This document shows positions 1 to 47,040 of a stretch of DNA of 47,040 nt, piece after piece. Where the stretch lies: contig MNXJ01000046.1 of the NCBI GenBank assembly GCA_001872455.1, forward strand, positions 1 to 47,040, read 5' to 3'. The position numbers were made by a program, and so were the translations under genes. Source of the stretch: Anaerolineae bacterium CG2_30_57_67. Its GTDB lineage: Bacteria; Chloroflexota; Anaerolineae; Anaerolineales; Villigracilaceae. The notes below the pieces were generated by a model, which worked only from the letters and a program-made list of their open reading frames with translations, was not told the origin of the DNA and ran no database searches. The stretch's first letter is position 1, and each line of letters opens with the position of its first letter.

Positions 1-480
1 TGGCCGGAATCTACGTCACGCGCGGCGACCTGGACGGGGCGATGAAACTCTACCAGCAGGCTCTCGCTATCCTGGAAGGCCTGGGCGACCAGCAAGGCAA
101 GTCCGCCACCCTGCACCAGATGGCCGGAATCTACGTCACGCGCGGCGACCTGGACGGGGCGATGAAACTCTACCAGCAGTCGCTGGTCATTGATGAAGGC
201 CTGGGCGACCAGAAAGGCAAGTCCGCCACGCTTGCGAATATGGCCGGAATCTACGTCACGCGCGGCGACCTGGACGGGGCGATGAAACTCTACCAGCAGG
301 CTCTCGCCATTGATGAAGGCCTGGGCGACCAGCAAGGCAAGTCCGCCACCCTGCACGCCGTGGCCGGAATCTACGTCACGCGCGGCGACCTGGACGGGGC
401 GATGAAACTCTACCAGCAGTCGCTGGAAATCAAGGAAGGCCTGGGCGACCAGCAAGGCAAGTCCGCCACGCTTGCCATGC
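1..480 (+). repeat. Four 120-bp near-identical tandem repeats coding TPRs
   Basis: Copies start at 1, 121, 241 and 361. The first 59 bases of each are identical. The second halves fall into two alternating types: copies 1 and 3 share CTCTCGC and CCACCCTGCAC, while copies 2 and 4 share TCGCTGG and CCACGCTTGC. The real duplication unit is therefore probably 240 bp (two TPRs), and the array probably continues left of the window. Confidence 0.95.
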
Positions 481-953
481 TTGGGCAGTTGCTGGTAGCG
501 CGTAAAGATTACCCGCGCGCGATTTTCGCATTGGTGGAAAGTTTACAAACCCTGTCTTCCATCGGCGCGCGTCCCGATGCTCAGAAAGTGGCGGAAATTC
601 TTGTGGGTATTCGGCAGAAAATTGGCGCGGAAACTTTTGATATTGCATGGAAGCAAGTCACTGATTCTCCCCTCCCCGATTGGCTCTCGCAACAAGCTGA
701 AGAACAGCAAAGCATGACCGTCGAGCAGTTCATCGCGGAGGCGATTCAATCTGCCAGGGAGAAGCGCCCCGCAGCGCAGCAATATTTCCAGGCGGCGCAG
801 AAGATGGCAACTGATGCCAATGCGCCCGCCGAATTGCAGGCGCTGGGCAACGTGTTGCAAAAAATCATGATTGGTGATACAAACGCCAATCTCTCCAGCC
901 TGCCCGCCGCGCTGGCCGAAATCGTCAAAAAAGCGCTGACCACTGTCCACTGA
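1..953 (+). CDS. TPR-repeat protein, 5' partial
   Basis: The reading frame is open from base 3, so the true start lies outside the window. The visible part begins with four tetratricopeptide repeats of exactly 40 residues (core YVTRGDLDGAMKLYQQ, then GLGDQQGKSATL), the long TPR type common in STAND and CHAT proteins. The repeats end near base 480 and lead into a helical C-terminal region (IFALVESLQTLSSIGARPD and onward) without catalytic motifs. TPR arrays bind protein partners. A missing N-terminal half could hold an ATPase or CHAT domain, as in the protein at 11239-13782, but this cannot be seen. The gene ends 12 bases before the next start on the same strand, suggesting cotranscription. 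The TPR call is secure; the overall function is unknown. Confidence 0.85.
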   Translation, partial: AGIYVTRGDLDGAMKLYQQALAILEGLGDQQGKSATLHQMAGIYVTRGDLDGAMKLYQQSLVIDEGLGDQKGKSATLANMAGIYVTRGDLDGAMKLYQQALAIDEGLGDQQGKSATLHAVAGIYVTRGDLDGAMKLYQQSLEIKEGLGDQQGKSATLAMLGQLLVARKDYPRAIFALVESLQTLSSIGARPDAQKVAEILVGIRQKIGAETFDIAWKQVTDSPLPDWLSQQAEEQQSMTVEQFIAEAIQSAREKRPAAQQYFQAAQKMATDANAPAELQALGNVLQKIMIGDTNANLSSLPAALAEIVKKALTTVH

Positions 954-965
954 CCACTGATCCCC

Positions 966-1379
966 ATGTCCCGAGTCATCAACCCCGAATCCACTGGCAA
1001 AGAACGCACCCAACTCAGCAAGGGCATTGTGCTTGCCATCCGTGAGCTGGCGAAAACAGCCAGCCCGGATGCCGAAACCCGCGACCTGGCGGCCTTCATC
1101 GCCCTGGCGCTGGAAAGTATCGCCGCGGGCATTGACACGTCTGTCACCGCCTGGGAAAAGCGTGATTACTGGGTCAAGGCTGACAAATTCCGCATGGAGT
1201 GGCAGTGGGCCGGTTATTACGCGGATAAAATGCGTCAGGCTGTGCTGGCCGAAGACTGGGCAACGGTGGCGCTGACCATGAGCCAGACCGCGCAGAAACT
1301 TGCCAAAGTCGAAGTCGCCGCCGGTCACCGGCTGGGCAAACCCTGGGTCGGCGCGTACGCGCGGCTGAAGCAACCATAA
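966..1379 (+). CDS. Small conserved-looking hypothetical protein
   Basis: 137 residues, starting at an ATG 12 bases after the stop of the TPR gene, with no strong Shine-Dalgarno. The protein is mostly predicted helix, with a Trp/Tyr-rich middle (WEKRDYWVKADKFRMEWQWA) and no signal peptide or membrane segment. I recognise no family. The tight spacing suggests it works with, or is translated after, the upstream TPR protein. Codon use and GC resemble the neighbours, so I take it as a real gene of unknown function. Confidence 0.6.
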   Translation: MSRVINPESTGKERTQLSKGIVLAIRELAKTASPDAETRDLAAFIALALESIAAGIDTSVTAWEKRDYWVKADKFRMEWQWAGYYADKMRQAVLAEDWATVALTMSQTAQKLAKVEVAAGHRLGKPWVGAYARLKQP

Positions 1380-1419
1380 TCGCACAACGCAGCGCGATAT
1401 TTATGCCACGTTGGCTATT

Positions 1420-2451
1420 CTACTTTGCCAACAGCTGCTGAATCGAGTCAACATAGCGCTCGGCAAATTCAATGATGACCACATCCGGGTCGGTCTGCTC
1501 AATCCAGTTGTTATTCCAGGCGTCGGCTCCCGAAAAATGGGGTACAAACGTCGCCTTGGAGAAATGCGCCGCCAGCAGGTAGCGTAAATCAAACCCAAAC
1601 GAGTCGTGGAACATCAGCAGGCGCGGCAGGCGCGAACTTGAGCCATTTTGCCAGCTAAAGGTCAGTTCGCGCCCGTTGCTAAGTTTAATTACGCGGTAGG
1701 AAACAGCGGGGTCAAAGGAAGTTGCCAGCACCGGCGGCTTTTCCAGCCACAGATTTCCGCCGGTGTTGCCGGTCAAATCCATCAGCAGCGGAGTGCCATC
1801 GGAGAAAGTAAAATCTTGCTCCGGGTAAATCTCCAGCGCTGGAAAATCGGGTTTCAGGCGTTGCAAAATCGCCTGATAGGTGACATACGCCCCGTAAACG
1901 TTCCAGTGCGTATCAGTTTTCAGGTACACGTCGCGGGTCAAACGGGCCTGCGCCAACAGCGGGCGAATATCCATCAGCACCGGCGGGCCATTTTGAGCGT
2001 TCTCGTCATAAAACTGCGTCATGCGATTGACCGGGCTGAGCGGAAAAATCGCATCCGGCAGTTTATCGGGGTAGACGGTTTGCTTGTTTGGCACAATCAG
2101 CACGATTAATGTCGCCCCGCGCGCATCCAGACGGGCTTTCAGGCTCCACAGCTGCGCGCTGATGCGGCTGAGTTCCTCCGGCTTCAGGCGGGATATGCCT
2201 TGAAAATCTTCAAGCGTCTTCTCGGTTGTCATAAATAACCAGCCGTCTTTGCCAACCAGCATGTTGGAAAAACTCTGGTCGCCGAGCGCCAGGCGCAGGT
2301 TGGCGTAATTCAGAATCAACTTGCGGCGGCCATACAGGCCGCCGTCAAAATTTTCCGGGCCGCCGTTCAGGCTTTTCAACATCACAAAAACCAACCCCAG
2401 CCAAAACAAGGCTGCAAAAATTTGGGTGTAGCGCATCTTCCACAGATTCAT
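1420..2451 (-). CDS. AlgJ/AlgX-like SGNH hydrolase-fold protein
   Basis: 343 residues from the ATG at 2451; a GTG at 2514 would add 21 residues of unlikely sequence. An N-terminal membrane anchor (YTQIFAALFWLGLVFVMLK) is followed by DGWLFMTTE, then the family hallmark KTDTHWN, which carries the Asp and His of the catalytic pair, and MFHDSFG, which carries the Ser. Proteins of this fold O-acetylate exopolysaccharides or cell-wall glycans (AlgJ, AlgX, PatB-like) outside the membrane, normally with an MBOAT partner. No MBOAT gene is in the window, so the substrate is unknown. It is divergent from the S10 peptidase gene, with about 165 bases between the starts. Confidence 0.75.
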   Translation of the reverse strand: MNLWKMRYTQIFAALFWLGLVFVMLKSLNGGPENFDGGLYGRRKLILNYANLRLALGDQSFSNMLVGKDGWLFMTTEKTLEDFQGISRLKPEELSRISAQLWSLKARLDARGATLIVLIVPNKQTVYPDKLPDAIFPLSPVNRMTQFYDENAQNGPPVLMDIRPLLAQARLTRDVYLKTDTHWNVYGAYVTYQAILQRLKPDFPALEIYPEQDFTFSDGTPLLMDLTGNTGGNLWLEKPPVLATSFDPAVSYRVIKLSNGRELTFSWQNGSSSRLPRLLMFHDSFGFDLRYLLAAHFSKATFVPHFSGADAWNNNWIEQTDPDVVIIEFAERYVDSIQQLLAK

Positions 2452-2519
2452 ATTACTCAACTTGCGGCTTCGTAACGTAATTTGGGAAAAGTATCCCTGA
2501 AACGAGCCAGACACGCAAT

Positions 2520-2548
2520 TTTAACATCTTTCGCAAAACTGATATAAT
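2520..2548 (+). promoter_or_regulatory. Probable sigma-70-type promoter of the S10 peptidase gene
   Basis: TTTAAC (2520-2525) and a perfect TATAAT (2543-2548) are separated by 17 bases. The predicted start near 2555 lies just before a 9-bp stem-loop, and the gene's ATG is at 2616. The -35 box is weak, so the call rests mainly on the -10 box and spacing. Confidence 0.55.
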
Positions 2549-2559
2549 TTTAGATTGTA

Positions 2560-2580
2560 GCGCGGCATTTGATGCCGCGC
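2560..2580. repeat. Stem-loop of the CGGCATTTATG palindrome family
   Basis: Arms 2560-2568 and 2572-2580 are perfect 9-bp complements around a TTG loop. The word GTAGCGCGGCATTT recurs, with variation, at 9663, 23136 and 34553 and elsewhere. Here it lies in the predicted 5' UTR of the S10 peptidase gene. Confidence 0.75.
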
Positions 2581-2615
2581 AAGTCGTGCGACAATGTACC
2601 CTACAAGGAGTTACC

Positions 2616-4073
2616 ATGACCGACGTCAAAGCCGAAGAAAAAGAAGATAAAAAAGAACCACAGGAAACGCTGGTTGAGAGCAAGCACACCATCACGCTGG
2701 CCGGGCAAGAATACGCTTACACCGTCACCACCGGCACGATTTTGTTGCGCGAAGAAGCCGAGCGCGACAAGGAATCGGAGGGCGCCAAACCCAAGGCGGC
2801 CATGTTTTTCACCGCGTACACGTTGGATGGCGGCGAAAATCGCCCGCTGACCTTTGCCTTCAACGGCGGGCCGGGGTCGTCCTCGGTCTGGCTGCACATG
2901 GGCGCGCTTGGCCCGCGCCGCATTGAGATGGAATTTGACGGCTCCCTGCCGCGCCCGCCTTTCAAACTGGTGGATAACGAATTCAGCCTGCTGGCGCAAA
3001 GCGATTTGGTTTTCATTGACCCAGTCAGCACTGGTTTCAGCCGCCCGGTTGAAGGCCAAAAAGCACGTGATTTTCACGGTTTCAAGAAAGATATCGAAAG
3101 CGTCGGCGAATTTATCCGCCTGTACACCACGCGCAACAAGCGCTGGCTTTCGCCAAAATTTTTAGCCGGAGAAAGTTACGGAACCACCCGTTCCGCGGCG
3201 CTTTCCAGCCACCTGCTCGAAAAACACGGCATTTATCTCAACGGTATCATGCTGATTTCATCCGTATTGGATTTCGCCACGCTGGATTTCCCGCCCGGAC
3301 AAGACCTGCCCTATCCGCTTTATCTGCCATCTTACGCTGCCACCGCCTGGTATCACAACAAACTGCGGATTCATCGCCCGCTGGAAAAGTTACTGGCCGA
3401 AGTGGAGGAATTCGCCCAAACGGAATACGCCGCCGCGCTGATGAAGGGTGACACGCTGACAGCCCACGAACGCAAGCAGGTTGTCGAAAAGCTGGCGCGT
3501 TACACCAGTCTGAGTGCCGACTACCTGGAACGCGCCAATCTGCGGGTGAGCGATACCCGTTTCTTCAAGCAGGTTTTACGCGCCGAGGGCAAAACCGTTG
3601 GCCGCTTCGACAGCCGTCTGATCAGCGAAGACCGCGACACTCTGGGCGAGTTCGCCGAGTTCGACCCGTCTTTCGCCAACGTGCTTGGCCCGTATACCGC
3701 CGCCTTCAACCACTACATCCGCGCCGAACTGAATTTTGAAAGCGATTTGCCCTACAACATTCTCAACGGAGCCGTCTGGCCGTGGAGCTACGCTGAACAT
3801 GAAAATCAGTACGTCAAGGTAGCCGAGTCGCTGCGGCAGGCGATGGTACAAAACCCGCACATGAAGATTTTTGTCGCCAACGGTTACTACGACCTGGCGA
3901 CGCCCTACTTCGCCACCGAATATACCTTCAGCCACATGGGGTTAAGCCCGGCGCTGCGTGAAAATGTCGAAATGGCCTACTACGAAGCCGGTCACATGAT
4001 GTATGCTTTCCGCCCGTGCCTGGAACAACTCACCGCCGACCTGGCAAGTTTTGTGCAGAAAAATAAGGAATAG
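2616..4073 (+). CDS. Peptidase S10 (serine carboxypeptidase) family protein
   Basis: 485 residues. The start is the ATG at 2616, preceded by AAGGAG at 7-base spacing; an upstream in-frame GTG at 2586 lacks a site. The S10 family signature is complete: the oxyanion loop FNGGPGSSS, nucleophile Ser187 in GESYG, Asp426 in NGYYDLATPY and His460 in EAGHMMY. S10 enzymes remove C-terminal residues from peptides, typically at acidic pH. There is no signal peptide; the N-terminus is very acidic and lysine-rich (KAEEKEDKKEPQE), so the protein looks cytoplasmic, unlike the secreted or vacuolar eukaryotic members. It converges with mutS, and a large hairpin lies between the two genes. Confidence 0.92.
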   Translation: MTDVKAEEKEDKKEPQETLVESKHTITLAGQEYAYTVTTGTILLREEAERDKESEGAKPKAAMFFTAYTLDGGENRPLTFAFNGGPGSSSVWLHMGALGPRRIEMEFDGSLPRPPFKLVDNEFSLLAQSDLVFIDPVSTGFSRPVEGQKARDFHGFKKDIESVGEFIRLYTTRNKRWLSPKFLAGESYGTTRSAALSSHLLEKHGIYLNGIMLISSVLDFATLDFPPGQDLPYPLYLPSYAATAWYHNKLRIHRPLEKLLAEVEEFAQTEYAAALMKGDTLTAHERKQVVEKLARYTSLSADYLERANLRVSDTRFFKQVLRAEGKTVGRFDSRLISEDRDTLGEFAEFDPSFANVLGPYTAAFNHYIRAELNFESDLPYNILNGAVWPWSYAEHENQYVKVAESLRQAMVQNPHMKIFVANGYYDLATPYFATEYTFSHMGLSPALRENVEMAYYEAGHMMYAFRPCLEQLTADLASFVQKNKE

Positions 4074-4079
4074 AAACAA

Positions 4080-4128
4080 GGGAGCGTGCCGGGGGAGTGA
4101 TGGCAATCTCATTCCGCGGCACGCTCCC
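4080..4128. terminator. Long hairpin between convergent S10 peptidase and mutS
   Basis: Perfect 12-bp arms (GGGAGCGTGCCG at 4080-4091, complement at 4117-4128) enclose a further near-complementary pair GGAGTGA/TCATTCC. The structure fills the 54-base gap and reaches the mutS stop codon (4128-4130). It can serve both strands, but neither side has a clear U-tract, so it may act as a processing stop or be a repeat element. Confidence 0.6.
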
Positions 4129-6710
4129 TACTTCCCATTTTCTGGTTTTCCATATTTCTTTTGCCACGCAAATAATTTATTCAGCGCTTCGATGGGGGAG
4201 AGATTGTTCACATCCAGCGTTTTAATTTCATCTAAAAGCGGGTTGGTTTCGGGGAAGAGCGCCGCTTGCTGCGCCGCCAGCGGGTTGATTTTGACCGCCC
4301 GCCCGGAAGTTTTCTCCAGCTCGGCCATAATCTCATCGGCGCGCTGAATGACCGGGCGCGGCAGCCCCGCCAGCTGGGCGACGTGAATGCCATACGAGCG
4401 ATCCGCGCCTCCGGGGATGATTTTGTGCAGGAAAACCACCTGGCCTTCGGCCTCCGTCACCGCCACGTTGTAATTGCGCACGCCGGGCAGTAAATCGGCC
4501 AGTTGGGTCAGCTCGTGGTAGTGGGTAGCAAACAGCGTTTTGGCGCGCAAGTGCGGGTGATTGTGAATGTACTCAATCACCGCCCAGGCAATCGAAACCC
4601 CGTCATAGGTGCTGGTGCCGCGCCCGATTTCGTCCAAAATCAACAGCGAGCGCACCGTGGCGTGATGCAAAATATTGGCGGTTTCAATCATCTCCACCAT
4701 AAAGGTGGACTGCCCGGCGTGAATTTCGTCCTGCGCGCCGATGCGTGTAAAAATGCGATCCACCAGCCCAATCTTCGCCGAGGCCGCCGGGACGAAACTG
4801 CCCATTTGCGCCATGAGCGTGATGATGGCCGCTTGCCGCAGATAGGTGCTTTTGCCGGCCATGTTCGGCCCGGTGATGACGCGCACCAGCTCGCCCGGCT
4901 CAAAAGTGATGTCGTTGGGAATGTAGCGCTCGCCGCTGAGAAAATTCTCCACCACCGGATGGCGGCCCTCGCGGATGTCAAAAAGCGCGTCGCCGCTGAC
5001 GAGCGGGCGGGTGAAATTTTCCACGGCGGCGGTTTCGGCCAGCGAAGCCAGGCAGTCGAGCGCGGCCAGGGCGCGGGCGGTGTTCAGCAATTGACCGGTA
5101 TAGCCTGCCAGCGTGGCGCAAACTTCCTTAAACAGGCGCAGTTCAATCTCGCGGATGCGCTCTTCGGCGTTCAGCACCAGCGTTTCATATTCCTTCATCT
5201 CCGGCGTGATGTAGCGCTCGGCGTTGACCAGGGTTTGCTTGCGCAAATAATCGGCGGGGGCGTTGGCGGTCTGCCCGGCGGAAATTTCGATGTAGTAGCC
5301 GAAAACCTTGTTGTAACCCACCTTGAGGGTTTTGATGCCGGTGCGGGCGCGCTCCAGCGCTTCGAGGTTGTTAATCCAATCGCGGGCGTGGGCCGAGGCG
5401 GCGATGACGCTGTCCAGCTCACTGGAAAAGTCGGGGCGGATGATGCCGGTATTTTGGGTGGTGGCGGGCGGGTCGTCGGCAATGGCTTCTTTCAGCAGGG
5501 AAAAAGCCTCGGCGCACGGCGACAAAAGATTCAACGTGGCCTGCAGCGGCGCGGCCCCGGCGGGCAGAATCGCCAAAATGGCGGGCAGCCGTCCCAGGCT
5601 TTCGCGCAGGGCGACCAAATCGCGCGGCTGGGCGTGGCCGCTCAGAATGCGGTTGGCGAGGCGCTCCAAATCGGCCAGTGGTTTCAGCGCGGCGCGCAAT
5701 TCGGCGCGCAGCAGGCCGCTGCGGAAGAAAAATTCGACTCCATTTTGGCGCTCTTCGATTTTGGTCAGGTCGAGCAGGGGTTGGCTGACCCACTGGCGCA
5801 GCAGGCGTTTGCCCATCGGCGTGACGGTCTGGTCGAGCACGCCCAGCAGTGAGCCTTTGGTTTCGCCGCGCAGGGTTTCGGTTAACTCAAGGTTATGGCG
5901 TGTAGCCGTATCGAGAGTCATGAATTCGTTCAGACTGTAGTGGCGCAGGCTGGTGAGCAGGCCGAGCGCGGCGGGTTCGGTTTCTTTGAGATAGTGCAAA
6001 ATGCCCCCGGCGGCGCGGATGGCGAGCGGGGCGTTTTTCAGGCCAAAACCTTCCAGGGTGGCCGCGCCAAAATGCGCCAGCAGGCTTTCGGCGGTGCGCC
6101 CCGGCTCGAAGCGCCAGGCGGGCAGGGGGGTGAGGTGGCTTTTGATGCCATCCGGCAGGGTAACGTTATCAGGGTGGATGATTTCTGCCGGGTGCAGGCG
6201 GGTCAATTCGGCGCGCAGCGGGGCGCCGTCAGCGTAGTCGAGTTCGGTGACGGCGAATTCGCCGGTGGAAATGTCGGCGTAGGCAATCGCGGCGCGCGAG
6301 TTTTCAGCCGCATCCAGCACGACTGCCGCCAGGTAATTGTTGGCGTCGCCGGGCAGCAGGCTGGCCTCGATGAGCGTGCCAGGCGTGACGACGCGCACCA
6401 CCTCGCGCGGGAAAAGCCCCTTGGCGGGCTGGCTGCCTTGTTCGGCGATGGCGACGTGATAGCCTTTTCCCACCAGGCGCGCCAGATAATTGTCGAGCGC
6501 GTGGTAGGGAATTCCGGCCAGCGGCACGCGCATTCCGTTGCCAATCGGGCGGGAGGTGAGCACCAGGTCAAGTTCGCGTGAGACGATTTCGGCATCTTCG
6601 TCGAAGGTTTCGTAGAAATCGCCCAGGCGGAAGAGCAGAATTTCGCCGGGGTGCTTGCGCTTGGTGTCGAGGTATTGCTGGCGGACGGGGGTGACTTCTT
6701 CAGGGGGCAT
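4128..6710 (-). CDS. mutS: DNA mismatch repair ATPase MutS
   Basis: 860 residues from the ATG at 6710, giving the family N-terminus TPVRQQYLDTKRKHPGEI. The mismatch-reading motif FYETF (Phe-x-Glu) is near residue 30. The C-terminal ABC-type ATPase has Walker A GPNMAGKSTYLRQ, then LLILDEIGRGTSTYDG (Walker B and signature) and FATHYHEL. MutS binds mismatches and recruits MutL; no mutL is in this window. Length is normal. The 5' UTR lacks a Shine-Dalgarno and is a pure pyrimidine stretch coming from a palindrome element, so translation initiation may be unusual. A longer in-frame start at 6788 would translate the repeat and is unlikely. Confidence 0.97.
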   Translation of the reverse strand: MPPEEVTPVRQQYLDTKRKHPGEILLFRLGDFYETFDEDAEIVSRELDLVLTSRPIGNGMRVPLAGIPYHALDNYLARLVGKGYHVAIAEQGSQPAKGLFPREVVRVVTPGTLIEASLLPGDANNYLAAVVLDAAENSRAAIAYADISTGEFAVTELDYADGAPLRAELTRLHPAEIIHPDNVTLPDGIKSHLTPLPAWRFEPGRTAESLLAHFGAATLEGFGLKNAPLAIRAAGGILHYLKETEPAALGLLTSLRHYSLNEFMTLDTATRHNLELTETLRGETKGSLLGVLDQTVTPMGKRLLRQWVSQPLLDLTKIEERQNGVEFFFRSGLLRAELRAALKPLADLERLANRILSGHAQPRDLVALRESLGRLPAILAILPAGAAPLQATLNLLSPCAEAFSLLKEAIADDPPATTQNTGIIRPDFSSELDSVIAASAHARDWINNLEALERARTGIKTLKVGYNKVFGYYIEISAGQTANAPADYLRKQTLVNAERYITPEMKEYETLVLNAEERIREIELRLFKEVCATLAGYTGQLLNTARALAALDCLASLAETAAVENFTRPLVSGDALFDIREGRHPVVENFLSGERYIPNDITFEPGELVRVITGPNMAGKSTYLRQAAIITLMAQMGSFVPAASAKIGLVDRIFTRIGAQDEIHAGQSTFMVEMIETANILHHATVRSLLILDEIGRGTSTYDGVSIAWAVIEYIHNHPHLRAKTLFATHYHELTQLADLLPGVRNYNVAVTEAEGQVVFLHKIIPGGADRSYGIHVAQLAGLPRPVIQRADEIMAELEKTSGRAVKINPLAAQQAALFPETNPLLDEIKTLDVNNLSPIEALNKLFAWQKKYGKPENGK

Positions 6711-6715
6711 GGAAA

Positions 6716-6795
6716 AGTAAGGAGAGAAGGAGGAAAGGAGAAAAGGAGAGAAAGAATGCAGAATGAAGACGTATTCTTCATTCTGCATTCTTCAT
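6716..6795. repeat. GAATG-palindrome element plus polypurine tract
   Basis: A perfect 16-bp inverted repeat (6754-6769 and 6775-6790, built from GAATGCAGAATGAAGA) with a 5-base loop lies next to a purine-only tract (about 6721-6753). It fills the space between the acylase stop and the mutS start. Related elements occur near 10870, 16352, 17863, 20390, 26294, 27785, 30263 and 45713. Confidence 0.85.
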
Positions 6796-9366
6796 TTACG
6801 GAACGAGTTTGAGCAGGCCTTCGGCGTCTTTTTCGACTGAGGCGCGCTCAAACCACATCGGCGCGTATTGGATTCCTACCCAGAGCGGAATCATGTCGTC
6901 GTAGTGCGGCGCGTAGGCGTGGCCGGATTGGCCGGTGGTGTGCGCGGCGAGTGAGGCGTTCAGGTTGCTCAAATCCACGATTTCGCGTTCGGATGGCAAC
7001 CAGGTGACTTCAAACGATTGGCCGACCGTCCAGCCGGTGGCGTTGACGACGCTCTTGCCGCCGCTGGTAGCGAAGGGGCCGCGATTGAAGAGCGCTTCAA
7101 TCGGCGCAATGCCCGATTTGCCGAGGGTGGCGTTGCGGAAGGTGGAGGTGTGCAGTTCGCCCCAGCGCCACTGGCTGATGTCGGCGCCGAATTTTTTGGC
7201 GCAGCTCTGGCAGTTGACCGCTTCGCCAAAGGCTTTGGCAAAAATGTCGTCGCGGGTTTCCACCTTGTCGGCGGTGGTTTTGTCGTCCCACCAGGGGCTG
7301 TCGGGCTGTTTGACCAGCTCGCGCATCACGACGTACCAGCGTGAGCCGCCTTCCGGCCAGTAGGCTTGCGGCAGGTCGTCGTTGAAGGTATCCATCAGCA
7401 GGTTCCACCAGAAAGCCTCGAACAAAACCGCCGGGGCCGAATCGGCGCGTTCCTGGTAATCCCACCCGGCCAGGAATTTGTCGCGCGTGGCGGCCAGCGC
7501 CGGGTCGAGCGGCGCGCTCAGCAGTACCGGAATCAGGGCTTCGGCGTTCAGGCTTTTCGAGTCGCCGTGCATGGATTGAATGTAGGCGGCGTCAATTTTG
7601 CCGGGGGCGTTTTCAATCATGTCCACAATGCGGGCGGCGCGCTGACCGTAATCCCAATCTTTGGTAATCAGGTAGGGGTAGTCGCGCGGGTTGGCCTGGT
7701 TGTTGGCGGTGACGATGTAGCCGCTGGCCGGGTTGAAGGCGTAGGGCAGTTCGTCAAAGGGGATGAAACCGGTCCAGTCGTATTCGCCCGTCCAGCCGGG
7801 GACGGGCAGGGTGCCGTCGCCGCTCTTGCGAATCGGAATGGTGCCGGGCGTCTGGTAGCCGATGTTGCCGTCCACGTCGGCGTAGGCCAGATTTTGGGCG
7901 GGGACGCTCCACATGCGCGCGGCGGCGCGGAATTCGTCCCAGTTTTGGGCCTTGTCGAAGCCCCAAATCGCTTCAAAAGGCGAGTTGGGCGTCAGCGCCG
8001 TCCAGGCCAGGGCGATGGCGTAATGTTCCGGCAGCGCCACGCCGCTGGCGTCTTTGAATGGTGTCGCATCCGGGTTTTTGGTGGCGTCAATTTTGTCCTT
8101 GAGCGCGCCGTAGGTATCCGAAATAATCGGCCCGTGCCGGCTGATGCGCACCGTCATTTCGACCGGGTCGCCGCCCGCCACTTGCAGGGTTTCGACGCGG
8201 GTTTCAAAATCCACCCATTTACCATCCACTTCATATTGATTGGGGTTTTCGGGGTTGATTTTTTCAATGAATAAATCCTGCACGTCCGGGCCGAGATTGG
8301 TGAAGGCCCAGGCGACGCGGTCATTGTGGCCGGCGACGATGCCCGGCACGCCTGCAAAGGAAAATCCCGTCACCTGGAAGGGGCAGGCCTCGCTTTTGGG
8401 TTGACACTGCAAATCGTTTTGATACCAGATGGACGGCATTTGAATACCGAGGTGCATATCGTTGGCGAGCAGAGGCTTGCCGGTGCTGGTCAATCTGCCG
8501 GAAACCACCCAACTGTTCGAGCCAATATCCGCGCTGTGCGGGCCGAGCAGGACATTCAGCCGGGCGATGTTTTCGGCGGCGGCCTGATAATTGGCGTCTG
8601 GCAGCGGAGCGCCGCCCGCTGATGGCTGTCCACTGGCTGCGGACAACGGGTTGCCGCCAATCGTCGGTACAATCACCGGATAATCCGCTGGATATTCGGG
8701 GAAAAGTTCGGCCACTTGCGCGGGAGTCAGCGTTTTGAGCAAAATGGCGCGTTCAATTTCGTCATCCATGTTGCCGCGCAAATCCCAGGCCATGGCCTTG
8801 CCCCAGGTCAGGCTGTTGACCGGTGTCCACGGTTCGATTTTGTAGCCGCGATTGAGAATGCCGGTCAGAATGCTGTATTCCAGGCTGAGTTCCACCGGTT
8901 CGCGCCCGGCGATGTAGGCGTTGACGCCCGCCGCGTAAGCGTCTGTAATGGCTTTGGCTTCCGGGCTGAGCAGGGCGTATTCCTGTTCAGCGGTCTGCTT
9001 CCAGCCGAGCGTGCGCAGGAACGAGTCAGTTTCGATCTGCCCCTTGCCGAACATTTCGGAGAGTGTGCCAGAGCCGATGTGCCGCCAGAAATCCATCTGC
9101 CAGAAGCGGTCTTGCGCGTGGACGTAGCCCTGCGCGAAGAACAAATCGTGCGCGCTGGCGGCGTAAATGTGCGGAATGCCCATTTTGTCGCGGTAAATTT
9201 CCACCGGGCCCTCCAACCCGGCGGCCTTAATTTCCCCGCTAATTTGCGGGTACGAGCGCTTTGCCAGAGATGGCACAAGGACGGTTGGCACCAGGGCAAT
9301 CAAAATCCCCACAATAACCAGCGTCGTCAGCGCGGAAACCAAAAAACGACGAACTTTTGCAGACAT
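6796..9366 (-). CDS. Penicillin acylase family (Ntn hydrolase, S45) protein
   Basis: 856 residues from the ATG at 9366, which has AAAGGAG 6 bases upstream; in-frame codons back to 9528 lack a site. A single N-terminal membrane segment (residues about 8-27) suggests an anchored or exported precursor. The alpha-chain motif IYRDKMGIPHIYA is present, then GSNSWVVSG, where Ser283 would become the N-terminal nucleophile after autocleavage. The oxyanion/catalytic Asn appears in VTANNQ. Members hydrolyse amide bonds of penicillins, cephalosporins or acyl-homoserine lactones; the substrate here is unknown. A Gly/Ser/Pro-rich linker just before Ser283 fits the excised spacer peptide. The gene is divergent from a decayed aminotransferase gene. 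Confidence 0.92.
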   Translation of the reverse strand: MSAKVRRFLVSALTTLVIVGILIALVPTVLVPSLAKRSYPQISGEIKAAGLEGPVEIYRDKMGIPHIYAASAHDLFFAQGYVHAQDRFWQMDFWRHIGSGTLSEMFGKGQIETDSFLRTLGWKQTAEQEYALLSPEAKAITDAYAAGVNAYIAGREPVELSLEYSILTGILNRGYKIEPWTPVNSLTWGKAMAWDLRGNMDDEIERAILLKTLTPAQVAELFPEYPADYPVIVPTIGGNPLSAASGQPSAGGAPLPDANYQAAAENIARLNVLLGPHSADIGSNSWVVSGRLTSTGKPLLANDMHLGIQMPSIWYQNDLQCQPKSEACPFQVTGFSFAGVPGIVAGHNDRVAWAFTNLGPDVQDLFIEKINPENPNQYEVDGKWVDFETRVETLQVAGGDPVEMTVRISRHGPIISDTYGALKDKIDATKNPDATPFKDASGVALPEHYAIALAWTALTPNSPFEAIWGFDKAQNWDEFRAAARMWSVPAQNLAYADVDGNIGYQTPGTIPIRKSGDGTLPVPGWTGEYDWTGFIPFDELPYAFNPASGYIVTANNQANPRDYPYLITKDWDYGQRAARIVDMIENAPGKIDAAYIQSMHGDSKSLNAEALIPVLLSAPLDPALAATRDKFLAGWDYQERADSAPAVLFEAFWWNLLMDTFNDDLPQAYWPEGGSRWYVVMRELVKQPDSPWWDDKTTADKVETRDDIFAKAFGEAVNCQSCAKKFGADISQWRWGELHTSTFRNATLGKSGIAPIEALFNRGPFATSGGKSVVNATGWTVGQSFEVTWLPSEREIVDLSNLNASLAAHTTGQSGHAYAPHYDDMIPLWVGIQYAPMWFERASVEKDAEGLLKLVP

Positions 9367-9378
9367 AACTTCTCCTTT

Positions 9379-9459
9379 GGACGATTGACAGACGTTTGGC
9401 GGTTGGTAGTTGATGGTTGGCGGTATAACCGGCAACTGATCACTGATTATAATGGACGC
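9379..9459. promoter_or_regulatory. Divergent intergenic region with TATAAT box
   Basis: Between the acylase start and the fossil aminotransferase start, TATAAT at 9448-9453 lies 6 bases before the ATG at 9460, so the rightward transcript would be leaderless. No clear -35 box is seen. The rest is made of short GGTTGG/CGGTT words in imperfect repeats. Confidence 0.5.
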
Positions 9460-9603
9460 ATGACCGCTCTCAAAAATCTCTTTCTGCTCGACCCCCGCAT
9501 TCACTAGTTTATGCGTATATCCGTACAAGGTTACAACACACAGGCAGATTTGGACGCGCTAGTTAATGGGGTGGGGGAGTGCCTGGATCAGTCTGTTTTA
9601 TAA
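9460..9603 (+). pseudogene. Fossil class-V aminotransferase: N- and C-termini only
   Basis: Reading from ATG 9460 gives MTALKNLFLLDPRIH and then a TAG (9505-9507). The text matches the start of isopenicillin-N-epimerase-like class-V aminotransferases, which continue with FLNHGSFGA. In the same frame, from 9511, comes MRISVQGYNTQADLDAL, the typical C-terminal tail of the same family, ending at TAA 9601. Roughly 350 codons between them are missing, including the PLP-lysine region. An internal deletion, with the promoter-like TATAAT kept, explains this. Recognition is from memory of the family ends, so a search is needed to confirm it. Confidence 0.6.
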
Positions 9604-9902
9604 AATTCCTTTTATCCCCTTCATCCCGTTTTTCATTATTAACTGATGTTACGCGATACACGGTAGCACGGCATTTATGTCGTGCTGAAATTTGGCTGAC
9701 GCCAATTTTTAGAGTCTATCCGAAAAACGGGGCAGGTGGAGCAAGTCTCCGACTTACCTGCGCGCCACCGTTGGCTGCCCATTTTACCAATTTTGTGGAG
9801 GGGTTCTTCTCTGTTTAGCGCCCGTCAAACGTGTGGAGCAAGTCAGAGACTTGCCCGCGCAAATCTGCGATTTGCGCCACTAGTTTTTGCTGCGTAACAT
9901 CG
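9604..9902. other. Non-coding stretch packed with palindromes
   Basis: No supported gene. It holds a 72-bp dispersed repeat (9642-9713), a nested hairpin (GCAGGT 9732-9737 with ACCTGC 9756-9761, enclosing AAGTC/GACTT) and two hairpins at 9838-9854 (GCAAGTC/GACTTGC) and 9857-9877 (9-bp arms GCGCAAATC/GATTTGCGC). The last lies 25 bases from the recombinase stop codon. Confidence 0.7.
9642..9713 (+). repeat. 72-bp dispersed repeat, copy A
   Basis: Matches 34533-34604 at 70 of 72 positions by hand alignment. It contains two stem-loops: TAGCACG.../CGTGCT around CATTTATGT, and TTGGC-TGAC-GCCAA extended by A/T pairs. Confidence 0.9.
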
Positions 9903-10871
9903 TTATTTATCAAAAATTTCCAAATATCCCTTGTCCAGTTCGTCATCCGAAAGATGCGCGTAGCGCTGGGTGACGCTGATATTGGCGTGCCGCGCCAGTT
10001 CTTGCGCCAGTTTGAGATTGCCGGACGCGCGTAAAACGGTGGTGACGAAGTAGTGCCGGAAGGAATGCGGCGTGATGTTCCCCTCGGCTTCTGCGCCAAG
10101 CGCCTCGCGCGCGCGCAGTTCGACGATGTCGCGCCCGCTGGCAGTGGTCATCGGCTTGACCTTTTTTCCCGCGCCTTTGTCGTGCCGCGCAAAAAGCGGC
10201 AGTGAACCCAGCGGACGCCCCGAGGCGCCGTCCAGCGCGGCGCGCGCGGCAAGGTAGTCTTTCAGTGCCGCCATCGCCCGCGCCGAGAAACGAATGACGG
10301 CCTGTTTATCGCCTTTGCCGATGATGATGGCGCGGCCCTCGTTCCAGTCAATGTCGCCGCGGCGCAGGGCGCAAGCCTCGTGTACGCGCAGCCCGGTATC
10401 CGCCAGGGTGACGAGAAAAGCGCGGTCGCGCCGCCAGCGCAATTCTTCGGCGGGCGAGTCGAAAGCGGGACATTCTTTCAGCATGTAGGCCAGCACGCCT
10501 TCAATTGATTCGCGTGGAAACTGCGGCAGACGCTGACCGCTGCGCCGCGAGCGCATCCGCACCAGTTGGGCGATGCGCGGCAAATTGGGCGCGGCCAGCC
10601 CCTCGGCGCTGAGGAAGCGATAGAAACCGACGACAGCCTGCAGGTAGAGCTGCTCGGTGGCTGGGGCATTTTCCTTGAGCGCGGCGGCAAACCAGCCGAT
10701 GGCGTCTTCGCGCAGTTCCTCCAGCGGGGCAGTTTCCGGGTCAATCTTTCGGTCGGCCAGCAGGGCGCTGAAGGCGCGCAGGGCAAAAGTGTAGGTGTCG
10801 CAGGTGTTTTTACTGCGCGCGCCTTCGATGACGGCCAGGTATTTCTGGATGGCGGAGGAGATGGTGGACAT
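9903..10871 (-). CDS. Tyrosine recombinase (XerC/XerD-like integrase)
   Basis: 322 residues. The N-terminal SAM-like DNA-binding domain (about 1-110) is followed by the catalytic domain with Arg in TGLRVHEACALRRGDIDW, Lys in IGKGDKQAVI, HSFRHYF, His in ELARHANIS and the nucleophile Tyr in QRYAHL. The enzyme cuts and rejoins DNA through a 3'-phosphotyrosine. Length and domain layout fit chromosomal Xer proteins or integron/phage-type integrases. It stands alone beside repeat-rich DNA and the CHAT gene, with no att site or phage genes visible, so it could be a housekeeping dimer resolvase or a stranded integrase. No clear Shine-Dalgarno precedes the ATG. Confidence 0.9.
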   Translation of the reverse strand: MSTISSAIQKYLAVIEGARSKNTCDTYTFALRAFSALLADRKIDPETAPLEELREDAIGWFAAALKENAPATEQLYLQAVVGFYRFLSAEGLAAPNLPRIAQLVRMRSRRSGQRLPQFPRESIEGVLAYMLKECPAFDSPAEELRWRRDRAFLVTLADTGLRVHEACALRRGDIDWNEGRAIIIGKGDKQAVIRFSARAMAALKDYLAARAALDGASGRPLGSLPLFARHDKGAGKKVKPMTTASGRDIVELRAREALGAEAEGNITPHSFRHYFVTTVLRASGNLKLAQELARHANISVTQRYAHLSDDELDKGYLEIFDK

Positions 10872-11238
10872 GGGAGACGAATGCGAAATAATGAAGAATG
10901 GGGAATTAGTTAAGTTAGTTTACTAACTACAAACTGGTAACACGACATTTACGGCGCAGTATGGCAAAATTGCCAGCAAATTGCGCGCTGCGTGTTTGGA
11001 TGAGTGAAAAAAGAGAGTCTCGCGTCGGGAGACGTGACGTCCGTTAGTGTCTCTGGACTCCAAAATCTTCCGATTTTGGCAAGCCTGGCGGCTTGAGCGC
11101 GTTTATTGTTGCTTTCATTAATTATACTTAAGCGAAGCATAAAAGGCAAGGGGCAAAGGGGCGGATGAAAAGAGAACAGAAAAGGAGAGAGAAAGAAATC
11201 CGAAATCTCCAAGATTTCGGATTTCTGGAGGCCGCCGG
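10872..11238. other. Non-coding gap with hairpins and a probable terminator
   Basis: No supported gene in 367 bases. Contents: a GAATG-type fragment (10878-10905), TTAGTTAAGTTAGTTTACTA low-complexity sequence, an 8-bp hairpin CCAAAATC/GATTTTGG (11060-11079), then AAGCC/GGCTT, a purine tract (11170-11198) and a 13-bp perfect hairpin near 11210. Confidence 0.6.
11195..11225 (-). terminator. Probable terminator of the CHAT gene
   Basis: A perfect 13-bp inverted repeat (11195-11207 and 11213-11225) with a 5-base loop lies 13 bases past the CHAT gene stop. Read leftward it is followed by a T/C-rich run (TTTCTTTCTCTCTCC), as in weak intrinsic terminators. Confidence 0.6.
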
Positions 11239-13782
11239 CTACCCACCGGAATTAATTACCCGCCTCATCATTTCTACAATGGCAGGCAGCTGAATTTTTT
11301 CAAAAATTGGCAAGGCTCGCAGCGCATAAAATTTGGCCTTTTCGTTGTAGCCTGCGTTCGATAACGCCAGCGCAAAATTACCTAAATCAGCGCCTTCGCT
11401 GTACAGGTCTCCAATGGCGCGGCGCATTTCAATAATTTGCGCTAGTTTTTGTTCGGCATCTTCCAGCTTGCCGCGTGCGATGTCCATACGACATAAAGCG
11501 CTCAGCACGTTGGCTTCGCCCAGCCTGGCCCCCACCTGGCGGAAGAGTTTCAGCGCTTCGCCGTAACTGGCCAGCGCCGCGTCCATTTCCTTGCGGAAGT
11601 TTTGCACGTCGCCGATGGCTTTGAGCACGTTGGCTTCGCCCAGCCTGTCCCCCACCTGGCGGAAGAGTTTCAGCGCTTCGCCGTAACTGGCCAGCGCCGC
11701 GTCCCGCTCATCGCGGAAGTTTTGCACGTCGCCGATGGCTTTGAGCACGTTGGCTTTTAGACGGTCATCTTGAATGCCTTGATTCAGAGCGGTTTGCAGC
11801 CAGCCGCTGATTAAGTTTTGATAGGAGAGCACGAACCACCAGTTGCGTGGCGCAACCGACATCTGCGCCAGGCTGTCGCCTCTGGTTTGCCGCCCGGCCC
11901 AATCGGCCAGCAAAGACAAATTAAGCAAATCGGGCAGCAGGTCGGCGCGGTTAGCGGGGTCGGCACTTGCGGGCAACTCATTAAACACGGCGCAAATTTG
12001 GCTCACGGCGCGCTGGCGGGCCGGGTCTGAGTCGGCAGGTGTCAGGCTGGCGCGGGCGTAATCGCTGACGCTGGCGTGCCATTGATAGCGCTGGCTCGGC
12101 GCGTCAAAATTGACCAGGGCCGCCTCGCGCAAACTGTCTGCCAACGGGTAAAGAGCTTCAAGGGGCAGGTTGAGCGCCGCGGCCCAGGCCTGCGGCGCGC
12201 AAGAACCGGCGCCGAACATTGGCAGGCAGGCCAGCGCCTGGCGGGATTCGGCGTTCAGCCCGGCCACAGACCAATCCATGACGGTCTGTAAAATGGTCAG
12301 GTAGTCGCCGCTCAGGGTTTCCAAGGCGTGGCGCAGTTCCGTCAGCGGGCGTTTGGCGGCCTGGGCAATTACTTTTTCCACAATCAGCGGATGGCCGCCG
12401 CTTTTTTGGGCCAACGTCTGCGCAAACTCAGCCAGCAGCGCGGCATTCAGCCGACGCTGTTGGCCCAACTCCAGCGCGTAGCACCGGGCCGCAGCAGGCG
12501 CCAGCCCCTGAAGGAGCGGAAAAGCGCGCGCGGTGGGCAGGTCTTCAAAAATCGGCGCGGGCGGGCGCAAGGTCACCAGGGCGGCGCTGCCGCCGGCCAG
12601 GCGGCGCAAAAAGGCGGCCAACCGCGCCAGTTCGGGCGCGGGCAGCCCTTCGAGGTTGTCGAGTACGAATAAAGCCGGGCTTTGGCGGGCAAAAGCCAGC
12701 AGGGTTTCCTCTGGCGGCTGGCCGGTGGAGATGGGCAGGTTGAGCGCCGACGCCAGCCCGCGCAGTAAAAACTCTGCCGAGGGAGCGCCTTTGCCTTCCG
12801 CGAAGGCGACGCCGCCCGGGAAGCGCCAGGCGCCGCGTCCGGCAGCTTCCAGCGCCAGCGCAGTTTTGCCCATGCCGCTGACGCCGCTGATGATGTTGAT
12901 GCAGGGCGTTTCTTTGAGATTGCGGGCGATGTCGGCCAGTTCTTTGCCGCGCCCAAAGAAAAAGCGCTGGCGCGCCGGCAGGTTGCCCGGCTGAAAAGCG
13001 GCGTCAATCAGCGGCGGGGCGTCTTCCTGGTTGGTCAGGCGCAGGCTGGCATCGCCAAACAGGCGCGGAATCTGATTGGTGACCTGCTTTGCGGCGCGCG
13101 CAAACGCTTCGTGCAGTGGAAAAGCGCCGCGCGCCATTTCTGCGTACAACTGCGCGGCAAAGTGAATCGCGTCGTCATCTCTCACCGGGTCGGGGTGGCC
13201 GATGCTGGCGCGCGCGCGTCCGCTGGCGGCAAACGCCTGCGCGGCGGAGAAGGCATTTTCGGCGCTTTCGCAGGCGTTGAAAACGGCCAAATCCAGCGCT
13301 GGCGCATCTTTCAGCGCTTCCAGCAGGCGCGGAGTGCTCACCGCGTCACTTTGGCCAAACTCATCTTCGAGCAAAAGCCCGCCCTGCCAGGCGTGGCCGC
13401 TGAAGTGTAAAACATGCGGGTAGAGCCCCTGCGCTAAAACGCGCGGTGAAAGCGCAAAACGCAAAGCGTCCAACGTGGGCGGCATCAGGCGAATCAAGGC
13501 AATTGGTGCGCCGCTGGCGCGCACGGCCTCGCTCAGGCGCAGCCATTCGGCCTGCAAGTTGAGCGCGTCAATTTCATTTTGCGGGTTGCGCGCGTCGTAA
13601 ATGGGCGCGGCCAACAGCACCAACACACGCAACATTTTTCGCAGGTCGCGTTCCTGGCGTTCTGCATTTTGCGCGGCGTTAAAAATCAGGTCGCCGCCGA
13701 TAGTCAAAATCTGATTGTGGTCTCCGACGATCAAATTACCGTCGCTGAAATTTCCGCCAATTTCGATGTTTATCCCGTCCAT
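11239..13782 (-). CDS. CHAT protease - STAND NTPase - TPR protein
   Basis: 847 residues; the start ATG has AAAGGAG 8 bases upstream. The N-terminus has a short beta motif with GDHN (residues 20-23), of a kind seen at the head of many STAND/CHAT proteins. A CHAT caspase-like domain (about 50-235) carries His130 in HFSGHA and Cys171 in FNACESA. A STAND/NB-ARC ATPase follows: Walker A GVSGMGKTA (300-308) and Walker B LFVLDNLEG. A winged-helix/helical middle leads to C-terminal 40-residue TPRs (FRQVGDRLGEANVLKAIGDV). By family analogy, TPRs sense a trigger, the ATPase oligomerises and the protease is switched on, in regulated cell death or phage defence. The substrate and trigger are unknown; no obvious partner adjoins it. 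Confidence 0.88.
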   Translation of the reverse strand: MDGINIEIGGNFSDGNLIVGDHNQILTIGGDLIFNAAQNAERQERDLRKMLRVLVLLAAPIYDARNPQNEIDALNLQAEWLRLSEAVRASGAPIALIRLMPPTLDALRFALSPRVLAQGLYPHVLHFSGHAWQGGLLLEDEFGQSDAVSTPRLLEALKDAPALDLAVFNACESAENAFSAAQAFAASGRARASIGHPDPVRDDDAIHFAAQLYAEMARGAFPLHEAFARAAKQVTNQIPRLFGDASLRLTNQEDAPPLIDAAFQPGNLPARQRFFFGRGKELADIARNLKETPCINIISGVSGMGKTALALEAAGRGAWRFPGGVAFAEGKGAPSAEFLLRGLASALNLPISTGQPPEETLLAFARQSPALFVLDNLEGLPAPELARLAAFLRRLAGGSAALVTLRPPAPIFEDLPTARAFPLLQGLAPAAARCYALELGQQRRLNAALLAEFAQTLAQKSGGHPLIVEKVIAQAAKRPLTELRHALETLSGDYLTILQTVMDWSVAGLNAESRQALACLPMFGAGSCAPQAWAAALNLPLEALYPLADSLREAALVNFDAPSQRYQWHASVSDYARASLTPADSDPARQRAVSQICAVFNELPASADPANRADLLPDLLNLSLLADWAGRQTRGDSLAQMSVAPRNWWFVLSYQNLISGWLQTALNQGIQDDRLKANVLKAIGDVQNFRDERDAALASYGEALKLFRQVGDRLGEANVLKAIGDVQNFRKEMDAALASYGEALKLFRQVGARLGEANVLSALCRMDIARGKLEDAEQKLAQIIEMRRAIGDLYSEGADLGNFALALSNAGYNEKAKFYALRALPIFEKIQLPAIVEMMRRVINSGG
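11504..11754 (-). repeat. 120-bp tandem repeats in the TPR region of the CHAT gene
   Basis: Two copies (about 11504-11623 and 11624-11743) plus a partial third. The stretches 11522-11580 and 11642-11700 differ at one base. The period equals one 40-residue TPR, as in the array at 1-480, but the sequence is unrelated. Confidence 0.88.
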
Positions 13783-13922
13783 TTGGCTCTCCTTTGCGCT
13801 TTTCTCAGTTGAAAGCGAAGTCCAACGACTGGAATCGTTGGTTTTGCGCCGGACTCACCATCCGCCAACATGCCGCTGATGATACCCCACATTCCCGGTT
13901 TTGCTGCCCGTCAGCTTTTGCG

Positions 13923-13942
13923 CCAAAGTCAGGAGACTTTGG
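13923..13942. repeat. AAGTC/GACTT palindrome upstream of the lipoprotein gene
   Basis: Perfect 8-bp arms CCAAAGTC/GACTTTGG around AGGA, in the 276-base gap between the divergent CHAT and lipoprotein genes. The same core (AAGTC...GACTT, then GGAGTCC or GACTCCG) recurs near 9743, 9841 and 23162. Confidence 0.65.
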
Positions 13943-13969
13943 AGTCCCTGTTCCGCCAGCATTCTGTAA

Positions 13970-13998
13970 TTGACCTTTCCGCTCCAATTTGCTACACT
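13970..13998 (+). promoter_or_regulatory. Promoter of the first Ig-domain lipoprotein gene
   Basis: TTGACC (13970-13975), a 17-base spacer and TACACT (13993-13998) form a good sigma-70-like promoter. Predicted start near 14005; ATG at 14059 with AAGGAG. Confidence 0.65.
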
Positions 13999-14034
13999 AT
14001 CGCTGGCAGAGAATTCTGCCAGCGATAGTGTAGC
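13991..14034. promoter_or_regulatory. 20-bp perfect inverted repeat over the -10 box
   Basis: Arms 13991-14010 and 14015-14034 are perfect 20-bp complements around GAAT. The left arm contains the -10 hexamer TACACT and the predicted start. It could be an operator for a dimeric repressor, or a transcript hairpin if the start is further upstream. Confidence 0.75.
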
Positions 14035-14058
14035 GTTTCATCCAACAAGGAGAAGAAA

Positions 14059-14991
14059 ATGTTCAAGAAAGCCTTATTCGTCCTGCTGACTATCAGTCTG
14101 CTGCTGACGGCCTGCAATTTGCCCAATAGCCCTGCCTCCCCCACCCCGCTGAGTGTGGACGCCATTTTCACCGCCGCCGCGCAAACGGTGGAAGCACAGT
14201 TGACCAGCAGCGCCCCAGCCGCTACGCTGGCCCCGCCTGCCACCGCCATCCCCCCCACCGTCGAAATTCCTACCAGCGCCGCGCCCACACTCCCAGCCGT
14301 CGCCACCCAGCCGCCCGCGCCAACCATCGCTCCAGCCGCCACGCAAACCTGTGACAAGGCCGATTTTGTGGCAGATGTCACCATCACCGATGGAACCGAA
14401 ATCGCCGCCGGAACCGCCTTCACCAAAACTTGGCGCGTCAAAAACAGCGGCACCTGCGCCTGGACGACTTCCTATCAACTCGTATTTGCCAGCGGCACGC
14501 AGATGGGCGCGCCCGCAGCGATTTCCTTCCCCAGCGCGGTTGCCCCCGGCCAGACGATGGATATTTCCGTCTCCATGGTCGCGCCGACCACGCCCAACAC
14601 CTACACCGGCAACTGGAAACTGCGCAACGCCGCCGGACAGAATTTTTCCAGCATCTACGTCATGATCAAAGTTCCCGGCTCATCAGGTGGCGGCGGCGCA
14701 GCCTTCGCCGTCACCAGCGTTGTAATGAGTTCGGGCGGTTCTTGCGGCGCATTCACTATCAACGCCGCCATCACCACCAACGGACCGGGCAGTGTCACCT
14801 ACAAGTGGATTCGCAGTGACGGTGGAACCGATACCGCCGTCCACCCGGCAGTCATTTTTTCCGCTGCAGGCACACAAACCGTCAGCACCACCTGGGCCGC
14901 CAGCCCGCCCGGAACAACGCTCTGGATGGAAATCTACATTGACACGCCCAATCATCAACAATTTGGTCGCGCCACGTTTAGTTGTCCGTAG
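14059..14991 (+). CDS. Lipoprotein with NBR1-like Ig domain
   Basis: 310 residues. A lipoprotein signal (lipobox LLTAC, Cys19) is followed by a Pro/Thr/Ala-rich linker (to about residue 95), then the Ig-like fold known from the autophagy receptor NBR1 (DGTEIAAGTAFTKTWRVKN, CAWTTSYQLVF, APTTPNTYTGNWKLRN). A second beta-rich domain (about 220-310) resembles another Ig/PKD-like module with a CGAF...FSCP cysteine pair. It is probably anchored on the outer face of the membrane for adhesion or ligand binding; no enzymatic motif is seen. AAGGAG precedes the ATG. Its N-terminal two thirds are paralogous to the next gene, suggesting tandem duplication. Confidence 0.85.
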   Translation: MFKKALFVLLTISLLLTACNLPNSPASPTPLSVDAIFTAAAQTVEAQLTSSAPAATLAPPATAIPPTVEIPTSAAPTLPAVATQPPAPTIAPAATQTCDKADFVADVTITDGTEIAAGTAFTKTWRVKNSGTCAWTTSYQLVFASGTQMGAPAAISFPSAVAPGQTMDISVSMVAPTTPNTYTGNWKLRNAAGQNFSSIYVMIKVPGSSGGGGAAFAVTSVVMSSGGSCGAFTINAAITTNGPGSVTYKWIRSDGGTDTAVHPAVIFSAAGTQTVSTTWAASPPGTTLWMEIYIDTPNHQQFGRATFSCP

Positions 14992-15160
14992 GATTGTCTG
15001 AATCGTAACGTGAATAATAATGGATGACTCCATTGCAAAATGAAAATTTTACTGCAGAGACGCAAAAAACGCCGAGAAAAGCTAATAAAAACTCTACCAA
15101 CACTGCGTCTCCGCGGTGAGAATTCCTTATCCATTATTGACGTTATGCAAGGGAGAAAAA
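14992..15160. other. Gap with separated inverted repeat GAGACGCA/TGCGTCTC
   Basis: The space between the paralogous lipoprotein genes holds AGAGACGCA (about 15057-15065) and its complement TGCGTCTC (about 15103-15110), with A-rich sequence between, looking like another intergenic repeat type. No gene is seen. The SD AAGGGAG of the next gene is at its right end. Confidence 0.45.
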
Positions 15161-16333
15161 ATGCAAAGAGAAAAAATTCTATCCGCGCTTTTGGCGCTGA
15201 CGCTGTTGGCTCTGGCCTGCAGCCTGCCTGCGCCGCGCCCTGTCACCCCCACCCCCAGCGCAGACGTAGCCTTCACCGCCGCCGCCCAAACGGTGGAAGC
15301 CCAGTTGACGGATTCTGCGCCGCTGGTCGTTTCGGTTACGCCGCCAATTTTTGCGCCGACCGCCTTCTTCACCCTGCCGCCGCTTCCGGCGACGTTTACG
15401 CCAATCGCCACCCAGATTCCTGCCACACCAACGCCCCGGCCCTGCAATCTGGCCTCGTTTGTGCAGGATGTCTCCTACCCTGACGGAAGCAGTATTCTGA
15501 TTGGCGCTGGTTTCACCAAAACCTGGCGGCTCAAAAATGTCGGTACCTGCACCTGGACTACCGGCTACACGCTAGTTTTTGAACATGGCGACCAGATGGG
15601 CGGTCCTGCCACGCAAGCGCTGACGCCCGGCACCGTCGCGCCCGGCCAAACGATTGACGTTTCTATCAATCTGGTAGCGCCCACTACACCCGGAACCTAT
15701 CACGGCGACTGGAAACTGCGCGAGCCCGGCGGGGTTTTGTTTGGTCTTTCGACCGGGCCATTCTGGGTCGAAATCAAAGCCGTTGCGCCGACAGCGACTC
15801 CCACCGCCACGGCCAGCCCCTCCCCCGCTGGCGGAGTCTATACCGCGCCGCTGGTCAGCGCCGAGAGCGGCTCGGTGCGCAGTGATACCACCAAACTGGC
15901 GGTCACCAACGCCGGCGATGTGGAGAGTAACGCCTCCTCGCAAGCATTTCTGACCTTCGACCTATCCGGTCTGCCCGCCGGGGCGACGATTACCGAAGTC
16001 AAGGTCAACTTCAGCAACTACGACATGCTCGGCGACCCGTTCGGCAGTTTGGGCTGCTTGCGCATGTACGCGCAGGATTTCGGCGCGCTGGACGCGGGCG
16101 ACTTCTTCGGTGGTTCGCCGCTGGGAGCGGTTGCGCGCTGGTGTACCTCCGGCGAACTCAGCGCTGAAGCCGTCGCCGCCGATTTAAAAGCCGCCATTCA
16201 AGCCAAAGTTGGCACGACGCGCGCGCAGTTCCGCGCCCAATACAACGAAACCGCCAGCGATGGCGATGGCATTGCCGATATGGCGCGGCTGGGACTTAAC
16301 ATCAAACTCATCATCACTTACACCCTGCCGTAA
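15161..16333 (+). CDS. Lipoprotein: NBR1-like Ig domain plus beta-sandwich
   Basis: 390 residues. The start is the ATG at 15161, with AAGGGAG 7 bases upstream and an immediate lipoprotein signal (LLALAC, Cys20); the in-frame codon at 15116 has no such support. A Pro/Thr linker is followed by the NBR1-like Ig domain (DGSSILIGAGFTKTWRLKN, CTWTTGYTLVF, APTTPGTYHGDWKLRE). A C-terminal domain of about 165 residues reads as a secreted beta-sandwich (SQAFLTFDLSGLPAGATITE), like the DNRLRE/carbohydrate-binding modules. The final domain differs from the upstream paralog, so duplication was followed by domain exchange. Likely a surface binding protein. Confidence 0.85.
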   Translation: MQREKILSALLALTLLALACSLPAPRPVTPTPSADVAFTAAAQTVEAQLTDSAPLVVSVTPPIFAPTAFFTLPPLPATFTPIATQIPATPTPRPCNLASFVQDVSYPDGSSILIGAGFTKTWRLKNVGTCTWTTGYTLVFEHGDQMGGPATQALTPGTVAPGQTIDVSINLVAPTTPGTYHGDWKLREPGGVLFGLSTGPFWVEIKAVAPTATPTATASPSPAGGVYTAPLVSAESGSVRSDTTKLAVTNAGDVESNASSQAFLTFDLSGLPAGATITEVKVNFSNYDMLGDPFGSLGCLRMYAQDFGALDAGDFFGGSPLGAVARWCTSGELSAEAVAADLKAAIQAKVGTTRAQFRAQYNETASDGDGIADMARLGLNIKLIITYTLP

Positions 16334-16351
16334 CTGAAATGCAAAATAAAA

Positions 16352-16385
16352 GAATGCGGAATGATGAATTCATCATTCCGCATTC
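16352..16385. terminator. 34-bp perfect palindrome between convergent genes
   Basis: 17-bp arms (16352-16368, 16369-16385) with no loop, made of GAATGCGGAATGATGAA. It lies exactly between a rightward stop (16333) and a leftward stop (16387), so it could end transcription from both sides. It belongs to the GAATG-palindrome family. Confidence 0.75.
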
Positions 16386-16386
16386 A

Positions 16387-16668
16387 TCATTTCTTGAAGA
16401 GCGTTACTCCAAAAGTCAGATACGTCGCCGCCGCCAGCATGCCCGTCGCCAGCGCCGCGAGCGGAAAGCGTCCAATCGTCATGATGAAAATTGCCAGGAA
16501 AACCCAGGCGAGCGTGTGAAACCAGCGCAAGATGAAATGTGTTCTAAACGAACGCGCGGGTTCACCGGCTTTGGGTTTCGGCCACACAAAAATCCACACT
16601 GCCGAAATGACATAGCAAATCAACCCCCACAGCAAGGTAGGAACGCCCAAAAATGTAATTGTTTGCAT
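16387..16668 (-). CDS. Small three-helix membrane protein
   Basis: 93 residues from the ATG at 16668, which has AAGGAG 7 bases upstream. Three hydrophobic segments: TLLWGLICYVISAVWIFVW, FHTLAWVFLAIFIMTIG and PLAALATGMLAAATYLTF. The site starts 14 bases past the stop of the coiled-coil/zinc-ribbon gene, so the two are probably one operon. No family is recognised. The stop codon abuts the 34-bp palindrome. Confidence 0.7.
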   Translation of the reverse strand: MQTITFLGVPTLLWGLICYVISAVWIFVWPKPKAGEPARSFRTHFILRWFHTLAWVFLAIFIMTIGRFPLAALATGMLAAATYLTFGVTLFKK

Positions 16669-16682
16669 CGAAAAATCTCCTT

Positions 16683-17747
16683 TTACAGCCGAATGATGTA
16701 GCCGCAATACTCGCACTTGACCGAATCCTGGCCGCGCAAAACCACCTGATCAAGATTTGCGCCGCAGGACGGGCACTGCGCCGGCAGCGCGCGCACTTTG
16801 TCCACGGCGGCCTGGTCGAGCGCAACCGCGCGGGTTTTGTCAAATTCTTTCGTCTTTGCCAGATTCAGCAGGCGCACCCACTCCGCGCCCTCCTGCCAAA
16901 CGTGCAGGTGAATCGTCTGCAAACTGGCGCCCGCGCCAAAGCGCAGGTCGAGATGGTCTTCGTTTTTCATCATGCCCTGCTTGCTGGCTTTGGCTTCTTC
17001 CAACAGCGTCACCGCGATTTCCCATTTTAATTCCTGTACTTTTTGTTTTTCGGTTGCAATGAAGAGAATCTTTTTGGTGGCGACTTCTTCCTTGCGCTCA
17101 AAAATCAAGCGCTGGTCGGTCAGATAAAGCACGCCGTCGGGGTCTTCGTCGCGCTCTTTCACGTCCTGGCACCAGACGGATTTGACAGCCATAATTCCGC
17201 TTTCGGTGGGCAGCAGGCTGAAGCAGGCTTGCGCCAGTTGGCCGAGCATCCATTGGATGTCGTCGAGGTGCTTTTTGACGGCGGCAACCTGCCCGTTGAA
17301 GGTGTTGTACATCCCGCCAATCTGTCGCTCCGCCGCCGAGACTTTGCTCTCCGTGGTGGCAATCTCCGCTTCCAGCCGGTCGAGTAAGCTCCTGGCGGCG
17401 GTCGGGTTGCCCTTGGCCGCCGTCGCCTGGCTGAGCAAACTTTCCAGCGCGCGCATTCCGTTTTGCAGCGGGGCTGCCTGCATGTTGATTTGCGAATTGA
17501 CCGTTGCGCTCAATCCGTGCCACTGATTGGCAAAATCAGCAGCCTGCGCTTCGAGCGTTTTCTCGAAAACGTAACCTTTTTCGCGCAAATTGGCGATTCT
17601 TTGCGCCATGCCATTGACGTTGGTCGCCAAATCTTCCACTGCATCGCGCGCGCGGCTCAAGCGCACGCCATCCTGTAGCCAGCCAACTTTGGTTTTCAAC
17701 GAAAATAATCGGCTTTCCAGTTCCTGCGCCGGGGTGGATGTGGTCAT
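16683..17747 (-). CDS. Coiled coil - PH-like - zinc-ribbon protein
   Basis: 354 residues from the ATG at 17747, with GAGGAG upstream. Residues 1-190 are heptad-rich coiled coil. A central module (VWCQDVKERDEDPDGVLYLTDQRLIFERK) is typical of bacterial PH/GRAM-like domains. The C-terminus is a zinc ribbon, CPSCGANL...CEYCGYII. This plan suggests a cytosolic scaffold or damage/phage-shock-type sensor acting with the small membrane protein encoded just downstream. No enzymatic residues are visible, so the role is inferred only. Confidence 0.7.
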   Translation of the reverse strand: MTTSTPAQELESRLFSLKTKVGWLQDGVRLSRARDAVEDLATNVNGMAQRIANLREKGYVFEKTLEAQAADFANQWHGLSATVNSQINMQAAPLQNGMRALESLLSQATAAKGNPTAARSLLDRLEAEIATTESKVSAAERQIGGMYNTFNGQVAAVKKHLDDIQWMLGQLAQACFSLLPTESGIMAVKSVWCQDVKERDEDPDGVLYLTDQRLIFERKEEVATKKILFIATEKQKVQELKWEIAVTLLEEAKASKQGMMKNEDHLDLRFGAGASLQTIHLHVWQEGAEWVRLLNLAKTKEFDKTRAVALDQAAVDKVRALPAQCPSCGANLDQVVLRGQDSVKCEYCGYIIRL

Positions 17748-17862
17748 GGATTCTCCTCGAATGAGTAAGTTTTCTCGCGCCAAAGCCGTCATAACTTTAG
17801 CGGGCGTTCAACGTCCATAAAAGTATAGTACAAAAGCCGCGTGGTAGAATACCTTAAAATGA

Positions 17863-17930
17863 TGAATGCAGAATGCAGAATGCTGAATGTAAAATTCTGT
17901 TTTCAACATTCATCATTCCTCATTTTGGAG
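17863..17930. repeat. GAATG-palindrome element upstream of transketolase
   Basis: Words GATGAATGCAGAATG and GAATGCTGAATG are answered by ACATTCATCATT after a short spacer, forming an imperfect hairpin in the 5' leader of tkt. A TATAGT box (17824-17829) upstream may be its promoter. Confidence 0.65.
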
Positions 17931-17939
17931 CAATCAATC

Positions 17940-19924
<1,985 letters not shown>

Positions 19925-19928
<4 letters not shown>

Positions 19929-20383
19929 AAGTAGCTGTCGGCTGTGACCATGCCGGTTTTCCGCTGAAAGCGACTGTGATTGAGGCGGTGCGCGCCGCCG
20001 GTCACGAGGCGCTCGACCTGGGAACGGATTCCACTGCGGCGGTGGATTATCCCGATTTTGCCGAAAAAGTTGGCCGCGCAGTTTTGGACGGCGCGGCGCA
20101 GCGCGGCATCATGCTGTGCGGCTCGGCGGTTGGCGCCAACATCGCCGCCAACAAACTGCGCGGAATTTACGCCGGAATTTGCCACGACACCTACTCGGCG
20201 CATCAGGGCGTGGAACATGACGCCATGAACGTGCTTTGTCTGGGCGCGCGCATCATCGGCCCGGAACCCGCCAAAGAAATTGTCGCCGCCTTTTTGGGCG
20301 CGCGCTTCCTCGGCAACGACCCCGGCCAGGAGCGTCACGCCCGCCGGGTGGAAAAAGTTCGGCAAATCGAAAGAGAAGAGTGA
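19925..20383 (+). CDS. rpiB: Ribose-5-phosphate isomerase B
   Basis: 152 residues; the ATG at 19925 overlaps the tkt stop by 4 bases. RpiB/LacAB features: CDHAGFPLK at the N-terminus, DYPDFAEKV, the catalytic-Cys loop [14 protein letters not shown], and [18 protein letters not shown]. It interconverts ribose-5-phosphate and ribulose-5-phosphate. Most RpiB proteins have CGTGIG in the loop; here it is CGSAVG, a conservative change. Cotranscribed with tkt. Confidence 0.95.
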
Positions 20384-20470
20384 TGAAGAGAGAAGGAGAA
20401 AAGGAGAAAGTGTGTATCCTTTTCATCTTTCACCTTCATCTCTTTTCATTCATCATTCTGCATTGACAGG
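20384..20470. repeat. Polypurine tract and GAATG-type half-palindrome, rpiB-tal gap
   Basis: A purine run (GATGAAGAGAGAAGGAGAAA and onward) is followed by its pyrimidine-rich counterpart (CATCTTTCACCTTCATCTC) and TTCATTCATCATTCTGCATT. The strands can fold back imperfectly. It separates rpiB from the SD of tal/pgi. Confidence 0.65.
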
Positions 20471-20477
20471 AGATTCC

Positions 20478-23138
20478 ATGAACCCCATTCAACAACTGAC
20501 CGCCCTTGGGCAATCGCTTTGGTACGACAACATTCAGCGCCGCCTGCTGGAAAACGGCGAACTGGCGGCGTTGATTGCGCGCGGCGACATTCGCGGCGTG
20601 ACCTCCAACCCGACCATTTTTCACAACGCCATCAGCAAAACCAGTGATTACGACTCGGCGCTCATTCCGCTGGCGCAATCCGGCTGGAGCGCGGAAGATA
20701 TTTTTTGGCAGTTGGCCGTGGAAGATATTCAGGCCGCCTGTGATTTGTTCACCCCGCTCTATCAGGAAAGCCTGGGCGTGGACGGCTACGTCAGCCTGGA
20801 AGTCAGCCCCGCGCTGGCGCATGACACCGCCGCAACGGTGGAACAGGCCAAAGCCCTGTGGGCGCGCGTCAACCGCCCCAACCTGATGATTAAAATCCCG
20901 GCCACGCTGGCTGGTTTACCCGCCATCCGCGCCGCCATCGCCGCCGGAATCAACGTCAATGTCACGCTCATTTTCTCGGTGGAGCGCTACCGCGTCGTGA
21001 TGGACGCCTACATCTCCGGTCTGGAAGACCGCCTGCTGGCGGGCGGCACCATCGAAAATATTCACTCCGTCGCCTCGTTTTTCGTCTCGCGCATGGACAG
21101 CAAAATTGACCCGAAATTACCGGAAGGTTCGCCGCTGCGCGGCAAAGCCGCCATCGCCAACGCCAAACTGGCCTACGAAGCCTTCCAGCAAGTTTTTTCG
21201 GATGTGCGCTTTGGCAAACTGCAACTGGCGCAGGCCAATTACCAGCGCCCGCTGTGGGCCTCCACCGGCACCAAAAACCCGGCCTACGCTGACACGCTGT
21301 ACGTGGACAGCCTGATTGGCCCGGCCACCGTCAACACCGTGCCGCCCGCCACGCTCGACGCCTTCCGCGCGCACGGCGCCGCCGCCCAAACCATCACCGC
21401 CGGGCTGGACGAAGCCAAAAATCAACTGGACGAACTGGAAAAACTTGGCATCTCGCTGCAAACCGTCACCGCTGAGCTGGAAGCCGAGGGCGTAAAATCC
21501 TTTGCGGAGGCCTTCACCGCCCTGCTGGCCTCGGTCGAAACCCGGCGGAAAAACGCGCTCGAACAGCTCGGGCCGCTGCGGGAATCCGTTGCCCAGGCGA
21601 TTCAGCGGCTGACAGCCGATTCTGCGCCCGCCCGCCTGTGGGCGCACGACCCAACCATCTGGACGACCGACCCCGCCGGACAGGCCGAAGTCAAAATCCG
21701 CCTCGGCTGGCTGACCCTGCCCGAAACGATGCGCCCCTCTCTGGCTGAATTTCAGGCCATGGCGGCAGGAATTCACGTGGATGGCATCACCAAATTTCTA
21801 CTACTCGGCATGGGCGGCTCGTCGCTGTCCCCCGAAGTTCTGGCGCTGGTTTTCGGCGTGAACAACTTCGCCATTCTTGATTCGACCGACCCCGGTCAGG
21901 TGCGCGAGGCCATGGCCGCCTTCCCGCCCGCCGAAACGCTCTACATCGTCTCCAGCAAATCCGGCGGCACGGCTGAAGTCATGTCGGTTTTTGAAAATTT
22001 CTGGTCGCTTTCCGATGGCAACGGCAGCCACTTCATCGCCATCACCGACCCCGGCACCTCGCTCGAAAAGCTGGCCCAAGAGCGCGGCTTCCGTCAGGTT
22101 TTCAATGCCGACCCACTGGTGGGAGGCCGCTATTCGGCGCTGACTGCCTTCGGGTTGGTTCCCGCCGCGCTGATGAAACTCGACTTGGAACGCATACTCA
22201 ACCGCGCCGGTTGGATGATGCGCGAATGCGCCCCCGACCAACCCGCGGCGCGCAACCCCGGCCTGGTGCTGGGCGCGATTCTCGGCCAGGCGGCGCTCGC
22301 GGGCCGCGACAAACTCACCATTCTGGCCGATGACGTGCTCGCTCCGGCTGGCGCCTGGCTCGAACAACTGATGGACGAGTCCAGTGGCAAACTGGACAAG
22401 GGCATTTTGATTGTGGATGGCGAAGCGCAGCACGCGCCCGCGTTTTACGGCAAAGACCGCATTTTCGCCTACCTGCGCCTGGACGGTCAGCACGGCGCCT
22501 TTGCCGCCGCCCTGCGCGCCGCCGGTCAGCCCGTGTTGGAATTTCGGCTGAGCGGACGCTATGACCTGTTCGCCGAAATGTACCGCTGGGAAGTCGCCAC
22601 CGCTATCGCCTGCGCGGAAATTGGTGTCAACGCCTTTGACCAGCCGGATGTGCAAATTGCCAAAGATATTGCCAAAAAGAAAATCGCCGAATACCGCGAA
22701 AAGGGGAAATTAGGCAGTGGAACATTTATCCGCGCGGCAGACGCCCCCGCCGCGCTGAAAGAATTTCTCGCCCAGGCGCGGCCCGGCGATTATTTGGCGA
22801 TTAATGCCTACCTGCGCCGCAACCCGGCCATGAATGCCGCCCTGCAGGAACTCCGCCAAAAACTGGGAGCGAAAACCGGCTTGCCGACCACGCTCGGCTT
22901 CGGGCCGCGCTTCCTGCATTCGACCGGCCAACTGCACAAGGGCGGCGCCAACAACGGGCTGTTCCTGCAAATCACCGCCGAGACGGCGCATGATTTGGAC
23001 ATTCCCGGCCAGGGGATGACCTTTGGCACGCTGCAGCTGGCTCAAGCCCTCGGCGATTATGACGCGCTGGCCGCGCGTGGCCGGCGTATTTTGCGTGTTC
23101 ACCTTGCCGCGCCCGAAAACTTACAGAGTTTGTTGTAG
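20478..23138 (+). CDS. tal-pgi: Bifunctional transaldolase / glucose-6-phosphate isomerase
   Basis: 886 residues from the ATG at 20478 (AGGAG upstream). The first ~370 residues are transaldolase: GVTSNPTIFHNAI, the Schiff-base Lys in LMIKIPAT and the ANYQRPLWASTGTKNP signature. The rest is a phosphoglucose isomerase: GMGGSSLSPEVL, SSKSGGTAEVMSVFENF and a conserved C-terminal region. One chain therefore moves dihydroxyacetone units and interconverts glucose-6- and fructose-6-phosphate. This fusion is known from Actinobacteria and Chloroflexota among others. It completes the operon with tkt and rpiB. Confidence 0.96.
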   Translation: MNPIQQLTALGQSLWYDNIQRRLLENGELAALIARGDIRGVTSNPTIFHNAISKTSDYDSALIPLAQSGWSAEDIFWQLAVEDIQAACDLFTPLYQESLGVDGYVSLEVSPALAHDTAATVEQAKALWARVNRPNLMIKIPATLAGLPAIRAAIAAGINVNVTLIFSVERYRVVMDAYISGLEDRLLAGGTIENIHSVASFFVSRMDSKIDPKLPEGSPLRGKAAIANAKLAYEAFQQVFSDVRFGKLQLAQANYQRPLWASTGTKNPAYADTLYVDSLIGPATVNTVPPATLDAFRAHGAAAQTITAGLDEAKNQLDELEKLGISLQTVTAELEAEGVKSFAEAFTALLASVETRRKNALEQLGPLRESVAQAIQRLTADSAPARLWAHDPTIWTTDPAGQAEVKIRLGWLTLPETMRPSLAEFQAMAAGIHVDGITKFLLLGMGGSSLSPEVLALVFGVNNFAILDSTDPGQVREAMAAFPPAETLYIVSSKSGGTAEVMSVFENFWSLSDGNGSHFIAITDPGTSLEKLAQERGFRQVFNADPLVGGRYSALTAFGLVPAALMKLDLERILNRAGWMMRECAPDQPAARNPGLVLGAILGQAALAGRDKLTILADDVLAPAGAWLEQLMDESSGKLDKGILIVDGEAQHAPAFYGKDRIFAYLRLDGQHGAFAAALRAAGQPVLEFRLSGRYDLFAEMYRWEVATAIACAEIGVNAFDQPDVQIAKDIAKKKIAEYREKGKLGSGTFIRAADAPAALKEFLAQARPGDYLAINAYLRRNPAMNAALQELRQKLGAKTGLPTTLGFGPRFLHSTGQLHKGGANNGLFLQITAETAHDLDIPGQGMTFGTLQLAQALGDYDALAARGRRILRVHLAAPENLQSLL

Positions 23139-23181
23139 CGCGACATTTATATCGCGGTCGAAGGTCGGGAGACTTTCGACT
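23134..23181. repeat. GTAGCGCGACATTTAT / AAGTC palindrome composite
   Basis: GTAGCGCGACATTTATATCGCG, a member of the palindrome family, is followed by the hairpin 23157-23166/23171-23180 (GTCGAAGGTC with GACTTTCGAC). It fills the gap between the convergent tal/pgi and helicase-like genes and may act on both strands. Confidence 0.75.
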
Positions 23182-23184
23182 CCG

Positions 23185-25284
23185 TTACAGCAAGATTTTC
23201 TGAAAGGCGCGCAGCAAGTCGCCGCGCTGCTCGTAGCCGCTCTCGTCCATTTCGGGCAGGCACAGAACAATTTTCCGGCGGCAGCGCCGCAGCAGACCGG
23301 AAACCAGCCGCGCCAGCGAGTCGCGGTTGGCGGCGACCTCGTCGGCGTCGTTCCAGGTGCGACCAGCAGAGGTTTCCCAACCGCGCGCCAGAACGTAGGG
23401 ATGCGTTATCGGCTGGGCGAGACGCTCGTACCAGCCGCTCGAACCCGCATCCAGCCAGAACTGCACCGTAGCCGGACGATTCATCAGCAGGAAGGTGGTC
23501 GCCGGGGCGACAAGAACCGCATCGTCCTGTTCTGCTTGCCAGTCAGTGATGTATTGCGCTGCCAGAACGCCTTCGCGCAACATCAAAAGATATTCGCGTC
23601 CAACAGAAGGCGTCTGCTCTTCGTCCAACAGGTTGAGCGCCTGGCGAAATTTTTGCACCGATTCAATCAGGTTGGCTGCCACACGGATGGAGTCAAAGTT
23701 GTGATGAAAGCCAAACCCGGGCTGTGAAAGCGTTTCGCCAAACAGTTTGCGTAAAAAATGGTCAAACGGCAGGGGCGCGCCTTGCTGATAATCCAGCAGC
23801 CAGGCGCGCAGACGGGCGAATCGCTCGCCCAGGGTGTAGGTGATGCGCTCCTGCATCTGTGGGCGAATATCTTCAAAGGCCGAAAATGCGCCGTCGCGCG
23901 GGCGGTAGGTAATGTCGGTCAACAACTGCGCGCGCACCAGGTCGAGGCCAGAAATGGCTTGCATCAGAGCGCAGGCGACATCGAATTGTGGCGGAAAAAT
24001 TTTCCAGCCGGGATGCGCCAGACAGGCGAGAGTTAGTAGCGCCTGGCTGGCGGGTTCGTCACGCAGGGAACGCGAGGGGCGGTGCGAGCGCGCCGGAACG
24101 CCCCTCGCTGTCAGGCGATTCATCAGCGAGAAGCGCAGGGCGTCCGACAGGTACGGGGCGAGAATTACAATTTCGGCGGCGGGCGTCCCCGCTTCCAGCA
24201 AGCACGCAACCTGCTCGGCGATAGATTCCAACAGCTGCGGATAAAAGCGCGCGGCGAGAATCTCCCAGGGCTTTTCTTGCGCGTCTTCGGCGTCTTCTTC
24301 CCCAGCAAGCGCTTCCAGCGGCGAATAGACTTCGGGCGCGATGACGTTGACCAGGCTGGACTCCAGCCGGGCAATGGCAGGCGAAACCACAAAACTGTGG
24401 CGCATTTCGACGGTTTCGGCGCACAAATCGGCCAGCGCCAACCCGGTCGGCAGGTCGGCGCCCAAAAAACGGCGATAACCCGCGCTTTCGTCGTAAATTA
24501 ACAGCGCCGAATCAAATTCGGGCAGCCACTCGCGCATCAGGTCGTGAACGCGCGCGCCATCTTCTTCGACGTTATCGTAGATGAGGTGGCGGTAACTGCT
24601 GGTGAGGAATTGCCGGGTGATGGGGTGCGGCCAGAGCAGGTTGACAAAAATTTCCAATTGCAGCGAGAAATCCAGCAGGTTGTTTTCCAGACAGTAGTGG
24701 CGAAAACGAGTGGCGCATTCCTGCGCGTCGGCATAGATACGGCGTTGAACCGGTTCGCCAAAATAAGCGGCGTCGAGGCGCGCGCCGATTTCGCTGTACG
24801 GAAAGCCGACGACGGCGGCTTTGTTGAGGTTGTCAATGATTTGGGAATACAAACGGTTGCGGTCAATTGTGACTGAGTCGAAATAGCCTTGTTCGAACAG
24901 CGGGCGCGTGACTTGCGCCATGTAATACTGGGCAGTTTCCAAAGTGAGAAATTGGGGGCCGCGTTCCGGGTGGGAAAACCCGGCGGCCTCGCCCACCAGC
25001 GGCCAAAAGCGCTGACACAGACGGTGCGCCAGCCCACCCAGCGTGGCCGGGGTGGCTTCTTCACCTGCGGCGCGTTCCGGGCTGTTGAGCAGGTCAAAAT
25101 AAGGCGCTTGCAGGGTACGTTGCGGAGTCAGAATCAAGATGGATGCGTTTGGGATGCCAGCGTTAAGCAAGGCGCGCATTCGTTCCACCGCGGCAGTGGT
25201 TTTGCCACAACCTGCCGGGCCAGTAAGAAAAATCTTCTGGTTGAGCGGCGCTTCGAGAATGGAAACCTGATCGGCAGTGAGCAT
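23185..25284 (-). CDS. Degenerate UvrD/AddB-like SF1 helicase-family protein
   Basis: 699 residues. The N-terminus is a clear SF1 helicase start with Walker A TGPAGCGKTTAAVERM and motif Ia ILILTPQRTL. Where UvrD has the DExQD box it reads IYDNVEEDGARVHDL, and where motif III (GDxDQSIYxFRGA) is expected it reads YDESAGYRRFLGAD. The GITRA-type C-terminal motif is absent and no nuclease motif is seen. It may bind ATP and DNA without unwinding, as AddB does as a partner subunit. It follows ybaK by 4 bases on the same strand. No AddA partner is adjacent; the UvrD-like protein at 31130-33397 is the nearest candidate. Confidence 0.75.
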   Translation of the reverse strand: MLTADQVSILEAPLNQKIFLTGPAGCGKTTAAVERMRALLNAGIPNASILILTPQRTLQAPYFDLLNSPERAAGEEATPATLGGLAHRLCQRFWPLVGEAAGFSHPERGPQFLTLETAQYYMAQVTRPLFEQGYFDSVTIDRNRLYSQIIDNLNKAAVVGFPYSEIGARLDAAYFGEPVQRRIYADAQECATRFRHYCLENNLLDFSLQLEIFVNLLWPHPITRQFLTSSYRHLIYDNVEEDGARVHDLMREWLPEFDSALLIYDESAGYRRFLGADLPTGLALADLCAETVEMRHSFVVSPAIARLESSLVNVIAPEVYSPLEALAGEEDAEDAQEKPWEILAARFYPQLLESIAEQVACLLEAGTPAAEIVILAPYLSDALRFSLMNRLTARGVPARSHRPSRSLRDEPASQALLTLACLAHPGWKIFPPQFDVACALMQAISGLDLVRAQLLTDITYRPRDGAFSAFEDIRPQMQERITYTLGERFARLRAWLLDYQQGAPLPFDHFLRKLFGETLSQPGFGFHHNFDSIRVAANLIESVQKFRQALNLLDEEQTPSVGREYLLMLREGVLAAQYITDWQAEQDDAVLVAPATTFLLMNRPATVQFWLDAGSSGWYERLAQPITHPYVLARGWETSAGRTWNDADEVAANRDSLARLVSGLLRRCRRKIVLCLPEMDESGYEQRGDLLRAFQKILL

Positions 25285-25288
25285 GGTT

Positions 25289-25780
25289 CTATTTTACGCG
25301 GAAAGAGGCAGTTACCGCCATCCAGTGGCCGATTTCCAACGCGGGCAGCAAGCGCCGCAGGTCAGCCGAGGCCATTATAACCGCAACACTGCGCTCGCCC
25401 GAACCGATGGAAATTTCGTCGAAGGCAAAAACTGCCTCGTCGGCCAGCATCCGCAGCGGAGCGGGCAGCCCCAGCGGAGAAACGCTGCCCACGCGGTAGC
25501 CGGTCACCGCCAGGACTTCAGCCTCGGTCGCCATCGTCAGGCGCGACTGGCCAAAGTGGGCGCGCAGCGCCGGCCACGAAACCTGCCCCGGCCCGGCGGC
25601 CAGCACCATGAAGAAATTCTCCGCGCCGAGGCGGAAAAGCAGGCTGCGAATCAACTGCCCCGGCGCTTGTTCGCGCGCGCGGGCGGCTTCCTCCAGCGAA
25701 TTCACCGGCTGGGCGTGACGAAAAACGCGATGGACGACGTTTTGTTGGGCGAGAAATTGGGAAACGGGAGGCATTGACAT
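25289..25780 (-). CDS. YbaK/prolyl-tRNA deacylase family protein
   Basis: About 163 residues from the ATG at 25780; a second ATG at 25774 is equally possible and neither has a clear Shine-Dalgarno. Family features: QLIRSLLFRLG near the start of the core and GYRVGSVSPLGLP, the conserved GxxxGxxxPxG loop of YbaK/EbsC domains. These free-standing enzymes hydrolyse mis-acylated tRNAs such as Cys- or Ala-tRNA(Pro). It is first in a leftward pair with the helicase-like gene and divergent from the HhH protein gene. Confidence 0.88.
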   Translation of the reverse strand: MSMPPVSQFLAQQNVVHRVFRHAQPVNSLEEAARAREQAPGQLIRSLLFRLGAENFFMVLAAGPGQVSWPALRAHFGQSRLTMATEAEVLAVTGYRVGSVSPLGLPAPLRMLADEAVFAFDEISIGSGERSVAVIMASADLRRLLPALEIGHWMAVTASFRVK

Positions 25781-25823
25781 GGAGTACAATCAGGAAAATT
25801 AATCTTTTTCAGGAGGTTGACAC

Positions 25824-26264
25824 ATGCTTGCAATTCGTCTTTTTTCTGAAGGTGGCACGGACGCCGGAATTGGCTGGCTGGTTTGGGTGGTTTTGCTCAT
25901 TTTCTTCGTCATGGTCGTGCTTGGCTGGCTAGCGGCCACCAAAGGCTGGCTGAAGAAGGAGGAAGAATCTGCCCATGAAGCGCACGGCGAGGAACACGGC
26001 CACGCCGCCGATGATTTGACCAAACTGGAGGGCATCGGCCCGAAAGTGGCGCAGGTTTTGGCCGGGGCTGGCATCACCACCTTCGCCGGGCTGGCCGCCG
26101 CTGACGAAAAGACCGTGCGCGAAACGCTGGACGCCGCCGGTTACAAGTACATGGACCCGTCCAGCTGGCCGGAGCAGGCCGCGCTGGCCGCCAAAGGCGA
26201 TTTTGCTGCGCTGCAAAAATTGCAGAACAGTTTGAAGGGCGGGCGCAAAGCCGCTTCCAAATAG
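25824..26264 (+). CDS. Membrane-anchored helix-hairpin-helix protein
   Basis: 146 residues, with AGGAGG 9 bases before the ATG. An N-terminal membrane segment (residues about 17-40, GWLVWVVLLIFFVMVVLGWL) is followed by a His/Glu-rich linker (EESAHEAHGEEHGHA, a possible metal-binding stretch) and a HhH domain, LEGIGPKVAQVLAGAGI, then FAGLAAADEKTVRETL. The HhH type resembles the C-terminal domains found on some ribosomal L21-like and NADH-dehydrogenase-linked bacterial proteins. It may tether nucleic acid or a partner to the membrane. Function unknown. Confidence 0.75.
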   Translation: MLAIRLFSEGGTDAGIGWLVWVVLLIFFVMVVLGWLAATKGWLKKEEESAHEAHGEEHGHAADDLTKLEGIGPKVAQVLAGAGITTFAGLAAADEKTVRETLDAAGYKYMDPSSWPEQAALAAKGDFAALQKLQNSLKGGRKAASK

Positions 26265-26293
26265 TGAATTAGAAATTGCAAATGACGAATGGA

Positions 26294-26326
26294 GAATGGA
26301 GAATGAAAATTCTTCATTCTCCATTC
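26294..26326. terminator. GAATGGAGAATG palindrome between convergent genes
   Basis: Perfect 14-bp arms (26294-26307, 26313-26326) around AATTC. It lies between the HhH gene (stop 26264) and the GNAT gene, whose last codons and TGA (26314-26316) are inside the right arm. Confidence 0.75.
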
Positions 26327-26937
26327 TGTATTGGCCTTCCGGCGGCGTCGAAGGCGCGGAATTGGGCGGGGGCGCACGGGCTGGCGAGGTACTCCTCGCG
26401 GAACATCGTCCAAATCATGGAGTCGGCGGGCTGGCCGTTGGCAAAGGCCAATCGGCGGCGGTTGCCTTCGTGGACGTAGCCCAATTTACGCGGCACGCCC
26501 GCCGAAGCGATATTTTCCACCGCGCAGTGAATTTCCATGCGCTCCACCTGGCAAATTTCAAAAGCGACTTTGGTCAGGACGGCGGCGGCTTCGGTGGCGA
26601 ATCCCTGGCGAGTGAAATCGGCGTGAATCCAGTAGCCAATTTCCAGCGCGTTGCCGGCCAGGCGGGTATGCAGGCCGGTTCCACCCAGCAGGCGGGTTTC
26701 TTGCGGGTCAAAAATTCCGTATACGAAATCACGGTCTTGGTCAAATCCGGCGCGAAAATAACGCAGACGTTCCACTTTGGCTTCGAGCGGTTCCGGCTCG
26801 GCGGCGGCCCAGGGCATGAAGGGCAGCAAGTGCGCCACGCTTTCGGTGACGGCACGCTGTAACAGCGGCGCATCTGCCGGGCTGTAGCAGCGAATGTGCA
26901 GGCGTTGGGTTTCGATGCGGTACGGGGGAGTTTTCAT
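26314..26937 (-). CDS. GNAT acetyltransferase, RimJ/RimL type
   Basis: 207 residues from the ATG at 26937, with GAGGAA upstream. The start overlaps the glycosyltransferase stop by 4 bases, the last of three such overlaps in this operon. RimJ-like fold: IETQRLHIRCYSPADAPLL, GGTGLHTRLAGNALEIGYWI and the acetyl-CoA loop region FTRQGFATEAAAVLT, where the usual RxxGxG is QGFA preceded by TR. Such enzymes acetylate ribosomal-protein N-termini, antibiotics or small amines; the substrate is unknown. Its C-terminal residues NGE and the stop codon come from the GAATG palindrome, so the native end may have been replaced. Confidence 0.88.
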   Translation of the reverse strand: MKTPPYRIETQRLHIRCYSPADAPLLQRAVTESVAHLLPFMPWAAAEPEPLEAKVERLRYFRAGFDQDRDFVYGIFDPQETRLLGGTGLHTRLAGNALEIGYWIHADFTRQGFATEAAAVLTKVAFEICQVERMEIHCAVENIASAGVPRKLGYVHEGNRRRLAFANGQPADSMIWTMFREEYLASPCAPAQFRAFDAAGRPIQNGE

Positions 26938-28523
26938 GGTTTCCTCTTCAGCAGGCAAAAATCGGCGTTCTCACGGCCAAAGGCTTTTTCGATGGGGAAA
27001 TTGCGAAAGACCGAGCGAATATCCAAGTCGGCACGGGTCGAAAAAAGCAGACGCGCGCCGGCTGGCAGGCTTTCTGGCGTCTCCACGCCCAGCGGGAGCA
27101 GCGTCAGACCGTCGCCGTAGATTTGCGCCAGGTGCATTTCGCGCTGAACGTAAACGGGGGTTTCCGGCTGGTTTTGGCGCGCCCAGGTCAGCGCCTCGCG
27201 GTAGCAGGTCAGCCAGTAATCGGTTTCGTAGGCGCGGAAAGCGCTACCAGTTCCACCGGTGAGCATGTTGTAGTAGGTGTATTCGTAGGGGTGCAGGCGC
27301 AAGATTCCGAGCAGGCCGGGCAATAAAATCAGCAGGGCGAAGGCAAAACGCAGCATGGGGGCGGGTTTGATGCGGAAATTGATTTCTTCGATGCCGTGTG
27401 CGACAAAAATAAAAAGCGGCGGGATGATGAAGAAAAAGTGGCGGAAACCATCATAGACCGCCGGGGTTTGCAGCAAAATGTAGGCGGTCACCAAACCGAA
27501 CCACAGCGCATATAGCAGCGCTTCGCGGCGGGTTTCACGGCGGAAGGTCATGCGCACAAACCCAATCAGCGCCAGCGGCCAGGTGGGCAGGGTGAGGGTC
27601 AGCGCCAGCATTTGCGGAAAGTAGCGCACCGGCATCTCGTTGGCGCGAAAAAGCTGGCCGCGAAAAAGTACGGCCAGTTCGGTGGGGTTGTCGGACATGT
27701 GGGTCAAAACTTCCAGCAGGCGCGTCAGCGGATTTTGCCATAAAAACGGCCAGAGCAGGAACATGACCAGTATGGAACAAAGGATGAATGCAAAATGTTG
27801 AATGATGAATGATGAATGAGAGGAGGAGAGAAGGGGAGAGGGAGAAAATTTGTGTTCTTTACTTCGTATCCTGCGTTCTGCATTCGAGATGGCCTCGTAC
27901 CCAATCACCAAAATTCCGGCCAGGGGGCCGATGACGCGAATGGCTGAAGCGACGCCGAGCGCCAGCGCCGCAACCATCAGCCGGGCCAGGGCCTCGGTTT
28001 TTGATTTTTGCTTCTCGGCTGCGAGCGAGTCCAGCCAGTTCAGGCCGAAAACCATCGCCGCCAGGAAAGCGCTCATAAAGGGAATATCTTTGGGGTTGAT
28101 GAAGGCGTGACCCCAAAAAATCGGCTGCAGGGCGAAAAATGCTGTCGCAACGGTGGCAAGATTCGGCGGGAGCGTTCTTTTTGCCAACGAGCGGAAAAAA
28201 GCCAGGGCCAGCAAAAAGCCGATAAAGTTGACCAAATGCCAGGCGTCGCCCTCTTCCAGCCGAAAAAGAAAAACCAGCGTTTGCTCAACGGGACGCGCCA
28301 GCAGCAGGTAGGCCGGGCCGTACTGTTTATGGTCTTCGGCGCTGCTGCCGTAAACGCTTTCCGGCACGTTCAGCCAGTTGGCGGGCTGATAGGCGGCGGG
28401 GATGGCGGCGGCGTAGTTGTAAAAAAGCGGCTCATCCCACGATTGGCCGTAGGCGCGGAAGGTGAGCAGCCCGGCCAGCGCCAAAATCAAAAAAAGCAGG
28501 TGATGCGGTTTGATGAATTTCAT
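26934..28523 (-). CDS. Multi-pass membrane glycosyltransferase-like protein (GT-39/83 type)
   Basis: 529 residues with about ten hydrophobic segments. The first loop carries SWDEPLFYNYA, with the acidic residue pair typical of Dol-P-mannose/ArnT-type GT-C transferases, and a later loop has NPKDIPF. Such enzymes move a sugar from a polyprenyl-phosphate donor to protein or lipid outside the membrane. Start and stop both overlap neighbours by 4 bases (ATGA). Unusually, a GAATG-palindrome element with its polypyrimidine tract is translated in frame between two membrane segments (residues about 210-250; SPSPLLSSSHSSFIIQHFAF), adding a Ser-rich insert that I would not expect in the family. Confidence 0.75.
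   Translation of the reverse strand: MKFIKPHHLLFLILALAGLLTFRAYGQSWDEPLFYNYAAAIPAAYQPANWLNVPESVYGSSAEDHKQYGPAYLLLARPVEQTLVFLFRLEEGDAWHLVNFIGFLLALAFFRSLAKRTLPPNLATVATAFFALQPIFWGHAFINPKDIPFMSAFLAAMVFGLNWLDSLAAEKQKSKTEALARLMVAALALGVASAIRVIGPLAGILVIGYEAISNAERRIRSKEHKFSPSPLLSSSHSSFIIQHFAFILCSILVMFLLWPFLWQNPLTRLLEVLTHMSDNPTELAVLFRGQLFRANEMPVRYFPQMLALTLTLPTWPLALIGFVRMTFRRETRREALLYALWFGLVTAYILLQTPAVYDGFRHFFFIIPPLFIFVAHGIEEINFRIKPAPMLRFAFALLILLPGLLGILRLHPYEYTYYNMLTGGTGSAFRAYETDYWLTCYREALTWARQNQPETPVYVQREMHLAQIYGDGLTLLPLGVETPESLPAGARLLFSTRADLDIRSVFRNFPIEKAFGRENADFCLLKRKP
27783..27895 (-). repeat. GAATG-palindrome element inside the glycosyltransferase gene
   Basis: Read leftward: GAATGCAGAACGCAGGATAC, then a pyrimidine run TTTTCTCCCTCTCCCCTTCT and onward, then TCATTCATCATTCATCATTC and TTTTGCATTCATCC. 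Same word order (GAATG words, polypyrimidine, CATTC words) as the intergenic copies. It preserves the reading frame. Confidence 0.75.
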
Positions 28524-29698
28524 CGCGGCGTAAGCGATTGCAGCAGGCTGGTCATTTCGGTTTCTTCCTCGGCCTGACCCTTGAAATAATCGGTCATGAA
28601 GGCCGAGCGACGCAGGCGCAGGCAGATGGGGGCAACGGCGGCCAGGTCAGCGGCGGTGACGCTTTCACGCGAATCGGCAGCGGCGTAGGCGCGGGCGGAT
28701 TCAAACCAGGTGATTTCGGCGCGCAGGCTGTCAATGCCCAGCCCCTGAATGAGGGCGATGGCCTGGCTGGCAATTTCGTCGCTGATGGTGACGGAGCGCA
28801 GCCGGGCGCGCGCCTGCTGAATTTCACCGGCGGCCTGCGCCGATTCGAGCGTGTATTGCTGAATCAGCGCGCGCGGATTAGTTAAATAGGCGTGGACGCG
28901 CCGATAGGCTTCGAGGCGTTCCTCGGCGTTTTCCAGGCCGCGCACGATGACGCGCAGACCAAACCGGTCGAGAATTTGCGGGCGCAGTTTGCCTTCTTCG
29001 GGATTCATGGAACCAATCAGCACAAAACGGGCGCGATAGGTGGCCGAGAGCGGGCCGCGCCGCACGGTGTAACTACCCTGCGCGGCGGCGTCGAGAATGG
29101 CGTCGGTGATGTCGTCGCCCAGCAGGTTGATTTCGTCAATGTACAGCAGGTTGCGGTCGGCCTGCGAGAGAATGCCGCGCTGAATGCGCATCCGTTCACG
29201 CAGAACGGTGCGCTCGTCCAGGCCGCCGACGACTTCTTCGAGGCGGGCGTTGAGCGGCAGTTCCACCAGCCGCACGCGGTCGGGGGCCGTCAGCGGCTGA
29301 CCAGCGGCGTATTTTTGCGCGCATTCGGGGCAGACGGCATCAATACCGCCGGTTTCCACATCTTCGGGCAGGCAGCCGTAGTGGCAGGTGGAGCGTTCAA
29401 TGGAGGGCAGTAATTCGAGCAGGGAGCGCACGGCCGTGGTTTTACCCGTTCCGCGTGGGCCGACCAGCAAAACCCCGCCAATGTTGGGGTTAATCAGCCC
29501 CAGCATCAGCGCCAGTTTCATTTCACTTTGGCCGACAATTGCCAAAAACGGGAAGGGCAGCGCTTCGGCAATGCCAGAATCGCCCATGCTTTCGTAGCCT
29601 TTCAGCAGGGCTTTGTTGGAGGCAAAATCAATCAACTCTTTCAGCGAGCGAAATCCGCCCGCAGTAGGTTCGGCATTGACAGGATCTTCCGCGCTCAT
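28520..29698 (-). CDS. ChlI/BchI-like AAA+ ATPase
   Basis: 392 residues. Walker A GPRGTGKTTAVRSL, Walker B LLYIDEINLLGDD, sensor-1 region FVLIGSMNPEEG and the arginine-rich IRVIVRGLENA region match magnesium-chelatase subunit I and its MoxR-like relatives. Between Walker A and B is a cysteine set, CHYGCLP...CPEC, that could bind zinc or an Fe-S cluster. ChlI normally works with a VWA-domain ChlD partner, absent here, and no other tetrapyrrole genes are present, so chlorophyll synthesis is not implied. Coupled by 4-bp overlaps to the thioesterase upstream and the glycosyltransferase downstream. Confidence 0.88.
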   Translation of the reverse strand: MSAEDPVNAEPTAGGFRSLKELIDFASNKALLKGYESMGDSGIAEALPFPFLAIVGQSEMKLALMLGLINPNIGGVLLVGPRGTGKTTAVRSLLELLPSIERSTCHYGCLPEDVETGGIDAVCPECAQKYAAGQPLTAPDRVRLVELPLNARLEEVVGGLDERTVLRERMRIQRGILSQADRNLLYIDEINLLGDDITDAILDAAAQGSYTVRRGPLSATYRARFVLIGSMNPEEGKLRPQILDRFGLRVIVRGLENAEERLEAYRRVHAYLTNPRALIQQYTLESAQAAGEIQQARARLRSVTISDEIASQAIALIQGLGIDSLRAEITWFESARAYAAADSRESVTAADLAAVAPICLRLRRSAFMTDYFKGQAEEETEMTSLLQSLTPR

Positions 29699-30165
29699 TT
29701 TTGCTCCAATCGCTGACGCTGACGGGCTTGCCCGGCGGCGAGTTTTTCACGCTCTTCGGCGTTTTCGGCCAGAAGCGGCGGAACTTCGACGGGTAGGCCG
29801 TCCTCACCGATGGCGACGTAGACCAGGTAGGCGGTGTTGGTGTGCGTTTTTTCGCCGCTGATCGGGTTTTCGGCCTCAACGTGTACCGCGGCTTCCAGCG
29901 AAGTCCGCCCGACGTAGGTCACTTCGGCGCTGAGTATCACCAGGTCGCCGATTTTTATCGGCTGGCGAAAAGTCATCCGGTCAATGGCGACGGTCACCAC
30001 GCGCCGCGCGGCGTGACGCATACAGGCCAGCGCGCCGCATTCGTCCACCAACTTCATGATGTAGCCGCCGTGGACATTGCCCGCCGGGTTGGCGTGTTCG
30101 GGCTGCATCAATTGGGCAATGGAAATGCGCGAGGCGCGCATGGGTTTGGGAGCGAGGGTGGTCAT
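29695..30165 (-). CDS. Hotdog-fold acyl-CoA thioesterase
   Basis: 156 residues. Family signature NPAGNVHGGYIMKLVDECGALAC (given here only as landmarks: NVHGG helix start, catalytic Asp in LVDECG), then DRMTFRQPIKIGDLV and NTAYLVYVAI. Acyl-CoA hydrolases of the YciA/BACH type release CoA from long- or short-chain acyl-CoA. First gene of the four-gene overlapping set. The ATG at 30165 has no Shine-Dalgarno and is directly preceded by an octamer repeat. Confidence 0.9.
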   Translation of the reverse strand: MTTLAPKPMRASRISIAQLMQPEHANPAGNVHGGYIMKLVDECGALACMRHAARRVVTVAIDRMTFRQPIKIGDLVILSAEVTYVGRTSLEAAVHVEAENPISGEKTHTNTAYLVYVAIGEDGLPVEVPPLLAENAEEREKLAAGQARQRQRLEQK

Positions 30166-30171
30166 ATTGTT

Positions 30172-30263
30172 GTCCAGTTGTTCGGTTGTGCGGTTATTCG
30201 GTTGTGCGGTTATTCGGTTGTGCGGTTGTTCGGTTATCCAGTTGTTCGGTTGTTCGGTTATTC
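30172..30263. repeat. Octamer tandem repeat upstream of the thioesterase gene
   Basis: About eleven degenerate 8-bp units alternating TTCGGTTG, TGCGGTTA, TTCGGTTA and TCCAGTTG. It runs to 7 bases from the thioesterase ATG on the opposite strand and ends in TTCATCATTCTGCATTT, half of a GAATG palindrome. Confidence 0.88.
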
Positions 30264-30275
30264 ATCATTCTGCAT

Positions 30276-31118
30276 TTACAACGCGCTTTCTTCCACGTCT
30301 TCCAGCCGAAAATTGGGTTCGTTATCGTCAAGGTCGCGCGCTGATTCGGCGCCCGCGCGGACGCCGCGATTGCAGTATGAACGATAGGTGCAATAGTCGC
30401 AGGCTTTTTCATCCGCCGTCAGCGGAAACTGACCGGCGGGCGTGGCGGCGATGGTTTTTACCCGCTGATTGAGAAATTCCCAATCACGCTGATATTGCGC
30501 CGCCGAATAAGGGAAGTGCGCCGGGTCTTGCGGAAAATCGGCAAACCAGTAAATCATTTCGATATTTTCGGGCGCAAAGGGCGCGCCGCCGTTGAAGTGC
30601 GCCCCGGCCTGCGCCAGCACCGCGCGGTAAACGCGAGTCTGCATCCGCGCCGCCAGATGAGGGGTTGGCGTGCGTCTTTTCGAGGTTTTCCAGTCGAAGA
30701 TGGTCGCTCGTCCGGCGCGCACGACCAGCAAGTCGAACTTGGCCGTCAGGCGGAAACCCGCCGTCAGCGGCGCAGAAAGCATCAGCTCCGGCGAAACAAC
30801 TTGCGCCGAGGCGAAATCCTGCCCGACGGCAAACATCAGCCAGGCCTGCCACCAGTGCGCCAGCTCCGGTGAATTTGCCAGCCGCCCGACCTGTTCGGCG
30901 GGAATGCCTAATAGATGCTGTTGTGCCAGCAGGTGAAAGGCTTCGCCCGTCTGACGATGGCGTTCATTTTCCAGCGCTGGTTCGGCCTCGACCGCCGGAT
31001 AGTTCAGGCGTTCGATGTGGCGCAGTTCAAAACGGCGCGGGCAGTCGGCGTAGGCTTGCAGGGACGCCTGCGAAAAAGCGAATGAGATAGAGATGCCGGA
31101 AGCCGGTTTATCACTCAT
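30276..31118 (-). CDS. PD-(D/E)XK nuclease with four-cysteine Fe-S motif (RecB/Cas4-like)
   Basis: 280 residues from the ATG at 31118, with AAAGGA overlapping the stop of the helicase gene. N-terminal SQASLQAYADCPRRFEL gives the first cysteine; the nuclease core reads FDLLVVRAGRATIFDWKTSK (Asp, then Asp-Trp-Lys); the C-terminus CDYCTYRSYCNRG supplies three more cysteines in the spacing used by AddB and Cas4 clusters. It is therefore a probable Fe-S-stabilised single-strand exonuclease. Immediately downstream of a UvrD-like helicase, it likely forms a two-subunit AddAB/RecB-like end-processing enzyme. Confidence 0.9.
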   Translation of the reverse strand: MSDKPASGISISFAFSQASLQAYADCPRRFELRHIERLNYPAVEAEPALENERHRQTGEAFHLLAQQHLLGIPAEQVGRLANSPELAHWWQAWLMFAVGQDFASAQVVSPELMLSAPLTAGFRLTAKFDLLVVRAGRATIFDWKTSKRRTPTPHLAARMQTRVYRAVLAQAGAHFNGGAPFAPENIEMIYWFADFPQDPAHFPYSAAQYQRDWEFLNQRVKTIAATPAGQFPLTADEKACDYCTYRSYCNRGVRAGAESARDLDDNEPNFRLEDVEESAL

Positions 31119-31129
31119 CTTCTGTTCCT

Positions 31130-33397
31130 TTACCATAACGCCTTCAACGCCGGCGCTGCCTCGGCATCGCCTTTACGCCCGCTGTTGAAGGTAATGATCA
31201 ACTCGCGTTTGGCGCGCGTAATGCCAACATACAACAGGCGCAGGCGTTCTTTCACATAATCCACACGCGCCTGCTTCGTCGCAGCGCCTTCTTCGTAGTA
31301 GTCAAACTCATCATCCGAAAGCGCGGCCTGTAACTGACCCAGCGCTTCCGCCTCCAAATTCAAGTGATCCCGCACATACCACTTCTCCGAAATAAAACTT
31401 TCGTCGTGCATGCCAGCGGGAAAATCATAATTATTGACCGAGAGCAAATACACCCGGTCCCACTCCAGCCCCTTGGCGCGGTGCATCGTTGTCACCACCA
31501 CTTTGCCGCGATGTTTTTCCGGGTCAAAACCGGCATCGTCGGAGGAAAAACCGAGGAAACGGCGTTCATTCTTGGCAATCACCACCAATTCAGCCGTCAA
31601 CTCTGGCAAGCGCCAATCTGTGTGGTTGTTGGATGACTGGCGCAAAAGCAGCGCCAATTTGTGCGCCAGCGCCAAATCTGCCGGGTCGGTAAAGACATCC
31701 TGCGCCAACGTTAGAATCAGCTGGTCAACCGGCAAAGTGACCGCATCCAGCCAGCGGCGCGCATCGGCGCGGAAGGCCGTCAATTCTTCCAGAAGAAAGG
31801 AGGCGGGTACAGCGTCTGAGTCTGGCTCCCGTTGAGAATCTGCCTCGCTGAAGCCGGAGAGCCAGTCGCGGGCTTCCGTCGGCGCGAGAAATTCTTCCAC
31901 GTTGCCTAACCGGCGCAAGCATTCTGCTGTTTCCTGGTAAGGTCTCCGCGTTGCGGCGTCGGCCTCGCCCTGAAAAATTTCCCGCCGCCAGACCTGATAG
32001 GCGCCCGAAAGCTTCGTCGCCGAACCGGGGTCGGCCAAGTACGCCAGTAACCTGCTCAACGCCCCCGCCGCCCGGCGAGTCTGATGTGTGCTGTTGAGCA
32101 ATTCGACGCATTCCACCCCACGCGCATTGAGCAGTTTGACCATCTCAGCCCCGCGTGCGTTTCTCGTATCCAGAATGGCAATCGTTGGTTTTTGTTCAAC
32201 GGGAATATCTTGAATCGAATTGACATATTTCTCGACCGACCTGGCAACCTGTTCCAACTCTTCTTCGGGTGCAAACCTTTTAGTAACAAAATGAATCGCC
32301 GTCGGGTCGTCGGGCGGATTGGGCTGTGGGTCGCCCGCCGGAGCGGGCAAAATATACGGCGGCATCAGTGCATCCTGTGCGTGCGGATTGGGATGTCTAT
32401 CCATCACCCACTTAATCAGCCGATTCGCCAGGCCAATGATGGCGGGCTGACTACGCCCGGATTCGGGCAGTTCGGCGCTGTCATTCTCGGCAATAAAACG
32501 GCGCAGCAGTTCCGGCGAGGCGGTGGTGAAAGTTTCAAAAATGGCCTGATTTGGGTCGCCTACGCGCACCCAATTGCCGTTTTCGCCGCTCAGCAGCCCC
32601 AGAATCTTTTCCTGCAACTGGCTGGAATCTTGCGCCTCGTCTTCGAGAATAAAAGGATAGCGATAGCGCAGACGCTCCAAAAATTCCGGGTCGCTTTCCA
32701 GCAAATCCAGTGACAGCCGAATCAAATCGTCAAAATCCACCGCGCCGCGATACGCCAACGCGCGCTGATAGTCGGCGTAGATGGCGTAGCCCATTTCGTC
32801 CAGTGGCAGCGACTGTCCGGAGGCTTTCAGCCGGGCAAGCAGGCTTTCCGGCGCCTGACGGCTGTCTTTGGCCGAGCGAATGAAAGCCTGCGCCAACGAT
32901 TCGATTTGCGCCGGAAGTTGTTGTCTCAACGCCCAGTCGCGTTTGCCAGGTTCCATCTGCGGGTCAAGATAATCTTCCAACGTCTCAGCGTGCGCCGCCA
33001 GCCAGGTTTGGGCTGCGTCCTTGCGGATGGCCGCCGCTTCGGCTTCATCCACAATCGAAAAGCGCTCTTCCAGCCCCACGCGCCCCGGTTTTTCGCGCAC
33101 CAAATCATGCGCCAGGCCGTGCAGCGTGCGCACGCGATAGCCCAAGTGTGGAATCAGCCCCTTTTGCTCGACCATGGCCGAAATGCGGTTGGAGAAATTC
33201 TCCACCGCCGAATTGACGAGGGTCACAATCAGCACTTCCTGGTCGGTTGCCAATGCGCCGGAGGCGATAATTTGCGCCGCCAACGCGCTGAGCGTGAAGG
33301 TCTTGCCCGCGCCCGGCACGGCGGCAATTCCCAGCCGTCCACCGCGATAGCGCAGGATTTTTTCTTGTGAGGGGCGAAAGATAAAGGAGGCGGTCAT
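31130..33397 (-). CDS. UvrD/Rep-like SF1 DNA helicase
   Basis: 755 residues from the ATG at 33397, the codon that gives FRPSQEKILRYRGGRLGIAA; codons up to 33709 translate repeat DNA. All SF1A motifs are present: Walker A AVPGAGKTFTL, DEAQD in FILEDEAQDSSQ, GDPNQAIF, TTMHRAKGLEWDRVYLL and LLYVGITRAKREL. The enzyme unwinds DNA 3'-5'. It is followed after 11 bases by the PD-(D/E)XK Fe-S nuclease, so helicase and nuclease probably act together on DNA ends. The upstream region has palindrome-family hairpins. Confidence 0.93.
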   Translation of the reverse strand: MTASFIFRPSQEKILRYRGGRLGIAAVPGAGKTFTLSALAAQIIASGALATDQEVLIVTLVNSAVENFSNRISAMVEQKGLIPHLGYRVRTLHGLAHDLVREKPGRVGLEERFSIVDEAEAAAIRKDAAQTWLAAHAETLEDYLDPQMEPGKRDWALRQQLPAQIESLAQAFIRSAKDSRQAPESLLARLKASGQSLPLDEMGYAIYADYQRALAYRGAVDFDDLIRLSLDLLESDPEFLERLRYRYPFILEDEAQDSSQLQEKILGLLSGENGNWVRVGDPNQAIFETFTTASPELLRRFIAENDSAELPESGRSQPAIIGLANRLIKWVMDRHPNPHAQDALMPPYILPAPAGDPQPNPPDDPTAIHFVTKRFAPEEELEQVARSVEKYVNSIQDIPVEQKPTIAILDTRNARGAEMVKLLNARGVECVELLNSTHQTRRAAGALSRLLAYLADPGSATKLSGAYQVWRREIFQGEADAATRRPYQETAECLRRLGNVEEFLAPTEARDWLSGFSEADSQREPDSDAVPASFLLEELTAFRADARRWLDAVTLPVDQLILTLAQDVFTDPADLALAHKLALLLRQSSNNHTDWRLPELTAELVVIAKNERRFLGFSSDDAGFDPEKHRGKVVVTTMHRAKGLEWDRVYLLSVNNYDFPAGMHDESFISEKWYVRDHLNLEAEALGQLQAALSDDEFDYYEEGAATKQARVDYVKERLRLLYVGITRAKRELIITFNSGRKGDAEAAPALKALW

Positions 33398-33446
33398 GGT
33401 TGCCCTTATTTTAGCCGATGAATGGCAGCGCAGACGAAAGTCCATG

Positions 33447-33518
33447 ACTGCGACATAAATATCGCGCCATCGTAACGCGACGTTTACGTCGCCACCGTGC
33501 CATAAATCGCCGTATAAT
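33447..33518 (+). promoter_or_regulatory. Palindromes and TATAAT box ahead of the HDAC-like gene
   Basis: CGACATAAATATCGCG (33450-33465) and the 7-bp hairpin GCGACGT-TT-ACGTCGC (33477-33492) belong to the CGGCATTTATG family. TATAAT at 33513-33518 lies 10 bases before the ATG at 33529, predicting a 5' UTR of only a few bases. Confidence 0.55.
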
Positions 33519-33528
33519 CCACGCCACC

Positions 33529-34500
33529 ATGAAAGTATTTTACTCGCCCCGGCACGCCCTGCACGCGCCACTTTTTGAAATTTTCGACGGCGGCAAAAAA
33601 ATCGCCAACTTTGAGACGCCGCAGCGTGTTGAGCGAATTTTGGCCGCGCTGCAAGCGAGCGGCGGACACCAAATTTTACCTCCCGCTGATTTCGGCCTGT
33701 CCCCCACATTCTGGCGGTTCACGACGCGGGCTACATCGAGTTTTTGCAAAACGCCTACGCCGAATGGCAGCAAGAAGTCACCGACTATGAAAAAACTGCC
33801 CTGCTCCCGGCCACCTTTCCGCCATTGGGTTGGCGGCACAAACCCAAAACCCTGCTCGACCGGACCGGTTATTACATGACCGACCTTTCCGCGCCAATTG
33901 TGGCCGGGACGTTTGACGCGGCGCTGGCTTCGGCGCAGTGCGCCTTGAGCGCGGCGCGCGCCCTGACGCAAGGCGAATCCGCCGCTTTTGGGCTGTGTCG
34001 TCCGCCCGGTCATCACGCCGGACGGGCAAATTGCGCCGGGTACTGCTACATCAATAACGCTACCGTCGCCGCCCACTGGCTTTCGGCGCGCGGAAAAGTT
34101 GCCGTGGTTGACTATTTCTCTTCATGCCGATCCAGATTTTGAATATCCTTATTATAGTGGCTACGCGCAAGTAAATGGCGGCGACCCAGGATTGGGATTT
34201 CACGAAAACTTTCCACTGGCGTTCGGAACGGGGGACGATGGCTATTTGGCGGCGCTGGAAAAAGCCATCAAACATATCGCCGAGTTCGCGCCGCAATTCC
34301 TTGTGGTTTCGGCGGGGATGGACATTTACAGCGCCGACCCGCTCGGGAAAATCCGCGTCAGCCGCAGTGGAATTGCCGAAATTGGAGCACAAATCGCCAA
34401 GTTTGATTTGCCAACCGCCATTATCATGGAAGGCGGCTATAACACCGAAGATTTAGGCATGAATGTGGCAACCTTTCTTGCTGCGTTTGGCGCAGGATAA
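33529..34500 (+). pseudogene. Broken histone-deacetylase/acetoin-utilisation family gene
   Basis: Three pieces in two frames together read as an HDAC-like deacetylase. Piece 1 (33529-~33704) ends DFGLSP. At a run of five C (33701-33705) the frame must shift to give HILAVHDAGYIEFLQ; one more C would restore it. Piece 2 includes the active-site RPPGHHAG and ends KVAVVD near 34112. Here the expected DYHHGNGTQ block, with the zinc ligands Asp and His, is missing; the text resumes in the first frame as TISLHADPDFEYPYY and runs to the end. About 20 codons are lost between short TGAC repeats. A single sequencing error cannot explain both lesions. Confidence 0.85.
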
Positions 34501-34532
34501 TAGCGCTCCGAGGTGGCTACCCGCAGTTCATT

Positions 34533-34604
34533 ACTGATATTACGCGATACACCGTAGCACGGCATTTATGTCGTGCTGAAATTTGGCTGACGCCAATTTT
34601 TAGA
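34533..34604 (+). repeat. 72-bp dispersed repeat, copy B
   Basis: 70 of 72 bases match 9642-9713. It carries the same two stem-loops and sits just after the broken HDAC gene; copy A sits just after the fossil aminotransferase. Confidence 0.9.
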
Positions 34605-34662
34605 CATCTGAAGCCTGCCAAACGGCTCTAAAAATGCACTTCTCTGGTTTCTGTGATGCAAC

Positions 34663-34682
34663 CGCGACATAAGAATGTCGCG
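34663..34682. repeat. CGCGACAT hairpin upstream of the msrQ-like gene
   Basis: Perfect 8-bp arms CGCGACAT/ATGTCGCG around AAGA, another member of the palindrome family. The remainder of 34605-34731 shows no gene. Confidence 0.7.
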
Positions 34683-34731
34683 TCACAAGGTTCCTGCTGC
34701 GTAAATTATTTACAGAAGAAAATTTCCGCCC

Positions 34732-35385
34732 ATGAAAAGAGACTTCGCTGGTCACGCCCTGCTTCAAATTCTCGTTCATCTGGCAGGCGCGCTGCCCCTG
34801 CTCTGGCTGGTGATGGATTTTTTCACCGCCAACCTGACCGCCAACCCGATTCAGGCCATCGAACAGCGCACCGGCCTGACCGCTGTCAGCTTTCTGGCCG
34901 CGTCGCTGGCCTGTACCCCGCTCGCCTGGCTCACCGGCTGGAAAAACCTCACCCAGCGCCGCAAAGCGCTCGGCAACTATGGCTTTTTCTACGCCGCGCT
35001 GCACCTGCTCACCTTTTTCATTCTCGACTACGGCCTCGACTTTGCCGCCATTTGGGGCGACGTGGGCAAAAAAGCATACATTCTCATCGGCGCGGCGGCC
35101 TTTTTACTGCTTTTGCCGCTGGCGGTCACCTCCTTTAATTATTGGATGAAACGCCTCGGCAAAAACTGGAAACGTCTGCACCGGCTGGTGTACATCATCA
35201 GCCCGCTAGTGGTGCTTCATTTTTTCATGGCGAAAAAAGGGGATTTTTTGCGCCTGAGTGGAGACATCCTTCAGCCGCTGGCGTTTGCCGCGCTGGTGGC
35301 ACTTTTGCTCATCCTGAGACTGCCCCCCGTTAAACAGGCCCTGCTGCAGCTAAAGTCGAAAATCACGCGCGGCGCGGCAGTCTGA
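34732..35385 (+). CDS. MsrQ-like haem-binding membrane protein (ferric reductase-like)
   Basis: 217 residues with six hydrophobic segments. Matches the MsrQ/YedZ plan: NPIQAIEQRTGLTAVSFL, TPLAWLTG, RRKALGNYGFFYAALHLLTF with the haem-ligand His, and WKRLHRLVYIISPLVVLHFF with two more His. MsrQ passes electrons from the respiratory chain or flavin to the periplasmic methionine-sulfoxide reductase MsrP. No msrP is adjacent, so the partner is elsewhere or different. The stop codon abuts the stop of the convergent GGDEF gene with no spacer and no terminator. Confidence 0.82.
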   Translation: MKRDFAGHALLQILVHLAGALPLLWLVMDFFTANLTANPIQAIEQRTGLTAVSFLAASLACTPLAWLTGWKNLTQRRKALGNYGFFYAALHLLTFFILDYGLDFAAIWGDVGKKAYILIGAAAFLLLLPLAVTSFNYWMKRLGKNWKRLHRLVYIISPLVVLHFFMAKKGDFLRLSGDILQPLAFAALVALLLILRLPPVKQALLQLKSKITRGAAV

Positions 35386-38300
35386 TTACCCCTCCTCCCG
35401 TTCGCCGCATTCCTCGCGCAGACGCTGGCTGACTTCCGTCAGCGCGTTTTGCATGGTTTGCAGGCTCCACACATACTCCTGGCTGGCGGGCAGCAGCGCC
35501 AAGCGCTCGGCGCGTTTGAAAATGGGTTTGACCGCAGTATTGCTGGCGCAGATAAATTTTGCCAGCGGCAGGGCGCGCGCCTCGTCGCCGGTGAGGTACC
35601 ACATTTCGGCAATGCCCGTCAGCAGTTCAGCCGCCAGCGGCGCGGCATTCATCTGACGCAAGAGCGTCAATCCGCGCAAAAAAGCGCGCCGCGCCCCGGG
35701 TAAATCGCCGCTGGCCGTCAAAATTTTGCCTGCGCTGTCAAAAATCGAGGCTTTGAGCGCCAGCGCGTTGACCTGCTCCACCAGTTCCAGGCTTTGACGG
35801 ATGAGCGTTTGGGCGGTTTCCAGCTGGTGTAGTTCATAATAAAAATTTGCCAGGTTATTGAGCGACTGCGCGATGCGCTGATTTCCTTTCAGTCGCCGCG
35901 CCTGCTCCAACGCCTGCGTGCCCAGCGCAATCGCGTGGCTAAATTCCTGTACGCTGTAGGCGCTGATCGCGGCCCGGTTGGAAAACTCAAACAGCAGGTT
36001 GGAGTCGTTCAGTTCGCGCGCCAGCTGCGTGCCTTTTTGCAGCAAGCGCAGGCTGTCGTTGGGCTGACCCAGCGCGTGGTAGGCCAGCGACAGGCGGTGC
36101 ATGGCGAATCCCATCTGAGCGTTGCGCGGCATTAGGGGCAGCAGTTGTTCCAGCAGGGAAACATTTTCCAGGTAGTGACCGGTGTGGTAGAAAAATTCGC
36201 CCAACAGAATCGCGGTTTGAAAATAAATTTTGGGGTCGCCGCTGCCCAACAAAAGCAGCGATTTTTGCAACAGCGTGACCCCTTCGACAAACCAGCCTTG
36301 CGGGCGCAAAAAGGCGCAATACGCGCTGAGCGTTGGCCCCAGCAGGTCGGCGCGTTTCTTTTGCAGGGCAAACTCCCAGGCGGCGCGCAGGTTTTGAATT
36401 TGGCCGTTGGTGGACAAAATCGCCTCGCGCTCCAGCGCCGGATCATCGAACAATTCGGCGCGCGCTTGCAGCTCGTTGATGTAATAGATGGCGTGCTTTT
36501 CAGCCAGCCGCGCCTCCAGGGCCGGGTCGCTGCGCAATTTTTCGCGCAGAAAATCCCAAAGCATGGGCTGAATGCGATAATTGTTCTCGTCCACACGGCG
36601 CAGGATGGTTTTGGCGGTCAGCGAATCAATGAAAAAGGGAGAAATATCGGCTACGTGGCGCGCGCTGGCGCGTGAAAAGCGCCCGCGAAAAACGCCCAGA
36701 CTGGCCAGCGACTGCGCTTCGGACGCCGAAAACAGCCCCCAGAGCGACTCGAAAACTGCGCTCATGCTGCGGTGCGGGTCGCTTGCCAGGTTTTCCTGCG
36801 AGGTAAGAAAATTGAGATTGCCCTGAATTTGCGCAGCGATTTCAGCGCACGAGAAGGTGGAAACCCAAACCGCCGCCAGTTCGATGCCCAACGGCAGCCC
36901 GTCTACCAGGCGGCAGATTTCGCCGATGGAAGCCCATTCGGGCTGAAAGTTGGGCGCGACGCGCCGGGCATGTTGTTCAAACAAACTGGCGGAGGCGTAC
37001 TCGCTGATGTTGGTTGTGTCGGGTGGCGGGCAGTCCAGCCCTTCCAGTGTCAGATTCACTTCGTCTTGCAGGCTGAGCAGCGTGCGGCTGGTGATTAACA
37101 TGCGCAGGCTGGGAGAATTGTTCAGCAGGGGCAGCAGCAGCGGGGCGGCGTCGGGCAAGCTTTCAAAATTATCCAGCAAGAGCAGGATGTTTTTTTCGGC
37201 GAACAGGCCGTCCAACATTTTTTGTCCACTGGCTCCGGCGGGGACGGTTTCGCCTAGCGCCTGGCCGATGGCGGTGTAGATATTTTCGGGCAAGACCAGC
37301 GGCGAAATTGGCACGAAATACACGCCGTCTAAAAATTGCTGTTGGCTTTCCAGGGCGGCCTGCAGCGCCAGACGGGTTTTTCCCACGCCGCCCTGGCCCA
37401 GCAAAACCACCGGATGCGGCTGGCGCAGCAGTTGGCGCACCTGATGCAGTTCGCGCTCGCGCCCCACAAACAGCGACAAGCTGAGCGGCAGGCTACTACG
37501 CGCGCTCGCTGCCCGCAGTAGAAAATCATCGAGGCGCGGGCGTAGTTGATTCCAGCCGAGCGATTGGTTGTGGGGCTGTGCTAAAAAATCGAGCGTTTGC
37601 GCAATTTTGGCGGGCAGGCCGCCGGTTTTTTCTACGAACCAGGCCAAAATTTCTTCGCCGGGTTCGGCTTCGAGGCCGTGCCGCAGCCAGGCGCGGATTT
37701 CGGTGGCGCTGAGCGCCGTCAGCGCGGTGGAGAAATTGTGGGCGGCGTGAAATTCTGGGGCGGGCGATTCGCTGTCGTTTTCGGCGCTGTACACCAGGCC
37801 GACGCGTTCCAGCAGCGGCAGCTGCGTTAAATGGCGAATGGTTTGCAGCGAGCCGTCGTCCAGGTCGCGCCAGTTATCCAGCAGGATAATCAGCCCTTTC
37901 AGATTTTTGCGTTCAATCAGGTCGTGGAAAAAATCGGCCAGGCTTTTGGCCGAGATGAATTTGGTATATTGCAGCCAGTTGGCAATGGTTTCGTGTAGCG
38001 CTCCGTGAAGGCGATTTTTGATGGCGGGGGTACCTTGCAGGAGGAGTACGGCGTAGCCGCGCATGTGCGCCAGGCGGTGAGTTTCTTGCAGCAGGCGCGA
38101 GCGTCCGCTGCCGGGCGCGCCGAAAATTGCCAGGGTAGCGCTGTTGCTTTCGTCGAGGACGCCCAAAAATTCGTGCACGGTTTTCAGCGCCTGGTCGCGT
38201 CCCAGCAGACGGTCCATCGGCTCCTGTCCGCTGGCGGCGGCGCGCAGCATGTCGCTGGCGATGACTCTGCCGCGTCCCAGTTGTTTGGCCTGGTAGTGAC

Positions 38301-38745
38301 GCTGGTCGGCCACCTGAAAAAGCGCCTGTGGGGTTTGCGCTTCGAGCGGGGCGCAGGCCACGCCAATGCTGACGGAGAGCGAGATGGGCGGTTCGCCCGG
38401 CAGCGGCGCGCTGGAAACCTGGCGCAAAATGCGCTCGGCGATGGTTTGCGCCTCTTCTTTGGGCGTGTGCGGCAGCAATACCACGAACTCGTCACCGCCG
38501 TAGCGGAAAACTTCGTCCGATTCGCGCAGCTGGCTGCGGATGCGTTCCACTACGCCAACCAGCGCCTCGTCGCCGCGCTGGTGGCCGAAGGCGTCGTTGA
38601 TGCTTTTGAAATAATCCAGGTCGAGCATTAATAAGGAAAGCTGCGCGTTATAACGAAGCGCCCGCTGCACTTCGTTTTGCAAGCGGGTGTTGAACATGGC
38701 GCGGGTAAATGCGCGGGTGAGCGGGTCAACGAGTTGGCTGTCCAC
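35386..38745 (-). CDS. GGDEF - AAA - STAND NTPase - TPR signalling protein
   Basis: 1119 residues from a GTG at 38745; an in-frame stop lies just upstream. Residues 1-165 form a diguanylate cyclase domain: DLDYFKSINDAFGHQRGDE, active-site GGDEF (83-87) and the inhibitory RxxD (RESD, 74-77). Next is an AAA_16-like domain with GAPGSGRS (209-216), where Arg replaces the usual Walker Lys, and LIILLDNW. A second, STAND-type ATPase has a normal Walker A GQGGVGKT (450-457) and LLLLDNFESLP. The C-terminus (about 770-1090) is TPR-rich. The layout copies AfsR/cyclase-STAND regulators, with c-di-GMP synthesis as the probable output. It is divergent from the two-component pair. Confidence 0.88.
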   Translation of the reverse strand: MDSQLVDPLTRAFTRAMFNTRLQNEVQRALRYNAQLSLLMLDLDYFKSINDAFGHQRGDEALVGVVERIRSQLRESDEVFRYGGDEFVVLLPHTPKEEAQTIAERILRQVSSAPLPGEPPISLSVSIGVACAPLEAQTPQALFQVADQRHYQAKQLGRGRVIASDMLRAAASGQEPMDRLLGRDQALKTVHEFLGVLDESNSATLAIFGAPGSGRSRLLQETHRLAHMRGYAVLLLQGTPAIKNRLHGALHETIANWLQYTKFISAKSLADFFHDLIERKNLKGLIILLDNWRDLDDGSLQTIRHLTQLPLLERVGLVYSAENDSESPAPEFHAAHNFSTALTALSATEIRAWLRHGLEAEPGEEILAWFVEKTGGLPAKIAQTLDFLAQPHNQSLGWNQLRPRLDDFLLRAASARSSLPLSLSLFVGRERELHQVRQLLRQPHPVVLLGQGGVGKTRLALQAALESQQQFLDGVYFVPISPLVLPENIYTAIGQALGETVPAGASGQKMLDGLFAEKNILLLLDNFESLPDAAPLLLPLLNNSPSLRMLITSRTLLSLQDEVNLTLEGLDCPPPDTTNISEYASASLFEQHARRVAPNFQPEWASIGEICRLVDGLPLGIELAAVWVSTFSCAEIAAQIQGNLNFLTSQENLASDPHRSMSAVFESLWGLFSASEAQSLASLGVFRGRFSRASARHVADISPFFIDSLTAKTILRRVDENNYRIQPMLWDFLREKLRSDPALEARLAEKHAIYYINELQARAELFDDPALEREAILSTNGQIQNLRAAWEFALQKKRADLLGPTLSAYCAFLRPQGWFVEGVTLLQKSLLLLGSGDPKIYFQTAILLGEFFYHTGHYLENVSLLEQLLPLMPRNAQMGFAMHRLSLAYHALGQPNDSLRLLQKGTQLARELNDSNLLFEFSNRAAISAYSVQEFSHAIALGTQALEQARRLKGNQRIAQSLNNLANFYYELHQLETAQTLIRQSLELVEQVNALALKASIFDSAGKILTASGDLPGARRAFLRGLTLLRQMNAAPLAAELLTGIAEMWYLTGDEARALPLAKFICASNTAVKPIFKRAERLALLPASQEYVWSLQTMQNALTEVSQRLREECGEREEG

Positions 38746-38818
38746 CAGGTGATTTTAGCGCATTCTCAGGGCGCACAGGGCAGCCTGGCTCTATTTTGGT
38801 AAACCTGTTTGCTCCAAT

Positions 38819-38863
38819 CTTTAACCGCGCTTTAACAACCCGGCGCGGCGGCTGTGGTATAGT
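38819..38863 (+). promoter_or_regulatory. 11-bp direct repeats and -10 box of the response regulator gene
   Basis: CTTTAAC at 38819-38825 and again at 38830-38836, an 11-bp step as used by OmpR/PhoB-family regulators. TATAGT at 38858-38863 lies 8 bases before the ATG at 38872. The -35 region has no good hexamer, consistent with an activator-dependent, autoregulated promoter. Confidence 0.55.
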
Positions 38864-38871
38864 TCCAAATC

Positions 38872-39585
38872 ATGCCCGAAACTATTCTTGTCGTTGAAGA
38901 TGAGCCGTCCCTGCAGGAAACCCTGCTCTACAACCTGCAAAAACAAGGTTACCGGGTGGAAGCCGTTGGCGACGGTCTGCAGGCGGTGGAAACCGCCCGC
39001 CGCCTGCGTCCCGACCTGCTGGTGCTGGACCTAATGTTGCCCGGCCTGGATGGTTTTGAAATTTGCAAAATCCTGCGCCGTGAAATGAATGTTCCCATCA
39101 TCATGCTCACCGCCCGCGACGACGAAATTGACCGCGTGGTTGGCCTCGAAGTCGGCGCCGACGATTACCTGACCAAGCCTTTTTCGATGCGCGAACTGCT
39201 GGCGCGCGTCAAAGCCCAACTGCGCCGCACCGCGTTGGTGCGCGACGAACTGCAAAAAATTCAGACCGCGAGCGAAACCCCCGTCGAAATCATCACCTTC
39301 GGCAACCTGCAAATTAATCAGACCCGCCGCGAAATCTTGTTCAATGGCGCGCCGCTGGCCGCCAAACCCAAAGAATACGAACTTCTGCTCTACTTGGCCC
39401 AGCATCGCGGCCAAATGCTCAGCCGCGAAATCATCCTCGAGCGCGTCTGGGGCTGGGACTACATCGGTGACAGCCGCACCGTAGATGTGCATGTGCGCTG
39501 GCTGCGCCAAAAAATTGAAAGCGACCCCGCCAACCCGGCCAGAATCATCACCGTGCGCGGCGGCGGCTACCGCTTTGAAGGATGA
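38872..39585 (+). CDS. OmpR/PhoB-family response regulator
   Basis: 237 residues. The receiver domain has the acidic pair EDE near residue 10, the phospho-acceptor Asp53 in [12 protein letters not shown], and a Thr/Lys pair in MLTARDD and YLTKPF. A winged-helix C-terminal domain follows ([14 protein letters not shown]). It overlaps the sensor kinase gene by 4 bases. The closest functional parallel is PhoB, because the kinase has the PhoR layout, but the signal is not proven by sequence. The start is nearly leaderless. Confidence 0.93.
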
Positions 39586-40829
39586 ACAATCCCTCCGTTT
39601 TACTGATTGCAGTTTTACTGATGACCACGCTGTGGATATCTTGGCGTTGGCTTTCGTTGCGCCGCGCCATCGAAAACTTCGCCCACGCCATTCGCCGCGC
39701 CGCAAACGAAGAGACCTCCCCGCTGGAGATTGACACCGCACCCCGTGAAATCGATTCACTCTCCGGCGCCGTCCGCGCGCTGACAATTTCACAGCACAAC
39801 CGGCAACTGACCCTGCAAGCCGACCACGACCGTCTGGCCGCCCTGCTTGACCAGATGACCGACGGTGTCCTCATCGCCGACCCTGCCGGGCGCGTCACCT
39901 TTGCCAACCCCGCCGCCGAGCGTATTTTCGACATCGCGCCTGCCACAGGCCGCTCCCTGGTCGAGGTCATCCGCCAGCACCAACTGGTAACAACCTGGCG
40001 CACCAGCCTGCAAACCGGCCAACTTCAGAGCGAGTCGGTTGAACTTTCCACCCGCAATCAATACATCCAGCTCATTGTTCTGCCTGACCGCGACAACCCC
40101 GGCGGCAGCCTGCTCCTGGCACAAGACCTGACGCGCGTGCGCCAGATGGAAACCATCCGGCGCGACTTCGTCTCCAATCTCAGCCACGAGCTGCGCACCC
40201 CGCTGGCATCGCTCAAAGCCCTCACCGAAACGCTCAACGAAGGCGCACTCGAAGACCCGCCCGCCGCCCGCCGCTTCCTGCAGCGCATCGAAACCGAAGT
40301 AGACGCCCTGACCCAAATGGCCGCTGAGTTGCTTGATCTTTCGCGCATCGAAGCCGGGCAAATTACGCTCAACCTGGCAAGAACAGACCCGGCGCGCCTG
40401 CTGCGTTCTGCCGCCGAACGTATGACCGCGCAGGCCGCTCGCGCCGCGGTAACTCTGCGTGTGGATTATCCCGCAGACTTACCGCCCGTTCTGGCCGATG
40501 CGCCGCGCATCGAACAAGTACTGGTTAATCTCATTCACAACGCTGTAAAATTCACCCCACCCGGCGGCGAAATCAGGCTTTCAGCCAGCCACGAAGATAA
40601 TTCTGTCCAAATCAGCGTGCGCGACAGCGGCGCAGGCATCCCCGAAGAATCCCTGCCGCGTGTTTTTGAGCGTTTCTACCAGGTAGACCGCTCCCGTACC
40701 GGCAGCGGAACCGGACTCGGGCTGGCAATCGTCCGCCATCTGGTCGAGGCCCACGGCGGAAAGATCAGCGTCAAAAGCCGCGAGGGCGAAGGCAGCCTCT
40801 TCTTTTTTACCCTTCCGCTGGCAAAGTAA
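39582..40829 (+). CDS. PhoR-like sensor histidine kinase
   Basis: 415 residues. One N-terminal membrane segment ([15 protein letters not shown]) without a large external domain, a HAMP-less linker, a PAS domain ([20 protein letters not shown]), the HisKA box with His202 in [11 protein letters not shown], and a HATPase with N box [20 protein letters not shown] and GTGLGLAIV. The single-TM, PAS-containing, SHELRTP design matches PhoR. It phosphorylates the response regulator encoded immediately upstream. No pst or pho genes follow. Confidence 0.93.
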
Positions 40830-40841
40830 AAAAAACATAAA

Positions 40842-40870
40842 GGCTTGCAAGCCGCCATTCTTTTTCTTTT
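40842..40870 (+). terminator. Possible weak terminator after the kinase gene
   Basis: GGCTTGCAAGCC (40842-40853) is a perfect 12-bp palindrome, followed after a few bases by TTCTTTTTCTTTTC. The palindrome leaves little room for a loop, so efficiency is doubtful. Confidence 0.35.
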
Positions 40871-40905
40871 CTACAAGGCATATACTTTTTATCTGTCTTA
40901 ATTGG

Positions 40906-40940
40906 GCATTGTACAAAAACGGAAAGTTTTTGCACCATGC
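40906..40940 (+). promoter_or_regulatory. Stem-loop in the leader of the liv operon
   Basis: Arms 40906-40920 and 40926-40940 pair at 13 of 15 positions around GGAAA, ending 13 bases before the SD of the binding-protein gene. It could stabilise the mRNA or regulate translation. Confidence 0.5.
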
Positions 40941-40965
40941 CCGTACTTGTTCAAAGGAGAAAAGC

Positions 40966-42189
40966 ATGAAACACCCGATTCGAATCTTTAGCCTGCTGAC
41001 GCTCTTGAGCGTGCTGCTGGCCGCCTGCGCGCCCGCCGCGACCCCCACGCCGGAAGCGCCTGCCGCGACTGAAGCCCCGGCTGCCACTGAAGCGCCCGCC
41101 GCCACCGAAGCCCCGGCCATGCCCGCCAGTAATCTGCCCGCCGAAATCACCTTGGGCGCCGTCCACGACCTGAGCGGCGCAACCGCCCTCTACGGCACCT
41201 CCATCCAAAAAGGGATTGACCTGGCCGTCAAACAAATGAACGAGCAGAAATTCTTTGGCGATGCCACCACCGTCAAAGTGCTCTATGAAGACGCCGCCGG
41301 TGACCCGAAACAGGCCATCGCCGCCTTCGAGAAGTTGATTGCCAACCCGGACGTGACTCTCATCCTCGGGCCGACGCTCTCCAGCGAAGCCAAATCGGCT
41401 GACCCGGTGGCGCAGGAAGCCAAAATGCCGATTATCGCCAGCAGCAACACGGCCGGCGGCATCACCACCATCGGCGATTACATCTTCCGCACCAGCCTGC
41501 CCGAAAGCGCCGTCATCCCCAACACCATCAAAGTCACCAAACAGGCGCTCAGCCTGACCAAAGTGGCGGTGATGTACGGCAATGACGACGCCTTTACCCA
41601 AAGCGGATTCGACGTATTCAAGGCCGCCCTGCAGGCTGAAGGGGTTGAAATTTTAACCGAAGAGACCTTCGCCAAGGGTGACACCGACTTCTCGGCGCAG
41701 TTGACCAAGATTCAGTCGCTGGCGCCCGATGCGATTGTCATCTCAGCCCTGGCGGAAGAAGCCGCCAACATCATGTTGCAGGCGCGCACACTCGGCATCA
41801 CCGTTCCGTTCATCGGCGGAAATGGCTTCAACAGCCCAAAATTGGCTGAAATCGCCGGGCCCGCCGCCGAAGGCGCCATCTCTGGCGCGGCCTGGAACAT
41901 CGCCAGCACCTACCCGGCCAGCGCCGACTTTGTCGCCGCCTTCAACACCGAATACGGCGGCAACCCCGACCAGTTCGCCGCGCAGGCCTACACCGCCGCC
42001 TGGGTAGCTGCCTACGCCATCAAGTCCGCCGACAGCGTTGACCACGCCGCCGTGCGCGACGCCCTGGCGCAGACCACTGGCGTTGAAAGCCCGCTGGGTT
42101 TCTTCGCCTTTGACGCCAACCGCGACCCCGTTCACGAGCCGGTTGTCTTGATGGTCAAAGACGGCAAATTCACCGTCTATCAGCCGTAA
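40966..42189 (+). CDS. livK: Branched-chain amino-acid ABC transporter substrate-binding lipoprotein
   Basis: 407 residues from the ATG at 40966 (AAAGGAG upstream). Lipobox LLAAC is followed by a repeated linker (EAPAATEAPAATEAPA) made of near-identical 21-base units, then a type-I periplasmic-binding fold: ITLGAVHDLSGATALYGTSI, ILGPTLSSEAKSADPVAQ, NPDQFAAQAYTAAW. It captures leucine/isoleucine/valine-like ligands outside the membrane and hands them to the permease encoded downstream. The exact ligand cannot be read from sequence. First gene of a complete liv operon, which lies downstream of the two-component pair. Confidence 0.93.
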   Translation: MKHPIRIFSLLTLLSVLLAACAPAATPTPEAPAATEAPAATEAPAATEAPAMPASNLPAEITLGAVHDLSGATALYGTSIQKGIDLAVKQMNEQKFFGDATTVKVLYEDAAGDPKQAIAAFEKLIANPDVTLILGPTLSSEAKSADPVAQEAKMPIIASSNTAGGITTIGDYIFRTSLPESAVIPNTIKVTKQALSLTKVAVMYGNDDAFTQSGFDVFKAALQAEGVEILTEETFAKGDTDFSAQLTKIQSLAPDAIVISALAEEAANIMLQARTLGITVPFIGGNGFNSPKLAEIAGPAAEGAISGAAWNIASTYPASADFVAAFNTEYGGNPDQFAAQAYTAAWVAAYAIKSADSVDHAAVRDALAQTTGVESPLGFFAFDANRDPVHEPVVLMVKDGKFTVYQP

Positions 42190-42273
42190 GTTTTTCACCA
42201 AAACGGCGATGACGGCTCGCGGCGGAAACAATCTTGTGGCTTTCGCCTGTCCGTTCGGGTAATCTCTTCCATC

Positions 42274-42309
42274 AACGTCCCGCCGGTTGTTCGCAATCGG
42301 CGGGACGTT
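42274..42309 (+). promoter_or_regulatory. Strong hairpin between livK and livH
   Basis: Perfect 12-bp arms (AACGTCCCGCCG at 42274-42285, complement at 42298-42309) around a 12-base loop, 14 bases before livH. There is no T-run, so it probably acts as a partial terminator or mRNA-protecting structure that keeps binding protein in excess over permease. Confidence 0.7.
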
Positions 42310-42322
42310 TCAACAGGTGACT

Positions 42323-43201
42323 ATGTTCTGGCAACAAGTCGTCAATGCAATTTGGCTCGGCGCAGTCTACAGCCTGTTTTCCCTGGGATACACGCTCGTT
42401 TTTGGTGTGCTGGGGATTCTCAACCTGGCGCATCCCTCGCTGTACATGTGGGGCGCGTTCATCGGGCTGATGTGCGTCAACGCGGGGCTGCCGCTCTGGC
42501 TGGCGCTGCCGCTGGCGATGATTTTCAGCGGGCTGATGGGCGTCCTGCTCGACCGCATCGCCTTCAAAACCTTGCGCGACCGCAACGCCCCGCACCTGGC
42601 AACGCTCATTTCCAGCATCGGCGCTTCCATTTTTCTGATCAGCGCGGCGCAGGGCGTTTTCAGCGCCCAGGTTTCGCGTTTTCCCTTTGGCGTTTTCCCG
42701 GTGAAAGTTTTCACGCTTGGGCCGGTGACGATCACCCTGCTCCAAATCAGCATTCTGGCAATTTCGCTCGCCATCATGCTTTTTTTACGCTGGCTGCTGA
42801 TGGGCACCAAACTGGGCCAGGCGACGCGCGCCGTAGCCTTCAACCCCGTCACCGCCGCGCGGCTGGGCATCCCGGTTGACCGCGTCATCATGCAAACTTT
42901 TTTTCTGGCCGGGGCGCTGGCCGGAGCGGCGGGCGTTTTGCTGGGGCTGGCGTTTAACGCCATTTCCCCCTTCATGGGCGGCCCGATGAACCTGAAAGGG
43001 CTGACCGTCATCGTGCTGGGCGGGCTGGGAAACATCGAAGGCGCGGTGCTGGGCGGGTTTATTCTCTCGTTCAGCGAAGTGATGAGCGTCGCCTACCTCT
43101 CCAGCGATTTGCGCGATGCGGTTTCATTTGTGCTTTTGCTGATTATTTTGCTCTTCCGCCCCAACGGTTTGCTGGGACGTTCCAGCGCCAAACGCGCATA
43201 A
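42323..43201 (+). CDS. livH: Branched-chain amino-acid ABC permease LivH
   Basis: 292 residues from the ATG at 42323 (AGGTG upstream); an in-frame TTG at 42287 lies within the hairpin loop and is rejected. Typical LivH: AIWLGAVYSLFSLGYTLVFGVLGILN at the N-terminus, RAVAFNPVTAARLGIPVDR and KGLTVIVLGGLGNIEGAVLGG, the loop that contacts the ATPases. About eight membrane spans. Confidence 0.94.
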   Translation: MFWQQVVNAIWLGAVYSLFSLGYTLVFGVLGILNLAHPSLYMWGAFIGLMCVNAGLPLWLALPLAMIFSGLMGVLLDRIAFKTLRDRNAPHLATLISSIGASIFLISAAQGVFSAQVSRFPFGVFPVKVFTLGPVTITLLQISILAISLAIMLFLRWLLMGTKLGQATRAVAFNPVTAARLGIPVDRVIMQTFFLAGALAGAAGVLLGLAFNAISPFMGGPMNLKGLTVIVLGGLGNIEGAVLGGFILSFSEVMSVAYLSSDLRDAVSFVLLLIILLFRPNGLLGRSSAKRA

Positions 43202-43212
43202 GGACAGCCGCC

Positions 43213-44091
43213 ATGACAGTTTTCACTCAATTTTGGTCCACTTATGGCAGCGTGGTGCAATTTGCGCTGATTAATATGTTGCTGGGCATCAGCATTTATT
43301 TCACCCTGTACACCGGCTTGCTTTCACTGGCCAACGCCGGTTTTATGGCAGTTGGCGCGTATGTCTCGGCAATTCTGACCATTCACGCCGGGACGCCGCT
43401 GCCCATCAGCCTGCTGGCGGGCGCTTTCAGCGCGGGCTTCATCGGCTGGCTGCTGGGCCTGCCGGTGCTGCGTCTGCGCGATGTCTACCTGGCGATTGCC
43501 ACACTCGGCTTTGGCGAAATCGTGCGCATTACCGCCGTCAATTTTGATAAATTCAGCGGGCTGACGCTTTTGGGCGGCGCGCAGGGCCTGGACGGAATCC
43601 CCAAACTGACCACGCCCGCCGGATTAATATTCAGCCTGATTCTTTTGAGCTTTTTCCTGATTCAGTTCCACCGCTCGCGCGCCGGGCGCGCGCTGGCCGC
43701 CATTCGCCGTGACGAAAACGTGGCCGCCACGATGGGCATTGATGTGGCTGGTTACAAACTGCTGGCCTTCGTGCTCGGCGCATTTGTCGCCGGGCTGGCG
43801 GGCGGCTTCAGCGCCCATCTGACGCGTTTCGTCGGCCCCAACGATTTCACTTTCAGCGCCGCCGTCAATATTCTGGCCTTCGCTGTGTTGGGCGGAACCG
43901 CTCACTGGGCCGGGCCGCTGCTGGGCGCCGCCATTTTGACCGTTTTACCGGAAGCCCTGCGCTTTATGGGCGAATATCGCGGCATCGTCAACGGGCTGAT
44001 TTTGGTGCTGGTCATTCTCTACCTGCCGCGCGGATTGTTCAACCCGAAGTGGCTGACGCGCCGCAAGGAGGCCGGTCATGCTCAGGCTTAA
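43213..44091 (+). CDS. livM: Branched-chain amino-acid ABC permease LivM
   Basis: 292 residues, starting 11 bases after livH. LivM features: YTGLLSLANAGFMAVGAYVS, LPVLRLRDVYLAIATLGFGEI and RAGRALAAIRRDENVAATMGID, with about nine membrane spans. It is the second half of the heteromeric channel. Its last 14 bases overlap livG. Confidence 0.94.
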   Translation: MTVFTQFWSTYGSVVQFALINMLLGISIYFTLYTGLLSLANAGFMAVGAYVSAILTIHAGTPLPISLLAGAFSAGFIGWLLGLPVLRLRDVYLAIATLGFGEIVRITAVNFDKFSGLTLLGGAQGLDGIPKLTTPAGLIFSLILLSFFLIQFHRSRAGRALAAIRRDENVAATMGIDVAGYKLLAFVLGAFVAGLAGGFSAHLTRFVGPNDFTFSAAVNILAFAVLGGTAHWAGPLLGAAILTVLPEALRFMGEYRGIVNGLILVLVILYLPRGLFNPKWLTRRKEAGHAQA

Positions 44092-44845
44092 AAACATCAC
44101 GCGCCAATTCGGCGGGCTGGCCGCCATCAGCCAGGTGTCGTTTTCCGTAAACGCCGGGCAAGTCACCGGGCTGATCGGCCCCAACGGGGCGGGAAAAACT
44201 ACCCTGCTGAATCTGATCAGCGGGCTGGACCAGCCTACCAGCGGCGAAATCCATTTTCTGGAGCGGCCCATCCATCACTTGCCGCCGCACAAAATTAATC
44301 AACTGGGAATTGCCCGCACCTATCAAAATATTCGCCTGTTTGCCGAAATGTCGGTGCTGGAAAACATCATCGTCGGCATGCACACGCAGGGCCGCGCCGG
44401 GCTGCTGAGCGCCGCGCTGATGCTGCCCGCCTACCGCGCCGAGGAACGCCGCCTGCGCGAAGATGCCGCCCGGCTGATTGAGCGCCTGGGGCTGCAGGCG
44501 TTTGCCAACGCCCCGGCAGATGCGCTTTCGTATGGCGACCAGCGCCGGGTGGAAATTGCCCGCGCGCTGGCAACGCATCCCACGCTGCTACTGCTCGACG
44601 AGCCGACGGCGGGCATGAACGCCGCCGAAACCGCCCGCCTGGGCGACCTGATTTTGAGCCTGCGCGCCGAAAGGCTGACCGTGCTGGTGATTGAACACGA
44701 CATGACCTTCATCGCCCAGGTTTGCGACCGGGTGGTGGTTTTGAATTTTGGCGAGGTCATCGCGCAGGGCGCGGTGGATGTCGTGCGCGCCAACCCGCTG
44801 GTGATTGACGCCTACCTGGGCGCGGAGGAAAACAGCCATGCTTAA
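44078..44845 (+). CDS. livG: Branched-chain amino-acid ABC ATPase LivG
   Basis: 255 residues. AAGGAGG lies inside the end of livM, giving a coupled start at 44078. Walker A GPNGAGKTTLLNLISG, signature LSYGDQRRVEIARALA, Walker B LLLLDEPTAGMN, H-loop IEHDM, and the LivG-specific long insert with GRAGLLSAALMLPAYRAEER. One of two ATPases powering the transporter. Confidence 0.95.
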   Translation: MLRLKNITRQFGGLAAISQVSFSVNAGQVTGLIGPNGAGKTTLLNLISGLDQPTSGEIHFLERPIHHLPPHKINQLGIARTYQNIRLFAEMSVLENIIVGMHTQGRAGLLSAALMLPAYRAEERRLREDAARLIERLGLQAFANAPADALSYGDQRRVEIARALATHPTLLLLDEPTAGMNAAETARLGDLILSLRAERLTVLVIEHDMTFIAQVCDRVVVLNFGEVIAQGAVDVVRANPLVIDAYLGAEENSHA

Positions 44846-45542
44846 TGTCAGCCATCTCACCGTGAACTACGGCGCCATCGAAGCCGTGCGCGACCTGTCG
44901 TTTGAAGTCGCCGCCGGGCAGGTGGTGGCAATTATCGGCGCCAACGGCGCGGGGAAATCCACCACGCTCAACACCATCGGCGGAATTTTGAAGCCACGCA
45001 GCGGAAAAATACGATTTGACGGGCACGACATCAGCGCCATGCGCGCCGATCAGATTGCCCGGCTGGGGCTGGCTCAGGTTCCCGAAGGGCGCGAAGTGCT
45101 GGCGCCGCTGACGGTGGAGGAAAACCTGCGGCTGGGCGCGTATGTGCGCGCCGACCGGGAAGCCATCGAAAGCGATTTGCAGGCCATGTTTATGCGTTTT
45201 CCCATTCTCGAAAAACGCCGCCACCAACCCGCCGGGCTGATGAGCGGTGGCGAACAGCAAATGCTGGCGGTGGCGCGCGCGCTGATGGCGCGTCCCAAAC
45301 TGCTGACGCTCGACGAACCCAGCATGGGGCTTGCCCCGCTCATCGTCAACCAGATTTTTGAAATCATCAGCGAAATCCGCGCCGAGGGCGTCACGCTGCT
45401 GCTGGTGGAACAAAACGCCCGCAAAGCGCTGCAAGTGGCCGATTACGCCTATGTGCTGGAACGCGGCGCGCTGGCCTATGGCGGCCCCGCCGCCGAACTG
45501 CGCCAGGATGAGCGCATCGTGGCCGCCTATTTGGGAAATTAA
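44838..45542 (+). CDS. livF: Branched-chain amino-acid ABC ATPase LivF
   Basis: 234 residues from the ATG at 44838, which overlaps the livG end by 8 bases. Walker A GANGAGKSTTLNTIGG, signature LMSGGEQQMLAVARALM, Walker B LLTLDEPSMGLAP, H-loop position VEQN as usual in LivF. It completes the five-gene liv operon. The promoter of the histidine leader starts 4 bases after its stop. Confidence 0.95.
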   Translation: MLNVSHLTVNYGAIEAVRDLSFEVAAGQVVAIIGANGAGKSTTLNTIGGILKPRSGKIRFDGHDISAMRADQIARLGLAQVPEGREVLAPLTVEENLRLGAYVRADREAIESDLQAMFMRFPILEKRRHQPAGLMSGGEQQMLAVARALMARPKLLTLDEPSMGLAPLIVNQIFEIISEIRAEGVTLLLVEQNARKALQVADYAYVLERGALAYGGPAAELRQDERIVAAYLGN

Positions 45543-45545
45543 CCA

Positions 45546-45574
45546 TTGACGAATTGCGCCCCCACGGGTAAAAT
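45546..45574 (+). promoter_or_regulatory. Promoter of the histidine leader and hisG
   Basis: TTGACG (45546-45551), 17-base spacer, TAAAAT (45569-45574). The predicted start at 45581-45582 coincides with the leader-peptide ATG. Confidence 0.75.
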
Positions 45575-45581
45575 GCTGCCC

Positions 45582-45650
45582 ATGTTTAGACAACCATCTG
45601 CCCTGCATCATCATTTCATCTGCCCCCTGTCTGACCGAAGAGCAGGTTAG
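45582..45650 (+). CDS. hisL: Histidine leader peptide (22 residues)
   Basis: A 22-codon frame, ATG at 45582 and TAG at 45648-45650, with three consecutive CAT His codons at positions 9-11 (45606-45614). Its place between a strong promoter and a terminator before hisG is the arrangement of his-operon leader peptides. No SD can exist, because the predicted transcript starts at, or one base before, the ATG; translation would be leaderless. The peptide has no function of its own beyond ribosome stalling. It is too short for standard gene callers. Confidence 0.75.
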   Translation: MFRQPSALHHHFICPLSDRRAG

Positions 45651-45708
45651 TTTCGTTTACTAACCCACGTACCCCAGCCCTCGGTCAAAAGCCGGGGGTT
45701 TTTGTTTT
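45626..45708 (+). terminator. Histidine attenuator (antiterminator/terminator pair)
   Basis: The terminator stem is 45676-45684 with 45692-45700, 9 pairs and a 7-base loop, followed by TTTTTGTTTT. The competing antiterminator pairs TGACCGA (45632-45638) with TCGGTCA (45681-45687), 7 perfect pairs that use part of the terminator's left arm. A pre-emptor hairpin (45626-45646) can sequester the first strand, and a 7-bp hairpin GGTTAGT/ACTAACC (45645-45651/45659-45665) lies between. A ribosome stalled on the His codons would free the antiterminator strand. Confidence 0.75.
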
Positions 45709-45712
45709 GTAT

Positions 45713-45802
45713 GATACGAATGCAAATGGTAAATGGCGAGTGGTACTTCCCAATCTCCATTTACTCCTTTCCCCTCTCACTTTTCTCCTTTCTCTCCTCT
45801 CC
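45713..45802 (+). repeat. GAATG-type element and polypyrimidine leader of hisG
   Basis: ACGAATGCAAATGG, AAATGGCGAGTGG and the partial complement ATCTCCATTTACTCC, then a pyrimidine run up to the hisG ATG. It leaves hisG without a Shine-Dalgarno, as also seen for mutS. Confidence 0.65.
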
Positions 45803-46792
45803 ATGACCCGTCCACTCCGTCTTTCCCTCCCATCCAAAGGCCGCCTGGCCGAAGAAACCGTCAACTTTCTCAAAGACTGCGGCTTCAGCATTTACAAACC
45901 CAACCCGCGCCAATACGAGGCCAGCATCCCGGCCCTGCCCAGCGTCAGCGTCTTGTTCCAGCGTCCCACCGACATTGTGATTTCGGCGCGAAATGGTTCG
46001 GTGGATTTTGGCATCACCGGGCTAGATGTGCTGGCCGAACACGGCGGCCCAGATGGAGCGATTCTGCCGATTCATGCTGCGCTGGGGTTTGGTTCCTGCA
46101 GCCTGAACGTGATCGTCCCCGAAGCGTGGGCCACCGTCAGCCGCATGGCCGACCTGAAGCGGGTACAGGCCGAGGCCGGGCGTCCGCTGCGGGTGGCAAC
46201 CAAGTTTCCCGTCGCCGCTGCTCCTTTTTTCGCCGCGCACGGCCTGAGCGAGGTCAGCTTCATCGAGGCGGAAGGCACGCTCGAAATCGCCCCCACCATC
46301 GGCTATGCCGACCTGATTACCGATTTGGTCTCCAGCGGGCAAACCCTGCGCGATAACCGCCTGAAGTTGCTGGAAGACGGCCAAATTCTGGCCTCGCAGG
46401 CCTGTCTGATTGCCAACCGCGCCGCGCTGAAGGAAAACCCGGCGGCGCTGGCCGTTGCCCGCCAACTGCTGGAATTTATCGAAGCCTGGCAGCGCGCCCA
46501 AAACAACCTTTCCATTTTTGCCAACCTACGCGGCGCCAGCCCAGCGGAAATTGCCCAAAAAGTTTTTTCGCAAACCACCATCGGCGGGCTCAATGGCCCC
46601 ACCATCAGCGGTATTCTTCGCAAAAACGGCGACCCAAACTGGTACGCCCTGCACATCGTCGTCCAACGCGGCGAACTGTTTGCCGCCATCAACGAATTAC
46701 GCGCCATTGGCGGCAGCGGCGTGGTCGTTGCGCCGGTGACATATATTTTTGGTAGTGGTCAAGTAGCAAGTGATGCTTTGGCAAGATTGTAG
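45803..46792 (+). CDS. hisG: ATP phosphoribosyltransferase HisG, C-terminus altered by IS
   Basis: 329 residues from the ATG at 45803. HisG features: LSLPSKGRLAEETVNFL, DFGITGLDVLAEHG, VATKFPVAAAPFF, the PRPP-loop region EGTLEIAPTIGYADLITDLV, and a C-terminal ACT-like regulatory domain (ALHIVVQRGELFAAINELRAIGG), so it is the long, histidine-feedback form. It catalyses the first step of histidine synthesis, joining ATP and PRPP. The family ends with TYIF plus about ten residues; here TYIF (to 46750) is followed by 13 residues (GSGQVASDALARL) encoded by the end of an IS1-like element, which also supplies the stop. The catalytic part is intact, so it is probably active. Confidence 0.93.
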   Translation: MTRPLRLSLPSKGRLAEETVNFLKDCGFSIYKPNPRQYEASIPALPSVSVLFQRPTDIVISARNGSVDFGITGLDVLAEHGGPDGAILPIHAALGFGSCSLNVIVPEAWATVSRMADLKRVQAEAGRPLRVATKFPVAAAPFFAAHGLSEVSFIEAEGTLEIAPTIGYADLITDLVSSGQTLRDNRLKLLEDGQILASQACLIANRAALKENPAALAVARQLLEFIEAWQRAQNNLSIFANLRGASPAEIAQKVFSQTTIGGLNGPTISGILRKNGDPNWYALHIVVQRGELFAAINELRAIGGSGVVVAPVTYIFGSGQVASDALARL

Positions 46793-47040
46793 CGGACGAC
46801 ATACAGTCGAGTAACCAATTCATGGTAGATATCGGATTTTGAAAACGATAAAGTCTTGCGTACATAGCGAGCATTCGATTGCCGCAATGTATTGTTCTAA
46901 CGTTCCATGTGACTGGTCTCTCCAGTTTCTTTGCCAACACTCCGATGGGTTTCTTTTGGAAAAACTTTTTCGTAGGCATCCCAAAAATCACTAAAAGTGT
47001 AGCAGGCTTTATACTCATCAGGAATCAACGCCCATAGTTT
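46751..47040 (-). mobile_element. IS1-family insertion sequence, right-end portion
   Basis: The element edge is placed at 46751, where GGTAGTGGTCAAGTAGCAAG begins; IS1-family termini commonly start GGT. The transposase frame on the minus strand reaches to 8 bases from that edge. The other end and any target duplication lie beyond the window. Base composition (AT-richer) differs from the neighbouring DNA. Confidence 0.75.
46759..47040 (-). pseudogene. IS1-like transposase, C-terminal part with internal amber
   Basis: Read leftward from the window end, the frame gives LWALIPDEYKACYTFSDFW, YEKVFPKETHRSVGKETGET, SHMER, then TAG (46897-46899), then NNTLRQSNARYVRKTLSFSK and a TGA at 46759-46761. 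IS1 InsB has the same order, with ERWNNTLRQ; the amber replaces the Trp codon TGG right after the last catalytic Glu. Frame and sequence are otherwise intact, so the lesion looks recent. The 5' part is outside the window. Confidence 0.82.

Follow-up and report, generated by a model that had tools for sequence, protein, structure and literature searches.

The leader region upstream of hisG in Anaerolineae bacterium CG2_30_57_67 is very probably a ribosome-mediated transcription attenuator of the his operon, the leader peptide of which is predicted to start leaderless or near-leaderless. The leader is located in a DNA stretch of 47,040 nt, here referred to as the window, and combines sequence features by which classical attenuation is recognized, namely an ORF with control codons, an intrinsic terminator, and an excluding antiterminator that would be exposed by ribosome stalling, as indicated by complementarity, compensatory changes and a masking model. 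Sequence inspection and comparison document how the leader is built, that it is conserved, that its arms allow alternative pairing maintained by compensatory changes, and how its promoter is spaced. By the same comparison, the system is lineage-wide and, in the sample analyzed, restricted to the lineage.

Organization of the his leader

The elements of the leader are listed in Table 1. The initial annotation had described a promoter with a 17-nt spacer, a leader of 22 codons with three consecutive CAT codons, and hisG downstream, and all of these elements are present at the positions given. Its 7-bp antiterminator overlapping a 9-bp terminator with a T-run was confirmed as well; the complementarity of the two antiterminator arms has a z-score of -3.6 and was equaled in 0 of 100 shuffles.

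Table 1. Coordinates of the leader elements and of hisG in the window
Feature	Position	Strand	Sequence and description	Basis
-35 element	45546..45551	+	TTGACG	sequence
-10 element	45569..45574	+	TAAAAT, 17-nt spacer from the -35 element, 7 nt ahead of the leader ATG	sequence
Leader peptide ORF	45582..45650	+	MFRQPSALHHHFICPLSDRRAG followed by stop; 22 codons, ATG 45582, TAG 45648-45650; predicted leaderless	
His control codons	45606..45614	+	CAT CAT CAT, codons 9-11	sequence
Antiterminator 5′ arm	45632..45638	+	TGACCGA, within leader codons 17-19	duplex with 45681-45687, conserved His-codon spacing
Antiterminator 3′ arm	45681..45687	+	TCGGTCA, overlaps terminator 5′ arm and loop	perfect 7-bp complement of TGACCGA
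Intrinsic terminator	45676..45708	+	AGCCCTCGG-loop-CCGGGGGTT and T-run; arms 45676-45684 and 45692-45700, 9 bp including G-U pairs, T-rich sequence next	
Internal hairpin	45645-45651/45659-45665	+	GGTTAGT/ACTAACC, 7 bp, over the leader stop codon	between the antiterminator arms
hisG	45803..46792	+	first his operon gene; 3′ end replaced by IS1-type element	Pfam HisG PF01634 and HisG_C

A short ORF with three adjacent His codons occurs only once in the window when both strands are searched, and such an ORF arose in 2 of 2000 dinucleotide shuffles of positions 45541-45803. A chance origin of the leader was rejected on the basis of this frequency and of the comparison of the stems with shuffled and swapped controls.

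The hairpin over the leader stop codon (45645-45665) had not been mentioned in the initial annotation; its GGTTAG stem recurs in identical or close form in 12 of the 19 leaders listed. At 45725-45800, in the interval that separates hisG from the terminator, the window contains an inverted repeat (AATGGTAAATGG / CCATTTACTCC) and, after it, a C/T-rich stretch. At the end of the contig (46752-47040), a sequence encoding a fragment of an IS1-type transposase (DDE_Tnp_IS1) on the minus strand takes the place of the hisG 3′ end, and the last ~15 HisG residues are unlike those of relatives. In the relatives, hisD-, hisC- or hisB-like ORFs were recognized by eye downstream of hisG.

Conservation of the leader in Anaerolineae

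For the comparative analysis, hisG loci were gathered from relatives of the window and from named genomes, and after removal of duplicates 101 distinct upstream regions were obtained. A His-rich short ORF ahead of hisG is present in 96 of these 101 Anaerolineae regions, typically with 3-4 His codons; most of these ORFs were found by script and four (L049, L073, L085 and L095) were located by eye, L073 and L085 having scattered His codons only. The five regions that have no leader are L036, L061, L074, L094 and L100. An intrinsic terminator follows 19-51 nt past the leader stop codon and ahead of hisG in 94 of the 96 leaders. Relatives devoid of both the His run and the paired stems, which the initial annotation had named as evidence against its reading, were not seen; the comparison that it had proposed instead revealed the His run, the terminator and an antiterminator with compensatory changes. 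The cultured species carrying the element are Thermanaerothrix daxensis (L090), Ornatilinea apprima (L101), Longilinea arvoryzae (L106) and Levilinea saccharolytica (L112).

With similar criteria, the His leader was absent from all 40 hisG upstream regions taken from different orders within the class or different classes within the phylum, only 3 of which contain any terminator-like site. Loci from records titled Thermoflexus or Thermoflexales (L091, L104 and L110) also carry the His leader, which therefore extends beyond records with Anaerolineales in their title. A search with the pattern of a -10 element, an ATG and four His codons matched 84 of 151 genomes of the order, clearly above the reversed control; these matches include chance hits inside genes, and the search was excluded from the counts.

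Promoter spacing and start of the leader peptide

A TAnnnT motif is located 6-12 nt upstream of the leader start codon in 91 of the 96 Anaerolineae his leaders, and in 70 of these 91 the best -35 match is found 17 nt from the -10 element. The commonest distances between -10 element and start codon are 10 nt (44 leaders) and 7 nt (19 leaders), a distribution that leans in its exact values to a nearby -10 element because the choice of start codons during extraction favoured such an element, most leaders having a single plausible ATG. When transcription was assumed to begin 5-8 nt from the -10 element at a purine preceded by a pyrimidine, 5′-UTRs of 3 nt (49 leaders), 0 nt (18), 1 nt (12), 4 nt (8) and 5 nt (3) were predicted. 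Among these lengths (his leaders L001-L038 and L039-L118), 3 and 0 nt predominate and 2 nt is avoided.

A 5′-UTR of so few nucleotides (0-5 predicted) cannot accommodate a Shine-Dalgarno (SD) sequence. At 82 of the 96 leader starts, matches to the anti-SD complement do not exceed 3 nt, in contrast to the hisG starts, 90 of which show an SD-like match of at least 4 nt. The hisG start of the window itself is without an obvious SD sequence.

In the window, the -10 element lies directly ahead of the start codon and an SD sequence is absent, as in leaderless leader-peptide attenuators of the actinobacterial type. From the promoter, RNA synthesis is predicted to start on or next to ATG 45582, and the window leader is thus predicted to be strictly leaderless, the majority of its relatives near-leaderless. 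The leaderless start proposed by the initial annotation is supported with a qualification: a promoter at leaderless or near-leaderless distance is found in 91 of 96 leaders, but in many relatives the predicted 5′-UTR is ~3 nt instead of 0. This length follows from the 9-10 nt spacers that most relatives have, and strict leaderlessness may therefore not be general. In a scan for strong promoters covering 0.77 Mb of the genome, ATG codons were not clearly overrepresented in general at leaderless spacing; on this weak test with 117 promoter-like sites, leaderless starts look specific to these leaders and not genome-wide.

The attenuator might also be real and yet not leaderless, if the leader were translated from a longer transcript that derives from read-through of the upstream ABC-transporter operon or from a farther promoter, with an in-frame TTG/ATG start at 45546 or 45573. 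In the window and in several relatives, the leader frame indeed continues upstream across the promoter without a stop codon. The gene upstream of it extends to 45542, with no terminator noted ahead of 45546. Against this stand the near-fixed distance of TTGAC-17-TAnnnT to the leader ATG in 91 of 96 cases, which recurs at most argG and chorismate mutase leaders described below, and the usual lack of SD motifs at leader starts. Translation from a longer transcript is accordingly considered improbable, and initiation at or close to the 5′-end is the preferred reading.

Alternative pairing and compensatory changes

The segment between the last His codon and the terminator pairs with the 5′ arm of the terminator beyond its own shuffles, with a mean z-score of -2.2 and p ≤ 0.05 in 68% of 94 leaders. 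Native arm pairs are more stable than pairs swapped between species (mean -16.1 vs -13.2 kcal/mol; Wilcoxon p = 1e-12). The versions of the core helix that require a change on both sides comprise TGACCGA/TCGGTCA, GACCGG/CCGGTC, GGTCGGG/CCCGACC and GATCGGC/GCCGATC, and further compensatory versions are GATTCGGG/CCCGAATC and GAACCGGG/CCCGGTTC.

In 61 of 94 leaders the 5′ arm core starts at a distance of 14-21 nt from the last His codon, although the stop codon shifts: in some species the core forms the Asp-Arg codons ahead of the stop codon, in others the TGA of TGACCGG is the stop codon. As the placement of the arm relative to the stop codon varies, the conserved feature is the distance from the His codons and not the peptide. 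A conserved distance between His codons and arm is a requirement of a stalled-ribosome mechanism.

These observations also bear on the possibility that the strong terminator preceding hisG is constitutive, serving as an intergenic or transcript-end terminator with the His ORF being incidental. Such an arrangement is extremely unlikely, given that the His codons are kept in 96 of 101 upstream regions and are rarely produced by shuffling, that their spacing to the arm is conserved, and that the changes in the arms are compensatory.

Folding model of the switch

In the folding model, RNA covered by the ribosome was removed. When the ribosome occupied His codon 9 or 10 of the window leader, the model gave probabilities of 0.95 for the antiterminator and 0.00 for the terminator, while a ribosome at the stop codon gave a terminator probability of 0.96. 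Placing codon 11 in the A site led to a mixed outcome (terminator 0.65), so that the result for the window depends on the assumed edge of the ribosome footprint. In the absence of a ribosome, the window leader is predicted to be antiterminated (0.92).

A direct comparison of the stalled state with the stop-codon state suffers from a length bias and by construction favours the stalled state; it was not taken as evidence, and a control with shuffled leaders was used instead. For the modelled stall in 94 leaders, the sequestered fraction of the terminator 5′ arm was 0.77 vs 0.46 in shuffled leaders (p = 2e-17), and the mean terminator probability was 0.56 vs 0.92 in shuffled leaders. In some relatives the antiterminator is not the structure favoured at equilibrium, and for this reason, together with the footprint dependence in the window, the kinetics of folding matter.

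Proposed mechanism

From these features we infer the transcript start, the loading of ribosomes at the 5′-end, the stalling and the response to histidine. RNA polymerase would begin on or next to the A of ATG 45582; an RNA starting there would have no SD site, so that the ribosome would have to load at the 5′-end. When charged tRNA-His is scarce, the ribosome would stall at His codons 9-11 and cover the RNA up to about 45618-45624. The 5′ antiterminator arm at 45632-45638 would then be free to pair with 45681-45687 as soon as the latter emerges, which would take away the 5′ half of the terminator and allow transcription of hisG and the later genes. With enough histidine, the ribosome would reach the stop codon at 45648 and mask the arm at 45632-45638, the terminator at 45676-45700 would form, and transcription would end ahead of hisG. 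Since a leader without a ribosome is predicted to fold mainly as antiterminator, which makes the switch on by default, shut-off would need translation of the leader and efficient loading at the 5′-end. Transcripts derived from upstream, in which the ATG is not preceded by an SD sequence, would consequently escape attenuation.

Leaders upstream of argG, chorismate mutase and other genes

A scan for the same layout covered 1.83 Mb (~61%) of the genome from which the window originates and revealed two further amino-acid leaders, both outside the window. The first, MSPAVRFYFAFYFYGLRNSVAVGDA followed by a stop codon and a terminator, precedes a chorismate mutase gene (CM_1; L152 8304, G000:C34:8304), after which two DAHP-synthase-like ORFs were recognized by eye. 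The second, MFTTKSFPRSRRPQPTSPEKAGIFLFRMTR with Arg codons, a stop codon and a terminator, precedes argG (L185 15099, G000:C67:15099), with an argH-like ORF following argG, again recognized by eye.

In the relatives, an Arg-rich leader with terminator was found at 25 of the 26 argG loci with enough upstream sequence. A -10 element is located at 7-10 nt in 19 of these 25 leaders, a few being weak and lacking it (e.g. L236 and L244), and most contain an antiterminator of the AGAAGG/CCTTCT type (mean z-score -2.1). An aromatic leader with Phe/Tyr codons and a terminator is present at all 29 chorismate mutase loci analyzed in relatives, 22 of which have a -10 element at 6-11 nt; an antiterminator in these leaders was without statistical support (mean z-score -0.45). 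The spacing between -10 element and ATG is mostly 10 nt at argG and chorismate mutase leaders, too.

The argG leader of the L185 type possibly represents an undescribed arginine attenuator. It is an evenly balanced proposition that the his, arg and aromatic operons of Anaerolineales are governed by attenuators with leader peptides starting 0 or 3 nt from the RNA end, amounting to a regulon-wide dependence on 5′-end loading and perhaps including the first leader-peptide attenuator of arginine biosynthesis. On this regulon-wide reading, attenuation would be confined to transcripts that start at the promoter of the operon itself, read-through being the predicted outcome for a leader that is not translated.

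A further short ORF in leaderless layout, MSTQHLLRRLLKHHFFGTSVSTFWNVESRF with its stop codon, overlaps a terminator before a permease-like gene (L217 7596, G000:C14:47596), which by eye possibly belongs to the NCS2 uracil/xanthine family. With similar criteria, no such leader was found at 20 ilvB loci or at the trpE loci scanned. A T-box leader (RF00230) is present at the trpE locus of one relative (L284 2071-2395, minus strand), and tryptophan may therefore be handled there by another RNA switch.

This T-box indicates that the lineage uses other RNA switches, which raises the question whether the his leader operates by another RNA mechanism, such as a T-box, a riboswitch or a protein-bound terminator. 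This was judged very unlikely: no Rfam family reached the gathering score in the window, and around the leader just two chance-level matches were obtained at E ≤ 10. The identity of the window leader as a T-box (RF00230) was rejected, as no match to the covariance model was found. Attenuation by a translating ribosome remains the favoured explanation.

Comparison with known systems

The search with the Rfam His_leader model (RF00514), which the initial annotation had suggested as a check, gave no match around the leader, neither at the gathering score nor at E ≤ 10; the known covariance model therefore does not cover this leader. For leader-peptide attenuation in Chloroflexi or Anaerolinea, and likewise for leader peptides of arginine biosynthesis, no description was found in the openly readable papers searched; a 2015 search for His leaders in Actinobacteria is listed in PMC4833913. 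A published prediction put leaderless genes in Chloroflexi at just ~5%, occurring in 4 of 12 genomes (PMC3160421).

According to PMC9413887, His attenuators have been reported for Proteobacteria and some Firmicutes. The his attenuators of the Bacillus cereus group, Eubacteriales and Erysipelotrichales described there resemble the present one in their comparatively predicted His leader peptides and terminator/antiterminator structures, but belong to another phylum. In Actinobacteria, leaderless attenuation leaders are documented in S. lividans, among them TrpL1, LeuL and IlvL (PMC8079986), and leaderless polycysteine (cysteine) short ORFs are known from mycobacteria (Canestrari et al. 2020, PMC8764745, as cited in PMC13236596), whereas the hisD leader of C. 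glutamicum has no His leader peptide (PMC3896937). A leaderless leader peptide alone is thus not new. As proposed for the Anaerolineae, a leader peptide on a leaderless mRNA controls an amino-acid operon in these Actinobacteria, the amino acids and the phylum being different. As far as the literature searched shows, the combination of His attenuation with a leaderless start, the phylum and the arginine version are new.

The findings would extend textbook attenuation to Chloroflexota with about a hundred comparative examples, indicate that attenuation can be combined with leaderless initiation, and suggest an arginine attenuator. The element would also constitute a natural test of leaderless translation, as shut-off would be possible only with efficient ribosome loading on a 5′-UTR of 0-3 nt, and the four cultured species make it accessible to experiments. 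With the his attenuator of E. coli and Salmonella it shares the leader peptide with His codons, the mutually exclusive antiterminator and terminator, and the his operon downstream. It differs from the enteric system in its predicted leaderless or near-leaderless start without an SD sequence, in the number of His codons (3-4 vs 7), and in its single antiterminator, which is the predicted default structure when no ribosome is present.
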